Below, one piece after another: positions 1 through 64,000 of a stretch of DNA of 64,000 bases (its first letter is position 1; each line of letters begins with the position of its first letter). Origin of the DNA: Umbilicaria muhlenbergii. Taxonomy: Eukaryota; Ascomycota; Lecanoromycetes; Umbilicariales; Umbilicariaceae. The notes under the pieces are model-generated. The model ran no database searches. It was not told the origin of the DNA and saw only the letters and a program-made list of their open reading frames with translations. The DNA is taken from contig KK106985.1 of the NCBI GenBank assembly GCA_000611775.1, forward strand, positions 1,040,291 to 1,104,290, in the 5' to 3' direction. The translations under genes and the position numbers were made by a program.

Positions 1-77
1 CCCCACCGGCAACGAAACAACAGAAAAGGGAGCGGAGAATGCAGAGAAATAGGGAAGAGAGGGGAGAAGCGACTTAC

Positions 78-246
78 CAAGCAAAAAGTCAAACAGGCCT
101 CTGGTGAGGTCGAAGAGGGAGGTGAGGGTTGTGGAGAAGATGGCGAAGACGCTTTGCAGACTGCCGAGGAGGGCGTTGAGGATGGACTGGAAGATGCTGA
201 AGATGGAGGCGAGGAGGTTGGAGAGGGCGGTGCTGATGTTGGGCAT
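78..246 (-). CDS. Exon 1 of a small amphipathic/hydrophobic protein, runs off left edge
   Basis: Read on the minus strand, an ATG at 246-244 opens 56 codons plus one base, ending at a good donor (G|GTAAGT, GT at 77-76). The intron then runs off the window. The peptide starts MPNISTALSNLLASIFSIF and continues as a regular alternation of Leu/Ile/Phe with Ser/Thr/Asn/Gln, so it probably forms long amphipathic helices. It has no charged clusters and no clear signal-peptide cleavage site. Small fungal proteins of this style exist, but I cannot name a family. The opposite-strand ORF here (104-388, +) is Gly/Arg-rich and is probably a shadow. The region upstream of the ATG is pyrimidine-rich in the gene's sense, as is common for fungal promoters. 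No function is proposed. Confidence 0.6.
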
Positions 247-1306
247 GCTTGCGGGGTGCGGGGTGTGGGGTGTGGGGTGTGGGGTTGATTTGGGGGGTTT
301 GGGTTGGGGGGTTGGGGGGCGGTTGGGGGGCGATTGGGTTGGGTTGAGGGGCGGTGCGGTACGGTGGGGTGAGGTAAGGGTGCTGTGAGGTGCGGTAGGG
401 GGCGGTGCGGTGAGTGGAGGTGAGTGGTGATGTCGTGCGGTGAGGTGCGGTGGGGTGGGTGGAGGCGATTTGGTGGTGTGTGGTAGGTGAACGAAGCCCC
501 CCCGGTGTGGTGAAAAGTAGTATCGAATTATGTAGTCAAAGTACGGTGTGGTTTCGACTGCGCTTGCGTCGCGGGCGTGTGTAGTTAGGTTACGGAAGTG
601 AGATGTATGAGATGAAGACGGTGTCTGAAGTTGTTTATTAACTGGTATGAAGGCAGGTGAGAATAACAGGATACCCGTTACCTGTGGCTGGTGCTGATGT
701 TTACCTTTTAGGTACTCGTCCAAAGTTTAGGTAGATACGCACGGGACGGGAGTGGTAGAGGTGAGGCGCACTTTATAGTGTGGAGTACAGCCAGACGCAG
801 GGTGCACGGCGCGCCGTTGTTACGAGAGGGCGCTCGCGCGCGAGCGAGATCAAGTTTCTGGCAGAACTGTGACATCATTTGTCATTTGTGAATAAGGTAA
901 GGTAGGTAAGCACATAAGGTAAGAACCAAGGCCGGCGACTTGCGCTCGCCAAGGGCGTCACGTGACTTGTCAGGGAAAGCAGGCTTCTGGTTGTTAGTAG
1001 CTCTGTCTCACGCATCATGGCCTCGGTCTATAAGCACATCAAACAACTCCCCCATGTAGAACCAAATGTGAACGGTCAATGATCCGATCTGTACTTTACT
1101 TGATTGACATCTCAACCCCAAAATCCCGCCTTTTACCTACGAACTAAACAACTCCAGTATATTCCCTTTTGATGCACAATGCAACGCCCCATATCCACAA
1201 GCCCCGAAAGTCTATGCACAAAGAAACACTCGCACAGATGCCCAAACGAATCGTGATTCGTCACTCATGCAATGAATCAGACAGGCCCGTTGCCCTTCCC
1301 CTCCTG
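247..1306. other. Intergenic: promoter of the left-edge gene and 3' flank of the copper-fist gene
   Basis: No convincing gene. Positions 250-480 are very G-rich on the plus strand with GGTGCGGTG-like repeats, which is the C-rich strand upstream of the left-edge gene. There is a perfect 16-bp palindrome at 831-846 and an E-box palindrome GTCACGTGAC at 957-966. The short ORF at 1169-1378 overlaps the end of the copper-fist gene and looks random. Confidence 0.6.
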
Positions 1307-2869
1307 TTAGCTCGACGGCCACGGCGGATCCGAGAGCTCGTTCTCGGCGTCAAAGGGCATGTCGTCGGTAGGGTATGATGGGGCCCATAGAGGATCGGCA
1401 TTGACTTTGGGCGCGGGGATGGACAGTTCATTCATCGCTTCGACGGGGACGCCGGGGTGGGCGAGTTTCTGCGCGTCTTGAACGGTAATACCGTGGCGGA
1501 CATATGCTTCGGGGTCAATGTGGATCTTGGCGTTTTGCTCCTCAAAGTCGGCTGGAGAAGCGGTCGATCCTTGGAAGAAAGAATCCATGTCGAGGCCATC
1601 TGCATTGCTGTTTGGAAGTACGGATGCTTGAGGCATGCCCATATACGACGAAGCCGAACTCAATCGGTACATGTCTGACGTTGCCGCATCTGGTGGACCC
1701 GAGACATATTGGTTCTGATTCATGATTGGCGGGCTTGGGCCACCATGAGGCAAGTAATCCCCCGCCTCGGACACTTCACCCGATGAAGAAGTAGTTAGCC
1801 CTGGCTGGCCAACGTTGCTGTAATCGAAACTGGTGAAGGATTGGGGTTGGCTGTAGGTGGTAGAATAGGCGCCGTTGTCCAAAGGTAGGTCGAGGGCAGA
1901 CCAATCCACAACGGGCATGTTGTAGCTAGCAGAGGAGATCGCCTGCTCTTCGGGTGTCGGGTAGTAAGAATCCAAGCTCATGGGCGCTTGGCTGATATAG
2001 TCATCACGCAATGGGCTGGGTGTAGCGGTCTCATATGTAGAGAAGGATAGATCAAGCGGTGTCAATCGACGGTTCGGTAAGGTGCTGGTGGGTCTGGATG
2101 TTTCCGGGGAGCCTTGTGCGGAGCGCTCCACTCGGACGTCTTGTGGTGCGCTTGAGATGGAATCTGGTGATGGAGTTGGAACTTCACCCATGGTTCGCAG
2201 CAAGGGCAGACTGTCGGCGGATCGCTGGGTGCTGACTTCGGATGGGCCGTGTATGCTGTGCGGCCGGGGAATCTTGTACGGGAGACCACACTTGTGGGCC
2301 GCATCATTGTGCTTGTGTGCTGGTTTGTGGTGACCATTCGCGAATACCATCAACGAGCTTTCGGACTGTGCCGTCGTAAGTCGGGGTTTTCGGACCTCTG
2401 CAACGGGTGGCGTCGCTGAGGTTTCTGCCGCGTCCACTTCAGGCACGGGGTCGAGATGGTCTTTCTTTAATGCGCATTGGCATCGAGCTCCGTGGGTGCA
2501 ACAGCAGATATGGGTATCCACTGCGCCATGATCAGACATTGGTTCGAACACACCATCACCTCGCTCACTTTTCGAGTCGCCCCCTTCCGCGTGCACGCAG
2601 TCTTCCTTTGTATGAGCTTTCTCTCCACAATCACACTTCACGTGGGCAGAACGGGACTTGCGGAGGCCTCGACAGTGGGGACATTGCGCCACCGGACGAC
2701 CTTTCTTGTTGATATGTGTGAGAGGTCGGTCTGTAAGGAATGCCGCTGGTTAGCGACGCTTGTCCAACACCGTGGGCCTTTTCAAACACCTACCAGCATG
2801 TTGACAGTTGCTGACACGGTGACCTCTCACACATGCATCGCAGGCATATTTCTCTCCATCAATCAACAT
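1307..2869 (-). CDS. Copper-fist DNA-binding transcription factor
   Basis: Two exons: 2869-2794 and 2730-1307, with a 63-bp intron; 499 residues. Exon 1 encodes MLIDGEKYACDACVRGHRV and ends in NCQHA. Exon 2 continues DRPLTHINKKGRPVAQC, then HCRGLRKSR and CDCG. This is the whole copper-fist zinc/copper module (residues 1-62) with Cys11, Cys14, Cys23, His25 and the KKGRP minor-groove motif. The intron splits the module at a typical place. A second cluster at about 101-111 (CCC, C, C) followed by ALKKDHLDP resembles the regulatory Cys motif of copper-sensing homologues. The rest is Ser/Pro/Tyr-rich and probably an activation region. By family (ACE1/AMT1/MAC1/GRISEA), these proteins sense Cu(I) in the nucleus and control copper uptake or detoxification genes. 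I cannot say which of the two roles applies. Confidence 0.9.
2731..2793 (-). other. Intron splitting the copper-fist module
   Basis: GT at 2793-2792 (GTAGGT) and AG at 2732-2731 (TTACAG). Splicing joins CAT GCT G to AC CGA CCT. This restores the family sequence HADRPLTHINKKGRP, so the call rests on protein continuity as well as on splice consensus. Confidence 0.88.
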
Positions 2870-5800
2870 CACTGACGCTTCGAGTGTAGGATGGGCGCCG
2901 ATGGCCAGTCGCCTCGCTCGGCTTGGTTGAGGTGGGAGAGGAAAGAAAACAGCCTCCTGCAATCCGACAGAACGCAAGAATCGAAAAGTGCAGTCAGTGC
3001 GGAGTCGATCTGGTCGAGTCGATTGAACAGATTGATTAATACCTGATGCTAGATGTCGAGGAATTTGGGCTACTATGCTCGGAGTGGAACGCCTTGCATT
3101 ATTGCGAAGTTGACCAACAAGAACAGAAACGCCTGGAGAGACACGGTCGAAGCGAGTCGAGAAGAGTGACGGAGTGGTCGAGCCCTGCACCGAATGGCGC
3201 CGGCCGTGACAGCAGGACACCAAGTCTCGGAGAAGGCGACCAAAACGACGGGGGTGAAGTGGCGCCTCTGGGTATGAAAGAGCACGGGGAGAGGGGAGGA
3301 AGGGGGGAGGTGAAAGCGTTTTATGCTTCTGCCTCTGCCTCTGCCTCTGTCGCACCCAGGCTCGAAGAGACAAGCGAGCGCTCAGCGCGGCGGGGCACAG
3401 AGCAGCCCTCGTAGCAGCAGCACCAGCAGCAATTGCCAGCGGTAGCGCAGCGCCCACGCATCCCACGCATCCCACGCCTAGAAGGGTAATCGAGGTGCGG
3501 CCGAGGGCCTCACTTTTTCCCTTCTGCTGCCGCCATGAAGCATGAAGCATGAAGCATGAATCGCAGGTACTTTACTTTGGTCCGGAGTGTGGGGTGTGAG
3601 CACCAGTGGCGAAGGGGCGCACAAGTAATCCATCACATTCCGCGACCACCTTTCCTCGTGCCCCAAATGCATGGCCTCATCCATTTGGATCCATCCGATA
3701 GGGCGTTCCATGGCAGACAATTCCAGGGTCATGCAATTGGGTCGGTATCTCTACGGTATCTACAGGAGCAGAGAATAAGGCTTCAACGATCCAACAAGCA
3801 CAAGCCAGAACCCATCACCCCGAACCCATCGCCCAGAACCCATCATCCATCACCGTAAGCCGTAAGCTGCGAGCAGCGACGGGGTCAGCCCGAGTCAGTC
3901 GAACTGATGCGCGCACTCTTGCGGTGAGTCTGCGAACAGCAGAGTGCGACGGTGACTGGACTGCTTGACTCGGCACGAGAAGAGAAAAGAGAAAAGAGAA
4001 AAGAGACAGTCGAGGGTCAGGGTGAGTGAGAGTGAGAGTGAGGGTGAGAGGGCTCCCTTGCCAGTGCTGCATTGCTGCAGTGCTGCAGTGCTGCCGTGCT
4101 CCATTGCTGCTCGATCCCTGTCGCTCGTTGCTGCCTTGGAGATCTCAGCAGGGATGGACGGGCCAGAGACGGGGCGGTCGTTTCGGCCTAGCAGAAAATG
4201 CCTCACCGGCCAGTCACGCTCTCACGGCTGGCTTCCAATCTCTCCGAAGGCGATGCGCCAGTCACCAACCCGCAGAGCGACCTTGCCGCCACGCTGCGAA
4301 TCACCGTCGTCGCAATGTTGCCAGCAGCACGGCGTCCCCCAGATCGACCTCTTTTCCTCTTCCCATGCCGACGAAGCTTGGATGCCTTGCCACGGCACTG
4401 TTTTACTTTCTCCCCTTGGGCGCTAGAAGCGTCTTGACAGCTTCCATTGCCTCGTTCCATGCGCCTGGCCATGCTTGCGCCTGTGACTACAACTAGATAC
4501 CTTAGGTAAGGTAAGGTACTCGTACACGCAGCTTCTGTTGCCGGCCGGGACCCACGAAATCCCGACGGGCACCAGGCATCCTCGGCGGTGCGCACCAGAG
4601 CACACAAGCACCAGACCTTCAGCCGCACCTGCACTCCCTCTGGCTGTTCGGTCATCACGGTCGAGATGCTCACCAATCATCCCATCCGCCCCTTCACTCG
4701 TCTCCTTCACTCACCACCTTATCGCTGCAGTCCTGCTTCGTCCGTCCAAGCTTCCTAATCCGCAATGGCGCCGCAGACCCCCCCCTTCACCCCCCTTCAC
4801 CCCTTCGCCCCCCTGCCCGCACCGGCAACGGCGCGACCCTACAAGGCTTGTTTCGAAGACCCTGGACAATGGAACTTAAGCGATCGCCGCCCGCATTATT
4901 GGCGTCAGCACGACCTGCATTATTGGCACCGCGCTTCCTTCGCTCATGCCCCTTCCCTTCCCTTCCCTTCCGCCTTGCACTCGCTGCATCATCTGCAAGT
5001 CAGTCCAAATTCTGGTTCTGGCCTGACATGCTCCGGCCTGCCCGGACTCTGGGCGACATACATCATCCCCCGTCCGAACATCCGTGGCAAACTGCTGTCG
5101 ACTCCAGCTGTCGGCATTGACCAAGAGAGAAATCGGAGAGGTCGTCTTTCCGCCAAGCAAGCATCGGCAGCGCCAAGGACTGAGCATGCTGCCTTCGCTA
5201 GCGCAACGTACAGAGGACCAAATTGGACACTCTATGGAACATGAGAAGATATGAAAGGTCCGTCGAAGCGTCGCCGGCGTTATCAATGATTCTCATACGC
5301 AACCTTTCCTGTTATATGTGATGTCGAATGCAATAATCGGAAGCTGGGAAGTGAGGAGATCGGAAGACGCTCAGTATATTTCCTACGCTGCCAGCGTTAC
5401 ATGTGCTAAAGCGGCCGCTATGTGCACGCCCAAAATAGGGAGTTTTGCCCAACGGGTGCCCAGTCTTTGCCCTTGCTGAAGGCCACCCTGGCCATATAAT
5501 CGCAGATGGCAGTAGACGAGATAGTGGCCTAAGTCGCAAAAGACTTGTCAAAAGGATACCAGCTCGAAGGCTTGAAGAGTTGAGATTACCGACCATGTTT
5601 GTTCGATCCGCTGTTACAAATTTCAAAAGCAACACGAGAGCCCTCATCCTTGCTTCCCTCGGCAGGGTCGTCGTGCCACCGACTGCGGGTATCATGTCGA
5701 ACGCTCTGCGTATCCAGCACATTCACCACTTGCAACCTCCCAGATATCACCCGGTGCAACTCCACAACCAACGTGGATCTTCGACTGCCTGCCGCATTAC

Positions 5801-6624
5801 CATAGGAAGCCAAAGCAGGATGTATCAAAGAGACGCTCCTCGAGGGCGAGGGCTAAAAGCATTGTGCCGTGTGTGAAGACGGGCACGGCGACGGTGTTGT
5901 TTCATGGGGACGAATATCATAGGATCTCCACCAGCTCGAGCCGTCGCTCGTGATTCAATACGCAGATAGCCACCAGGTGACGTGGGCGCTGATGCGGCAA
6001 GTCTGGCGGTCTTGCTTTACACATTCACATGAAGATGTGATGCTGACGTTTGAGGTCTTTGGTGGGCGGAACTAGACTGGGAAGAGGGTGCCTGGGCCAC
6101 ACGGCGCGGAGTATCACGGCTTAGGCGGTTGAAACTTGGATATTTGGAGCCAGAGTGAAGAGTGATGCTGTTTGCCCTGGCGCTGGAGAGCCTATCCATA
6201 GCTCTTCTTCGGCTCAATCGGAGATAAACCTGATACCGTCACACAAGCAACCGTTTCACCAAGAAAGCTACTTGATACTGTCACACAAGCAAGCACCCGA
6301 GACACATCCAGGCGGCATACGGGCCATGATAGTGAAGACACCCACTTTGTACTGTTGCCTTGGAGGACGCGGCAGAGGGTGATGCTAACTTAGAGGTCAT
6401 GGCGGAGGATGAGAGGTATATATACGCCCTTGAAAACCGCTCAATGTCTGGCTTCTTTCGATCATCCACTCCAGATCTGAGCCTGGGAGCAAAATACTTC
6501 AGTGAAATCAAGATCAGGATAATACTAGTACCACGAGCACTACGAGTAGCACGAGTCCCACGAGCACCACTAGCGTACCACACCACTGCCACTCATCGGG
6601 TTCCGAAGAAAAGTTTGCTTCAAG
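2870..6624. other. Long stretch without a supportable gene; low-complexity tracts
   Basis: About 3.7 kb with many short overlapping ORFs on both strands, none with a recognisable domain or consistent frame. It contains the copper-fist promoter next to 2869, four tandem CATGAAG/T units (3534-3561), AGAAA-type purine repeats (about 3977-4005), TGCTGCAG-like repeats (about 4066-4110), and two 19-bp direct repeats (6232-6250 and 6274-6292, one mismatch, 42 bp apart). A CACGAG/TACGAG repeat lies at about 6531-6572. It may hold untranslated leaders or an unrecognised lineage-specific gene. Confidence 0.5.
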
Positions 6625-7125
6625 ATGAGTCTAATTCGTCGAGCGATTATCCTCTGTGATAAGTCAACACCCCACAACCGAAAATACTTCCCTGACCTAA
6701 CTGCCGTCCCGCTGCGTCAACCAGGGCCAAATCACGGGGGACCTCTCGTAACCGTTCATGTCCAACATATAACAGGCAATAGACCCACAGGCGGCGTATT
6801 CTTTCTCGGTGCAACCTATGAAGTTAGGGATTCAATATTTCTATTCAACTGTCATGGTGACCCTAAGAAATACACGCGATTCGAGGACCAGACGTATATG
6901 GTTACTATTTCGGCAGAGAGCCGCGAGGGGGGGACGTATGACATGCCAGCAATTTCTCCAGCAATTCCTGGAAATTTCCTCGACGAATATACGAAAATTG
7001 TCGAAGACGTAGTGCGTGGAATTCAGTGTCGAGACCCGGCACTCATTGATTCCCTGATACTTCCAGCGGACCCAGTGGAGCCAGCGGCTCTAGCGACCTC
7101 AGCACCTTCAGCAAGTGCTACTTGA
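6625..7125 (+). CDS. Orphan hypothetical protein, 166 aa
   Basis: An intact ATG-to-TGA frame that reads like a folded protein: mixed composition, alternating hydrophobic strands (LVTVHVQHI, GVFFLGATYEV, SIFLFNC), then a helical tail ending in Ala/Ser/Pro. I do not recognise a family, motif, signal peptide or membrane segment. The same frame stays open for a further 123 codons after the TGA (to 7497), but that second part looks less protein-like and overlaps a partial 53-bp duplication. Upstream in another frame is a Ser/Thr-rich stretch (about 6519-6580) that could be an unannotated exon. It could be an effector-like or lineage-specific gene, or a relic. The coding call rests only on length and composition. 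Confidence 0.4.
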   Translation: MSLIRRAIILCDKSTPHNRKYFPDLTAVPLRQPGPNHGGPLVTVHVQHITGNRPTGGVFFLGATYEVRDSIFLFNCHGDPKKYTRFEDQTYMVTISAESREGGTYDMPAISPAIPGNFLDEYTKIVEDVVRGIQCRDPALIDSLILPADPVEPAALATSAPSASAT

Positions 7126-8437
7126 GTGTCGACCGTCTTATACAGCAGCAGCTCCGGTGGCTTAGCAGACACTCCTTTAGCGTTGACGATTCGGTACGGC
7201 GGTATGAGCCTTGCCGAGCAGACACTCCTTCAGTATCGACGATCTGGTACATTCGGTCGGTGGGCGTGGCAAGTTCTTCTTTCAGATGATGCGAGGGTGG
7301 AGGTTTGGAAGTCTACTTCGGGTGAGATTATTTGTTTGGCCGGGTCAACACTCTGGTATGGCAGCACTAGCGGCAGAGGTGTCTTTGGAGGGAGGAAGAT
7401 TGGCGGGAGAGAAGTCATAGGACAGGGTCTCACATCTTGGCAGTCATGGGGGCCAATGGACCGGGTGATTCCCACATTCTTTCTTTCCTTAGTCTAGTTA
7501 CCTGGAGATGTTGTTATTTCAGGGGCGTGGGAAGTTTTCCTTTCCGAAGCTGAGAGCGGGGAGAAGAGGTCAGACATTCTTTAGGTTTGCATGTCAGTTG
7601 CACGATCTAGCATTAATATTAATTGAGAGACTGCTCCAGACCTTCAGGCTTCCGCAGGGATTCAGATGCAATTTGATATGTTATGTGAACTTTGCTCTCT
7701 TCGTCTTTGACCCCTCCTGTTGTAAGTGTTTTCAGGCCGCCTCACAGGTGACCCTCCTATACCTTCTCGAGTCCCCGCTGTTGAATCCCCGATTTCATAT
7801 CGACTGTATTCCAGTTATTCTGTGTAGAGATCCGCAGCAGTGCATTTCCCTATGGAGGTAATTGCACCAGTCAACTCAGGCCCATTTCCGAAGTTGGCTG
7901 CGCCACAGCTAGTCCTGTCCAAGGACGTGTCACGCCGTGCCTCGTACGCCTCTCGGCTAAGCCACGCGCTTAGCCGAAAAGGGTGGGTTTGAGTGATTCG
8001 GGCAAGGGGGCCAAGTGTGACTGCTGTGTGATGAGGTAAGCGCCGAGCACTAAGGCTTAGGCCGACAGTCAGGTCATGTTGGGTCTGAGTGGAAACGGTC
8101 GCAGATGGATCAAACCTCGCGGAAAACAGTTCATCCTCGCCGTCCAACCGGCCTCCGGCGCTCCGCATAGAATCCGGGGAACGCTGTCGATCATCCCATC
8201 GTCGAGGGAGAACGAAGCCATTGGGACAGCGACACACACACCACACCCCTCGCGCACCCTGCAAACGCCCGTCGCACCGGTCGCGTAACATCACCGAAGC
8301 CCGTGACGCCTTCTTGGCCTTTTCTGCCGCCAACACCGGCCTCATCCGGCATTTTCCCTCTTCCTCCCTCTGCCGCGCCGCCACCGACCCTGCCCACCAG
8401 TCAGAGCATTCTCGACACTGACGGAGACGCGACGAAG
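7126..8437. other. Region between the orphan ORF and the Rgt1-like gene
   Basis: Contains the open but doubtful continuation frame 7126-7497 and a degenerate duplication (about 7165-7197 against 7218-7250, period 53). From about 7900 it is the leader and promoter of the Zn2Cys6 gene. The large minus-strand ORF 7815-8780 has Arg/Ser-rich random composition and overlaps coding exon 1 antisense, so I regard it as a shadow. Confidence 0.5.
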
Positions 8438-11051
8438 ATGGACCAGCACGATCCGTCGAGCATGGCGCATGAACCGCCATCCTACCCGTCGCCAACCGGG
8501 CACCAAATGGGAGAGGGAACTCATCCCTTCTACTCGAACCAGCAACCAATCCCCTCGGCCGACGACATGTCTCTCCAAACCCGTCTATCGCGCGAGGTTC
8601 CACCGAATATGACCGAGAACATAGGAGATGGACAAGACATTCACAGGGCGGAGCATGTAATGCAGAGCCTTTCGCAAGCGCAGATGAACTCTCCACAGCA
8701 GCTTGCGCAGGGTGGGCTGGACTCGAACCAAGAATCAAACTATGGAGATGGATCCGCGAAGAAGAGGACAAAGGTTTCAAGAGCGTGTGACGAATGTAGA
8801 CGGAAAAAGGTATGTATCGCGTTGGCCGTCGTATGGTCGCAGGTCGCGTGGATCAAACGCTGACTGCTCAAGATTCGATGCGATGCCACCTCAGAATCCG
8901 GTATCGAGCAGTGCTCAAGTTGTAAGCGTGTGGGAGGGACCTGCAAGTTCAGCAGAGTACCAATGAAACGTGGGCCAAGCAAAGGGTGAGTGGCTGGTGT
9001 TGACGTGACCTGCAATGAACTGCGAAAACTGATTGTCGCATAGCTACATCAAAGAACTCGCGGACCGCTTGGTTAATTTGGAGAATTCAATCCAACCCAA
9101 CCAGAACGCGGCATTGCATTATGGTGATATGAATCCCGATGGCATCTCTCCCAGAGTGATGAACGGCTATTCTCCACCAGCGGACGTTCCAGGTTCAATC
9201 TCTCGGAAGCGGACACACTCCGTGTCCGAAGGCTTGAACAGCTCACCGTATGTGCAAGCTCAGCTTCAGCATCCTCATGAGCGCGCCCCGTCAGTTGGAG
9301 GATGGTCTACACAAGATCAACATAGGCACCTGCCGCATCCAGTTGTTGGGTACGCAAATCCTCAGGCACCTCACCCCGGATATCCAGACATGAGCTACAC
9401 CACACCTAACCGGAGAGCGCAAGTGTCGCCAAATGGTGTCCCACCTGCTTCCTGGAGGAGAGACAGCATCAGCGCACACGCAGAGTCTGGTGAACATGAT
9501 CTTCCACATGAAGCCACGTTTGAGTGGGACGAGCAAGCTGTTGACGAGTAGGTATTCCAGCTCATCTCAAGGTCTAGATCACTAACGTTTTGATCTAGGT
9601 ACTATCACCTCATCCATCCTACTTTCCCGCTACTCGCACACTCTAAATCCAAGCTACACATTCGCCTTTCCAGAGTCACCGCCAACGTGCGCGAAGCTTT
9701 CCTTGAAGCACTCTACGCTGCTGTCCGCGTCTCTCCTCAGAACAACATGACAGTAGACCGAAGCGGTAACAGAGCAGTTGAGCTACTCATGGCCTGCCAC
9801 GCAGAGAGCGCAGCTAACCGAAGCATTTCCAACAACATTGTCATCCTGCAAGCCATCATCCTGATGACCTTGTCCACTGAACTGAGCGGCCCAGCTTATA
9901 CCCAGATGCAGCAAGGTATGCCGGCAGCTGTCTGGCTCGGTCAGGCCGTTGGGATGGCTTATTTCCTCAAACTGCACGTCAATCGCTCCTACACCAATCT
10001 CGGTGGCGGCGATCCGGATTCAAGCGAAAAGCTCTGTAGACGCACGTGGTGGACGGTGGTGACGTTGGATAGATGGCACGCATCCAGCACCTCTAGTCCT
10101 CTCATGATCCCCGACACTAGCACAGTACTGCTTCCAGAAGACAAGATCGTCCTCGGAGAATCCGCCTACCATCTAGCTCGTACGTACCACCCCACCCTCC
10201 CAATATAATTGCCCCAACTAACAGCCCTCCCAGGCCTCTCCCTAGTCCTAGGTCACATCTCCGAAACCCAACTCCTTGACCCCTCCGCCTCCCACCTTCC
10301 CAAACCTCAAAGCGCCCTACTCTCGCACCTCCTAACCGGCGAACTCGACCGCTTCCGCGAATCCGTCGACCCCGTGCTCCCCTCCCACCCGATCGTTCAC
10401 CTCGCATACTGGCACGTGAAAACGCTCGTCCGCTGCTACACGCACTTCTCCGTCTCCTCGACCGACGACCTCCTCGACGCCGCAAGCATGACCACCACCA
10501 TCCTAACCGGCAAACCCTCCCCGCCACCCTCGCCACTAACGCACCATTTCGCCGCGCTGGCGGTGCTGGTATTGAGCCAACTGGTAGACGTGAAAGAGAC
10601 GCGAGAGACGGCGGTGCGTGGATTGCATGATCTGGCGGACGCGGTGGAGAAGGGGCGGATCCTCTCTCCGCATCATCCGCGCGAGGAGGGGTCGTTTGTG
10701 GGTTGGGATACCGTCGTTCTTGAGCGTGTTGGCAAGAAATTACACCAAGCGCAGCAAGCGCCGCACCAACACCAACAGCAGCAGCAGCAAGTCAGCACCA
10801 AAGACGCAACGACAGGCATCGATCGCGGCGGGTTGCAACATCTAGCCGATTTGGCCGTGGGGGAGAGTGAGGGGCAGAGTCAGAGCCAGAGCCAAGGTAC
10901 GAACGGGGAAAAGACAGGGCAGTTGGAGAAAGAGAAGAATTCGGGTGAAGGCGTAGGCGTAGGAGGGGGAGCGGGGGGAGGAGGAGGAGGCGGCGAGGAG
11001 GTGAATTGGGCCGGGGTGATGCGGAGTGGGTATCTGAACGCCATGGTCTGA
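8438..11051 (+). CDS. Rgt1-like Zn2Cys6 transcription factor
   Basis: Five exons: 8438-8809, 8873-8985, 9044-9547, 9599-10179 and 10225-11051; all phases agree, giving 798 residues. The zinc cluster spans exons 1 and 2: Cys117, 120, 127, 138, 141 and 148 (CX2CX6CX10CX2CX6C). It is followed by VPMKRGPSKGYIKELADRL, the linker and coiled-coil start typical of yeast Rgt1 relatives. A middle region (about 320-560) with the HAESAANRS and CRRTWWTVVTLDRW patterns matches a fungal-specific transcription factor homology domain. The C-terminus has a Gln run (about residue 705) and a Gly-rich tract before the end. Rgt1 in yeast represses hexose transporter genes when glucose is absent; a sugar-responsive nuclear role here is inference. 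The start is the first in-frame ATG; the frame upstream has only a GTG. Confidence 0.88.
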
Positions 11052-11804
11052 ACGACGCCAATCCTCGCTCGATATGGGATCGACGACTACGCTACCCATG
11101 TCGGATGCCCGGCTCTACGCCTCCGCTTGCCCCTTCGCTCTCTCGCGGCGTTTTGCAGGGCATGATCGACATCGTCTTCCCCACCACAGCTGTACCAAAT
11201 CGCTTCCATTCCAACCCCGTCCTTTTCTTCTCAAACGAAGAGCGAAAGCGTGATTTCGAAAATCCCATCTTATCCCCTCTGCCACATCTCCGGCGTTGAC
11301 ATCTAGCTAGACATACCGCTTCTCCATCTATCTATCCATCCATCTATCCATCTATCCATCCATGCATGATTTAGCACCTGCGAATCCCCCACTAGCACAG
11401 CAAGCCGCGTATCTCCTCCACTCCCGCTGTCTTCTCAAAGAGGAAAGAAAAAAAAAAAGAAAGCGGACATAGCCATAGAGGAAGTAGGGATGTCTGAAAT
11501 TGTCGCTTTGTGTTGTGTGTATTTTACTGTATCATCCATCTATGCATGCATGCATGTATGCAGAACAAGGCTATGCCAAGTCGAAAAAGTCCGAAGGGGA
11601 AGGGGGGGGGGATGAAGTGTTTTTGTGCCGCGAGGAAACCGAGTTCTCGAGTGACGAGAGAGAGAGCGCTAACTCAGAATGGGATGATGTGATTTTGGAG
11701 ACTCGGTCGTAAATTCATCGGGGTGGGCGTACGGAAGTAGGACAGATACCCTCTATTCCACTCGAGCAGAACAGGAAGCCGAGCCCATCAATCCAGAGCC
11801 CATT
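11052..11804. other. Intergenic with TCTA/TCCA microsatellite
   Basis: 3' flank of the Rgt1-like gene. A (TCCA/TCTA)n microsatellite lies at about 11317-11366 and a poly-A tract at about 11450-11460. ORFs 11500-11712 and 11510-11692 are short and compositionally random. No gene seen. Confidence 0.55.
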
Positions 11805-12119
11805 TCATTCCCACCATGGCCCCTTTACTACACAAAAGCCCTGTCCGATCCTAGCTAAGCTACCGTAGAACAGCTCCAGCACATCTTTCCCCGCTGGAAA
11901 AATACCCCGATATCTCGGCGCACGAGCAAACTCCGTCCAGCAGCATAGCCTACAAAGCGCCTCGGCACCCTGAAATCCCGTCCGAGAGAAGAAGCGTCAA
12001 GACGCCATAGCGCTCGATCCCAAGCCCGATATGCAAACATCCCCACAGCCCCCCCCCGGCCCCCTGTTCTACCCTACCCCGATGCCCTCCCTCCCCTCCC
12101 CTCCCCCCACTCACACCCC
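11805..12119 (-). CDS. Possible C-terminal exon of the RSC9-like gene beyond the gap
   Basis: Past the gap, one minus-strand frame reads GAEALCRLCWTEFARAPRYR and then a GIFPAGKDVLELFYG-type tail, ending at a TGA (11807-11805). It is preceded by TTTCAG, a possible acceptor. A competing frame ends at 11855. The link to RSC9 is by position only, since the connecting sequence is missing. The far part towards 12119 is G-rich and probably intronic or non-coding. Confidence 0.25.
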
Positions 12120-12313
12120 NNNNNNNNNNNNNNNNNNNNNNNNNNNNNNNNNNNNNNNNNNNNNNNNNNNNNNNNNNNNNNNNNNNNNNNNNNNNNNNNN
12201 NNNNNNNNNNNNNNNNNNNNNNNNNNNNNNNNNNNNNNNNNNNNNNNNNNNNNNNNNNNNNNNNNNNNNNNNNNNNNNNNNNNNNNNNNNNNNNNNNNNN
12301 NNNNNNNNNNNNN
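12120..12313. other. Assembly gap (194 N)
   Basis: A run of N flanked on both sides by C homopolymers and C-rich sequence. The gap interrupts the 3' part of the RSC9-like gene on the minus strand. Its true length is unknown. Confidence 0.99.
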
Positions 12314-15216
12314 CCCCCCCCGCCACCTTGGCCACATTCCGCGCCAAATTCCTCAACACCAACACACTCGTCAGCGGCAACCCAGCCGCATCCCCCCTCT
12401 CATCCACCGCCGTATTGCGCCACCGCTGGCCCAAGAACAGCGCCTCCCGCCCCCCCCAATCCCGCTCGTCCGCATCCGCATCCGCATCCGCACCATCGCC
12501 ACCCTCACCGCCGGCAGAAGTGGCCGGCAGCGACCGATGATGGGTGTGCCGAACTTTGGCCGAAAGTGACGAATCCGGCAGATGCGTCTTGAGGTGCAGC
12601 GCGACCTCATACGGCGACGACGACCCGCGCGTGGCCGCGAAATGGCGACACCCGGCCCAATGGCACTGATACGTCTGCGCGCCCCCCTCGGCGCTATAGC
12701 GGCCGTCCTCTTGCCGCGGCACGCGGAGATGAGTCCCGACGACATGATGCCAGACATGGTCCGGGCCTCGCAAAAACTGGGCGCACGCGCGGCTGGCGCC
12801 GGGCACGCGCCACAGACAGCGGGTGTAGACGCGGCCGTCGGGGTGCATGGGCAGGTGGCGGGGCCGGATGCCCTTGATGATGAATTTGGGGTTGGGGGCG
12901 TTGATGACCTGGGCGTTGGCGCCGGCGAAAGTGGTGCTGACGTTCTTGATGAACTCGGCCGCGGGCAGGAGCGCCGCGGCCGGGGTGCTGAACTCGGAGA
13001 AGCGGGCCTGGTAGGCCTGCCACAGCGCGATCTGCGTGATGTCGCTGTCGGCGTCCTCTTCGAAGCAGGCGCGGAGCCAGTGCGAGGACCGGTCGGGCTC
13101 GTCCGACTTGAGCACCTGTTCGAGGAGGTCGAGCGGCAGGGTCGGGATCTCGGTGGCGGGCACCGCGGGCACGGCCGCGTGCACGAGGCGTTTGGTTTCC
13201 GAGTCGCGCGCGTTGAAGAGGAGGAGGCGGACGAGTTGGTGGATGAGTGGGTCGAGGGACAGGTGGGTGAGGAGGAATTCGACGTTTTCGGGGAGGGCGG
13301 TGAATTGGTAGAGGAAGTCGAGGCAGGCGTGGACGAGCTCTTCGTCGTCAAGCAGGGTCCATTCGCAGATGCGTTGGAGGGCGGAGAGGGGGACGCCTTT
13401 GAGCCGGTTGCTTTCGTCCAGGTTCATGGAGATGCGGCTGATGGCTCGGAGGGAGGTGAGGATGGCTCCGCGGTCGAGGCCGTCGAGTTGCTTGAGGAGC
13501 GAAATGTAGAGGGGGTCGTCAACGTCTAGAGACCAGAATTTGGTGAGCTGCTCTGCTATATCAAGAGCATAGTGCTGCAACTCAATCACGGCGTATGTAT
13601 GTGGCAGATTTAGTGCGATGGACAGAAAGTCGCGAAGAGAGGGTTGGCGAGATAGATAATCAGCGTTGTCATCTAGCAAAGACATATTCCGGATCACCAG
13701 ACCCGCTTCGTTGATCTTGGTGAGTTTTTGGCCAAAACCTTCAGTCTCCAAGTCGTCCAAGGTATCGAGTCGTTGCAGATACTGTATCCTCTTAAGTATA
13801 TCCGGAGTCCCGTTCATCCCATCCAGGACGTGAATGTCGCGTTTCGATTCGAGCTCGTCAAATGATATCTCCCACTTAATGTCATAGTAGAGACTGCTAA
13901 CTTCAAGGACCTTTTCTATCAGGCCTTCTGCAAGACCCGGGAATGCTTCGAACTTGTATTTATCACCTCGCTCATGCGAGATTTTGACGAGATGATGCAG
14001 TGCATAGTCTTGCTCTTCAGGAATACCTGATCTAAGCGCAAGAAGGGTGCGAACATAGATATTAGGACCATCAAAGCCAGCTTTATCAAATTTTAGAACT
14101 AATTATCTCCTGCGGACGCATTGAAACTTACTGCCCGGTAGCATCATTCCTTTGTAGGTGGGCGCACTGGTACCTAATTTCCCGGCCCTAGCCTCTCGGC
14201 TTATCCTCTGACGTTCTTTGAATAGAGTGGGATTGTTGCCAGGAGTGATGACTCCCCGCAATGTCAGAGGCATCTGCGGTCTAGGCTCGTAGTTTGCAAT
14301 ACTAAAGGACATGCTGTTCGGGTTGGATGATGGGTTATTAAGGTAGCTTCCAGCTGATGTCGGAGGCATTGGCTGCGGGGACTGTAGATGGCCTGAGGCA
14401 TGACGAGTTTGGCGCGATGACGACAAGTCTGGCTGGAACAAGACACGTTGAGGAGGCGCTTGACGAAGACCTAAACCTCACAGATAAGCGGACGTTCTTT
14501 AGAGGGAAAGTGACTGGCGCTGATGGTGTAGCATCGCTCTCACCTCTAGAGACACGCCCTCCAGCACTACCAGGGTCGTCAATATCCATCTTCTCTTCCT
14601 TCGGTGTCTTACGCTCCTCATCTCCTGAGCCGTCACTGTCCTGTCCGTTGGTCAAATTGTCTCTGCTTTGAGGTGGTCGGAAGTTTTCTACTGTGCGATT
14701 CAATAGGTCACCTCCTTTTGCGCTGATATTCTCGAGAATCTCCCTTGGCGGTGGCTCTTTGTTGTGAATGGTTTTGATCTCGTAAGCACTACCAAAGACA
14801 GATTAGCAGGAATGTAGAGGAAATAAGGTTGTAATGGAATCGCACGCCAGGTTCTTGTAGTAAACGCTCTTTAGGGCGAAAGCGTAAGCGGCAGTATTGG
14901 TCTGTCCGAGGTTGAAGTCCTGGCCGACCTTACGCCAGGCAAGCTTCTCGGAGCTCACGGCGTCATAGCCGCCACGTTGCATGACAACATTGAAGAGCTT
15001 AAAGAGGTCAATGTGTTTCCCATTGACTCGCGGGCCTAGATCCAACGGGGTGCTAGATACATAGGATCAGCGACGTCGGAGAACATATTGACCGCGTTCA
15101 CTCAAAGTTCCGACGTACCCCCTCTGTTCGTGAAAGGCTCTCAGCGCGTCGAAGAAGGCCTCCTGCTCCGGTGATCCATCTACAGATACCTCACGGGGTA
15201 GTCGTGGCGGCGCCAT
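12314..15216 (-). CDS. RSC9: RSC9-like ARID subunit of the RSC chromatin remodeller (3' end in gap)
   Basis: Exons on the minus strand: 15216-15119, 15052-14846, 14788-14544, 14470-14132, then 14080 (or 14098) down to the gap at 12313. Splicing gives an N-terminus beginning MAPPRLPREV. The ARID region (about residues 18-105) contains VNGKHIDLFKLFNVVMQRGG and KLAWRKVGQ; AAYEIKTIHNKEPP follows. Later blocks (GFDGPNIYVRTLLALRSGIPE, HHLVKISHERGDKYKF) match remembered filamentous-fungal Rsc9 proteins. A C2H2-like motif (YQCHWAGC to HLKTH) lies near residue 820. About 885 codons precede the gap. RSC remodels nucleosomes at promoters, and ARID subunits contact DNA. The fourth acceptor is uncertain: AAAG at 14081 restores the family sequence PGTGFDGPN, whereas TTAG at 14099 adds six residues. 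Confidence 0.85.
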
Positions 15217-15888
15217 TGTCTCTCGATAATTGTGACTCTGGTTTCAAGATCCCAGTCGCCACTCTCTAATTCTTGCTGCGCTATCGATGGCCATGCATCT
15301 CCAAACTTGGCTGTCACAGCGCACAAGGAAATATAAAGCATATACTCCAGAGCATATACTCCAAGTCCCATCTGATGTCGATGGGCCTCTTCTTCTGCGG
15401 CAGGCTACGCGAACCGCGAACCTTCAGCCTCCCTCAGCCCTGCCAGAAAGCTTAGGCTTCGGAACTCTGCCTCCGATTCTCCGTCTTCCGTCATGCGTCT
15501 TCCGTCTTGCGTCTTCCGTCTCCAGTTACCTTACCTTAGGTTTGTTCCAAAGCAGGCTTGCACGTGCTCGCTTGCCTTAGGGCTCCCCATCATGACTGGC
15601 TTGTTCCCCGGGAGGAGCAGAGATTTCACATCGCTCCTCTCTCCTCTCTCCTCTCTCCTCCGATCTTATCCTTGCATGCTTTCACTGCAACTTCCAACTG
15701 TTTAATCTTCAGTAATCCATCATCTCCTATCATCCAACATCGTCGAGTATCGTACACGGATAGCTACTGGGTTGCTTTTCTACTCCTGCTTCAAGTCTGC
15801 TTCAAGACTTGCTGGCCAGCTCTTACGTTCCTATATTTGAGAGAAGAAACATCTTACAGCTGCTCCATTGGAGCTGACGTCACTGAAC
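15217..15888. other. Divergent promoter region between RSC9-like and Rec114-like genes
   Basis: Both flanking genes read outwards from here. Pyrimidine tracts are present, including a TCTCC repeat at about 15633-15661, plus a run of CGTCTTC-type repeats at 15480-15520. Small ORFs in all frames look random. Confidence 0.6.
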
Positions 15889-17852
15889 ATGGCCACTCCA
15901 TCTCAACGCTTCTCTTCTTCTCAATCTCAGAAGAAGATGTCTCTCCCCAAACCGAAACTTCAGTCTCAGCACCAATCTCCTATTGCTCTTGATAATTTGC
16001 TCAGCATGCCGCTCGCGAAATACTCGTATGCTACTACGGTGGCGCTTCAGTCGAAGCCTCCTTGGACTCATCTACCAGATCGAGATAACATGTTTGCCGT
16101 TCTCGATTTGGTCAGCGCCACGGGAGCCGGCGGTAGCGTAAATCAGCGAAATATCTTGAAGGTGGTTAGGGCAAGTGATCTCATCGTATGCTACACCTCA
16201 TTCGTCCGGAATACATGTTGACCATTTGATTAATTTCATATCCCGTCCTTAAGTTACTAACGTCACGTGTGTGGTTAGGAGTGCATCGATCTCGATGACC
16301 TACAACAACAAGCGCTCAGGGATGAAGACTGTGCTAGGTTCATGAACTTTCAGGATGCTGATCGCTTGGTCCTCATCATTGTCAAGGTTCCGCTTCTTGC
16401 GATACGTTACCCCTTACCCAACGGCCAGGTAAGGGGGCCAAGTTGATTTGATGATTACGGTCCTGACGAGAAGTATAACAGATTCGAAGGCTACAGATGA
16501 AATTTGTCCAAGAATATGACTACACCATGACTGTAAGTCTGCTCCAGCGGCTAAAACTACCGATTCGAGATCCAAATCCTACCTCCAGACCGCAAACAGC
16601 TCTCTCCTATAACTCTTCAACCGCACAGCCACGTCCAGCAAACGCCGCGCCACAGCCTCATGAAGCACATCTCAGCAGCCAGCGAGCCAATATTTCTGCA
16701 CCGCCGAGCCGTGACATTGCTGCTGCAAGATCTTCCAGTGTGATGCTTGGGTCCAATCCAATCCTTGGTTCTGGTCACATCACTAGACTCGCACAACCTT
16801 CGGCTACTCTCCATAGGTCCACATCAATGTTCGATCATGGTTCGCGAGACGAGCTACTTCCTCCAGCTCGGCCGTCTTCGTCATCTATTACACTCGACAC
16901 TGTCCCGAATCTACGGCACGCTCCCAGCGGCCCGACAGGCCTGCTTTCGGACAAGCACTTCGGCCCCTCCGGACCAATTCTGGAAAGCCCAGTAGGCATT
17001 GCAACCAGTCACCGCTCCGTCGGAGGCGTATTTGAGAGCTCAGCGGTTCAGGCCAGTTCAACCCCGCCTATGTCTCGGCGAGCGCTATTTGTCGAGGAGC
17101 TTGCAGGGGCGTCACGTTCTTTGGATGCAGGCTTCAATAATAATGACAACCTAGATCAGCTTTTACCTCCAAAGCGTGATCTTCCTTTCGCTAAGCCTAA
17201 GTCTAAACCGCCCAGCAGAGAAGCCTTACCCGCTCTGCAACCTACCTCGAGCTCAGATCCGCTCTGGACAGCTAACAGAATGGGACTCAAAAAGCCTGCC
17301 ACGACTACGGCCTCCAAACTGGACGCCAAAGCCAAACATCCCACTTCAGCAGCCGTTGGACCAAAGTTCTTTTCCACTGATTTATCAGCTACTGAGTGCA
17401 GCAAAAACACACTAACTTCAAGCTTCAAACCCTCAACTCCCCTTCCTTCATCCATATACGCTTGGACCGATGTTCCACCGTCGAGTCCACCGGTGGCCTA
17501 CGTTGTGGGCAATCGCCCTTTACCCTCTCTTATCCCTGCCGGAGAAAACCAGAGGAACCCAGGTCGACCCCAAGGACCTACAGAACAAACCACAAAGTTA
17601 GTGGATAACGAAGTGTCGGACGAGTACTTCGCCAGGATTGACGCCTTCCTTCAAAAGCACCACAATCGCCCATTAGCAGAGACGTACTTCGATGGTGCTG
17701 CAGCGGGCCGGGCTGCCTTTGCAGCACTGCCGGAGGCAGAGAGATTGGCAGCTATCGATGCGGAGATTGTTGAGTGTATCATGGATGACGATTTTCTGCA
17801 ACTCTGTGAGGATGTGGACAAGTCTTGGAAGAGGATTGCACTTGGCTTCTGA
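15889..17852 (+). CDS. Rec114/Rec7-like meiotic recombination protein (tentative)
   Basis: Three exons: 15889-16185, 16279-16428 and 16482-17852, all in phase 0; 605 residues. The N-terminal 165 residues look like one folded domain: LAKYSYATTV, then CIDLDDLQQQ, then LVLIIVKVPLLAIRYPLPNG, joined by splicing to IRRLQMKFVQEYDYTMTVS. The RRLQ-F-DY arrangement is what I remember of the PH-like domain of Rec114 (Rec7 in fission yeast). A long Ser/Pro-rich disordered middle follows. A conserved-looking helical tail (residues about 525-605) with acidic and Trp residues (MDDDFLQLCEDVDKSW) would fit the Mei4-binding end. Rec114 proteins work with Mei4 to activate Spo11 breaks on meiotic chromosome axes. 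A GTAAGT inside exon 3 (about 16531) is read through here because the frame stays sensible. Confidence 0.5.
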
Positions 17853-18764
17853 GGAAACCTTTAATCAGTATCAAGTGAACGAAGGTCATTTTGTGGATGG
17901 CTATCTAACCTGTCTGGATATCTCCGCTTCGTCCATTCGATTTTCTGCACCATCTAGCTTTCGATATTTATCACGGTGCATGGCTGGCGCTTTATACCCT
18001 TCTGCTTACATTTGCTGCATCCTCAGGCCGTAGGTCTACTTACAGCTTCCTTGTACCTATTATCGCTGCTGGTCAGCTGTGCAGAAAGCTGAAATAACAC
18101 AACAAGCTTTGCCACTCGTGTCACACTTGCTACTTCATGAGATATGCATAAGTGACATGCTGACGCTATCGCTCAGGTGAAACGCTGGAAGATCATCGCC
18201 AAGTCGAATTCAACACCGGTCCACACCCACCACCCCGAGAACCCAATTCTTCATGATCTCCTGCTAGAACCCAAATAACGTCCACCGACTCTCAACGACT
18301 CCAACCCCGTATTGCGTTCTGCGCATATCGTATCACCCTTCCTCAAATCTCCCAAATTCATACAGCGCCGTAAGCCGCTGTAAACCGCTGCCGACAACAT
18401 CTGACTACCGCCCAGTCAATCGCCTTCAACGGAACCACCAGCCGCGACAGCTGTTCAGCTGATTCCCGCTTGATCTTCCAACTCTCGCGGCTTATAAAGA
18501 GCCGATTTATCCGTCAGTTGAATTTGTCCAAAGCGTTGTCGTGAACAATCCATTCATCGCGTAGCTACTTTGTAGCCATGTTGTCTCCCCGCACGAAAGT
18601 CGGATGAGTCGGGCAGATGTGGTGCTGAAGGTTGAGATCCCGATCTAAAGCTCATCTCGAGTATTAGAGACACCCATCCGAACGATGCTGCGTCCCCGGC
18701 AACAGTACGCCCCACACATATTCACCTCGCCGACTTCTCCATCCCATCAACCTGACCCACTCTC
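17853..18764. other. Intergenic between convergent genes
   Basis: 3' flanks of the Rec114-like and E1-alpha genes. No recognisable coding, RNA or repeat signal beyond short random ORFs. Confidence 0.55.
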
Positions 18765-20409
18765 CTACAACCCTCCCCTCCCACCCTCAAACTCATCAAC
18801 ATCATACTCATCCGGATACCTCTCCAACACCCCCCTCAACTCCTCCATCTGCCCCTTCGCCTCCTCCGTAACCTCCTCATAAACCCCCTCAAACATCCAC
18901 CGCAACCGCGGTCTCTTCTCCCTCTCCGCCTCGCCAAACGCCCTGAGCACATCCCTCCGAATCCGACTCCTCGCCTCCGCATCCCTCTCCGCGTCCCAAA
19001 TCCCCTTCCGCTCCATCCACTTCCGGAGCCGCGTAACGGGATTATCCCTCCGCTTCCAATCCTCGACCTCGACCCTGGCTCGATACGCAAAACTATCATC
19101 ACTAGTACTATGATGACTAACCCGATAACTCATCGCCTCGACCAACACCGGCTTCCCCCCGCCCTCCAACGCCATCCCTCTCGCAACCCGCACCGCCTCC
19201 CTAACAGCAAAGACATCATTCCCGTCCACGCGCACAGTGTCAATACCGTACCCGACGCCGCGACTCGCGATGCCGTCGCCGCGGTATTGCTCGAGCGTGG
19301 GCGTACTGATGGCGTAGCCGTTGTTGCGGCAGATGAAGACGACGGGGCAGGCGCGGGTGGCGGCGATGTTGAGGGCGGCGTGGAAGTCGCCTTCGCTGGC
19401 GGCGCCTTCGCCGAAGTAGCAGGCGACGATGCGGGAGGGGAGGGAGGGGTTGAGGAGGGCTTGCAGTTTGAGGGCGTAGGCGGCGCCGGAGGCTTGGGGG
19501 ATTTGGGTGGCGAGGGGGGAGGAGATGGTGTGCTGGGTTGGAGAAGTGTTAGCGAGTATGGGGTTGGTGGGGAGGAAAGTGGAGGAGAGGGGATTGGGGG
19601 AAGATGATGTTGTTGGGGGGGGGGGACAGACGATGTTTAGTTTGCTGCTGCCGTAGTGCACGGGCATGTTGCGGCCTTTGCCAACGTCTTTGCGGTTGGC
19701 GAATAGTTGCGACATGAAGTCTTCGAGGGTGAAGCCGCGTTGTTGGAAGACGCCTGTTTCGCGGTATTGGGCAAAGATGACGTCGTCGGGGGTTAGGGCC
19801 GATGCGGAACCGACGGCTATGCCTTCTTCGCCTGCTGAGACCTGGCGTGCGTTAGGGCTTTGGCTTGGCGGGTGGGTTGCGGGGAGTGCGTACCATGTAG
19901 AAACTTAGCCTGCCTTGTCGCTGGGCGTCGAACATGATGAGGTCCATGATGCTGACTATCCTTGCACAGTGCCTTTAGCATGTTCCTTTCGTCGAAGGCA
20001 TACAACGGATGTAGCAGGTGGCGCACCAGTCAACATGTTCTTATACCATGTCAAAACCTCATCGTCACTCACGTCCGGTGGATCCCGGTCCTTATCCACG
20101 ATGACTCCATCTGAGTCCATCACTCGGAATGTGGGTATGGCGGGATGGGTGGAAGGTCGCTCGAACGAGAGCTTCGTGGTGAACTTGCTGTTGACGGCGC
20201 CGGGAAAGTGTACACTAGATAATCATTTAATTATTACCTTCATAGCGCGGGAATTGATAAAAGACTGACTGATCAGAGCCTGGCCGCTGTGATATAGAGC
20301 TCCATCGAACGGAGCGGCCCAGATGTAGACCCCCCGAATGGGGCCTGTATGGGCGCAAGCAGCGGGACCAGCCCATCTGCAGACTGCATTGCGCACTTCG
20401 CAACGACAT
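18765..20409 (-). CDS. BCKDHA: Branched-chain alpha-keto acid dehydrogenase E1 alpha subunit, mitochondrial
   Basis: Five exons: 20409-20270, 20214-20027, 19955-19894, 19841-19632 and 19532-18765; 455 residues. Exon 1 (MSLRSAQCSLQMGWSRCLRP onwards, Arg/Ser-rich, few acids) is a fitting mitochondrial presequence. The core follows: VHFPGAVNSKF, MLTVSIMDLIMFDAQRQGR, VSAGEEG, GRNMPVHYGS, then HTISSPLATQIPQ. The thiamine diphosphate/Mg site is GEGAASEGDFHAALN to CRNNGYA (241-272). SYRVSHHSTSDDS (335-347) is the phosphorylation loop by which the kinase silences this enzyme in animals. With E1 beta it decarboxylates the keto acids of Leu, Ile and Val in the mitochondrial matrix. Four introns, each supported by phase and family continuity; the fourth carries a long C run (about 19613-19625). 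Confidence 0.93.
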
Positions 20410-21197
20410 CTCTGCTAGCGGCTGATCATGATGGCTTTGACAAGCTGTTTCGCAGTGTGAGATCTCCAAAGCCCTTGCGACAAGTAATGCGTGTGGGAGA
20501 GCCGATTCCCGTCGGCTTGCATCGGTATAGCCCACAGGGCTGACGCCTCGCTTTGCGTCCCCATCGTGGCGAGCAACATCGTCACAGTTCTTTGCACTCT
20601 GACAACCCTCAAGGCAGTTGGCAGAGTTCTAGATGTCTATTGCTTGAAGAAGCTAGATTTTGCCAATCGCAGCCGCATAGCTCATAATGAACATACAACC
20701 CATTACCTTGAATACTACTCATCCCCTTAAAATATGTCCATAAATGAAACAGAAGCGCCTGATCATCCATCCAACCCATTATCCTCACCGACAGACCAGC
20801 TTCTACCTAAAGCCACCCGATGCAGCTGTCACGGGTTCAAAAATCGGGTCTGTCACAGTAACAAGGCGCCGAACATCTCAGTTTCCGCCATGCTCTGAAA
20901 GACGCTACCAGGAGTGAGAAGGGTGATTGTGGTCCCTGATAGAATAAGGGATGCTGACGGCTGTGGTGCCAGGCGAGCAAATGCTTTAATGGGGGGAGGG
21001 GTGTTGCGGAACGTGTGCCTTGTCAGTGTATACAGTCCGGAGAGCTTGTCCAATCAACAGCACGCGGTCAAGGTGAGTGGCAACTACGGAAATCCACAGT
21101 TTACTCTTTTCGAACATTGTGATACATCACTGCAGATTACACGCATCGTACCTCGTAAGTTGTCACGCTTGAGAGCCACCCTAGCTGGATATTTATT
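20410..21197. other. Intergenic
   Basis: Upstream of E1 alpha and downstream of a GNAT gene. Several short ORFs, none supported. The ORF 20227-20535 (-) is the E1-alpha exon 1 read through with its upstream leader. Confidence 0.55.
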
Positions 21198-21909
21198 CTA
21201 ATGGTCACTCTTGTAAAGCATTGCAGGCATAGAGAGCTTCTCTTCCTCTCCTTTGACCTGCACGTCCACAGTACCCACTATCTTGAATCCCAGGTGAGTA
21301 TACAGCGGATGTCCCATCGGAGTGGAAAATAATGTGACGGCCAGGTTTCGTTCCCTTGCTAAGGTCATGCCCCACAGACAGTGTTGCGTCGCAGCGCCAC
21401 GCCGTTGGTAATCCGGGTGGGTCGCGAGAACTGCAAGATATAGTTGAGAACTGCCATACACCATATCGAAGTACGTCTCCTTTGCTTTCACTAGAGCTGA
21501 TCTGTAAGCCATCGCTCGGTTTCGATCGACATCCCGTCGCCCTCCGCATTCACCTAGAACTATGTAACAATATCAGCGAACGAACCGATCGTCGAGTTAA
21601 TAGATTGCTCATACCTTTAGGAAATGGGGTCTCTTTGCTGTATTGGAGCACCCATACGGCCAACGCTACTGGTTTCTCTATGCTGTCATCTTCATTCGAT
21701 AGTGAGGTAACAACTTTGACAAGGTAGTGGTCCTCCCCGGGATCGGCCAAGAGAGTTTTGTATGCCTCTCGGGTGCACCTCCAATGATCTTCTGGATACT
21801 CCCGCAAATGAGGATATAAATATTTCGTTTGGGGGTCTGTAGAGAAGGCAGCACAGTCGATGTCAGTCAGGAAGTCTAGATCGTCCGCCGTCGCTGTGCG
21901 CAACTCCAT
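21198..21909 (-). CDS. GNAT-family N-acetyltransferase
   Basis: Two exons: 21909-21615 and 21559-21198, with a 55-bp intron; 218 residues. It begins MELRTATADDLDFLTDIDCA, a usual GNAT N-terminus in which the protein enters the fold at once. Motif A is LYLAVLATHPDYQRRGAA (Q-R-R-G-A, acetyl-CoA pyrophosphate loop). Motif B is LYTHLGFKIVG, close to the end. Splicing joins PFPKV to LGECGGRRDVDRNRAMAYR. These fungal GNATs are usually annotated without substrate; no substrate can be deduced here. Probably cytosolic, as there is no signal or membrane segment. Confidence 0.82.
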
Positions 21910-24464
21910 GAGCCTTAGACTCGGTGGCAGAAGGGCAGAGGTGCCGACAACAATGCGAATCGCTCAGTCGATGTATGAAAGCAATCTAAGCGCTGGTGGC
22001 TGATAGCGGGTCATGCCGGTCAAGCGTTTGGATTTAACATGGACGGGACGCGCAGTGCGGTTACCTATCGAGGCAGCCGGCAAGCGTGTTAGCCTCGAGC
22101 AGCGCCTGTGCAACCCGTTGCCTTACGATATGCAGCTGCAGGGAAGAGCACACCACCCATTCCATATTTTCTAAGGGTACGGAGTACTCCACAGAGCCAC
22201 TGCGACATTATGCATCAAAAGCTGGGGAATATACGGTCTGTGTTCTGACTCGAGGAAAAGAACCGCGCGGCTGGGCTATACTGGTGGCTCCTTCTCTCTG
22301 GGTGATACCGTGGTAGTGAGTGTGTAAGGTTGTTTAGGATAGTGGGTGATAGAGGCTGACTTATGATAGACTCAGATTGGTTCTGTGCAGCATAGGAGGC
22401 CAGGAGTGATTCTCTGCCACTGGAGGCGCAGTCTTGAACGTACATTACCAGAATGTCGCAGACGACGTTGTGAAAGGGCTTTTGATCCTCAGGATTTTGC
22501 CGTGCAAGCCTGTTCTAGCTTACGTACCGTCATTGAATGCTGGTAAGTGCTTATTCTTGTACTCAGACTTGGAGCCGAGTTGAGAAAATGAGCTAAGAGT
22601 GTGTTCAGCACACCAATCAAATCGAGAACGTGAGGAAAGTCCCTTTTGGAAATCCCCACTGATCATGTTTTCATACATGTCTTCGTACCCACGCTTATCT
22701 CCCAAATAACTCGCTAATTGAGAGATCAGGATCACGTTCTCCTATGGCGTGTAGAGTTTAGGGTTAGCCCTCGCAGGACGTCAATGCCGCACCCTATGTG
22801 TTAATCCTGTGATGTCCTACACAGCATGCTCCCGAGCATATAAAGCGAGAACTGATATTTTGAGACCTAGAATGATTCATTGATTCCGCGAAAAGTTTAT
22901 GATGTCCGCTATCTCAAATCAAGCACCTGAGTAGAAGCAAAGCTGTTCTGCCGACTCGCCTATTAAGTACGCTATGACAGACTCAATCCCCGCGAGATAT
23001 GCGCCGGAAAGCTAACAGTGAGCTTTTCAGGGGTTAAGACAACTCCCCCCTGACCAAGCACGTGGTCTAGTAATCACTGGAGGAAAGCCGTCCGGGAGAG
23101 CCCTAGACAGGACGAGGGAGCTTCACACTGGGCGTGGCTGCGCAGAAGTGACTACGAGCCCAGTGAATCACTTGTGTGGGTCGAAAGAGGTTCCGACCGA
23201 GTGGCAAGTATCTGCGCCGTCATTTAGTCGAGCATCAAAGCGGGACATTCCTGATTCAGTTTGACCCTCACCTGTTGCCTCGACTATGGATCGCATTAGA
23301 ACTGTCTGGTTGAGGCTCAACAACAAGCTCGCCCGACCCAAGAGTGATTTTTCCTGTGCGCATGGAGGTGGTGTATGAGCAGCCCCTCATCGTGTAACCT
23401 CGTACAACGCATCTGGGATCATGTTAGCTTATGCTTATTGTTGCCGTTTCCGAGAAAGCTCTGCCATAGGTTCCTGTTATTTTCTCTCCAGCGGCGCACC
23501 GCCAGTGCATTTTGAAATCAATCAGTGTATGTGCTAAAACATTCACGTTGTGCTTCCCCCATTTTGAGGGCCCGACCGTGTAGCGGTGAGATGGTAGCTT
23601 TCCTTGCGCTGTTCACAAATCAAGCCAGCTGCATTAATAGTCTGGCAGAAAAGTTTCAAATCCTCCAACCCCTGACTGCTTATCAACGGGTGGCATTGCG
23701 CAGGAAGCAGATGTTCAGGTTGTACAACCATTACATTCACCCGCGATAGTGGCTGCCATGGTCCATCTAGATCGCAGTTTTATCATTGATCGCACATTCG
23801 TCTCTTGCTCCTGCAGATTCCTCGAGGCCAAGCAGGTGCTTATGAGAGCCCAAGTTTTACAAAACGTTTGCTCATCGATTGCGGGCTTTTCGATAACGCA
23901 GTAGCCTAGCATGCCTAGGGAGAAGACGGTGACTCGGGAGTGTTTGCGCACGAGCGACCAATAGAAGCGCACCTAGAGTTTACCTCCCAATAGGCACGGC
24001 AGGGCGCCTTCATTGATACCGCTAAAAGTGACTGCCTGGGGCCGCGGATCCTAATCGAGGTCACTTTATGCAACCACACTTTTCCAAAGTGGGAACACAA
24101 GACTCCAAATCTAGACGCCTTTAGACAACGCTGCAGACTTAGAGTAAGGCAAGTTTCAGGGCTTTCTATCAGAGTTTAAGTGGTGTTTTCATAGTAGTAG
24201 ACTCTCGTCTTGTAAATCATTCCATTTGCCTCATGGTCTGCGTACTAATGTATTTTTGTAGCCGTAGCAGAATTGTGGGCTGGTAGAGAGGCCGAGCCAG
24301 CCATATCTGTACTGGGGGTACTAAACGCAAGGATGCGAGTCCAATGAGCATTTACGTCAGTGTAGCGATGAATGCCGCAGCGTCTCCGCTTTGCAGTATT
24401 CTGCCTAAGTTGAATTTCTACCTCTTCTTAGCCTCTCTGCTTTGGAAGTTTTCCCCTTACAATC
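21910..24464. other. 2.5-kb stretch without a recognisable gene
   Basis: AT-richer than the flanking core genes, with only short ORFs (under 90 codons). There is a TATA-like CATATAAAG at about 22847 with no identifiable gene after it, and a TTTAGGGTTAG string near 22749 that is too short to be telomeric. I see no terminal repeats or transposase remnants. It may be degraded repeat DNA or a non-coding transcript region upstream of the MFS gene. Confidence 0.5.
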
Positions 24465-26415
24465 ATGTCTACTACGATGGAAAGAAATCGCGAAAGCAAC
24501 GAGGTCATCTCAACCACCAAAGACGAGGCTGATTCCATTCAACCCTGTTCAACTGGTCCGGTTTCTCACCCTAAAGTTAGCCCTCTGGACTGTGAAATGG
24601 AGGAGTCAATCGCTAGATCTGAACCATATTCTACCTTCAGCAAATCTACGAAGCGATGGATTGTATTCATAGTCACCTTAGCCGGGTTCTTCTCACCACT
24701 AAGTGCCAACATCTATTTCCCGGCGTTGAATTCTATAGCGGAGGACCTTCATGTGTCTTTGGAGTTGATGAATCTCACCATCACAGTATATTTGATCTGC
24801 CAAGGCATTGTGCCCTCTATTCTTGGCGATCTGGCTGATATGCTGGGGCGGCGGCCGGTATACCTACTGGTATTCCTTATCTACTTGTCTGCAAATATTG
24901 GTCTGGCACTTCAAAATTCCTATCCAGCATTGCTTGTTCTTCGAATGCTTCAAAGTACTGGAAGTTCAGGTGAGCTCTCCACAGTTATCTAATAGTATTC
25001 AGCATGTTGCGGCGTAGTGACTCTTTAGGCACAATTGCTCTTGCCATCAGCGTTGTGGCAGATATTGCTCCTCCGCACGAGCGGGGAAAATATATCGGCG
25101 CTGCGCTTTGCGGGTAAGTCTACCCATTGTACTTGCTCTTGTACTCTAACTAAATATCAAAGGCCAAACATCGCCCCAAGCCTTGGCCCTGTCCTAGGAG
25201 GGGTCTTGACCCAGCGAGCAAGCTGGAGGTGGATATTCTGGTTTCTCGGCATTCTTTCCGGGCTATGCGTTTTGATGATAGCGATTTGCTTACCTGAGAC
25301 TGGTCGCAGGATCGTTGGAAACGGCAGCATTCCTGTTAGAGGTATTAACAGAAGTTTACTCTCCTGCATCAGTCGAAGGCCCGCCGATGCTGACAGCAGT
25401 GGCACCGATACTGCATTCACGAAGCCCGCGTTCCGATTTCCAAATCCAATCACCTGTCTTCAAATCGTTTTCCACAAAGATACGGCGCTTGTCTTGTTTG
25501 CGAACGCTGTATTTTATATGACGTACAGCTGTATCCAAGCCTCCCTTTCTCCGCTTCTAATGGAGTTGTACGGACTTGATGCATTGAAAGGAGGCTTGAC
25601 TTATCTGGCATATGGTATCGGTTGTGGCCTTGCCTCATACGCCACAGGTGATACCTTGATTCACCTATTCTTCATACTTCTCACCCATCTATAGGAAAAT
25701 TAATCGATCGTGACTACCGCAGAACAGCGACATCGGCAGGCTTCACAATAGACAGAGTCAGAGGAGATGACTTGACGGAATTTCCCATTGAAAGGGCAAG
25801 GCTAAAGAGCATATTTGCATTCATGGCAATTTCATTCACGTGTACGCTTGGGTACGGATGGGCTCTTCATGCAAAGACGGTATGATCCTAGTGTTAGGAG
25901 CTCACTATAGGATATTGTTGAGTAGTCATGCAGAATCTTGCAGTACCACTCATTTTACAAGTGTTGTGTGGGCTGACTGTGACCGGAACATTTAATGTGG
26001 GCTCTTCTTTATTTACCCTCTGATTGAACTGTTTCTTGTATTGTTCGTGTCGTTCACTTGACTTGTAGCCGCCCTTGATTATATTAATTGTTAGCTGTTC
26101 TTCTAGGTCTGCAATACTCTACTCATTGATCTCCACCCTGAGTGCCCCGCCACTGCCAGCGCATCTGTGAGCATTGTCCGCTGCAGCGTTGCCGCAGGCG
26201 GTGTCTCTATCTTGCAGGTTCTTCTCGACCATCTTGGGGTTGGATGGACCTTTACGCTCTTCGCTGGACTCTGCGCCTCAACAACACCGATGCTTTTGGC
26301 CGAACGAAGGTGGGGCATGCAGTGGAGAAAGACTAGGGATGGAAAAGCAAAGGAGAGGAAGAAGAAGAAGAAGACAAATAAAGAACAAGATAAGATTGAA
26401 AAGATGGATGAGTAG
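24465..26415 (+). CDS. MFS multidrug-type transporter (DHA1 family)
   Basis: Six exons: 24465-24969, 25029-25113, 25163-25647, 25695-25879, 25934-25996 and 26107-26415; 543 residues. After a hydrophilic N-terminus of about 65 residues come the expected membrane segments. These start with WIVFIVTLAGFFSPLSANIY and the motif-A loop GDLADMLGRRP between helices 2 and 3. Motif C (GPVLGGVLTQRASWRWIFW) is typical of 12-helix drug:proton antiporters. The tail is very Lys-rich. The sequence style is like the quinidine/dityrosine-type (Qdr/Dtr) DHA1 group, which exports drugs or small metabolites across the plasma membrane; the substrate is unknown. The stop lies 37 bp from the convergent NLR stop. Acceptor 2 is AAG, less usual but required by frame. 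Confidence 0.85.
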
Positions 26416-26452
26416 TATGCAACAAGACAGACTGGTGATTATCTCTGAGCTG

Positions 26453-29400
26453 TCATGAAATCCACTGATCTCTCAATCCATTTCGAACCACAGCGACCTC
26501 TCCATTTCTCGGACATAAGAACGTTCCCTCCTTGGTCACCAAAGATAGTTCCAAACATTCCATGTTCAGCCAGTCCCGTGGTGGAAAGAAGTGGCGCTTG
26601 GCAGTGCTGCCTGCTGTTGAGTCGATGGACGACCAGGTACATATCCAGAAATCTCTGTCTATGAAAGCCAGAACGTACCCTCTTTCTGACGCCTCAAAAT
26701 CACTTGCAACGTCCTGACTGGGCGGGACCCATGGTCTTTCTGGTGCACCAGTCATGACGAATCCCAATGGTATCTCCATCCTAGCCAGGATCTCTCGTGG
26801 TAGTAGTAAGGGAGTAATAACACTATTATCCTTCGATAATGCGGTCTTATCAAGGTCTGAAACCCTAATGACCATGAACTGCTTCTTGCGTCGACACTTT
26901 AAAGAGGCTTGAGAAGTCTCCAGTAGTACATGCGACCCATCCGGTGTTTTTAAGGCCTTGTCAACAAGATTTTCAAAACCAGACGGAGACATCGGATAAG
27001 CAACAGATGGTCTTCGGAACAATCGGTGGTCCTCAGATGCGACTTCAGCATCAATATCAGTTCTGTCGATTTCGAACCTATGAATCTCTGATAGATCACT
27101 CCAACGACATATTTGAATATTGGAGAAGCCGAATGAGATCACCAGTTCTTTGTTATAAGGGTGATTGACCCAATTACACGATGTGTTAAGCAACAAAGCG
27201 GTTGCTACGATCGATTTGCTGTCTAGAGACCAGATGTTGACGAACCTCTGAGACGAGACGAGAAGGAACGTCGATGTTGGGCTCAAAAGGATTTGCTGGA
27301 CGCCTTCTTCACTTTTTGCCCGGAGAATCTGCCTACTTGGGGCCGCAGAGGTAGATAGGTCCATGGAATGAACAACAATTGTCCCACTTAAGTCGGCCGT
27401 CGCAACTATTCTCTCATCGTCACCCCATACAATATGGTCCATAGTCATAAAACTCCGAGATATATGCACTACATCTTCCTCGCTATTTCTAGACACCATG
27501 AGAGTACCCTCGTCATTACCGGCACAGTAACTTGAGGTGTGCAAGCTCACGGCGAGGGCAGTTATTGGCTCCAACATCTCAGCCGAGGCCTCTGAAGCCA
27601 ATGATAATTGTCCTGAGGTTCCCATTGTACTCGACGTTTCGCTCCCCTTCTCGTCAGTCTCCGACAGGCGGATGAGAGCGTTGGGCTCCCAGATATTGCA
27701 AAAAGACTCTCTTAGATCATAGATACGTCTGCCGTCAGGGTCGATAGCAAGATCTGTAACAGGAGAAGTACAGGAAAGTTGGTATATGAGCGCAAAATGG
27801 TGGAAATTCCAGATTTTCAACATCCCGTCAATGCTGCTAGTGATGAAGATGTTGCCGTTAGAACTGCACTGAATTTCGGTTGCAATAGTCTTGATCTCTT
27901 GACTTTCATAGTCAAGAGGATGCCATTTGAAAATGCAGCCATCATTGTAAAGACCAAGGACGTGTCCTGTGAGTGGGTTCCACCCTAGGCGGCTCACGTC
28001 TGTCCATAGATCACCACGGCCCTTGGTTTTATCCCCTAAACGCTCACACCTTCCAATAAGGCCAGGCGGATCAACCCCCCAGATTGATAACGGGAAGCCT
28101 CGGTATGACACAGCGACTTGAGTGCCATCTACGTTGAAGGACACGCAACGAGGAGAGTTGTAATGTTTTCCATCAAAGGTATCGTCTTTTAATCCGGAGT
28201 CCAGAACTTCCCACAGTTTTGGAGATGTTGTCAAAGATATGCGCCTGACTACTCGGTCATCTGAGCAAGTCAATATTACCGTATCATTATCTGCGAATAC
28301 TGCAGATAGAGCTCTGGCGCCGACAGGGTTTGGAAGTGAGAATAGTAGCCGCGCTGAAGCGACGTTCCAGACCTTCGTTGTACGAAATCCGTAAGTAACC
28401 AACATGTCTCCGGCACTACTGAAGCGCATTATTAGAACACGCTCACCGTGAGGAAACCTTCGTGCTTCCTCGCACGTCAGAGAATGCCATAGGATGACGG
28501 TTCCGTCTGTTGTTAAGATTGCGAAGTAGCGGCCTACGCACATGATACTTAGGGCTTGACTATCTCTTCCAACAGAGAATCTGGCTAGGCTGTCATCCCA
28601 ACTCAAATTTGAGAAGCCACTAACTGAAATCCCTGTGGACGATTTTGCGAGGCCAAACTGCCGATAAATAATAGAATTTCGGGGACAAAATGATGGAATC
28701 AGATTGTGTATAGACCTCGGATGGGCAACCAAATGAACTCCAAATTTCCCAACGATCTTTACTAGATCAGTAGCCCAGAGTTCGAGAGTCTCCATTTCTT
28801 GTAAACAATGCGACAACGGACTTTGGTCAGTATTGAACTTTGCCCGCTTCTCAAGGAAAGAAGTGAGGCTTTTAGCGGCGTACACTAAAGTCCGAATCTG
28901 ACCAGCATGCGCCAATTCATAGATCCAAGTCAAGACAAACGGTCCTCGGAAAAACCTGGCTAGCATTAAGAGCGAGTCTTGATCCGAGAAGCCGGAACTC
29001 AAAGCTAGATGATAGGACCAGGAAGTGGACGCATAGACCAAGAACGGCTGAGAAGTAACTTGATTGATCCGAAACCTTGGCTTGGCATCTAAGAGGAATG
29101 ATAGACATTTCTTGAATAGAAACCCGTGAGCCTCCACAAGGGAAATGGAAAAGTGAAGATCTGGTGTCTTTGTAAGGTACTCGCGCGCAGTTTGATGCAC
29201 CATCACAATATTGGACTTTTTATCGATCACAACGAATTCCCCACAAACTTGATTGATTGTATGCTGGAGGTCCAGAACAGGAGGTTGTTCAGGTTGAAGC
29301 GCCTGCGCTAACTCTTGAAGAGTCAAAGCCCGCCGTGCGCAAGTCGCCCAGATCAATATAGCCCTTGCCAATGCTTGATCCCCAGGCCTTAGGGTTTTCG

Positions 29401-31963
29401 CAAGGGAGGCCTCCATACGATGATACAGCGGCTCCAAATCAGCGGGTAGTTCTTCCAGTGCATTTTCAATGGCAGCTTGAGTGTGGCACTGCAAGATTTC
29501 CTTCAAAACGAGGTGCACCCAAAGAAAATTGCCGTCGGCCATATTCAGGATCTTCTCGACAACATGCTCTTTGAAGCCAGGGCTTCCATGCATCGGCCTT
29601 ATGTATTCCATCTCTTTGTTAACATAAGCCTGAAGGTCTTGTTCCGCATCATCAGCGGAAATGGTCCCAACGCTGTGAGTTTCTGCAAGTCGTTCGAAGG
29701 ATATCGATAACGATTGAGATTTCCGACTCACAAACATAACTCGCAGAGGAACCGCAGAGGTTGTGACAGTTGACAGAAGGTTTATGATTGATTGAGGCGA
29801 GTCAGATTCGTCTAGCCCATCGACAAGCCAGTAAAGTGGTTTTGAAAGACTTGTCCTGAATAGCGCAGACACGAAAAGCCGTTGCCATAACAAACGTGCT
29901 TCGGCTTTCTCGAAGTCCAAACCATCCTCGGACATTTTGATGAGCCGCCGCCGATACTCTGGTACATAGCAGGCAATTTGATAGGCCAGTGACCTCAAGA
30001 ATGCGTTCGGGGAACGCTTTGTCTGATCTCCGTATCGAAAGAAGTAGAATTGACATGCACGATTTGTTTGCTTAAGATGCCTAACCACGAAGGACGACAA
30101 ATAGGATTTGCCAGTTCCTGGAAGGCCACTGAGCCAAAGAAAGCGTGGCTTAGGGGAATATAAGGATTCATCTAGCCAGAATTCGAATGATGTCTTTGAG
30201 AATATCCATTCACATGAGCCCGGCATCCAGTGCTCGCAGAAGAATTCACAGTCATCATCCGGAGCCTCGGAAACACCGAGAAGGTTTTCAAGCTTTTGGC
30301 TGCCTTCTGCGGAGCCGGAGTCTCGCAAGGGTTCTTCTGATGAATCAATACTATCAGTAATTTGACTTAACCCAAATAGAGACTTCAGAAATCAAACGGC
30401 GGCATCTTGACTTCCGTGTTATCTAGAAGACAGTTGCTTTAACGGAAAAGTCTCCGCCATAGAGATACAGATAACGCACAAGCTCGTTGAGTTATCTTCG
30501 CCGCAGGACGCTCCACAAAGAATCCTCGATAGAGTAAAGGCAAAGGGGGGACGTAGCTCATGAATTTGTAACTGACCTCGCCTGCGAAATCGTGTCAAGA
30601 GAGATTTCAAAACATTTCGAACGCTAATGTAGTTGGAGTCTTGCTGACTACTGTACTTGCATACATCATGATGGTCGGCGTCTAAAGGTTTGGAAATCTC
30701 CCCTGGGTAGCCCAGTATTGACGAGTCTTTCTCGAGTACCATCTAACGGATGTTCAGCTTATCGAGGTGTAAAGGTGCTCAAGATTCATCTTGTAATTAC
30801 CATTTTCTTTGGTCCAACTGCAGTTTGAACAGTTTCGAAAAAAGACACTATCTGAAGATTAGGTGCGATATTTCGAAATTGTTCATTGATGTCTTGCAGA
30901 GTGGGCGAATTTCTTTTCAACTCAGCAATATAATGCTTTGGAGAATGGTTGAAAAGCGAAACAGTGAGGATTCGATTAAGAATGTCTGCCAAGTTAGTGC
31001 CGCGATGAGGAGTTGATAGAAACAAGATAGCACATGTTGATTGAATAATGTCCTTGTAGTTGACGTCGTTTTGCCCCAATATATACGCCTAGATTTGTTA
31101 ATGACCGAGAGAACATGAATAGTCTTCTGGACTTACTTTCTTGACTACAAGACCGCCCATAGAATGAGCGACGAAAATTATTGGAACCTGCAAATAATTA
31201 CTATCATTGAATAGATTTCTATGAGTTATCATGTAAAAAGTAGAGTTAGGAAAGACTTTGCCTTAGCCTCACGCTCAACTACTGAGACTTGGCAATCATA
31301 TAAGCGTCTTAAAGCATTTCCCTACACTCTAGAACTCAAACAAAATTGTACATTAGAAAGTCACTCACCTTTCCAACATTAAGCTCATTTGTTCTTTCAT
31401 CAGTCCCAAATTTCATCCCGAATAGAAGTTCCTTTGCAAAGTCTGAGATATCGAGTATATTATCCCTTGAAGAAGACAAGAAGTGTGCATTATAGCCGAA
31501 CGTTAAGACCCTCGCTGTACATATTCCTGGCTCCAGTGGTAGCCACTCTTGCGGCCAGAATAGCTCTGGGTTCCGGTTTTTCGACCACGTTTGACGACTC
31601 GTGCCACCAAGCCCATGTACAAAGATCAAATCCATCACTGGTGTGGAGGCGGGCTCGAAGAGGACATTGAGTCCAAGAGGATCAGCATGGCGCTCTTGTG
31701 ACCGGTCTCTTAGACGTTGTTCAGCGTCGCTAGTCTGGCTGGTCGCATGTAAGGCGTCATAGGAGGATAAGTTGCTTTTTGTTGAAGTAGGAGAAGCGGG
31801 TCTCTCGAAGGGTATCGTGGCCGCAGAGCGTTTCCGTCCATTTCCGGAAGAAGTTGCTTCAGTTGAGGAAGATGGCACATTGCTCTTTTTACGGCGAAAT
31901 CTGCGGAGCTAGAACCAAGAATAAGCACGGGCACAATAGACTCTGGCGGAGCTAGAATACCAT
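26453..31963 (-). CDS. NLR-type STAND protein: lipase-like domain, NACHT, WD40 repeats
   Basis: Proposed exons: 31963-31961, 31908-31369, 31187-31137, 31088-30801, 30742-30577 and 30336-26453; 1643 residues. Residues about 90-330 form a SesB-like alpha/beta-hydrolase domain. It has DLIFVHGLGG (oxyanion region), the nucleophile elbow VAHSMGGLV (Ser190), the STPHRG block and a late ADHHDVCKYSS with the likely catalytic His318. NACHT follows: Walker A GLPGTGKS (420-427) and Walker B WLVDGLDES (519-527), then a winged-helix-like stretch and VHQTAREYL. From about 920 there are at least eight diverged WD40-like units (for example TDGTVILWHS, SIDGMLKIWNF, RFVNIWSLD). In fungi such proteins mediate non-self recognition and regulated cell death; the ligand is unknown. 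The 3-base first coding exon and the 240-bp fifth intron are the least certain parts. Confidence 0.85.
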
Positions 31964-32833
31964 TCTGAGACGATATAACACCTAGAGAACACGCATGACT
32001 ATGCGACTTGTCAAGCGGTCTGGAATACTTTATTACCCAAGGGATAGTTTGAAGGTTGCGACATGAGCATGAGTTGACAATAATTTTGGAGTAAAGCTCT
32101 CGAATGGAAACAAGAACCGCCAGGCTAGACTGACCGCGTATGGTAGTGCGAACGGCTTGTCTCGGGGCCGTCAGACGGCGGCGTCCACACCAAAACCAAC
32201 TCGGCTACTCGGCGCCACCTGGCCAGGGTGAGCCAGCCCGTTTATATATTAAATTACTAGCGAGAAACTATGAGTAAAAGAGCCTCGTTAACTCGCGTCC
32301 GAGTAAATGCATCAAAGCGTTGAAATAGTTTTTGAGGCAACTGTTACAAATGACCAATCAAGACTGCATACATTTCACTCAATTGCCTTCTTTTGGTGTC
32401 CTTCATTACTATATCAACTTACAACTCGCTCGATCTACACCGGGCCGGGCCACATATCTTCGGGGAGACGGATCACGACCCTTTGGGAGATGACCCGAGC
32501 AATATTATTGGAAAGACAGAAAGGGATCACATTATCTATCAGTATCCTTGCAGATAACCGGCTATCCGCAGGTCCCATCCAAACATGTCTTCCGTACACT
32601 TCAAAGCTGTGCGCAAAGGTATCTAGCAGTCCACTATGCCTTCCCTGCAAGATAAATCACCAAGCCGCGGAGATGTAACACTTCTTTCATGACCATCAGG
32701 GATGTTGCATACAGGAATTATCATTGGAAACAATGCAGCAAAAGTATCCGCAATTCTATTATGAATATGGGCTACCCCGTCCTTATCGTTTTCATATCGA
32801 CAACACTCAGCGTAGAACAGTGGCACTAGAGAA
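31964..32833. other. Divergent promoter region between NLR and kinase genes
   Basis: The NLR reads left and the fructosamine-kinase-like gene reads right from here. Short ORFs (32307-32678 +, 32435-32650 -, 32623-32910 -) have no recognisable content. No terminal repeats seen. Confidence 0.55.
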
Positions 32834-34135
32834 ATGTCTGAAACAATAAGCAGCGTTAGAGAAGTCATTCCAGATATTGGTGGAAATTTCTCTCTTGATG
32901 AGAGCGTCATAGCAGGTCAGATCAACCTTACCTCTCTTCACTTATCTTCGATGTAACACAGCTTACTATGTCCCGCAGAATTTCCAAAAGGGACTAAAGT
33001 CCTTGAAGCTAGTAGTTATGGAACATCCGCTTGGACCCGGACGGCCCGTATCTCTGTTGAGCTTCCAGATGGCACGCCAAAAAGCTACTTCCTTAAGGTC
33101 TGCTATTCATTCTGGCGAATCACCTGATCATTGCTAAGTACTAATGCCTACAGTGTGCTACTGAAGGAGGTAGAACAATGATGGAAGGCGAATTCAATTC
33201 CATGCAGGAGATATACAAGTTGATCCCTACTTTTGTTCCAAAACCTCACGCTTGGGGTAAATTCAAACTCTCTACTCCTGCGACGCATTTCTTTCTTTGC
33301 GATTTTCTTGAAATGGCCAACAATATGCCGGATCCTGTCCAGTTTTGCTCTCGCGTTGCAGAACTTCATCGCACCAGCGTTTCTCCAACTGGGAAGTTTG
33401 GATTCCATGTCAAGAATTGCCATGGGAAAATTCCTCAAGCTACAGATTGGGACAGCAGCTGGGCCTCCTATTTCACCAAACTCATCACTGGATTCTTTCA
33501 GATCGAGATCAGCATCAACGGTCCTTGGCCTGAATACGAGACTGCTTTTCAGCAAGTAGTCACTCACGTTATCCCTCAATTGCTTGAACCTCTTCAGTCA
33601 AATGGGCGGACCCTCAAACCGTGTTTAGTACACGGTGACTTGTGGGAGGAAAACACCGCAACAGATCTTGAGACTGGCGAACCTGTAGTCTTCGACTCCT
33701 CGGCAATGTACGCACACAACGAGTATGAACTTGGAATGTGGCGACGCGAGATCATTAGGATCGGGAGACCTTACTTCAAGCAGTACCTGCGCAATTTTCC
33801 TCCGAGTGAGCCTGTTGAGCAATGGGATGATCGTAACAGATTGTATTCCCTGAAATTCAACCTTGCTCACATGATAGGTTGGCCAGGTTCACCTTTGGTG
33901 AGAGAGCAGTATGTCTCCCCATCCGAACTACAACCAAAATAACTACGTATTAAATCTAAATTACCTCAGGATATACAACGACATGGGCTATCTTATCAAC
34001 AAGTATCCGCCCATATTCCTTGTTGAGCAGTCTACGAAACCCGTTGATGCCACTGCAGCTACTAGCGTTGAAATGTCCGTCCCAGAGAGAGCACTTGAAG
34101 CGCTTTCAATGAAGGAATCAACCGCTTTAGAGTGA
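32834..34135 (+). CDS. Fructosamine/ketosamine-3-kinase family protein
   Basis: Four exons: 32834-32915, 32979-33097, 33154-33908 and 33970-34135; 373 residues. It starts MSETISSVREVIPDIGGNFS. After splicing come FPKGTKVLEASSYGTSAWTR and SYFLKCATEGG (the ATP-site Lys region), then GEFNSMQEIYKLIP with the expected Glu. Catalytic loop: LVHGDLWEEN (His227, Asp229, Asn234). VVFDSSAMYAHNEYELGMW replaces the DFG part and is characteristic of this family. Characterised members phosphorylate sugar groups glycated onto protein amines so that they fall off, a protein repair step. Fungal members near NLR genes have no assigned substrate, and context here offers none. The last exon begins IYNDMGYLINKYPP, the usual C-terminal helix. 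Confidence 0.85.
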
Positions 34136-34467
34136 TGGCAAAGCGTACACTGCCACTAGGTGTTTAGGTATTCGTCCACTATCATTTCAGCCTGGGCAAC
34201 ATGAAGGGCATTTCGAGCGCGCCATACGTTATAGCCTAATTCAAAGCGAAGTAATTATGTGCTAGTCATCTTCGAAGAGTGCAAGTGTTGATTCTTGAGC
34301 CCGTACAATTAAGGATTAACCATGTGACTGCAGTAGGGTACTCTAGAACAGACCTAAAACCCTTAAGAGGCTGACGATAAGATAAGATAAGATCTGAGAT
34401 TGGCTCAGCAGGCCCGTGTACTTGACATCGACAACTTCAGATAATTCCACGCTTACGCAAACCCAAC
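34136..34467. other. Intergenic, 332 bp
   Basis: Downstream flank of the kinase-like gene and promoter of COQ5. Contains a short GATAA repeat (about 34376-34391, AGATAAGATAAGATC). GATA sites can bind nitrogen or light regulators in fungi, but no function is shown here. Confidence 0.5.
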
Positions 34468-35467
34468 ATGTCTTCTCCGCAACTTTGGCAGACTTCAAGT
34501 AGTACCATATGGCGTTCATTGGCACGAAGACAGCCCTACCGATATTTTTCGTGCTCTGTGCGGCTTGCGCAAGAGCAGCAGGCTGAACGACCTCAAGATG
34601 ACCGGACAACCCACTTCGGCTTCGAGACCGTACCGGAATCGGCTAAAGAGTCGAAAGGTGGCTCCAGTCTATGATGCTACTGAGGAAAAGGCTGACCGTA
34701 TCTTGATCGTAGTTGGTGCTGTCTTCTCCTCAGTCGCTTCTTCATATGATACCATGAACGACCTAATGTCCCTGGGAATACACCGGCTATGGAAAGACCA
34801 CTTCGCACGGGGCCTCAACCCCGGCTCGAACCCCACCCTATCAGATTCGTCCAATGGGTGGAACATACTCGACATTGCGGGCGGCACCGGTGACATAGCT
34901 TTCCGCATGCTCGACCACGCAACCACCATCAACCACGACCACCAAACCCGAGTCACCGTGTCGGACATAAACCCTGAGATGCTAGCAGAGGGACGAAACC
35001 GAAGCCTGCAGACACCATACGCAAATACTGAGCGATTAAGCTTCCTCGAAGCCAACGCCGAGAAACTCTCCACCATCCCCAGCAACTCCATAGACCTCTA
35101 CACCGTCGCTTTCGGTATCCGCAACTTCACAAACAAGCAAACCGCTCTTCACGAAGCCTTCCGCGTCCTCAAACCTGGTGGCGTATTCGCCTGTCTCGAG
35201 TTTAGCAAAGTTAACAACTTTTTGTTCAATGCCGTTTACAAGCGGTGGAGCTTTGGAGCTATACCACTGATAGGGCAGCTGGTCGCGGGGGACAGGGGCA
35301 GTTATCAGTATTTGGTGGAGAGCATCGAGCGGTTTCCAAGCCAGACGGAGTTCAGAGATATGATCAAGGAGGCGGGGTTTATCGTACCCGGGAAAGGTTG
35401 GGAAGATTTGACTGGGGGGATCGCGGCGATACATAAGGGGATTAAGCCGTTGAAGCATGGGTCATAA
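34468..35467 (+). CDS. COQ5: COQ5, ubiquinone biosynthesis C-methyltransferase, mitochondrial
   Basis: Two exons: 34468-34657 and 34713-35467, joined across a 55-bp intron containing GCTGAC as branch site; 314 residues. The N-terminus (MSSPQLWQTSSSTIWRSLAR, then RRQPYRYFSCSV) is a mitochondrial presequence. The mature part reads THFGFETVPESAKESKV, GAVFSSVASSYDTMNDLMSL, GIHRLWKDHF. SAM motif I is DIAGGTGD (117-124). The family signatures YTVAFGIRNFTN and EAFRVLKPGGVFACLEFS are present, and the end is WEDLTGGIAAIHKGIKP. COQ5 methylates carbon 2 of the benzoquinol ring (DMQH2 to DMeQH2) in the CoQ synthome on the matrix side of the inner membrane. Length and start agree with the family. Confidence 0.96.
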
Positions 35468-35798
35468 TATTTGGGGGCTCGAGTGGAATTGTAGAATATA
35501 GCGTTGGTGCATTGGGAAGGTGGTTAAGTTTTGTCCCGGCCAGTTGCCAGGGGATAGCTGTGAAAGGGCTGATAATGGTCGCGAACAGCTGATTTCGCAG
35601 AAGAGATCCCTTGATATTCGAAGTTGGTGACTTAAAAAGAACCCATCTTAAATACATCGTCGAAGATAATTAATTCCATGAACAATGACGAAGAGGTATG
35701 TATCTATGACGATTCTATTTCCGTTCCATGCTCCGTCCACCCACAATATCTTCCCGCTTGAACGCCATTCCAATGCCGCTAATATCCAATTCTCGAAA
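35468..35798. other. Intergenic between convergent COQ5 and TRM7
   Basis: About 330 bp holding the two 3' flanks. The short ORF 35442-35657 (-) overlaps COQ5 and looks random. Confidence 0.6.
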
Positions 35799-36956
35799 TC
35801 ATTGCTGAGGTTTGGTTAAATCACGTTTCGTCTTCCCATACAAACCTCCGTGCTGCCTTCTTAACTCCAAAGCCCTCTTATATGGAGGAGCCGTCGGAGG
35901 TTGGACTGGATCCAGGCTAACCCTATCTTTGGGTAAGTGATACGTAGCATCCGCATCCCAGGCTGACAAGTCGCCACAAGCGACGAACGGCGCTATCCAT
36001 CTGGTATCTTCCTCTTCATCGGACTCGAATTCTAGAACCGTGATGCCATCCTCCCTCACAGTGCGCTTCTGCCCGTCGGTGAAGCCTTCTCGTTTCTTGG
36101 GCTCAGCACTCTTTTCTTTCTTGGGTACCCCCGTTCTTATACCAAGTGGCTGTGCTACATCGATCTTGAATCCTTTCGGCATGGAGAAGCCCTCGCAGAC
36201 CACGAATGCCTCCAGACTGCTCGCTCTCGAACTCCTGGGCTTTGCACAATGGACCCTTTGGAAAAAGACCTTCAATTGCGAATATATCAGGTCTACATCC
36301 TTTCCCCTGAAGATCTTAGCCACAAACTTCCCTCCCGGCTTTAGCACCCTAAGAGCTAAATTCAGAGCTGCAAATAATAACTGTGATTGGATGTAAATAT
36401 CTAGATCATGGAGACCAGTAACGTCGGGGGCCCCGTCACTGATGACGAGATCCACCGGGTGTGTGGTGGAGGTTGATGCGGAATTGGGATTGTAGGTTGC
36501 GGGATCCAGGGCTTGAAGTATGTGAGGGATAGTGGTCGGATGTGTAATATCGCCCTTCAATGTGGTGATTCCCTCCAGCGGGGCCATCGGCTGCAAATCA
36601 ACCGCCACGATCTTCACACCCTCTCTGGGCCTCAATTCTCCATCTTTTCCACCCTCCTCATCTCCCCCGTCGTTCCCCACCCCCTCCGCATTTTCTCCGT
36701 ATATGATTTTCGCTTCCCTTCTTCCCTTCTCCAACCACGCTCTCCTCCCAAAACTCTCGCCCTTGATCAGCACTCTTGACAAGACCTGGCTCCAGCTTCC
36801 CGGCGCGGCGCACAAATCGACGACGCGCGTAACGTCGGCGAAGAGGTCGAATTGTTCGTCTAGTTGAATGAGCTTGAAAGCGGAGCGCGCTCGCCAGCCT
36901 TGCTCCTTAGCCAGCCGGTAATAGGCGTCACGTTTGTCTTTGGAGGATTTGCCCAT
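35799..36956 (-). CDS. TRM7: TRM7, tRNA 2'-O-ribose methyltransferase (FtsJ/RrmJ family)
   Basis: Single exon, 385 residues from the ATG at 36956. An in-frame upstream ATG at 37022 gives a Pro-rich extension not expected in the family, which starts [20 protein letters not shown]. Lys28 in ARSAFKL is the first catalytic residue. The SAM loop is [15 protein letters not shown] (45-59). [13 protein letters not shown] carries the Asp, [11 protein letters not shown] the second Lys and SSLEAFVVC the Glu, completing the K-D-K-E tetrad. An insert of about 45 Gly/Glu-rich residues (about 72-118) separates the first two motifs, making it longer than yeast Trm7 (310). Trm7 modifies positions 32 and 34 of the tRNA anticodon loop in the cytoplasm, with Trm732 and Trm734/Rtt10. 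Confidence 0.94.
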
Positions 36957-37170
36957 TGTGGTGGGGACCCAGAGAATTGGGTGGAGGAAGTTCCGGGGAG
37001 AGGGGTCGCGTAGAGGTTGCAAAATGTGGAGGGAGGGGAGAAGGGGGGGGTGGTAGTAAGGGTACTTGACCGACCAGCCCTACAAGGCGCCGCCCGGAAC
37101 TCTAAACATATTCCCAATATTGCAGGGCATTCAAGTCAGTTTGCGACAGGAGGACTCAACCATAGAGAAC

Positions 37171-39666
37171 ATGGCGCCACTCGAAAAGAAAAGAGCTCGG
37201 GAGACGAATCCTCAGAAATCTAAGAAAAGGCAAAAGGTCGAGTCTGCAGGTGCTGGTGCAAAACACATTGGGACTCAAAGCGCTTCGTTGGATGACCTTG
37301 CGTGGAAGGAAGTTGCCCTACCAGATAGGCTTGAGGACGCTGAGGGGTTCTTTGGCTTGGAAGAGATTGAGGATGTCGATGTAGTAAGGGATGAGCAAAG
37401 TGGCAAAGTCGAATACAGGGTAGGTAAGGCGACTGATTTGTTTATAACCTCTCTCATGCTAACTAATCCAGGTATCGTCTGGTAAATTCACCAAGAAGCC
37501 CGATGCAAAGCACTCGAATATTAAAGGTACCGGCGCATCCAAAGCGCAAAAGCCAACGAATGGAGATGACGAGCACGGCGAGGAATGGGCCGGCTTTGAC
37601 GAGGATGACGCGGTTACGGCTACACCATCGATGGATGGTGCTCAGCAGGACTTGTCAGTGTCTACACGCCTGAAGAGTGCAAAGAAAGACAAAAAGAACA
37701 AGACGGTCGCCAGTAAAGAGGTGTTAAAAGACCCAGTCCTTGGACAAAAGACCACATCTGGTAGTACCAACATTTTTGATGCATTGAACGGAGACGAGGG
37801 CGATGAGATTGATGGTTAGTGATTGCTCTTACTGGAGCTGGACCTTCCACCTAGCTAACCTGAACAGTATCTGCATGGCAGTCCATCTCGCTATCTTCTG
37901 AAACCCTCTCGTCACTTGCAAAGCTGAAATTCTCCCGTCCAACGCCTATCCAGGCCGCTGCTATACCAGAAATACTCAATGGGCACGATGTCGTTGGCAA
38001 AGCCTCTACAGGTTCGGGAAAAACCCTCGCTTTTGGTATACCTATTCTCGAGCACTACCTTGCAACAAGGAAAGTAAAAAAGCCTACAGTCAAACCAGTA
38101 GGGACCGAGAGGCAACACCCGCCAATAGCCATGATTCTTTCCCCTACGCGGGAGCTTGCACATCAATTATCAGCACATCTCACGGATCTGTGTTTGAATG
38201 CAGCATCGTCCGGTCCATTGATTGCGACTCTTACCGGGGGTTTGTCGGTTCAGAAACAGCAGCGCCTACTTGCACATGCAGACATCATCATCGGGACCCC
38301 GGGACGGCTGTGGGAGATCATCAGTGAAAGCAAAGGTCTGACTACCTGGCTCAGGCAGCTCAAGTTCTTAGTTGTGGACGAGGCCGATCGGCTGCTCAGC
38401 GATGGCCACTTCCAGGAGGTCGAGGAGATTTTAAACACCTTAGATCGAGAGGACAAGGATGAGGATGCTGATTCAAACGAGGAAAATGGATCGGTTAGTG
38501 AGAAGGTTGAACGACAAACCCTAGTCTTCTCTGCCACGCTTCAGAAGGAACTTCAGCACAAGCTTGCTGGCAAAAACAAGCCGTCTAGTGGTGCTTTAAT
38601 GAGCAAGCAAGAGTCTATGGAGTACCTCCTGAAGAAGCTCAATTTTCGAGAGCAGAAACCCAAATTTATCGACGTCAACCCAATCTCTCAAATGGCATCC
38701 GGGCTTAAGGAGGGGATAATCGAATGTGCTGCTCTGGAAAAGGTGCGTCTGCATATCCAAAACTTCCTTACAAGACTAATACTGGATCTACAGGACCTCT
38801 ATCTCTACGCCTTGATGCTTCACTATTCCAAAACCCGTACTTTGATATTCGCCAACTCTATATCTTCCGTCCGCCGTCTCACTCCATTCCTCCAGAACCT
38901 CAACATTCCCGCTCATGCTCTACATTCCCAGATGCCACAAAAAGCCCGCCTGCGCTCAATTGAACGCTTCTCGTCTCCTTCCCACCCTGGATCCATCCTC
39001 ATTGCCACCGATGTCGCAGCTCGAGGTCTTGATATCCCGTCCGTTCAACTAGTCGTCCATTATCACCGTCCTCGCGCTGCTGACGTGTATGTGCACCGCT
39101 CTGGGCGCACTGCCCGCGCCGAGAAATCAGGATCCAGCGTACTCCTCTGTGCTCCCGAAGAAGTCGTGCCTGTCAGACGCCTAGTCGCGAAGGTTCATGC
39201 ACGAAACACCAGTACCGACGCCCCTGACAGTAACAAATTCTTCATACGCACGATCGAGGTTGATCGGCGCATCATTGCACGTCTAAAACCGCGTGTCATA
39301 CTTGCCAAGAAGATCTCTGACGCCTCACTTGCTAAAGAGAAGAAAGGTCATGAAGACGACTGGTTGCGGACTGCGGCGGAGGACCTGGGTGTGGATTATG
39401 ATAGCGAGGAATTTGCGGCGCAGAAGGTAAGTAAGAAGGGTAGAGGGCAGGGGAGGAAGAAGGCTGAGAAGGAGGCTCGAGGGTTGAGTAAAGGGGAGGT
39501 GCAGGCGCTGAGAGCGGAATTGAAGAGTCTGCTAGCACAGAGAATTAATGTCGGGGTTAGTGAAAGGTATTTGACCGCTGGTGGGGTGGATGTGGATGAG
39601 CTATTGAGGGAAGGAAGCCAAGGAGAATTCCTTGGGAAGGTCGAAGGGCTTGGGTTCGACGATTGA
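37171..39666 (+). CDS. MAK5: MAK5, DEAD-box RNA helicase of 60S ribosome assembly
   Basis: Four exons: 37171-37419, 37472-37814, 37868-38742 and 38794-39666; 779 residues. The N-terminus (MAPLEKKRARE, Lys-rich) is a nucleolar-type basic tail. Helicase motifs in order: KFSRPTPIQ (Q), ASTGSGKT (243-250), PTRELAHQ, TPGRLWE, VVDEADRLL (DEAD at 368-371), VFSATLQ, LIFANSISSVRRL, ARGLDIPSVQ and HRSGRTARA. A Glu/Asp-rich insert follows DEAD, as in Mak5. The third intron (38743-38793) is 51 bp with no stop, so it reads through; removal is preferred because it restores ALEKDLYLYALML. Mak5 acts in the nucleolus on early pre-60S particles. The divergent neighbour TRM7 starts only 214 bp away, so they share a promoter region. 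Confidence 0.94.
38743..38793 (+). other. In-frame 51-bp intron in MAK5
   Basis: GTGCGT at the 5' end and CTACAG at the 3' end, length divisible by three, no stop codon. Naive ORF calling would keep it as coding. Protein continuity argues for removal. Retention would insert 17 residues between the two RecA lobes. Confidence 0.8.
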
Positions 39667-40044
39667 TCCGGCGTCACCGAGCCTGGGAGCGCAGCGCTGT
39701 CAGTAGCTGCAGTAGTTGCTGTTGAGATTCCACTTTCTATGGTTGGGTCACTGTGGTAGTGCAAAAACGCCATGTACGACAGAGGGCACTAAGGCGCGCC
39801 CTCTACCTCAGCTCTGACCAGAAATCGACTGCTACCTCTATAAGATAATGCGCCTTTCCACCGCAATTTTCAAAATTTTTGACTCGTCGGAGCCATATCA
39901 AGCACACTTCTTCATTGGCTGATCAGCTGCCACGTCAATTGTTCTTCAAAGGATCACTCTGCATTACCACTCCAGCCCTTCTGCAGCCCTTCTGCAATCC
40001 TCCCGCAACCGCTTTGACCCCATACGCCTGATCCGTCGCCCGGC
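39667..40044. other. Intergenic, 378 bp
   Basis: 3' flank of MAK5 and promoter of the C2H2 gene. Two adjacent CAGCCCTTCTGCA-type repeats lie at about 39972-39995. Nothing else seen. Confidence 0.55.
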
Positions 40045-41042
40045 ATGGATGCCAGAAGAGACCAAGTCGAAGGGAAGAGACCCGATTCAGTCTTCAGCTC
40101 GCGGCCTACATTCATGCATGGTACTTGCGAGACTGAGCTCTGGTAGGTTTTTTTTTTTTTAGAACTAATCGTCTCGACCGCTACTTAAGCCTCCCATTGC
40201 GCGACCTTTCTTACGGCTCGATCACTACGGCAAATAATCATTTCCATGACCCCATCAACTCCAATGATTTCACTGGTGCAGGACAGCTCTCTCGGAGCGC
40301 TGCCGACGGTCCATTCCACGTTTACCAGGCTATTGACCTTGATGCCGCCGGCAGTCAATGGGGCGGTGCGTCTGCGGTTGATGCGAAGATACCAGGCTAC
40401 GATATGAAGTGGGCTCCCTCGGTACTCAATGGCTTGCATAGTCTCGAAGACTTCAGTGTTCCCACTACCACTGCCCTAGATGCCACTGTTTCCCTTGGGC
40501 CTGCAATTCCTCCTCCGTTGTATTTCTGGAGCGACACTGCGGGATGGACCACTGGAAGTGATGCCACTGCCACTGGCGGGAGCGGATTCAACAATGGTAA
40601 TGGTGTAGCCTTTGATAACCATCTGGCTCCTGCAGATTATGACTGCTTCTACGCAATTGGGGATCTCACAAACCCCGGTCTCTCCATCTCCACCGATGGA
40701 AATACCATACCTGGATTCCAGTATGGCATGAGCACACCGCTAATCAACATGCCCTCTCGCATGACGGACAACGTCGCCTTCCACCATCCTCCTGCTGCTG
40801 CCGCTCCCGTCTCCGTCCCTTTGACCACCCGCAGCACCACACGCTTCCGCTGCATTTTCCCAGGGTGTGGTTGTACTATTACGCAGAACAGTGATCTCAG
40901 TCGCCACGCTAGGAAGCACGAACCTGATGCCAAGAGGTACGAGTGCTGGGCTCGTGGGTGTACTCGCAACGGAAAGAAAGGATTCTTGCGGAGGGACAAG
41001 CTGCAGAGTCACCAGCGGAACATGCACGGGATGGAGTCCTGA
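40045..41042 (+). CDS. C2H2 zinc-finger protein, probable transcription factor
   Basis: Proposed exons 40045-40142 and 40190-41042; 316 residues. The long exon-2 frame has no ATG until about codon 80, so an upstream exon was sought. The ATG at 40045 gives MDARRDQVEGKRPDSVFSSR and leads in the correct phase to a GTAGGT donor. The 47-bp intron has a T run, a CTAAT branch-like site and an AAG acceptor, and continues into LPLRDLSYGSITTANNHFHD. The C-terminus carries two fingers: FRCIFPGCGCTITQNSDLSR then HARKH, and YECWARGCTRNG to LQSHQRNMH (CX4C, HX3-4H). This two-finger C-terminal arrangement is common in filamentous-fungal nuclear regulators with no named function. The long Ala/Asn/Gly/Pro middle is probably disordered. 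The start is inference; the fingers are clear. Confidence 0.72.
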
Positions 41043-41382
41043 GGAATTGATGTGGCAGCCTCTTGGATAGGCAGATCCTTTCGAATGGGATCGCTTCCAT
41101 GGGTTTGTGCTTGGGTTAAGTGCAGGAAGTATCGATTTGAAGAATGGGTTTCACGCTGCTGTTGCAAGATTGAATAAGAAATGTGATGGTAAATTTTTCT
41201 CTTGCACTCATATAAAACTGCCGTGTTATCCAAGGTTGTCCCTTCTCTTATGTTATATCTGTCGTCACAACAAGCTTCTCTAGTATATATATGCCCTGGT
41301 AAAGTGAGCCCCTTTGATCAGCCCTTCGTCCCATTATCAACACGAAGTCTTCCAGAGACGCGCTTCCGCTACCTCTTACCAC

Positions 41383-41967
41383 TCACCCATCCACAACATC
41401 CCTTTCCTTTCCAACCCCACCACCACCCAAACCCACAAAATCCATCAACCTCTCCGGCAGCCCCTCCCCAACCCGATGCATAAAAACCAACCCCGCCCTC
41501 CCCTGCTCCACCCTCCGCATCCCCAATTCCCTCTCATAAAACCCCTCTTTCGGCCCCTCCCCCGTAATCAACATAACCCGCCTCAACCCCTCCATCCCGT
41601 CCACCACCTCCCTCACACACTGCACGAGCCAAGTGCCCAGCCCCTTCCCTTGCTCCTCCGGCACCACATACACGTCGGTCAAGTACGCAAAGGTGACATT
41701 ATCGGTGACGAGGCGCGCGAGGCCGATTTGTTCAGGTTTGGGCCCGGTGCCGAGGCCGACGGGTTGGGGGTTGGCAGCTGTGGAGCGGTAGAGACCGAGG
41801 CAGAGGGAAGAGGAGAGGAGAAGTTGTAGGGTCGGCGGGGGGAGGGGCGTGCACCAGTAGAGGGAGGGGTGGGAGAAGGCGGCGGCGATGGAGGTGGGGG
41901 AGAGGAGGGTGGGATCGGTGGAGATGAGGTAGTTGTCGCGGGTGCGGGTGAAGGGTTTGGGGGCCAT
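41383..41967 (-). CDS. GNAT-family N-acetyltransferase
   Basis: Single exon, 194 residues from the ATG at 41967 (MAPKPFTRTRDNYLISTDPT). An upstream in-frame ATG at 42168 would add 67 residues that do not look like GNAT sequence. Motifs: IGLARLVTDNVTFAYLTDVY (strand 4), VVPEEQGKGLGTWLVQ (acetyl-CoA loop Q-G-K-G-L-G), then FYERELGMRRV. This layout is common among fungal GNATs similar to yeast Arg/aminoglycoside-type acetyltransferase homologues; the substrate is not predictable. The C-terminus is Gly-rich. The gene is GC-rich and strongly biased in third positions, like its core neighbours. Confidence 0.82.
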   Translation of the reverse strand: MAPKPFTRTRDNYLISTDPTLLSPTSIAAAFSHPSLYWCTPLPPPTLQLLLSSSLCLGLYRSTAANPQPVGLGTGPKPEQIGLARLVTDNVTFAYLTDVYVVPEEQGKGLGTWLVQCVREVVDGMEGLRRVMLITGEGPKEGFYERELGMRRVEQGRAGLVFMHRVGEGLPERLMDFVGLGGGGVGKERDVVDG

Positions 41968-42201
41968 GGTGGATGGGGGGGGTTGATTGAGGTGGTGTGT
42001 ACGAAGGTAGGGGAGGATGGAATGAGAGTGTTGGAATGGAGAGGGTTTAAGGCCGAGGTACTCGTATATCCGGCGCGGAATGATGTCATCTGTCCTAAAG
42101 TAACGACGACCTTTCATGCTGTGGTTGTGCTCTTCCTGAACATACAGCCATGAATCGCAGAAATACAACGTTCCAATCGCCCTCGGTAGTTCGACAGCAC
42201 T

Positions 42202-43239
42202 ATGCGGAATGGACCTACCCTATCTGAGCTTTGCGCAGAGTTGGATCGTGGCGGTGGAGTTTGTCGCGGTGATGTCTTTGTCGTCTTTACCAGGTTTATG
42301 ATACCAGCGGCATGGAGTAGTGAATTCGAGTTCGAAGATCGTTTCAGCAGAGCCCAGGTCCTTGCCTCGGACATTGCCTCCATGATGCCATTCTATCTCT
42401 GCTTGCAAGATTTAAAAGGGATAGGTTTGTCCTCATTGCCTTACGGTACTTCGAAAGTGCAGCACTCTCTTAGCCAGGAGCCTTGGTTTTTTCTCAACGC
42501 GTCCGCGAAGGAACCGCATCAAATCGGCGTCGCTGGGACAGGAAGCGTAGCAGAGACTTTACTTGCTGTTCTGGCTCGTCCATGGTGTGTGCTTGAATTA
42601 TGTTGCTCAAGACTCGATGTTGTGGAAGCGCTTGTTGCCTTTGCAGATATTGCTCTCGAGTTTGACGTGAAGACCTATACAGCAGCGAGATCACTGTTAC
42701 ATCACGAAAGAGATACCAGGACCTACAAGATGAGGAGATCAAGTGGAATTCCGAGTTGGATTCCGCGCCGGGAAACTGCTAGCCAGCGGAGAGACACACT
42801 GAGCAAAATACGGTCTCTTTGCGCTGCTCTTTTTCTAGTCAGCGAGAACTCATACAACGGCTTTTGGTTACGTGTCATATGCGTGTGTGCTTTATGGCTG
42901 GCTATCCCTATGTCCCTGGCTGGGCAGTGCTTAGAGACGATGGACCAGAGTCACTTGTTCCTCGGGTTTGGCTTGTCATGGGATCGTTTCCCACGGGATC
43001 TTCAAGGGTACAAGACCCATGGTATGCATTTCGAGGCGAACCACGAGCGGCGCTGGAGAGCAACTAGGACGGCTATCTCTCGTGATGCGACTGAAGTATC
43101 GGCGGATCGCCTCGCCATTCGAGCACCTGAACTGCATAGAGGCTTATCTCCCTTCCGCGCTAATGATCTGGGTCAAGGCCACCTGTTTATACCGATGTAC
43201 AAAAAGATAATGAATCTGCTTATGATATGGATGACATGA
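42202..43239 (+). CDS. Uncharacterised ORF, 345 aa
   Basis: A long uninterrupted frame starting MRNGPTLSELCAELDRGGGV. The composition is protein-like (few low-complexity runs). There is one possible membrane segment (LRVICVCALWLAIPMSLAGQ, about 224-243) and Cys-rich helices near LARPWCVLELCCSRLDVVE. I recognise no family. It lies head-to-head with the GNAT gene and 640 bp before a predicted membrane protein. Length alone makes it worth listing, but the start and lack of introns are unverified. It could be a decayed or lineage-specific gene. Confidence 0.42.
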   Translation: MRNGPTLSELCAELDRGGGVCRGDVFVVFTRFMIPAAWSSEFEFEDRFSRAQVLASDIASMMPFYLCLQDLKGIGLSSLPYGTSKVQHSLSQEPWFFLNASAKEPHQIGVAGTGSVAETLLAVLARPWCVLELCCSRLDVVEALVAFADIALEFDVKTYTAARSLLHHERDTRTYKMRRSSGIPSWIPRRETASQRRDTLSKIRSLCAALFLVSENSYNGFWLRVICVCALWLAIPMSLAGQCLETMDQSHLFLGFGLSWDRFPRDLQGYKTHGMHFEANHERRWRATRTAISRDATEVSADRLAIRAPELHRGLSPFRANDLGQGHLFIPMYKKIMNLLMIWMT

Positions 43240-43874
43240 TCGACTGCTGATCTCCGAGTCTTGATTTGCGCTTCTGTGCCACTCTCTGGGGGGTGGACTG
43301 GAAGCTGTTAGCTGTCTAAGAAAGGTATATACTCTCAGGTTTATCGAAATAGAAACATTCGGTGTGCTCCCCCTTGGAGCAACTTTCTTGGCTCTTTCTA
43401 ATATCTGATTATCAATTTTCATGAAGCCGTACTTTCACTAATACCAATCCAGCGACACTCCCGCAGGCGACCACTGCAGAGGATGGAGGAGCAAGAACGG
43501 TAGTCAAGAAAGTTTACAGCATTTATCAGGTATTCGGAGAGCATCCGAGAGAATGAACAGGTCTACTCCGACAGTAACATGCTTCTTTTAGAATGGTGGC
43601 ACCATAGCCATCCGAGTGTTCCTCCACGTGTTTTTGCAAGCATTGAAGACTCTGGATTCAGCCTTATCGCAGTGTAGTACGTAGCCTCATAAAATGAAGA
43701 TAGTATGCTGTAAACTCGATCCAGCCTACCCTTGCCGGAGCCAATATTGCCATAGTTAGACTAACGGAGGCACAGATGTTGGTGGATTTCAGCTTCAGCG
43801 CTTCAGCTCTTTGGATCCGCAACCTCTGGTTTCGCAGGAACATTGCAGCGTGAGATCGAACAATACCATAAAGA
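43240..43874. other. Intergenic, or unrecognised 5' exons of the following membrane protein
   Basis: No strong ORF. The ATG-rich segment 43480-43870 might contain 5' exons for the next gene, but no chain of frames could be supported. Confidence 0.45.
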
Positions 43875-45350
43875 ATGACATCCTTTTCAACGAAATGCAT
43901 GATTCTAAACTCACTGTTCCAAATTGCAGAGGCCAAGCTTCCGTTCGGCTCCTCCGTCGACCCCCCAGTCCTCCGCAAGTCCAGCGATATCACCTTCGAT
44001 CCCCTGGGCGTCGCGGCCATACTCGGCAATCCTCGCGCCGACCTCAGCGCCGCGAGACTGTACGTTCAATCCGACCGCAAGGTCTTTCGATGGCCTCACA
44101 CGACGATGGTGGGGGCAGCCTTGACTCCGGTGAAGACCCTGGTCGACCACCTCGCACAGCATGATTCGATCCACCCCGCGGTTACTATGTGCACACGGGA
44201 CGAGACGATGATCCCTATCAGGTCAAATACAATATTTCAAGAGCTGAGGGTTAACGTTGGGAACCTATGGCTACGGGATGTTATAAATTTCAAGCCGTCG
44301 AAAGAAGAGGCGGGCCACAAGGGCGACAAGAGATCTGGGTGGCCTACAAATGATGTAGCTATCGCATACGTGGATCGTGTCTTCGATCCGCCTACTTCAT
44401 CGCCGAGTCCGCACTCTGCAGGTGCGATGGTGACGCTTCGGAAAGCCTTGATCACGATGACAGGGGTTCTCACAGGATTGCTGCTCTCAGTGGGAGCGTG
44501 CTTTAGTATACTAACGGGTGACATATGGGGTGCAGTGCTCTTTGTCTTCTACTTAAGTCATTGGACGGTCTCTACGATGATCTCACAGACCCAATTAGTC
44601 ACAACCACGTGTCCCGAGATCCGCCCGGATTACACTATGCGATTTGCGGTCTATGAGCGGCCGGTGGGCATAGGCGGCATGGTCGTATTCAAAGGCGCAC
44701 AACAGGACTTGGAAACCTGGGCACGCACGACTTTGCAATTCAGAAATAGTCCACTGGCCAGCATCCTTCATTGGGCGTGGCTTGTCACCGGCACTCTGTC
44801 GGCCATATCATCAATTGCCTGCATGGTAAACATGTCTGGAAAGTTTCAGCTCGTCTTCTTGGGTGTCTTGATCTACTCCTCTGTGGCCGAGCTGTGGCTC
44901 ACTCAATCCGCCAGAGCGATACAGAGGCAGCTGAGGGAATCCGCGCAGTTGAGCAAGGTAGTCGTTCTAAGGGGCAACCAAACAAGGACGAAGGCTATCA
45001 TCCGCGCCACATTGAGTCCGGAGGTGGGAGAGAGATGTTCTCTCGCCGACCTTGACTGGATCGGTCTAGCCTTGTTGCCGAAGACGCCGATATTCACGGG
45101 GATGCAGGACATGCTTCAAGCTATATCAGCCAGTACGCAGTCCAATGAAGTAGCTATGGCTATAGATATGTTCAGACAAAGCTGCTACAACCATGGTACA
45201 TTGTTGAATGAGAAGCAACGGAAGGATAATCAGCTTGTTGATAGGATAATCCGGGAGGTCGAGGAGACGCTGGAGGAGGCACACTCGGCCCCTCCCACCG
45301 TGGCTGAAAAACACTTCAAGCACGATCAGGCAGCCTTATCAATTGCTTAG
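43875..45350 (+). CDS. Predicted multi-pass membrane protein of unknown function
   Basis: 491 residues in one open frame. The N-terminal 185 residues are soluble. About four hydrophobic spans follow: ALITMTGVLTGLLLSVGACF, then WGAVLFVFYLSHWTVSTMI, LHWAWLVTGTLSAISSIACM and LVFLGVLIYSSVAELWL. The C-terminal 140 residues are soluble and helical. I do not recognise the family; similar proteins occur as hypothetical membrane proteins in filamentous fungi. A TTGCAG just before the codons for EAKLPFGSS (about 43930) could be an acceptor, so the true N-terminus may come from an upstream exon rather than the ATG at 43875. No transport or enzyme motif is visible. Confidence 0.65.
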   Translation: MTSFSTKCMILNSLFQIAEAKLPFGSSVDPPVLRKSSDITFDPLGVAAILGNPRADLSAARLYVQSDRKVFRWPHTTMVGAALTPVKTLVDHLAQHDSIHPAVTMCTRDETMIPIRSNTIFQELRVNVGNLWLRDVINFKPSKEEAGHKGDKRSGWPTNDVAIAYVDRVFDPPTSSPSPHSAGAMVTLRKALITMTGVLTGLLLSVGACFSILTGDIWGAVLFVFYLSHWTVSTMISQTQLVTTTCPEIRPDYTMRFAVYERPVGIGGMVVFKGAQQDLETWARTTLQFRNSPLASILHWAWLVTGTLSAISSIACMVNMSGKFQLVFLGVLIYSSVAELWLTQSARAIQRQLRESAQLSKVVVLRGNQTRTKAIIRATLSPEVGERCSLADLDWIGLALLPKTPIFTGMQDMLQAISASTQSNEVAMAIDMFRQSCYNHGTLLNEKQRKDNQLVDRIIREVEETLEEAHSAPPTVAEKHFKHDQAALSIA

Positions 45351-45720
45351 TCTGCGCCTCGATATCAACTCCAAGAAGCTTACCCGTGGGTCTTCTAGTA
45401 TCTCCGATACGCCTATTTCAAGGGACTTCAACTCAATGATAGGTGACGGATAAGCTGGTCATAAAACAAGATATATGAACAACCACAACGTACGGCACCA
45501 AAGAAGTTTACGTCCAAAATGCCGCAAATGACAATAGTACGAGCAAGCCCCCGTTCAGATCCCCACGCCGAACATGACGCCTTTGGTATAATAGCCAGGG
45601 TCGTAGCAGGAATTTGGCGAGGCAGGTCAGGAGCCTAATGCCCAGTATTAGTCAAGTCGCAGTAGGGTGTCAAATAGTGAGAGACTGCGAGCATCAACTT
45701 ACCGACTATCGCTTTGCTCT
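45351..45720. other. Intergenic between convergent genes, 370 bp
   Basis: 3' flanks of the membrane-protein gene and the kinase gene. Nothing further seen. Confidence 0.55.
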
Positions 45721-46686
45721 TCAGTGTCGTGAAGGCAAAGCCCAGGGTGCCAGCATGGGAGGAGGCCGGCCCGCTTGGTCCCACAACTCAGCCAAGTAAG
45801 GCCCAAAAAGGTTGAGATCCATGCGACGACTGGGGTCTGTGCTCATGACAATATCGAGCGCCCGGTTTAACTCTGGGGAATAATGATAGCCGGCACCCTG
45901 GAATCTTCGTCCTTCTCCAAGGGGCCCATATCTTGACCCAGGAGGCCCGTCGAGACGGCAGACCGCCTGAATGACCGCACCGAGACCCCAGATATCGGTG
46001 TAGTAGCCAAAAGACGGTGTCTCTGGAGGGTCCCAGTAAAGGTCGACGTTGTGGTACTCCATCCCGTCGAAACCGTTGTGCTCGTCCCTGATGGCGCAGC
46101 CAAAATCCCCTAGAACCACGCGTGGAAAGGATTCGTTGGAGCGACTCGAAAGAAAAATGTTGTTCGGTTTCATGTCCCGATGGACAACACCAACCCAACC
46201 AGGACGCGGACTCTGTTCTTTTCTAAGTACGTCCTCGATACCGAGTTGGCAGTAGCCGAGAGCCCTGGTGAGCTGCTTAAAGATACTCCACACCGCTCCT
46301 TCTGGGACCTTTTGGGTTCTCTGGTAATGTTTCTCCAACACATCATCTAGGGTACCGAGCTCGCAATGCTCCATGTATAGAGTTGCTCGGGGACGACGTG
46401 GGTTTTCGTCGAGGAAAGCGTCGATGTACTCACAGACGTTGGGGTGTTTGAGACCTCTCAGAACCGTTATCTCGAGCCTAGCATTCCCTTTGACGACCTG
46501 TTCTGGCTTCAAACGCTTCTCGATGCATCTCAAGCGATCATGAAGACGTTCGACAACGAGTACGCCGGCATTAAAACATCCTTGGTCGCCCATAGTGTTT
46601 GGATCTTGACCTGGTAAAGGCCGATAATACTGGTCCAGGGGTGTAAACATGGGAGCAGCGCGTCCGAAAGCCGGTCCGAAAGGCAT
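45721..46686 (-). CDS. NIMA-like serine/threonine protein kinase
   Basis: Single exon, 321 residues. A short N-terminal tail leads into the ATP site: GDQGCFNAGVLVVERLHD with a weak glycine loop, and Lys57 in CIEKRLK. The catalytic loop is VVHRDMKPNN (HRD 169-171), then LGDFGCA (DFG 194-196). YWDPPETPSFGYYTDIWGLG has PPE in place of APE, and the kinase C-lobe ends near residue 305. The pattern (short acidic inserts, YMEHCELGTL) resembles fungal Nek/NIMA-like kinases, many of which are expanded and uncharacterised. The HRD and DFG residues needed for activity are present, so it is probably active. The glycine loop (GDQGCF) lacks the third glycine. There is no regulatory domain, so its pathway is unknown. 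Confidence 0.8.
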   Translation of the reverse strand: MPFGPAFGRAAPMFTPLDQYYRPLPGQDPNTMGDQGCFNAGVLVVERLHDRLRCIEKRLKPEQVVKGNARLEITVLRGLKHPNVCEYIDAFLDENPRRPRATLYMEHCELGTLDDVLEKHYQRTQKVPEGAVWSIFKQLTRALGYCQLGIEDVLRKEQSPRPGWVGVVHRDMKPNNIFLSSRSNESFPRVVLGDFGCAIRDEHNGFDGMEYHNVDLYWDPPETPSFGYYTDIWGLGAVIQAVCRLDGPPGSRYGPLGEGRRFQGAGYHYSPELNRALDIVMSTDPSRRMDLNLFGPYLAELWDQAGRPPPMLAPWALPSRH

Positions 46687-47504
46687 TCTGGAAGGCTATC
46701 GACGGCAGAACGACAAGTGTGGCGGAGGATGGTTATGGGTCTTGCTTATGTCTATTACTGTGGAGGTCGTTGGGTAGAGTGTAAGAGGATTCAAGCGGTA
46801 GAAGCAAAGCATCGAGAGGTTGCTCCGGTTGATGTTGAGAAAGGGTGTTTAAATACTATTTGGATGACTCGAATTTTCAATTCACAACATTGAGGACACA
46901 ACATAACACTGAATGACTCAAGTCTAGACGTTCACAGAAGGAGCAAGTGTTAACAATTTATTGTACACCAATATTCAAGAACATGAAAATGGGAGTCTAT
47001 GATAACATTCATCGATCGCTGCGTGGGACATGTCCAGATAACGGCAGAAGGCCCCTTGCCGCCAAGGATGAAGTTCATAATCGCGACTCTACTGCTAGAA
47101 ATATCGATAATACAAGAAACACAAATTACAAAAGAGCAGCAAAGTAAGCTCGGTCCTAGCTGAGTTGCGAGTATTCAAGGAGAGCGTTAAAGACGCAGCA
47201 TAAGGTATCCTACGAGCCAGCAATATACTTCAATCGTTGTATGAGCTGCGCGACCTGCTCCAGACAGGCAAGTTCCCAGCCGACTGACAACATTAGTATC
47301 GGGATGAAGCCGTGGAGATTCTTTCCAGATATATATTAAACGCAGACTGGTGGGGGACGGATCGGGCTATACACGCAACACAGAGTAGTCAGTATAACCA
47401 AGAGTACAGACCACAGATGGATTCTGAGATCAGACGGACGTAAGTAGAGCGTTTCAAGACAACGTTCTAGCGGAAGATAAGGTGATTCGGTTCGCTGAAG
47501 CCGG
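46687..47504. other. Intergenic, left flank of the transposon nest
   Basis: Upstream of the kinase gene. AT-rich from about 46850 to 47400 with no supported ORF. The segment was evidently the insertion target, because the 9-bp duplication lies at its right end. Confidence 0.55.
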
Positions 47505-47513
47505 CGTGAAGAC
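47505..47513. repeat. Left target-site duplication of the Mutator-like element
   Basis: CGTGAAGAC here against CGTGAAGAG at 51757-51765 (8 of 9 identical). Nine base pairs is the usual target duplication of Mutator-like elements, and it directly abuts identical element ends. Confidence 0.85.
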
Positions 47514-47605
47514 GGGTCCTCGTAAAATGACACCCCCCCTTCTTAGAATGACACCCCCCCTTAATACGTTGACACCCCCTTTTTTAATACATTGACACCC
47601 CCCCT
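47514..47605 (+). repeat. Left terminal repeat with four TGACACC subunits
   Basis: TGACACC begins at 47528, 47549, 47570 and 47593, that is every 21-23 bp, separated by TTAATACATT-like spacers and C runs. The right end carries three inverted copies. Such regular subterminal arrays are probable transposase binding sites. Confidence 0.85.
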
Positions 47606-48802
47606 AATCGGGTAATTTTAACGTGACTAGCTAGCTATATTGGGTATAATTAGACACGTACGACACGTAGAAAGGATTTTTCAACGCGTGACTGCCCTTA
47701 TACACCCCCGAAGCTCCACTTACACCTCAATACCCTACGCCTGCGCCCCTCAATTATGGACTACGTCTCACTCTCCTCCTCCTCCTCCTCCTCCTCCTCC
47801 TCCGCCTCGTCTGAGGACGAGGCGCCTGCCTCAATGAGCCTCCAGCCACCCCGTATTGAAGAGTCTTTTATGACAGTCGAAGCTCTTATTAAAGCCGTTA
47901 ATGAGCATGCTTTGGAGCAGGGCTTCGCTGTAGTTAAACGTTGATCCGTTGAGAAAAAGGGGGTTAAGGTTAGGGTCTACCTTCGTTGCAATAAAGGGGC
48001 TACTCACAGTCAACGCCCCCCTCTCTGAGACCCTAAAAAACGCCGTCATACATCCACCCGCATGGTCGGATGCCCCTTTGAGGCAGTGGCCCGCCAAAAA
48101 GGGGGGGAGTGGACTCTAGATGTGAAAACCCCAGATCATAATCATGACGCCAGCTCAATTATGAGCCACCCTACACTTCAAAAGGAAGCCCTGACGCCTG
48201 CTGTCTCTGAATTCATTGATACGGAGACTTGAATTCATGTTAGACCAGGCCAAATTCTCTCTGCCCTAATGGTCAACAACCCCGAAATACCCCTGGATAT
48301 TGAGGACATATATAACGAAAAGGCACGCCTTCGTCGCCAAAGGCTCAATTTTAGGACCCCTATACTGACTCTAATGAAGGAGCTTCTCAGGCATGAGGAC
48401 TGGCATATGGAGTTCCTTGAAGATGAAGTTCACCGGCTTTCCCACCTGTTTTTTAGTCATACAGAGTCTCTTCAACTGCTAGCCCTGAACCCTGAGGTTC
48501 TAATTATGGATTGTACCTACAAGATCAACCGCTTCAATATGCCTCTCCTAAACATCATTGATATAACGTCTTTGGGCATGAATTTCTGGGTGGCGTTTTG
48601 CTTTCTCCGCAATGAGAAAGAGGGTGATTTCTGATGAGTTATGCGTTGTATTAAAGCTCTATATCGACGGCTTGACCTTCATGGCCCTAAAATTGTCCTT
48701 ACAGACAGGGCATTAGCAGTCATCAATGCTCTGAGAGACGTCTTTCCAGGCACGAAGCACCTGCTCTGCTTTTGGCATGTTAACAGGGCTGTTCAAGCCT
48801 AC

Positions 48803-50092
48803 TTGGGGCTTTTCGCCAGTTTTCCATTACATTACATAGACTTCTAGACCAATAGAATTGACTCGATTTAAACCTCCCTGTTTAGTGTAGAGTAGCGTTC
48901 CATGGACTTGTAGATGAGCTACACAAGCCTTCCAGCCAATAAAGAAAGGGGCTAAATCGATGTGACGTCGTAGATGACGTAGACCATCAACGACAGTCGT
49001 ACATGGGTAGATAAATGGTATTAGCAGGTAAATACATGGTAAAATCATCGACAGCATGTCTCTTGACCACCTCACCATAGCCGGAAATCAACGAGGCAGT
49101 GGAAGAGCCCCTACCATGGCCTTTCTATTGGGGCAGTCACAACCACAGCCAGCTCTGCTTGCCCAGCCACCCACACGTGCCCTTGCCTCAATGCCCCCAG
49201 TGATAAATCCACCCTGGAGGAATCTTCAAGGCCAATTGATGCCACCCCCCTCCCAGCCTCCACCGTCCCAGCAGCCTCCGCCGTCCTCCCAGACTTTGCC
49301 GTTGAACAGGCTTCGCAATTCGACGTTGAGTCCCATCAATGTATCCTCAGTATATACCCTCCCCTCCTTGCTCTTGAATGGCGCGGGCAAAGCCTCATAG
49401 ACGCCTCACTTCCAGCCAATTGCTGTCCCATTCTAGTCGATGCTTCCAGCGTCTATGGAGGTGTAAAACCACGTCAAGGAAGACAGTGGAGAGCCAGCTT
49501 TGAGAGTGGCCAAAGACTGAGCAAAGAGAGATCAGGCGTACAGGGTAGGCAAGCTGAAGAAGGACCAGACAGAGCATCTCTTCTTGTGTTGCAGTGTATC
49601 AATTTCGAAGGGTGATTTCGTGGAGGCAACAAAAGGGGAGAATTCAGCGCATATCAGTTTTGAACACCCTGCAAGTAGAAATTAGCTTAGAACATGTAAT
49701 AGGAGCAGGCTTACCTGAATAACTTCTCAAAATTGGAGTTGGAATAGCCATCCACATGAAATCTGACTGTGGGATCATACTGAAAGGCCTCGAGAAGTGG
49801 CCGGTGGCGTAGACGGGGGGCATAACCATGATGATGAGCAGCATCCAAGTACCGCTCAGTATAAAGCATTAAAAACATACCCAGAGCAAGGATCTGGCGC
49901 CGACGTAATCAACGCCTCAATTGGACTGAAATTCGAGGCATAATGAGGGGTATTCAGTCAAAAAGGGGGTGGAGGACTCGAGAATGCCTTCTTCTAAATT
50001 TAGACTTTTATATTCCTGAATAGGTCTAGCGTCATGAAGAACAGTTATTCCGGGCCTATCTAATGTAATGGAAAACTGGCGAAAAGCCCCAA
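48803..50092 (-). mobile_element. Harbinger-like DNA transposon nested inside the MULE, inverted orientation
   Basis: Bounded by a perfect 32-bp inverted repeat (48803-48834 and 50061-50092, starting TTGGGGCTTTTCGCCAG); length 1290 bp. It splits the MULE transposase exactly between the codons for QAY and the resumed frame, so it entered after the MULE. The target duplication is unclear: only a shared C, or a degraded TAC/AAC, is visible. On the minus strand it carries a transposase resembling DDE_Tnp_4 proteins. Stops interrupt the frame, so it is also decayed. Confidence 0.82.
49280..49925 (-). pseudogene. Harbinger-like (DDE_Tnp_4-type) transposase remnant
   Basis: Minus-strand frames show AFQYDPTVRFHVDGYSNSNF, then LVLLQLAYPVRLISLCSVFG, HSQSWLSTVFLDVVLHLHRR and RWKHRLEWDSNWLE. 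After a stop, GFARAIQEQGG is followed by a stop in place of Trp and then GYIDGTQRRIAKPVQRQS. LAYPVRL, the WGYIDGT-equivalent and the order of blocks are those of fungal Harbinger-type transposases. A GTAAGC to TTGCAG pair at about 49710-49673 could be a former intron. The part after the first DDE residue is hard to follow, and the C-terminal catalytic residues were not found. Family assignment at superfamily level only. Confidence 0.72.
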
Positions 50093-51679
50093 CTGTTGAC
50101 TCACCTTTGAGATGGAGGAGGAATGGGAGCAATTCTACTCTGAATGACTGGCTCTGATCAATGTCCTGACCCCTGAAGACTTCGATACCGCCTGGGATGA
50201 CTTCAAAATTAAGTGAAACGATAAATACTGGCGTCTGATTGATTATCTGGATGATACCTGGTTCCGCCTTCTCAAAACCCGCTTTGTTAGAGCCTGAATC
50301 AATCAAGTTATGCATTTCAATACCCTAGTGACCTCTCATGGTGAAGGCAGTCACGCTGTGCTGAAACAGGCCTTTAAAATGAGCTCTGAAGACCTTTTAC
50401 AGATTTTAAAGAGTATAAAGCTCATCCTGACAAATCAGCTGCATCAGTATACGTCTTGAGTTGAAAGAGCAAGGACTCACATGAGGGATCATCATAATAT
50501 TGAGGTTTTTAGGCAGCTCAGCTGACGGATCAGTCCTAAAGCCCTTAACCTGATGCTTAAGCAGTGGGATATGAACAGCTGAGGACCTGAACCATCAGCC
50601 TGCTCAGAGGTATTCCACCGTACGACTGGTCTCCTATGCAGCCATGAACTTCAGTGATGCGTGGAGACAGGCGTCCTTTCAACACCAGATGATATTCATC
50701 CTCACTGACACCTCTGAGACCACCTGCCAGACATTCTTCCTCATTCTTCTCTTTCTCCTTCTCCTCCGGCATCTATTAGGGCAGATTCACCAGCTGCAGA
50801 GCCAGTTCCAGCCTCAGAGCATGCTTCAGAGCAAGTACTAGACCCACAACTGACAGCCCTAGGACAGGTTAGCCATATTCAAGACCCTGAGGTCATTCAA
50901 AGGCAGCGGGGTGGTGGGAGAGGCCGGGGCAGGCAGCCAGAGAGCTCAACCCAGCGGGACTACTTCCTCTTTGAGATTGTGGAGCATGCTGCTCACATTA
51001 GGGACCGACAGCAGTCTCAACAGGCCTCACAACAGCTGCTTGCTGAGGCGGCTTCCTCTGGCGAGACCCAGAGAGCACTGAGAGGCGGAGGACGAGGAGG
51101 GCGGCGAAGGCAGTGAGGGCGGAGAGGGCGGAGAAGGCAGAGAGGGTGAGGGCAGCAACAGGAGGAGGCATCAGAGCAGGCCTCTGAAGAGGCTGCTGCA
51201 GGGCAGACAACCCTCTCTCAGTTTGCTGACTTTGCCCCTGTGGCGAACCATCTCAGCGATATGAGATCTCAGGGGCAGCGAGGGCAGCGAGCTCAGGGGG
51301 CTCCTTCCTACCGGGGGGTCCCAGAAGGCCTGGTGGGGTCGTTCCAGCTTGCCAGTCAGTGATCCACTGCATGGCAGGCTGGGCAGAATTGGGCAGCACT
51401 TCGTTGGCTGGGGCCGCCCCAGAAATTTGGTAGGAGGGGGGGGTGGGGCGGTGTCGACAGCGGCGGCGACGAGCCAGCTGTTATAGGGGGGTTGAGGCGG
51501 CAAGGCAGGAGGGCGGTGAGGTGAGGGGTGGGTGGCAGTCTCCTAGTCAATATTAGCTAGATCTCCATAAATTGGGCATGAAAAACGCGTGAAAACAAGC
51601 GTTCAAAAGCACTTGAAAGCATGCCTTGATATCTGAAACATAAAAACACGAATTCTTGAAGTAACTGCCCGATTAGGCT

Positions 51680-51756
51680 AGCGTGGGGGGGGGTGTCAAT
51701 GTATTAAAAGAAGGGGTGTCAATGTATTAAGGGGGGGTGTCATTTTACGAGGACCC
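51680..51756 (-). repeat. Right terminal repeat with three inverted TGACACC subunits
   Basis: GGTGTCA occurs at 51692, 51715 and 51736. The outermost 28 bases are the exact reverse complement of the left end; the match then shifts by the number of subunits. Confidence 0.85.
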
Positions 51757-51765
51757 CGTGAAGAG
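51757..51765. repeat. Right target-site duplication of the Mutator-like element
   Basis: CGTGAAGAG, matching the left copy at 8 of 9 positions. Confidence 0.85.
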
Positions 51766-52125
51766 GAGACTTCTGGAGTAAGAATAAGGTAAGAGTCGTT
51801 TGCCAAACGCTTGGAGAGAAAAGCTTCCAGACGCCTCGTCAGCCTTACGCTATGACCTGAAATAGGGCTAGTGCGATCTTGTCGCGAGGCGACAGAACTC
51901 TACAAAAGTTGTCAAGACCCCTTCACCATCTCCGACCACTCCCTCACTTCCACCTCCACGCCGCCCACGCCTCTCCACATCTTCTAGTCTTCTGTCGTAT
52001 CACTTCCACCTGCGCCCGTACAGATCGTTGACCACAGACCCCATCCTCTTCTTTCTAGCGTGCTCATCGTAGAAATCAGCCCCGAATTCATTCATCACCT
52101 CACTTGCCACGAATAATCCAACCTC
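51766..52125. promoter_or_regulatory. Promoter region of the DUF2433 gene, directly beside the transposon
   Basis: Only 360 bp separate the transposon's right duplication from the next start codon. The segment is pyrimidine-rich near 51920-51990 (CTTCCACCTCCACGCCGCC-like), as in fungal core promoters. The insertion may have cut off distal promoter elements. Confidence 0.45.
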
Positions 52126-54734
52126 ATGGCTTCTGTAAGTACCCTTCCCGAAAAGACACTTGAACGTTAATGCCCCTCTGTGGCGCACATCACAATGGCG
52201 GCTTAGATGGTCTGAGCTGACCTTGTACCAGCCGCGTCCTCACAGCTTCAACAACGAAGGCTATCTCCCGAACGGCGCAACCGGTGTTCCTAGTAGTGCC
52301 CCGGCAGGAGGCTTTGGCTCCAACAACTTCTCCAATAACAGCCGTGTCGTACAGAATGGAGGAGTCCGGGTCCTGTGTGTTGCAGATGTCCGCGGTAAGC
52401 TAGGAGCTCCGCCGCTAAAGCTGAGCTGATTTCTGATGTGATTGCTTTTCTACATAGGTAACCTCAGATCCCTGAATGACCTCGCGAGGCAAGCTCGCGC
52501 AGACTACATTATCCATACTGGGGACTTCGGCTTCTACGACGATAGCTCTCTAGACCGTATTGCGGACAAGTACGTACATGGTTTGATGACCGAGGAATCC
52601 TGACACCAAATGGGGCCTAATTATTGGTTTTAGGACCCTCAAACACGTTGCTCAATACTCTCCTCTACTGTCCGAACATACGAAGCGCTCGATCCAGTCG
52701 ATGCCACCACAGCAAGCACCACTCAAACAACGATTTCCTCCCGACCAGCTGCCGCTTTCAGAGCTACCGATGTTTCTCAACAAGCAATACACCCTAGATG
52801 TACCTGTATACACGGTCTGGGGTGCTTGCGAGGATGTGCGCGTGCTGGAGAAATTTCGATCAGGGGAATATAAAGTGGAAAAGCTGAATATCATCGATGA
52901 GGCTAACTCCAGACTATTGGACGTCGGTGGTATCAAGCTCCGTTTGTTCGGCTTGGGTGGCGCTGTTGTTATGCACAAGCTATTCGATAACGGAGAAGGT
53001 AGAACAACAATTGCGGGAGGGCAAGGGACAATGTGGACCACTTTACTTCAGATGGGGGAGCTTGTAGACACGGCGAATCGCGTCTATGATCCGACAGAAA
53101 CGCGCGTCTTTGTCACTCACGCCTCTCCCGCTCGAGAAGGTCTACTGAATCAGCTGTCGGTCACCCTGAAGGCCGATTTCTCCATATCTGCAGGGCTCCA
53201 CTTCCGCTATGGCAGCTCGTACAATGAGTTCAGTGTGAACCCCACATTGGATCACTACCGAGGCAAGCTGGCAGCATCTAAGGCATCTTTTAACGATGTC
53301 TGGGAGACTGTCAAGAGCGAAGTTGAGCCCGCAGTGGCCCAGAATGAGGCCCAGCAAACCCTACTTACCAACGCGTTGGACATCGTAAACAAGATGCCGA
53401 CAGTCGCCAATGGGGGCAATCCGTTTGGTGGTGCAGTTCCTGGGCAAGGCGCTGGTGGGCAGGTCGACGAGAGTGCCTTCAAGAACATGTGGAACTTCAA
53501 TCTTGCCGATGCGGCGTTTGGTTACTTGGTTCTCGAGATCGAAGCCGGGAGAATTGGGACGGAGATGAGGGCTCAAGGCTTCAACTTTGCTCATCGCGGT
53601 ACTGGCGGTAAGCACGGCGTGACACAGTCAGTGCAAGCACCAGCCCAGGGTGGCCCAACGAATGCAGTGATGCAGGGTGGGAATAATATCAATACTGCAA
53701 CAGCACCCACTGGGCCCAACCAAAACCGTTTGCCAGCTGCTCCGTCATCTCAGTCGAGTCAACAATTCAATCAGAACCCACCACCAAATCAGCAGCCTCG
53801 GAGCCAGCCTCCGCCGGCACAGCGTCAACAGTCCATACCCCCTCAACAGCAGCCGCAACAGCAGCCAGCGCAGCAACCAAACCAGGGTAAAGCTCCTCAA
53901 GGTCCATCGCGTACAGGTCCTTCCCCAGCTCCTGCTGTGCCAAGCCAAGTAAAGCCTGCTACACCACAGCCGACAAACGCGAACGTGAATATTCCTACCC
54001 CGCCCCCAAATGACAAGCCGGCGACAGCAGCCCCACAGAGCTCTGATGCCCGAAATGGTACCGCTTCCACGAATGACAAGGCACAAGCACCTCCTACACA
54101 GAAGCCTGCTTCACCTGCGGTAGAAAAGAAACCAAGCACAGGATTGTTTATTCACAACCTGGACACCGAGCAGAGCGTACGTGACATTTTCTCAGAGGAA
54201 GATAAGTCAAAGATCCTCCGAGTCGAAAAGTATGGCAAATACAACTTTGTAGTTCACTTTAGCACCCACGAGGAGGCGAAAGCGGCGCTCGAGCGACAAC
54301 CGGCAGATCATAAGAAGCACGTTCCCGGCCCACCTGCTCCAGGCCAGGTAAAGAAGCCAAATGTCAAGTTCTACGATGACCGCGCTGGAGGACCGCGGAA
54401 TTTTCAGCGCGACGGTCAGAGTGGACAGGGCGCTGGTGCTTGGCAAGGTAGCAACCGTGGTGGGGCAAACGCTGGCCCGCGAGGCGGCTACCAGAGCGGG
54501 GCCAGCGACAGCGAAGGTGCTCGAGGAGGACGGGGTGGCTTTACGGGTCGCGGTCGAGGCCCTAGGGGTAACGATCGTGGTTCAAGAGGCGGCCGAGGCG
54601 GATCCAGAGGCAGCTTCAACAACAAGACTACATCTGGTGGCGAAGAAGCGTCATCGGCCTCTGGGCCTCCTGCTCCGGCAGCCACTACCGCTGCAGCACC
54701 AGCTGCACCGGCTCCCTCCGGCGGCGAATCTTGA
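52126..54734 (+). CDS. DUF2433 protein with RRM-like segment and C-terminal RGG box
   Basis: Four exons: 52126-52134, 52232-52394, 52458-52569 and 52634-54734; 794 residues. Exon 1 encodes only Met-Ala-Ser. The N-terminal 350 residues (VRVLCVADVRGNLRSLNDLA, IIHTGDFGFYDD, LPMFLNKQYTLDVPVYTVWG, VFVTHASPAREGLL) follow the order of a calcineurin-like phosphoesterase. The usual DxH is DVR, so metal binding is doubtful. This is the fungal DUF2433 family as I remember it. A Gln/Pro-rich linker follows (about 430-590), then an RRM-like unit (GLFIHNLDTEQSV, KYGKYNFVVHFSTHEEAKAA, about 598-645). The tail is Arg/Gly-rich with many RGG/RG repeats (about 670-765). The combination points to an RNA-binding role; no enzymatic activity is assumed. 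Confidence 0.86.
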
Positions 54735-55556
54735 AGAAACCGGTGAGCGGTCCTTCTACCTATTCTCGAAGACACTGGTTTTAAAACCAGGGTCTCCTTG
54801 TCTCACCAATCTTTTTCTCCCGGGGATTTTAGAGCTTGACGGACACGCGTGGTCTGCCTTCGGGAGCAAAGCGCGGCCCAAGCTTGTGGGGAAGCTTCTG
54901 CGATCTGTTCGAGCTTTGCATTTGTCTTTTATCTGTACAGCTTCGTCTGGAAAGATGGGAGTGTGGCTTGACTAGCATGTGTGCATCTTCAAGAATTCCC
55001 ATGTACTTTAGCCAGATGGAAAAGTCGTTTGCTACATAGTTGTGTTTATTCGTAGTGATATGGATCTCGTGATATGTGTGAACAACAGTTGAACAAGGTG
55101 TACCTCAGCGCGGTGATAAGCCAGAAAAGGCAGTCGGTTCCTGGATGAGGCTCTGCGTGTGGCGTAGGGCTGAGGAGGCGCTTCCCCGGATTCTGCGCTG
55201 TTTCAGCCGAGAGCTCCTTGCCGCACGTCAGCAAGAACAGCCTACGAATCCAACTACTACCTTACTCTTGAGTCTCAGCTTATCCCAACGCTCCTTAACT
55301 GTGCCTTAACATCATAGTACCTGCCATCTGGCCCTGTTGACGCGTTGCTCGGCCCATTTTCAATAGCTTCCAAGTTTTGTGCTGCTGCCTGCCAACTAAG
55401 AATCCACCGCCACGCGACACCCTCATCGAAGCACGACGCTCCTTACGGCTACAAACGACAGTCATTCGGCACGTCGCAGGATTGCAGAACAGGCCTACTG
55501 GTTGCTATTGAGAATTTAGCAGAAATCGTGGGGCTCTGTGCCCGAAAGTGGTAGTC
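54735..55556. other. Intergenic
   Basis: 3' flank of the DUF2433 gene and promoter of NPC1. ORF 54361-54975 is a frame-shifted shadow of the RGG region. Nothing else recognised. Confidence 0.6.
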
Positions 55557-58500
55557 ATGTGGGCAATGCGACAACTCCAGTTGCAGGCGCTGTTATTCCT
55601 CACACTCATAGGCGTTTTGGGTGCGGCAGCCTCAGTAGAAGATGAGGTCTGGACTATGAAACATGAGAAGGGCAGATGCGCCATACGAGACCAGTGCGGG
55701 AAGAAGTCCTTCTTTGGTGGAGAGCTACCTTGTCCGGACAATGGATTGGCGCGAGAACCGAGCGATGATATCAGAAAGAAGCTGGTGGGTATTTGTGGCG
55801 ACAAGTGGAGCGAAGGACCGGTTTGCTGCGAGGAGAATCAAGTAGGATATCCCGCAACGATGCACCTGCAAAAGAAGGCCGGGGCTGACCAATATTCTAG
55901 GTCGATGCACTGAGCAGCAATCTGAAACGCGCAGAATCCATCATCTCCTCTTGTCCAGCATGCAAAGAGAACTTCTTCAACCTCTTCTGTACCTTCACCT
56001 GCTCGCCCGATCAATCCCTCTTTGTCAATGTCACCGCGACCCAGGGAACTTCGTCAAAGAAATTGCTTGTGACCGAACTTGATAACCTATGGTCAGACGG
56101 TTATGGAAGCGGCTTCTACGACAGCTGTAAGGACGTCAAGTTTGGAGCTACTGGTGGCAAGGCGATGGACTTCATTGGTGGCGGGGCAAAAAACTATACC
56201 CAGTTCCTCAAATTCTTGGGAGACACGAAGCCATTTGGAAGTCCTTTCCAAATCAACTTTCCCAGACCCGATGATGTGGAAGGAGATGGAATGAAGGCCA
56301 TGGATCCGGTGCCGAAGGCCTGCAATGATACGAGTGAGCTATACCGGTGCGCATGCGTTGATTGTACCTCAGCGTGCACCGAGCTACCAGAGGTGACGGA
56401 GACAAAGTATTGCCACGTTGGAGCACTGCCATGTCTCTCTTTCGCCGTGATTATTATCTACTCGGTGTTCCTACTACTACTGGTGACTGCGGTGTCTGGG
56501 CATGTCGCATGCCAGAAACACAATCAGCGGCAGAGTGAGAGATTGCAGCTCCTGCAAGATGCTGCACCAAGTGACGACGAAGACGAGGGCGATGTGGTGC
56601 AGAACGCTGGAATGCTGGACCGGCCTCAAAGGCATTACAGAGTGAACACCATTTGTGACACTGCATTCAGCAGACTCGGGAGTATATGCGCTCGCTTCCC
56701 TGCTACCACCATCACTATTGATGTTCTCATTGTCGCATTGCTAAGCTTGGGGTGGATCAACTTCTCCATCGAAAAGGATCCGGTTCGACTGTGGGTTAGT
56801 CCTTCATCCGCAGCAGCGGAGGAGAAGGCATTCTTCGACTCGAACTTTGGACCGTTCTACCGTGCAGAACAGGCTTTCCTTATCAATGATACGCATCCAT
56901 CAGGGCCAGGACCCGTTCTCAGCTATGATACTCTAGGTTGGTGGTTCGATGTGGAGAACCGCGTACAGCGCATCATATCTATGGAGAAGAGGGTCACTCT
57001 CAACGACGTGTGTTTTAAGCCTACAGGCACGGCATGTGTGGTCCAATCTCTGACTGGCTATTTTGGTGGAACATTTGCTGGTGTCGATCCAAATACATGG
57101 CAGACAGACTTGAAGCACTGTACCGACCAACCTGGCGCTCAGGAGTGTTTGCCTGCCTTTCAGCAGCCTTTACAAAAAGACATCATTCTCGGAGGCTTCG
57201 AGAAGACTGGTAATGTTTTAGATGCCGAAGCTTTGATCACCACTTGGGTAGTCAACAATCACGCAGAAGGTACAGAAGAAGAAGCACGTGCGATGGACTG
57301 GGAGCAGAACCTTAAGAATCTACTACAATCTGTCCAGGAAGAGGCTCAGGAAAGAGGCCTCAGGCTATCTTTCTCAACAGAAATCAGCTTGGAGCAAGAA
57401 CTAAGCAAATCGACAAATACTGACGCTAAGATAGTGGTGATCAGCTACATTATCATGTTCATATACGCTTCGCTGGCACTTGGATCCGCAAGCTTGACGG
57501 TGAGGTCTTTGCTCAACAACCCAGCAAATGCCCTAGTGCAATCAAAATTCACTCTCGGTGTCATTGGGATTGTTATTGTACTGATGTCAGTCTCGGCGTC
57601 TGTTGGCCTATTCTCGGCTGCGGGAATCAAGGTCACCTTGATCATTGCCGAGGTCATCCCATTCTTAGTGCTGGCAGTTGGCGTCGACAACATCTTTCTT
57701 ATTGTTCATGAATTCGAACGAGTCAACCTCAGCCATCCAGACGCAGAGATCGATACCCGAGTCGCGAAAGCATTGGGGAGGATGGGACCTAGTATTCTTT
57801 TGTCTGCCTCTGCCGAGACGATCGCCTTCGCCCTGGGTGCCGCTGTGGGCATGCCCGCGGTCAGGAACTTCGCGGTCTATGCGGCTGGTGCGGTGTTCAT
57901 CAACGCAGTATTACAGGTTACAATGTTTGTCTCGGTACTTGCATTGAACCAGCGACGAGTTGAAAGCAGTCGGGCAGATTGCTTCCCCTTCGTCAAGGTC
58001 AAGCGGGCGGATACATACCACTCAACCGGTGGCCATGTGTATGGATCGGACGAGGAAGGTGCAATGCAACGTTTCATCCGCAGGACATACGCTCCTAGCT
58101 TACTGAACCGCAAAGTCAAGGTTGTCGTGGTTGTTGCCTTTCTAGGACTTTTCACTGCTGGACTTGCTTTGATCCCCGAGGTAGCTCTGGGCTTGGATCA
58201 AAGGATAGCTATTCCGACAGGCTCATACCTCATCCCCTATTTCAACGACCTTGCGGCCTACTTCAACACAGGCCCTCCCGTGTACTTTGTGACACGTGAG
58301 CTCAATGTCACGCATAGGAAGCATCAACGGGACCTTTGTGCTCGTTTCTCGACATGTAACTCCTTCTCGGTTGCCAATGTCTTGGAACAAGAATCGAAGA
58401 GACCCAACGTGTCCTACATCTCCGGTTCAGCTGCCAGCTGGATCGATGACTACTTCACCTGGCTGAACCCCACGAACGAAGAATGCTGCAAGGAAGGCGG

Positions 58501-59529
58501 CAAAGTGTGTTTCGAAGATAGAACCCCGCCGTGGAATGTCACTCTCTACGGTATGCCAGAGAGTACCGAGTTCATCCACTACCTCGAAAAATGGATCGAG
58601 TCCCCCACGAACGAAGACTGCCCCCTCGGCGGCAAAGCCCCCTACAGCAACGCCCTCGTCATCGATTCCAACCGCTCCACCATCCCCGCCAGCCATTTCC
58701 GAACGAGCCACGTCCCGCTCCGAACCCAAGACGACTTCATCTCATCCTACGCCTCCGCCCGCCGCATTGCAAAAAGCATATCCGAAGCGCAAGGCATCTC
58801 CATCTTCCCGTACTCGAAATTCTACATCTTTTTCGACCAATACACCACCATCACCCGTCTAACCGGCATCCTCCTCGGTTCGGCCCTCGCCCTCATCTTC
58901 CTCATCTCCTCCGTCCTGCTCGGCTCCGTCGCCACTGCCGCCGTCGTCACCCTCACCGTCATCATGATCGTCGTCGACGTCATCGGAACCATGGCTCTCT
59001 TCCACGTCTCCCTCAACGCCGTCTCCCTCGTCAACTTGATCATCTGCGTGGGTATCGGCGTCGAGTTCTGCGCGCATATCGCGCGGGCGTTCATGTTCCC
59101 TAGTCGTAGCGTTATGGAGAAGGCGAAGACTAAGTTCAGAGGCAGGGACGCAAGGGTGTGGACGGCGGTGGTGAATGTGGGGGGGAGCGTGTTCAGTGGG
59201 ATTACGATCACGAAGTTGTTGGGCGTGTTCGTGTTGGCGTTTACGAGGAGTAAGATCTTTGAGATTTACTATTTTCGGATCTGGTTGGCGCTGGTGGTGT
59301 TTGCGGCGACGCATGCGTTGGTGTTTTTGCCCGTGGCATTGAGTTTGGTTGGGGGAGAGGGTAAGTTTTGACTGCTAGTGTGTTTCGAGTTTGTGGAAGG
59401 ACGGTTTACTGACGATTTGCAGGCTATGTGGATCCGGAGTCGGATGGCGGGTTGGAGGAGGATTTGGCTGCGAGGAGGTATAGGGCGTTGCTGCCGGATG
59501 ATGATTATGATTCCGAAGACGACTACTGA
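55557..59529 (+). CDS. NCR1: NPC1/NCR1 sterol transporter of the vacuolar membrane
   Basis: Three exons: 55557-55841, 55901-59360 and 59423-59529; 1283 residues, the family length. A signal peptide (MWAMRQLQLQALLFLTLIGV, then LGAAAS) leads into the Cys-rich N-terminal sterol-binding domain (GRCAIRDQCGKK, PVCCEENQ, CPACKENFFNLFCTFTCSPD). A first membrane span (LSFAVIIIYSVFLLLLVTAV) and the middle luminal domain follow. The sterol-sensing domain (about 590-760) contains SYIIMFIYASLALGSA, VIPFLVLAVGVDNIFLIVHE and LGAAVGMPAVRNFAVYAAGA. The C-terminal RND/Patched half ends with AVSLVNLIICVGIGVEFCAH. The last exon adds a short cytosolic tail ending DDDYDSEDDY. It moves sterol from NPC2 in the lumen into the vacuole membrane. 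Without the small last exon the frame ends early at 59371. Confidence 0.96.
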
Positions 59530-60891
59530 GGGCTTGGGCCTAGGTCGAGGGAGATATCCTGCCGCCTAAGGGGGTGTTTGAGGGCTTGTGGTAAGGGCCA
59601 GGTTGGAATAGATGGCATAGCATATGCATGGATGCGGTGTTGTGGGGCTAAACAAGACATGTAACTAGGAGTTGGTTCTCTCAAACGGCGTATATCGTCG
59701 CTGCTTTTGGTGCTACTGTGAAACAGATAAACCTACCTTTTGCCCACCCGTCTTCGTTGTGGGACCCAATGCCAACATTCTCGTACCCTGCCAACAGATG
59801 AGTAGCCTTCGATTCAACGCCAACCTGAGCACCAACCTTAGCGGTACTCCGTCGTCGGGTTGTACAAAGAAAGCCAGCTGCCAACCCTTTCTTTGCCCGT
59901 TGCCACCTGAATCTACTGTTCCTTCTGCTGACAAAAGCACTCTAACATATCGCCGACATATCGCATTTACTATAGCTATGCTAAGAACTCTCCGGGCCTT
60001 CTGAATGATTTTCCTAGTCAACCAGTGCGTACTCGCAATTCCCATTCACCTCCACCTCCACCTCCACCTAACCCTCTCCCCATCTACCCTCTCCCCTTCT
60101 ACCCCCTCTCCCTCTGCCCTCTCTCCCTCTACCCACCTCACCACACCTCATCCCATCCCCCTCCTCTCTTCCTCTCCTTCCCCCTCCCCTCCACCCCCCG
60201 GCTCCATCTCCCCCCCAAAACCCCTCCCATCCAGCTCGCCAACTCCATCCGTCACATTCTCACCCCCCGCCGCCAAGAGCGCGGAAGTCCGCCAGTAGCG
60301 TCGCAGTTCGAAACGAAGAAGCCATTCATTCGGGCGGGATGAAAGTCCGACAGGTGATTGTGACGTAGTTAGGGGATGTAGCCGAGACGAAGGGATGAAG
60401 TTGTCAGTTGGTTGGTTTGGAAAGAAAAGGGTATGGTGTAGGGGTGGGGTTGGGTTGGGTTGGGTAAAGGGGAGGAGGCGGAAGAGGAAGCGGGAGAGGG
60501 AGGAGTGGGTTTGGGGGGAGGTGGGAGTATGGATCTGGGATGAGGGGGATGAAGAGGGGGTGGGAGGGGGAGGGTATGAGCAGTTGGCTAACGATGAGGC
60601 TTTCTCGCGGGGTTGTGGCATCTCCAGATCGAACTCTGAAGTGGTGATTCGACACGGCGCAAGATGGTTCACCTCGCAAAAAACCATGATGGATGGGAAG
60701 CATGGACATGAAAGAAATTAATGAGTAGCACGCTTTGTGGAACAATGGGACTGTGCTTCAAGCCTTCTATTCTATGCTAGCATGTACATGTTTCCGACAG
60801 ACAAGACATTCTGTGTATGATTCGGACTCGGAGATGAAAACCATGTGGCCGCCCCAGCGCAAACTTGGCCGATCTCTTCGTTTCGGCAATG
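59530..60891. other. Intergenic, strongly asymmetric pyrimidine/purine tracts
   Basis: A C/T-rich block at about 60040-60250 (many CCTCT and CCCTC units) and a G/A-rich block at about 60420-60580 on the same strand, so the two could pair imperfectly as an inverted structure. Long ORFs here (60148-60687 -, 60404-60745 -) are Pro/Ser-rich by composition and not convincing. Confidence 0.55.
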
Positions 60892-62943
60892 TTACATGAT
60901 CGGGCAATTCTCATCTATCTCGACGTTGGTGCTATGGCCGTGACCGCCCGTTTTATTATCGTGGGTTGTGGTGTCCTTGCCGTGGCTGTTTCCACTCTCC
61001 TCAATATCCTCCATTTCGATATCGTTCTCAGGAATGTTTACCTGCTCTTCCGTAGAGACTTGTTTCTCGTTCTGCACCCCGTCATCCGTCTTGTCTTCTT
61101 CCAGAGAGTCTTCTTCCACATTTTGCATCCCACCGTCCGTCTTGTCTTTTTCCAGCTCAGAGAGATTTTCATCCTCAGATGAATCCGCCATTTCCACCTC
61201 GGACCCGGCAGTAGAAGATGCGCCACTGCTATCGGAATCGATCAGGGAATCTGATAGGTCCAGCTTCACATTGGCGCTGACACTTGGCTTTGCCTCTGCT
61301 CCTTGTGAGAGTGACTTCACGACTTCTTTACCTATTCGTTCTCTGAGCACCTGTAAACGTTTGCTTACAGCATAGAACGTACGTTCAGGGAAGAGTTGTT
61401 TTTGAATGAGGTCGACAGTCCAGCCAAGAAAACGCGCATCTACGAGCGCCCGCTCATCCGCAGCAGACCAAGAGCCCTTTGCAGGGCTTGATGCCGCTTG
61501 TACCTGCTTCCCTTCTTCGGAAGCGCTTCTGGAGTTTTCCCTGTACCTAGACGTTACCGTGGTCCGGTATTCCGCTTCCAAGAGTCCCAGTAAGTGAAGA
61601 CGCTCAGACACGGCGATTTGTGTCCGGTGAGGGAAATGGTTTTCTTGGATATTTTTCACAGGCTTACCTTGGGCATGAGCCTGTAATAGGACCTGCTCTT
61701 CAGAAGTGCTCCAACGGGAACCTGTGGCCTTACAAGAAATCGGCGTAGCAGTCGCTGCTACCCCTTCAGTTGAATCTGACACAGCCATAGCTCCAGCAAG
61801 GGATCTTTGCGAACCTGAGCCTACGCCAAAGACATCCTGTGCTGTAGAAGTGACCTTTGCGGTTGACATGGACGGGAGTTCTGATGCAGTTGTCGTGACT
61901 CCTATTCCTAGCGCTGTTTCTGTTTGGGCAGAGGCTACTGTTTTGGCATAGTACCCATCGATTCGTTTAGGACATTTCCCTTCAGAAGCCAATAAAGTGC
62001 ATTTTTGGTCCCGGGGGGGTTTAGATTCGTGAATGGAACTCAGAGCAGCCATTTTGGGAGTTTCAAGTCCATCAGTCGACCAATCGGCTTGGGATCGATC
62101 TTTTGTTTTAGCATAGAGGTCCCGGTCCCTGAGAATCCGAAGGCGTGTTCTAAGACTCCTCCGACTGCGTTGTGGGAATAGTTGCTCAATCTCTTCTATC
62201 TCGAGAGCTTGGTTCCTGGCATGTTTTAGAAGCTCGTCTGCGGTGTTGCTCCAAGGATCACCAGATCTTCCCACCACCGCCCCTGGTGCATTTGTTGATA
62301 CAGGAAGTGCGCGAGTTTTGGCCTTGAGAAAGGAAAGCCGTGCGCGCACAGCCTTTAGTGTGAGTTGGGGAAAGAACTGACTCTGGATGATTTCGAGACC
62401 AAGGCCTCGCTTATTCGCGCTCATGAGGGCTTCGTCATCAGCATCGTTCCAAGGTACCCTCGCCACCTTGAATAAATACCGTCGTATGCGCAATGAGAAA
62501 TCTCGGGCCTTGAGAAAGCGTATCCGCTGGCGAATAGCCGGAAGTGTACGTAGTGGGAAAAAGTATTTATGAATACATACCCGTTCAATACCTCGCGTAT
62601 AAGCCTCTGCTAGAGTCCTGTCATCAGCATCACTCCAGCGTGCCCCTGTAACACGAGAAATTGCACTCGATACCATGGGGAAGGCTTTGCATAATGTGTA
62701 AACGCTAGGCATAAGTACGGATCCACTGGTAGTATCATCGCCGTCATCCGCTGGGTCTAGATGCTGGACACGAATCTGGCCTGTTGCAGTGTCCAATGCA
62801 AAAGAGTGCTCAGGGAACTTGTCTTTGACCAGTCTCAAGGTCCTGACAGCCTCTTCAGGGGCCCACTTCTGCACAGACGCCGATTCGAGGTCGATGTCGT
62901 AATTCGACTGGTCTATCAATACAGACTGACGACGCTGATCCAT
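60892..62943 (-). CDS. Uncharacterised nuclear protein with five Myb/SANT-like repeats
   Basis: Single exon, 683 residues, starting MDQRRQSVLIDQSNYDIDLE. Five units of about 45 residues share the pattern W-S/N-x-x-D/E-D/E-x-x-L ... G ... I ... FP-x-R/L-T ... V/I-x-x-R-L-x-x-L. They lie at about 103-147 (RWSDADDRTLAEA), 165-208 (PWNDADDEALMSA), 231-274 (PWSNTADELLKHA), 411-456 (RWSTSEEQVLLQA) and 492-535 (SWSAADERALVDA). This is a Myb/SANT-like helix-turn-helix signature. The second and third conserved aromatics are replaced by Phe-Pro and Leu. The C-terminal 130 residues are very acidic and contain a doubled LEKDKTDGGMQ/LEEDKTDDGVQ unit. By analogy it may bind DNA or chromatin in the nucleus. 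I know no named family with five such repeats. Confidence 0.75.
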   Translation of the reverse strand: MDQRRQSVLIDQSNYDIDLESASVQKWAPEEAVRTLRLVKDKFPEHSFALDTATGQIRVQHLDPADDGDDTTSGSVLMPSVYTLCKAFPMVSSAISRVTGARWSDADDRTLAEAYTRGIERVCIHKYFFPLRTLPAIRQRIRFLKARDFSLRIRRYLFKVARVPWNDADDEALMSANKRGLGLEIIQSQFFPQLTLKAVRARLSFLKAKTRALPVSTNAPGAVVGRSGDPWSNTADELLKHARNQALEIEEIEQLFPQRSRRSLRTRLRILRDRDLYAKTKDRSQADWSTDGLETPKMAALSSIHESKPPRDQKCTLLASEGKCPKRIDGYYAKTVASAQTETALGIGVTTTASELPSMSTAKVTSTAQDVFGVGSGSQRSLAGAMAVSDSTEGVAATATPISCKATGSRWSTSEEQVLLQAHAQGKPVKNIQENHFPHRTQIAVSERLHLLGLLEAEYRTTVTSRYRENSRSASEEGKQVQAASSPAKGSWSAADERALVDARFLGWTVDLIQKQLFPERTFYAVSKRLQVLRERIGKEVVKSLSQGAEAKPSVSANVKLDLSDSLIDSDSSGASSTAGSEVEMADSSEDENLSELEKDKTDGGMQNVEEDSLEEDKTDDGVQNEKQVSTEEQVNIPENDIEMEDIEESGNSHGKDTTTHDNKTGGHGHSTNVEIDENCPIM

Positions 62944-63821
62944 AATGTTAACAGAGGTCTGATAGCAGACAAAAGGGAGATCAAGTAACCTTTCTTTTCC
63001 TAGATCTGGGAAGCGGATCAGACATTTCCGAACTGCACACTTTCACGCTGGGGTGAGGTGATATTGAATTCCTACGGGTCATCGGTGTCGAGAACTTTGG
63101 CCCATTAGGACAAGTGGTATCGGACATTGCGGCCTTTGTCACCAAGTGAAACACACAGGGATTTTCTCCAAGTATATAACTGATAATAAATTGCACCCAG
63201 TTCACTGGAGCTGCCAGGAGAATCGGCGCCCTTACCCGGGAAGTAGTTGGAAGTTTCTAATCTCTTCGGGCGAGGCCGAGCAGATGGCTTGAAGATAAGT
63301 TGTTTTGAATAATCGTCCGCCTGAGCAAAGTCAGCTAATGAAATAAAAAAATCATCGCAGCAAGCTCGACCGTATTCGAGAGGCTGCGGTAATCTCAAGA
63401 CTGGACCCGAAAAGCAAAGCTTTGCCCACCAGTATTGATAGAGATTTGCCGTCTGGAAGGAAGCAAAGTTGTGATAGAACAGCCTAACGCATCTCAATTC
63501 AGTCCAGTCCAATCCATGTGGTTCGAACATACGGAATACGTTAGAAGCAGCCTCGCCGTGCCAGTTGAGCCGTGTACTTGTCGACATCAAACCATCTGTG
63601 ATGGCTCGACATAAGCCCCACTGCAACGTGCAGAAGAATCAGGTCGATTATCTCTCAATCCAGTCCAGTGCAATCCATAGGTTTCGAACCGACGGAATGG
63701 GATAGACGCAACCAAGCCGAGCTAGCTGAGCCGTGTCAATCGTCGACATCAGAACATAGATGCCCGAGATGGTCGTGCTGTCCCAATAGAACTTCCTCGT
63801 CAAGCCCCGAATCCCACCTTT
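62944..63821. other. Intergenic with diverged tandem duplication
   Basis: Holds the promoter of the five-repeat gene. Two diverged copies of a segment of about 120 bp (63491-63610 and 63652-63770, period about 161) share AGTCCAGT, AATCCAT, TTCGAAC, GACATCA and other words. A 173-codon minus-strand frame (63105-63626) begins inside copy 1 and has no recognisable motif. It could be a decayed gene fragment. Confidence 0.45.
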
Positions 63822-63944
63822 TTAGATCCAATCCACCATCCCCCCCGCCCAGCCCAAAAACCCCCCTCTTACCACCCCCTCCATTCCCTCCTCCGCCCCC
63901 CCTCCCAAAAGCAAATCCAGCACCGGCTCAAAAACCCCCATAGC
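63822..63944 (-). CDS. Probable last exon of a gene running off the right edge
   Basis: On the minus strand, TTTTTAG (AG at 63946-63945) could be an acceptor. It opens a frame AMGVFEPVLDLLLGGGAEEG then MEGVVRGGFLGWAGGMVDWI and a TAA at 63824-63822. The frame before the acceptor also reads sensibly (LRFVAPVMGLLGEGF) but ends in the TAG itself. So either an intron lies there with another frame upstream, or the gene is interrupted. Composition (Gly, Leu, Val, few polar) is protein-like. No family recognised; strand and exon status are inference. Confidence 0.35.
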   Translation of the reverse strand, partial: AMGVFEPVLDLLLGGGAEEGMEGVVRGGFLGWAGGMVDWI

Positions 63945-64000
63945 CTAAAAACCCTCCCCCAGCAGCCCCATCACCGGCGCCACGAACCTCAGCCGCAGTC

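Follow-up and report, generated by a model that had tools for sequence, protein, structure and literature searches.

Does a long reading frame of the ascomycete Umbilicaria muhlenbergii encode a new kind of protein, or an unusual form of a known one? We analysed a stretch of 64,000 nucleotides (hereafter the window) from contig KK106985.1 of assembly GCA_000611775.1, which is part of contig C5 in the genome that we searched (34,788,950 bases in 7 contigs). At 60892..62943 on the minus strand, the window holds an uninterrupted frame (P0001), predicted to be a single-exon gene, that is free of stops over 683 codons from its ATG and over 716 codons from stop to stop; when 4 kb of the gene region was shuffled by mononucleotide 200 times, stop-free frames reached at most 251 codons. 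A first reading of this DNA, made from the sequence alone, had proposed a protein with five Myb/SANT-like repeats and an acidic tail. Our analysis showed that the gene genuinely belongs to the Myb/SANT-like superfamily, with its units in an unusual array layout, and that its product is not wholly new: it represents a divergent form of a well-known type of protein.

We first asked whether the five units exist. The sequence-only reading had placed five related units of shared spacing in the protein, three packed within the first 275 residues and two further on, and this layout was recovered by alignment and by profiles. The units, each of about 47 residues and with approximate borders, all lie on the minus strand: unit 1 at residues 101-147 (W103; 62503..62643), unit 2 at 163-209 (W165; 62317..62457), which is 47% identical to unit 1, unit 3 at 229-275 (W231; 62119..62259), unit 4 at 409-455 (W411; 61579..61719) and unit 5 at 490-536 (W492; 61336..61476). 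Distances between their leading Trp residues were 62, 66, 180, and 81 residues. A profile built solely from the four units of a paralogue (see below) matched exactly five places in the window protein, with 23.2, 26.0, 33.6, 31.3, and 39.3 bits for units 1 to 5, whereas the core of the protein, shuffled 500 times, gave a domain row in 259 cases and a top score of 2.9 bits. Scored by the remaining four window units, each unit reached 32.4-55.7 bits, as compared with no more than 8.5 bits when it was shuffled 1000 times. Since both kinds of score were far above those of the shuffles, the five-unit pattern is real. A profile of all units revealed no sixth unit in the window protein.

What, then, are these units? 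They are Myb-type helix-turn-helix domains, each individually weak. Searched against solved structures, a profile of the five window units alone returned 14 rows, the first 8 of which were all Mybs, headed by Trichomonas MYB21 (3osf; E 7.6e-5) and c-Myb repeat 3 (1h88; E 6.6e-4). The weak non-Myb rows were k-cTRP5 (0.26), MTA1 (0.51 and 0.68), a BEN domain (0.89), and an amidohydrolase (1.2 and 1.3). With a profile of nine units, that is, the window five plus the four of the paralogue, c-Myb was matched at 1.5e-7 and Mybs made up 11 of the 12 rows; a single column-permuted control profile gave three rows, none of them a Myb, with a best E of 0.89. In common with c-Myb repeat 3 and MYB21, the units have a (predicted) three-helix fold, a first Trp, an acidic D/E pair and an 'LP/FP-x-R' turn before helix 3.

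Structure prediction pointed in the same direction. AlphaFold gave nine helices for residues 97-285, which span units 1-3, and three for unit 5 modelled alone (H13-24, H29-35, and H42-63), with a pLDDT of at least 90 at 39 of 64 residues and above 90 in the core. Three helices per unit were thus predicted in all four modelled units (1, 2, 3, and 5), in line with the roughly 50-residue helix-turn-helix unit of the superfamily. The alignment, unit profile and structure prediction that the sequence-only reading had suggested as checks therefore yielded Myb matches and Myb-like helices, and its helix-turn-helix interpretation stands. The Pfam Myb_DNA-binding family PF00249 reached 17.6 bits on the window protein against a curated cut-off of 24.4, the sub-threshold match falling on unit 4 at residues 410-442. 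Foldseek found no match below E 1.6 in the PDB; structural matches to the predicted models, which are not decisive, included the SANT domains of MTA1/MTA3 and DMAP1, and also rows for Tc3, SETMAR, and Mos1. The NCBIfam scan of the protein and its paralogue gave one chance row each, far below cut-off. Pattern searches gave 7 matches in viral and 46 in prokaryotic contigs, none of which was confirmed as a relative; for a gene of fungal origin this is no surprise.

The units depart from a classical Myb repeat in their core. Using positions taken from c-Myb alignments, we found the first Trp in 9/9 units of the two proteins, the second in 0/9 and the third in 1/9. At the position of the second Myb Trp, the nine units have R, L, I, V, V, I, Y, I, Y, and at that of the third they have I, L, L, L, L, I, W, L, L. 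The second Trp, by contrast, is lost neither from c-Myb and MYB21 nor from any of four other Mybs of the same genome (4/4). The sequence-only reading had regarded Phe-Pro and Leu as the later aromatics. The departure from the three-Trp pattern was confirmed, but the placing of Phe-Pro in a core Trp position was not: the 'FP' of the units aligns with 'LP' in c-Myb repeat 3 and with 'FP' in MYB21, and 'FPSKT' occurs at the same turn in two single-repeat Mybs that the genome also encodes. As judged from these alignments, 'FP' marks the usual turn that precedes helix 3 and does not replace a core Trp, and the unusual feature is the loss of the second core Trp and the near-loss of the third. Trp residues are described as unevenly conserved among fungal Mybs in the matching passages of two papers (PMC8660761, PMC7407476).

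Five scaffold columns (W3, A14, P30, R40, and L44) were invariant in 9/9 units. Within helix 3, columns 34, 35, 38, 39, and 42 had a variability of 2.06-2.95 bits each, with a mean of 2.58. Because 16 other non-scaffold columns, which we chose ourselves, vary nearly as much (mean 2.33 bits), a special change at base-reading positions is not demonstrated.

Are the units built to bind DNA or protein? In the SANT (chromatin) subclass, the third helix is unfit for DNA contact and binds histone tails. A protein of that type, whose units would bind histone tails or partner proteins rather than DNA and whose acidic tail would touch histones, could account for the MTA1/MTA3 and DMAP1 domains among the structural matches and for the weak MTA1 rows of the window-only profile, and histone contact would fit with an acidic tail. 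Across columns 32-47, which cover the turn and the third helix, window units 1 to 5 have net charges of +6, +5, +6, +1, and +4; the third helix is thus basic in 4/5 units, unit 4 being nearly neutral, as a SANT reader would allow. Isoelectric points of the window units ranged from 8.4 to 10.8, so that all five exceed 8, and the sequence matches were led by DNA-binding Mybs. The paralogue units had a net charge of +3 to +6 over the same columns, one unit having a pI of 6.35. No run of at least three basic residues was found. Given the basic third helices, we consider a SANT-type histone reader unlikely, although it is the alternative that we take most seriously.

The paralogue mentioned above had escaped the first reading. 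With the five-unit protein as query, a genome search found it in three pieces (E 8.3e-8, 2.5e-4, and 0.0017), about 117 kb from the five-unit gene on the same contig and on the plus strand (L014:2545-4236:+, equal to G000:C5:1220044-1221735); the same six-frame search gave one further weak piece, at C3:1144629 (E 0.046). The reverse search from the paralogue returned, besides itself, the five-unit gene only. Genome searches were run frame by frame and only the best candidates were scored, so additional family members may have been missed. The paralogue frame is 564 codons from stop to stop. It shares with the five-unit protein the type of unit, an open frame, long linkers and an acidic C-terminal end, and the aligned pieces are 29-35% identical. 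It differs in having four units, with 87-95 residues from Trp to Trp, and in passing the Pfam Myb cut-offs (PF00249, 36.7 bits; PF13921, 26.3 bits).

Among 48 loci, the closest units outside the two array genes came from two single-repeat frames, one at C3:1144674 with 31.1 bits and one at C1:9415875 with 27.3 bits, while the nine units from which the all-unit profile was built scored 63-75 bits on it. These two Mybs are the ones with the 'FPSKT' turn, a feature they share with the array units. Unlike the arrays, they have one Myb stretch per frame, retain the second Trp and carry NACRKRHER in helix 3. Against solved structures, C3:1144674 weakly matched MYB21 (E 0.0049) and c-Myb (0.018). In a tree of the units, only window units 1 and 2 were supported as sisters (0.926, and 0.940 on repeat), other groupings reaching at most 0.89. 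Four outside Mybs fell amid the nine units, together with paralogue unit 2 (0.878 and 0.893), and a separate clade of the nine units is therefore not demonstrated. Mean identity between units was 35% within the window protein, 34% within the paralogue and 31% between them. In one reading, the fifth unit may have arisen by duplication of unit 1 or unit 2.

One might ask whether the five-unit gene is simply a decaying paralogue with little function, whose divergent units have lost DNA binding. The whole protein lies below the Pfam cut-off, its units have lost a core Trp that the outside Mybs keep, and the third-position G+C of the gene (0.478) is below that of three other window frames (0.53-0.62). 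Yet the 683-codon frame is still open, the core scaffold columns are retained in 5/5 window units, and third-position G+C is about as low in the paralogue (0.488). Decay appears quite improbable to us.

Two further origins had been raised by the first reading. One was a telomere-type array, which would act in the manner of Rap1 or Reb1 on DNA repeats, for instance telomeres or rDNA. The sole hint of Rap1 was a Rap1_C match on Myb unit 1 that scored 13.7 bits, where the cut-off is 24.2, and we rejected this identity because the genuine Rap1_C gene of the genome lies elsewhere on the same contig (L049, G000:C5:1505278-1505517; 91.4 bits). A telobox motif is a VDxKDKxR-type string in helix 3, and the five-unit protein contains none; a telobox Myb was rejected likewise. 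A telomere-type role is therefore very hard to credit. The other was a domesticated transposon, that is, a DNA-binding protein that formerly bound the ends of a mobile element. We judge it just as improbable: transposase DNA-binding arms (Tc3, SETMAR, and Mos1) do occur among the fold matches, but the six-frame protein search found one copy and one diverged paralogue, no inverted repeats flank the gene save purine/pyrimidine tracts, and ordinary cellular domains, including NPC1_N, FtsJ, a COQ5-type methyltransferase and RRM_fung, were present in 7/8 window frames scanned with Pfam on one side of the gene. A search with PF13837 gave no match, and the control genomes likewise had none. For MADF, no row appeared among the two Pfam families listed at E up to 10, a setting in which the HMMER filters drop most weak matches.

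Beyond the units, the protein ends in a tail rich in Ser, Asp, and Glu (residues 551-683; 60895..61293, minus strand), identified by composition and net charge. Its net charge is -10 in the block starting at residue 551, -16 in that from 601 and -3 in that from 651. A repeat search found two tandem copies of 17 residues (597-613 and 614-630), of 51 nt each and 76% identical, at 61046..61147 on the minus strand. The acidic tail and the internal duplication that the first reading had described in it were both evident.

Taken together, spaced Myb modules whose third helices are mostly basic and a tail of acidic, effector-like character suggest a DNA-binding regulator, and this is probably what the protein is. 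It would act in the nucleus, its five three-helix modules strung like beads with linkers between them. From the spacings of 62, 66, 180, and 81 residues, as opposed to 52 in c-Myb, where matched positions fall at 8, 60, and 112, we infer that the units are more bead-like than a rigid R2R3 pair. The mostly basic third helix of each module would enter the DNA major groove. Single modules would bind weakly and the array by avidity, either on one extended composite site or on clustered sites, and the acidic tail, possibly of an activation type, could recruit the transcription or chromatin machinery. A broader proposal, which we put forward with considerable doubt, is that the two genes represent a fungal family of spaced Myb arrays that escapes standard domain cut-offs. 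Within it, repeat number would shift (four and five in one genome) and recognition helices would diversify on a fixed scaffold. Such diversification would lead to a long, modular reading of DNA, somewhat like that of zinc-finger arrays, coupled to an acidic effector tail. If the modules do read different bases, the four-/five-unit pair would be a natural test of module gain and loss in Myb arrays; if they do not, the protein would be an ordinary divergent transcription-factor candidate.

How does this layout compare with known Mybs? The protein departs from classical c-Myb and R2R3 proteins in lacking three regular Trp residues per repeat and directly adjacent repeats about 52 residues apart. 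Proteins with more than three Myb repeats have been reported as 4R-, 5R-, and 6R-MYBs (PMC7407476, PMC8854648), to which we liken ours by description only. In the published passages that we matched, 4R-MYBs account for 2 of 75 in Ganoderma (PMC7407476), and brown algae have 4R to 6R MYBs, in a survey that excluded proteins with distantly spaced repeats (PMC8854648). From these reports, Mybs with more than three repeats were already known, as were fungal Mybs with four. The corresponding passages give one or two repeats for Magnaporthe oryzae Mybs (PMC8660761), 14 one-repeat and seven two-repeat Mybs for Aspergillus nidulans (PMC11199622) and mostly one or two domains for Fusarium graminearum (PMC3983115); the last of these papers also notes atypical multi-domain Mybs from Phytophthora infestans. 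Among the matches listed from open-licence articles in PubMed Central, none put five spaced Myb units of an ascomycete in print. SNAPC4, the 4R-MYB subunit of SNAPc, was absent from the profile rows (E up to 10), an absence that excludes nothing. Since the five-unit protein falls below the Pfam Myb cut-off, repeat numbers of fungal Mybs may be under-counted.

The surroundings of the gene showed a few other features. About 0.55-0.8 kb upstream of the gene start is a direct repeat of 84 nt (63492-63575 and 63653-63736; 80% identical). No tRNA gene was found at this repeat. We considered it as a binding site, but no other copy was found in the genome, which leaves the idea unsupported. Downstream of the gene are a pyrimidine-rich tract (60072-60230) and a complementary purine-rich tract (60492-60580), which make up imperfect inverted repeats (I1, I2, I4, and I6). 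The nearest frame of at least 200 residues on that side, at 55901-59371, encodes an NPC1-type sterol transporter with NPC1_N and sterol-sensing domains, and a further frame, at 52590-54731, carries DUF2433 and a fungal RNA-binding domain. Farther away, the segment 24001-34000 has a G+C content of 0.44-0.48, below that of the rest of the window.
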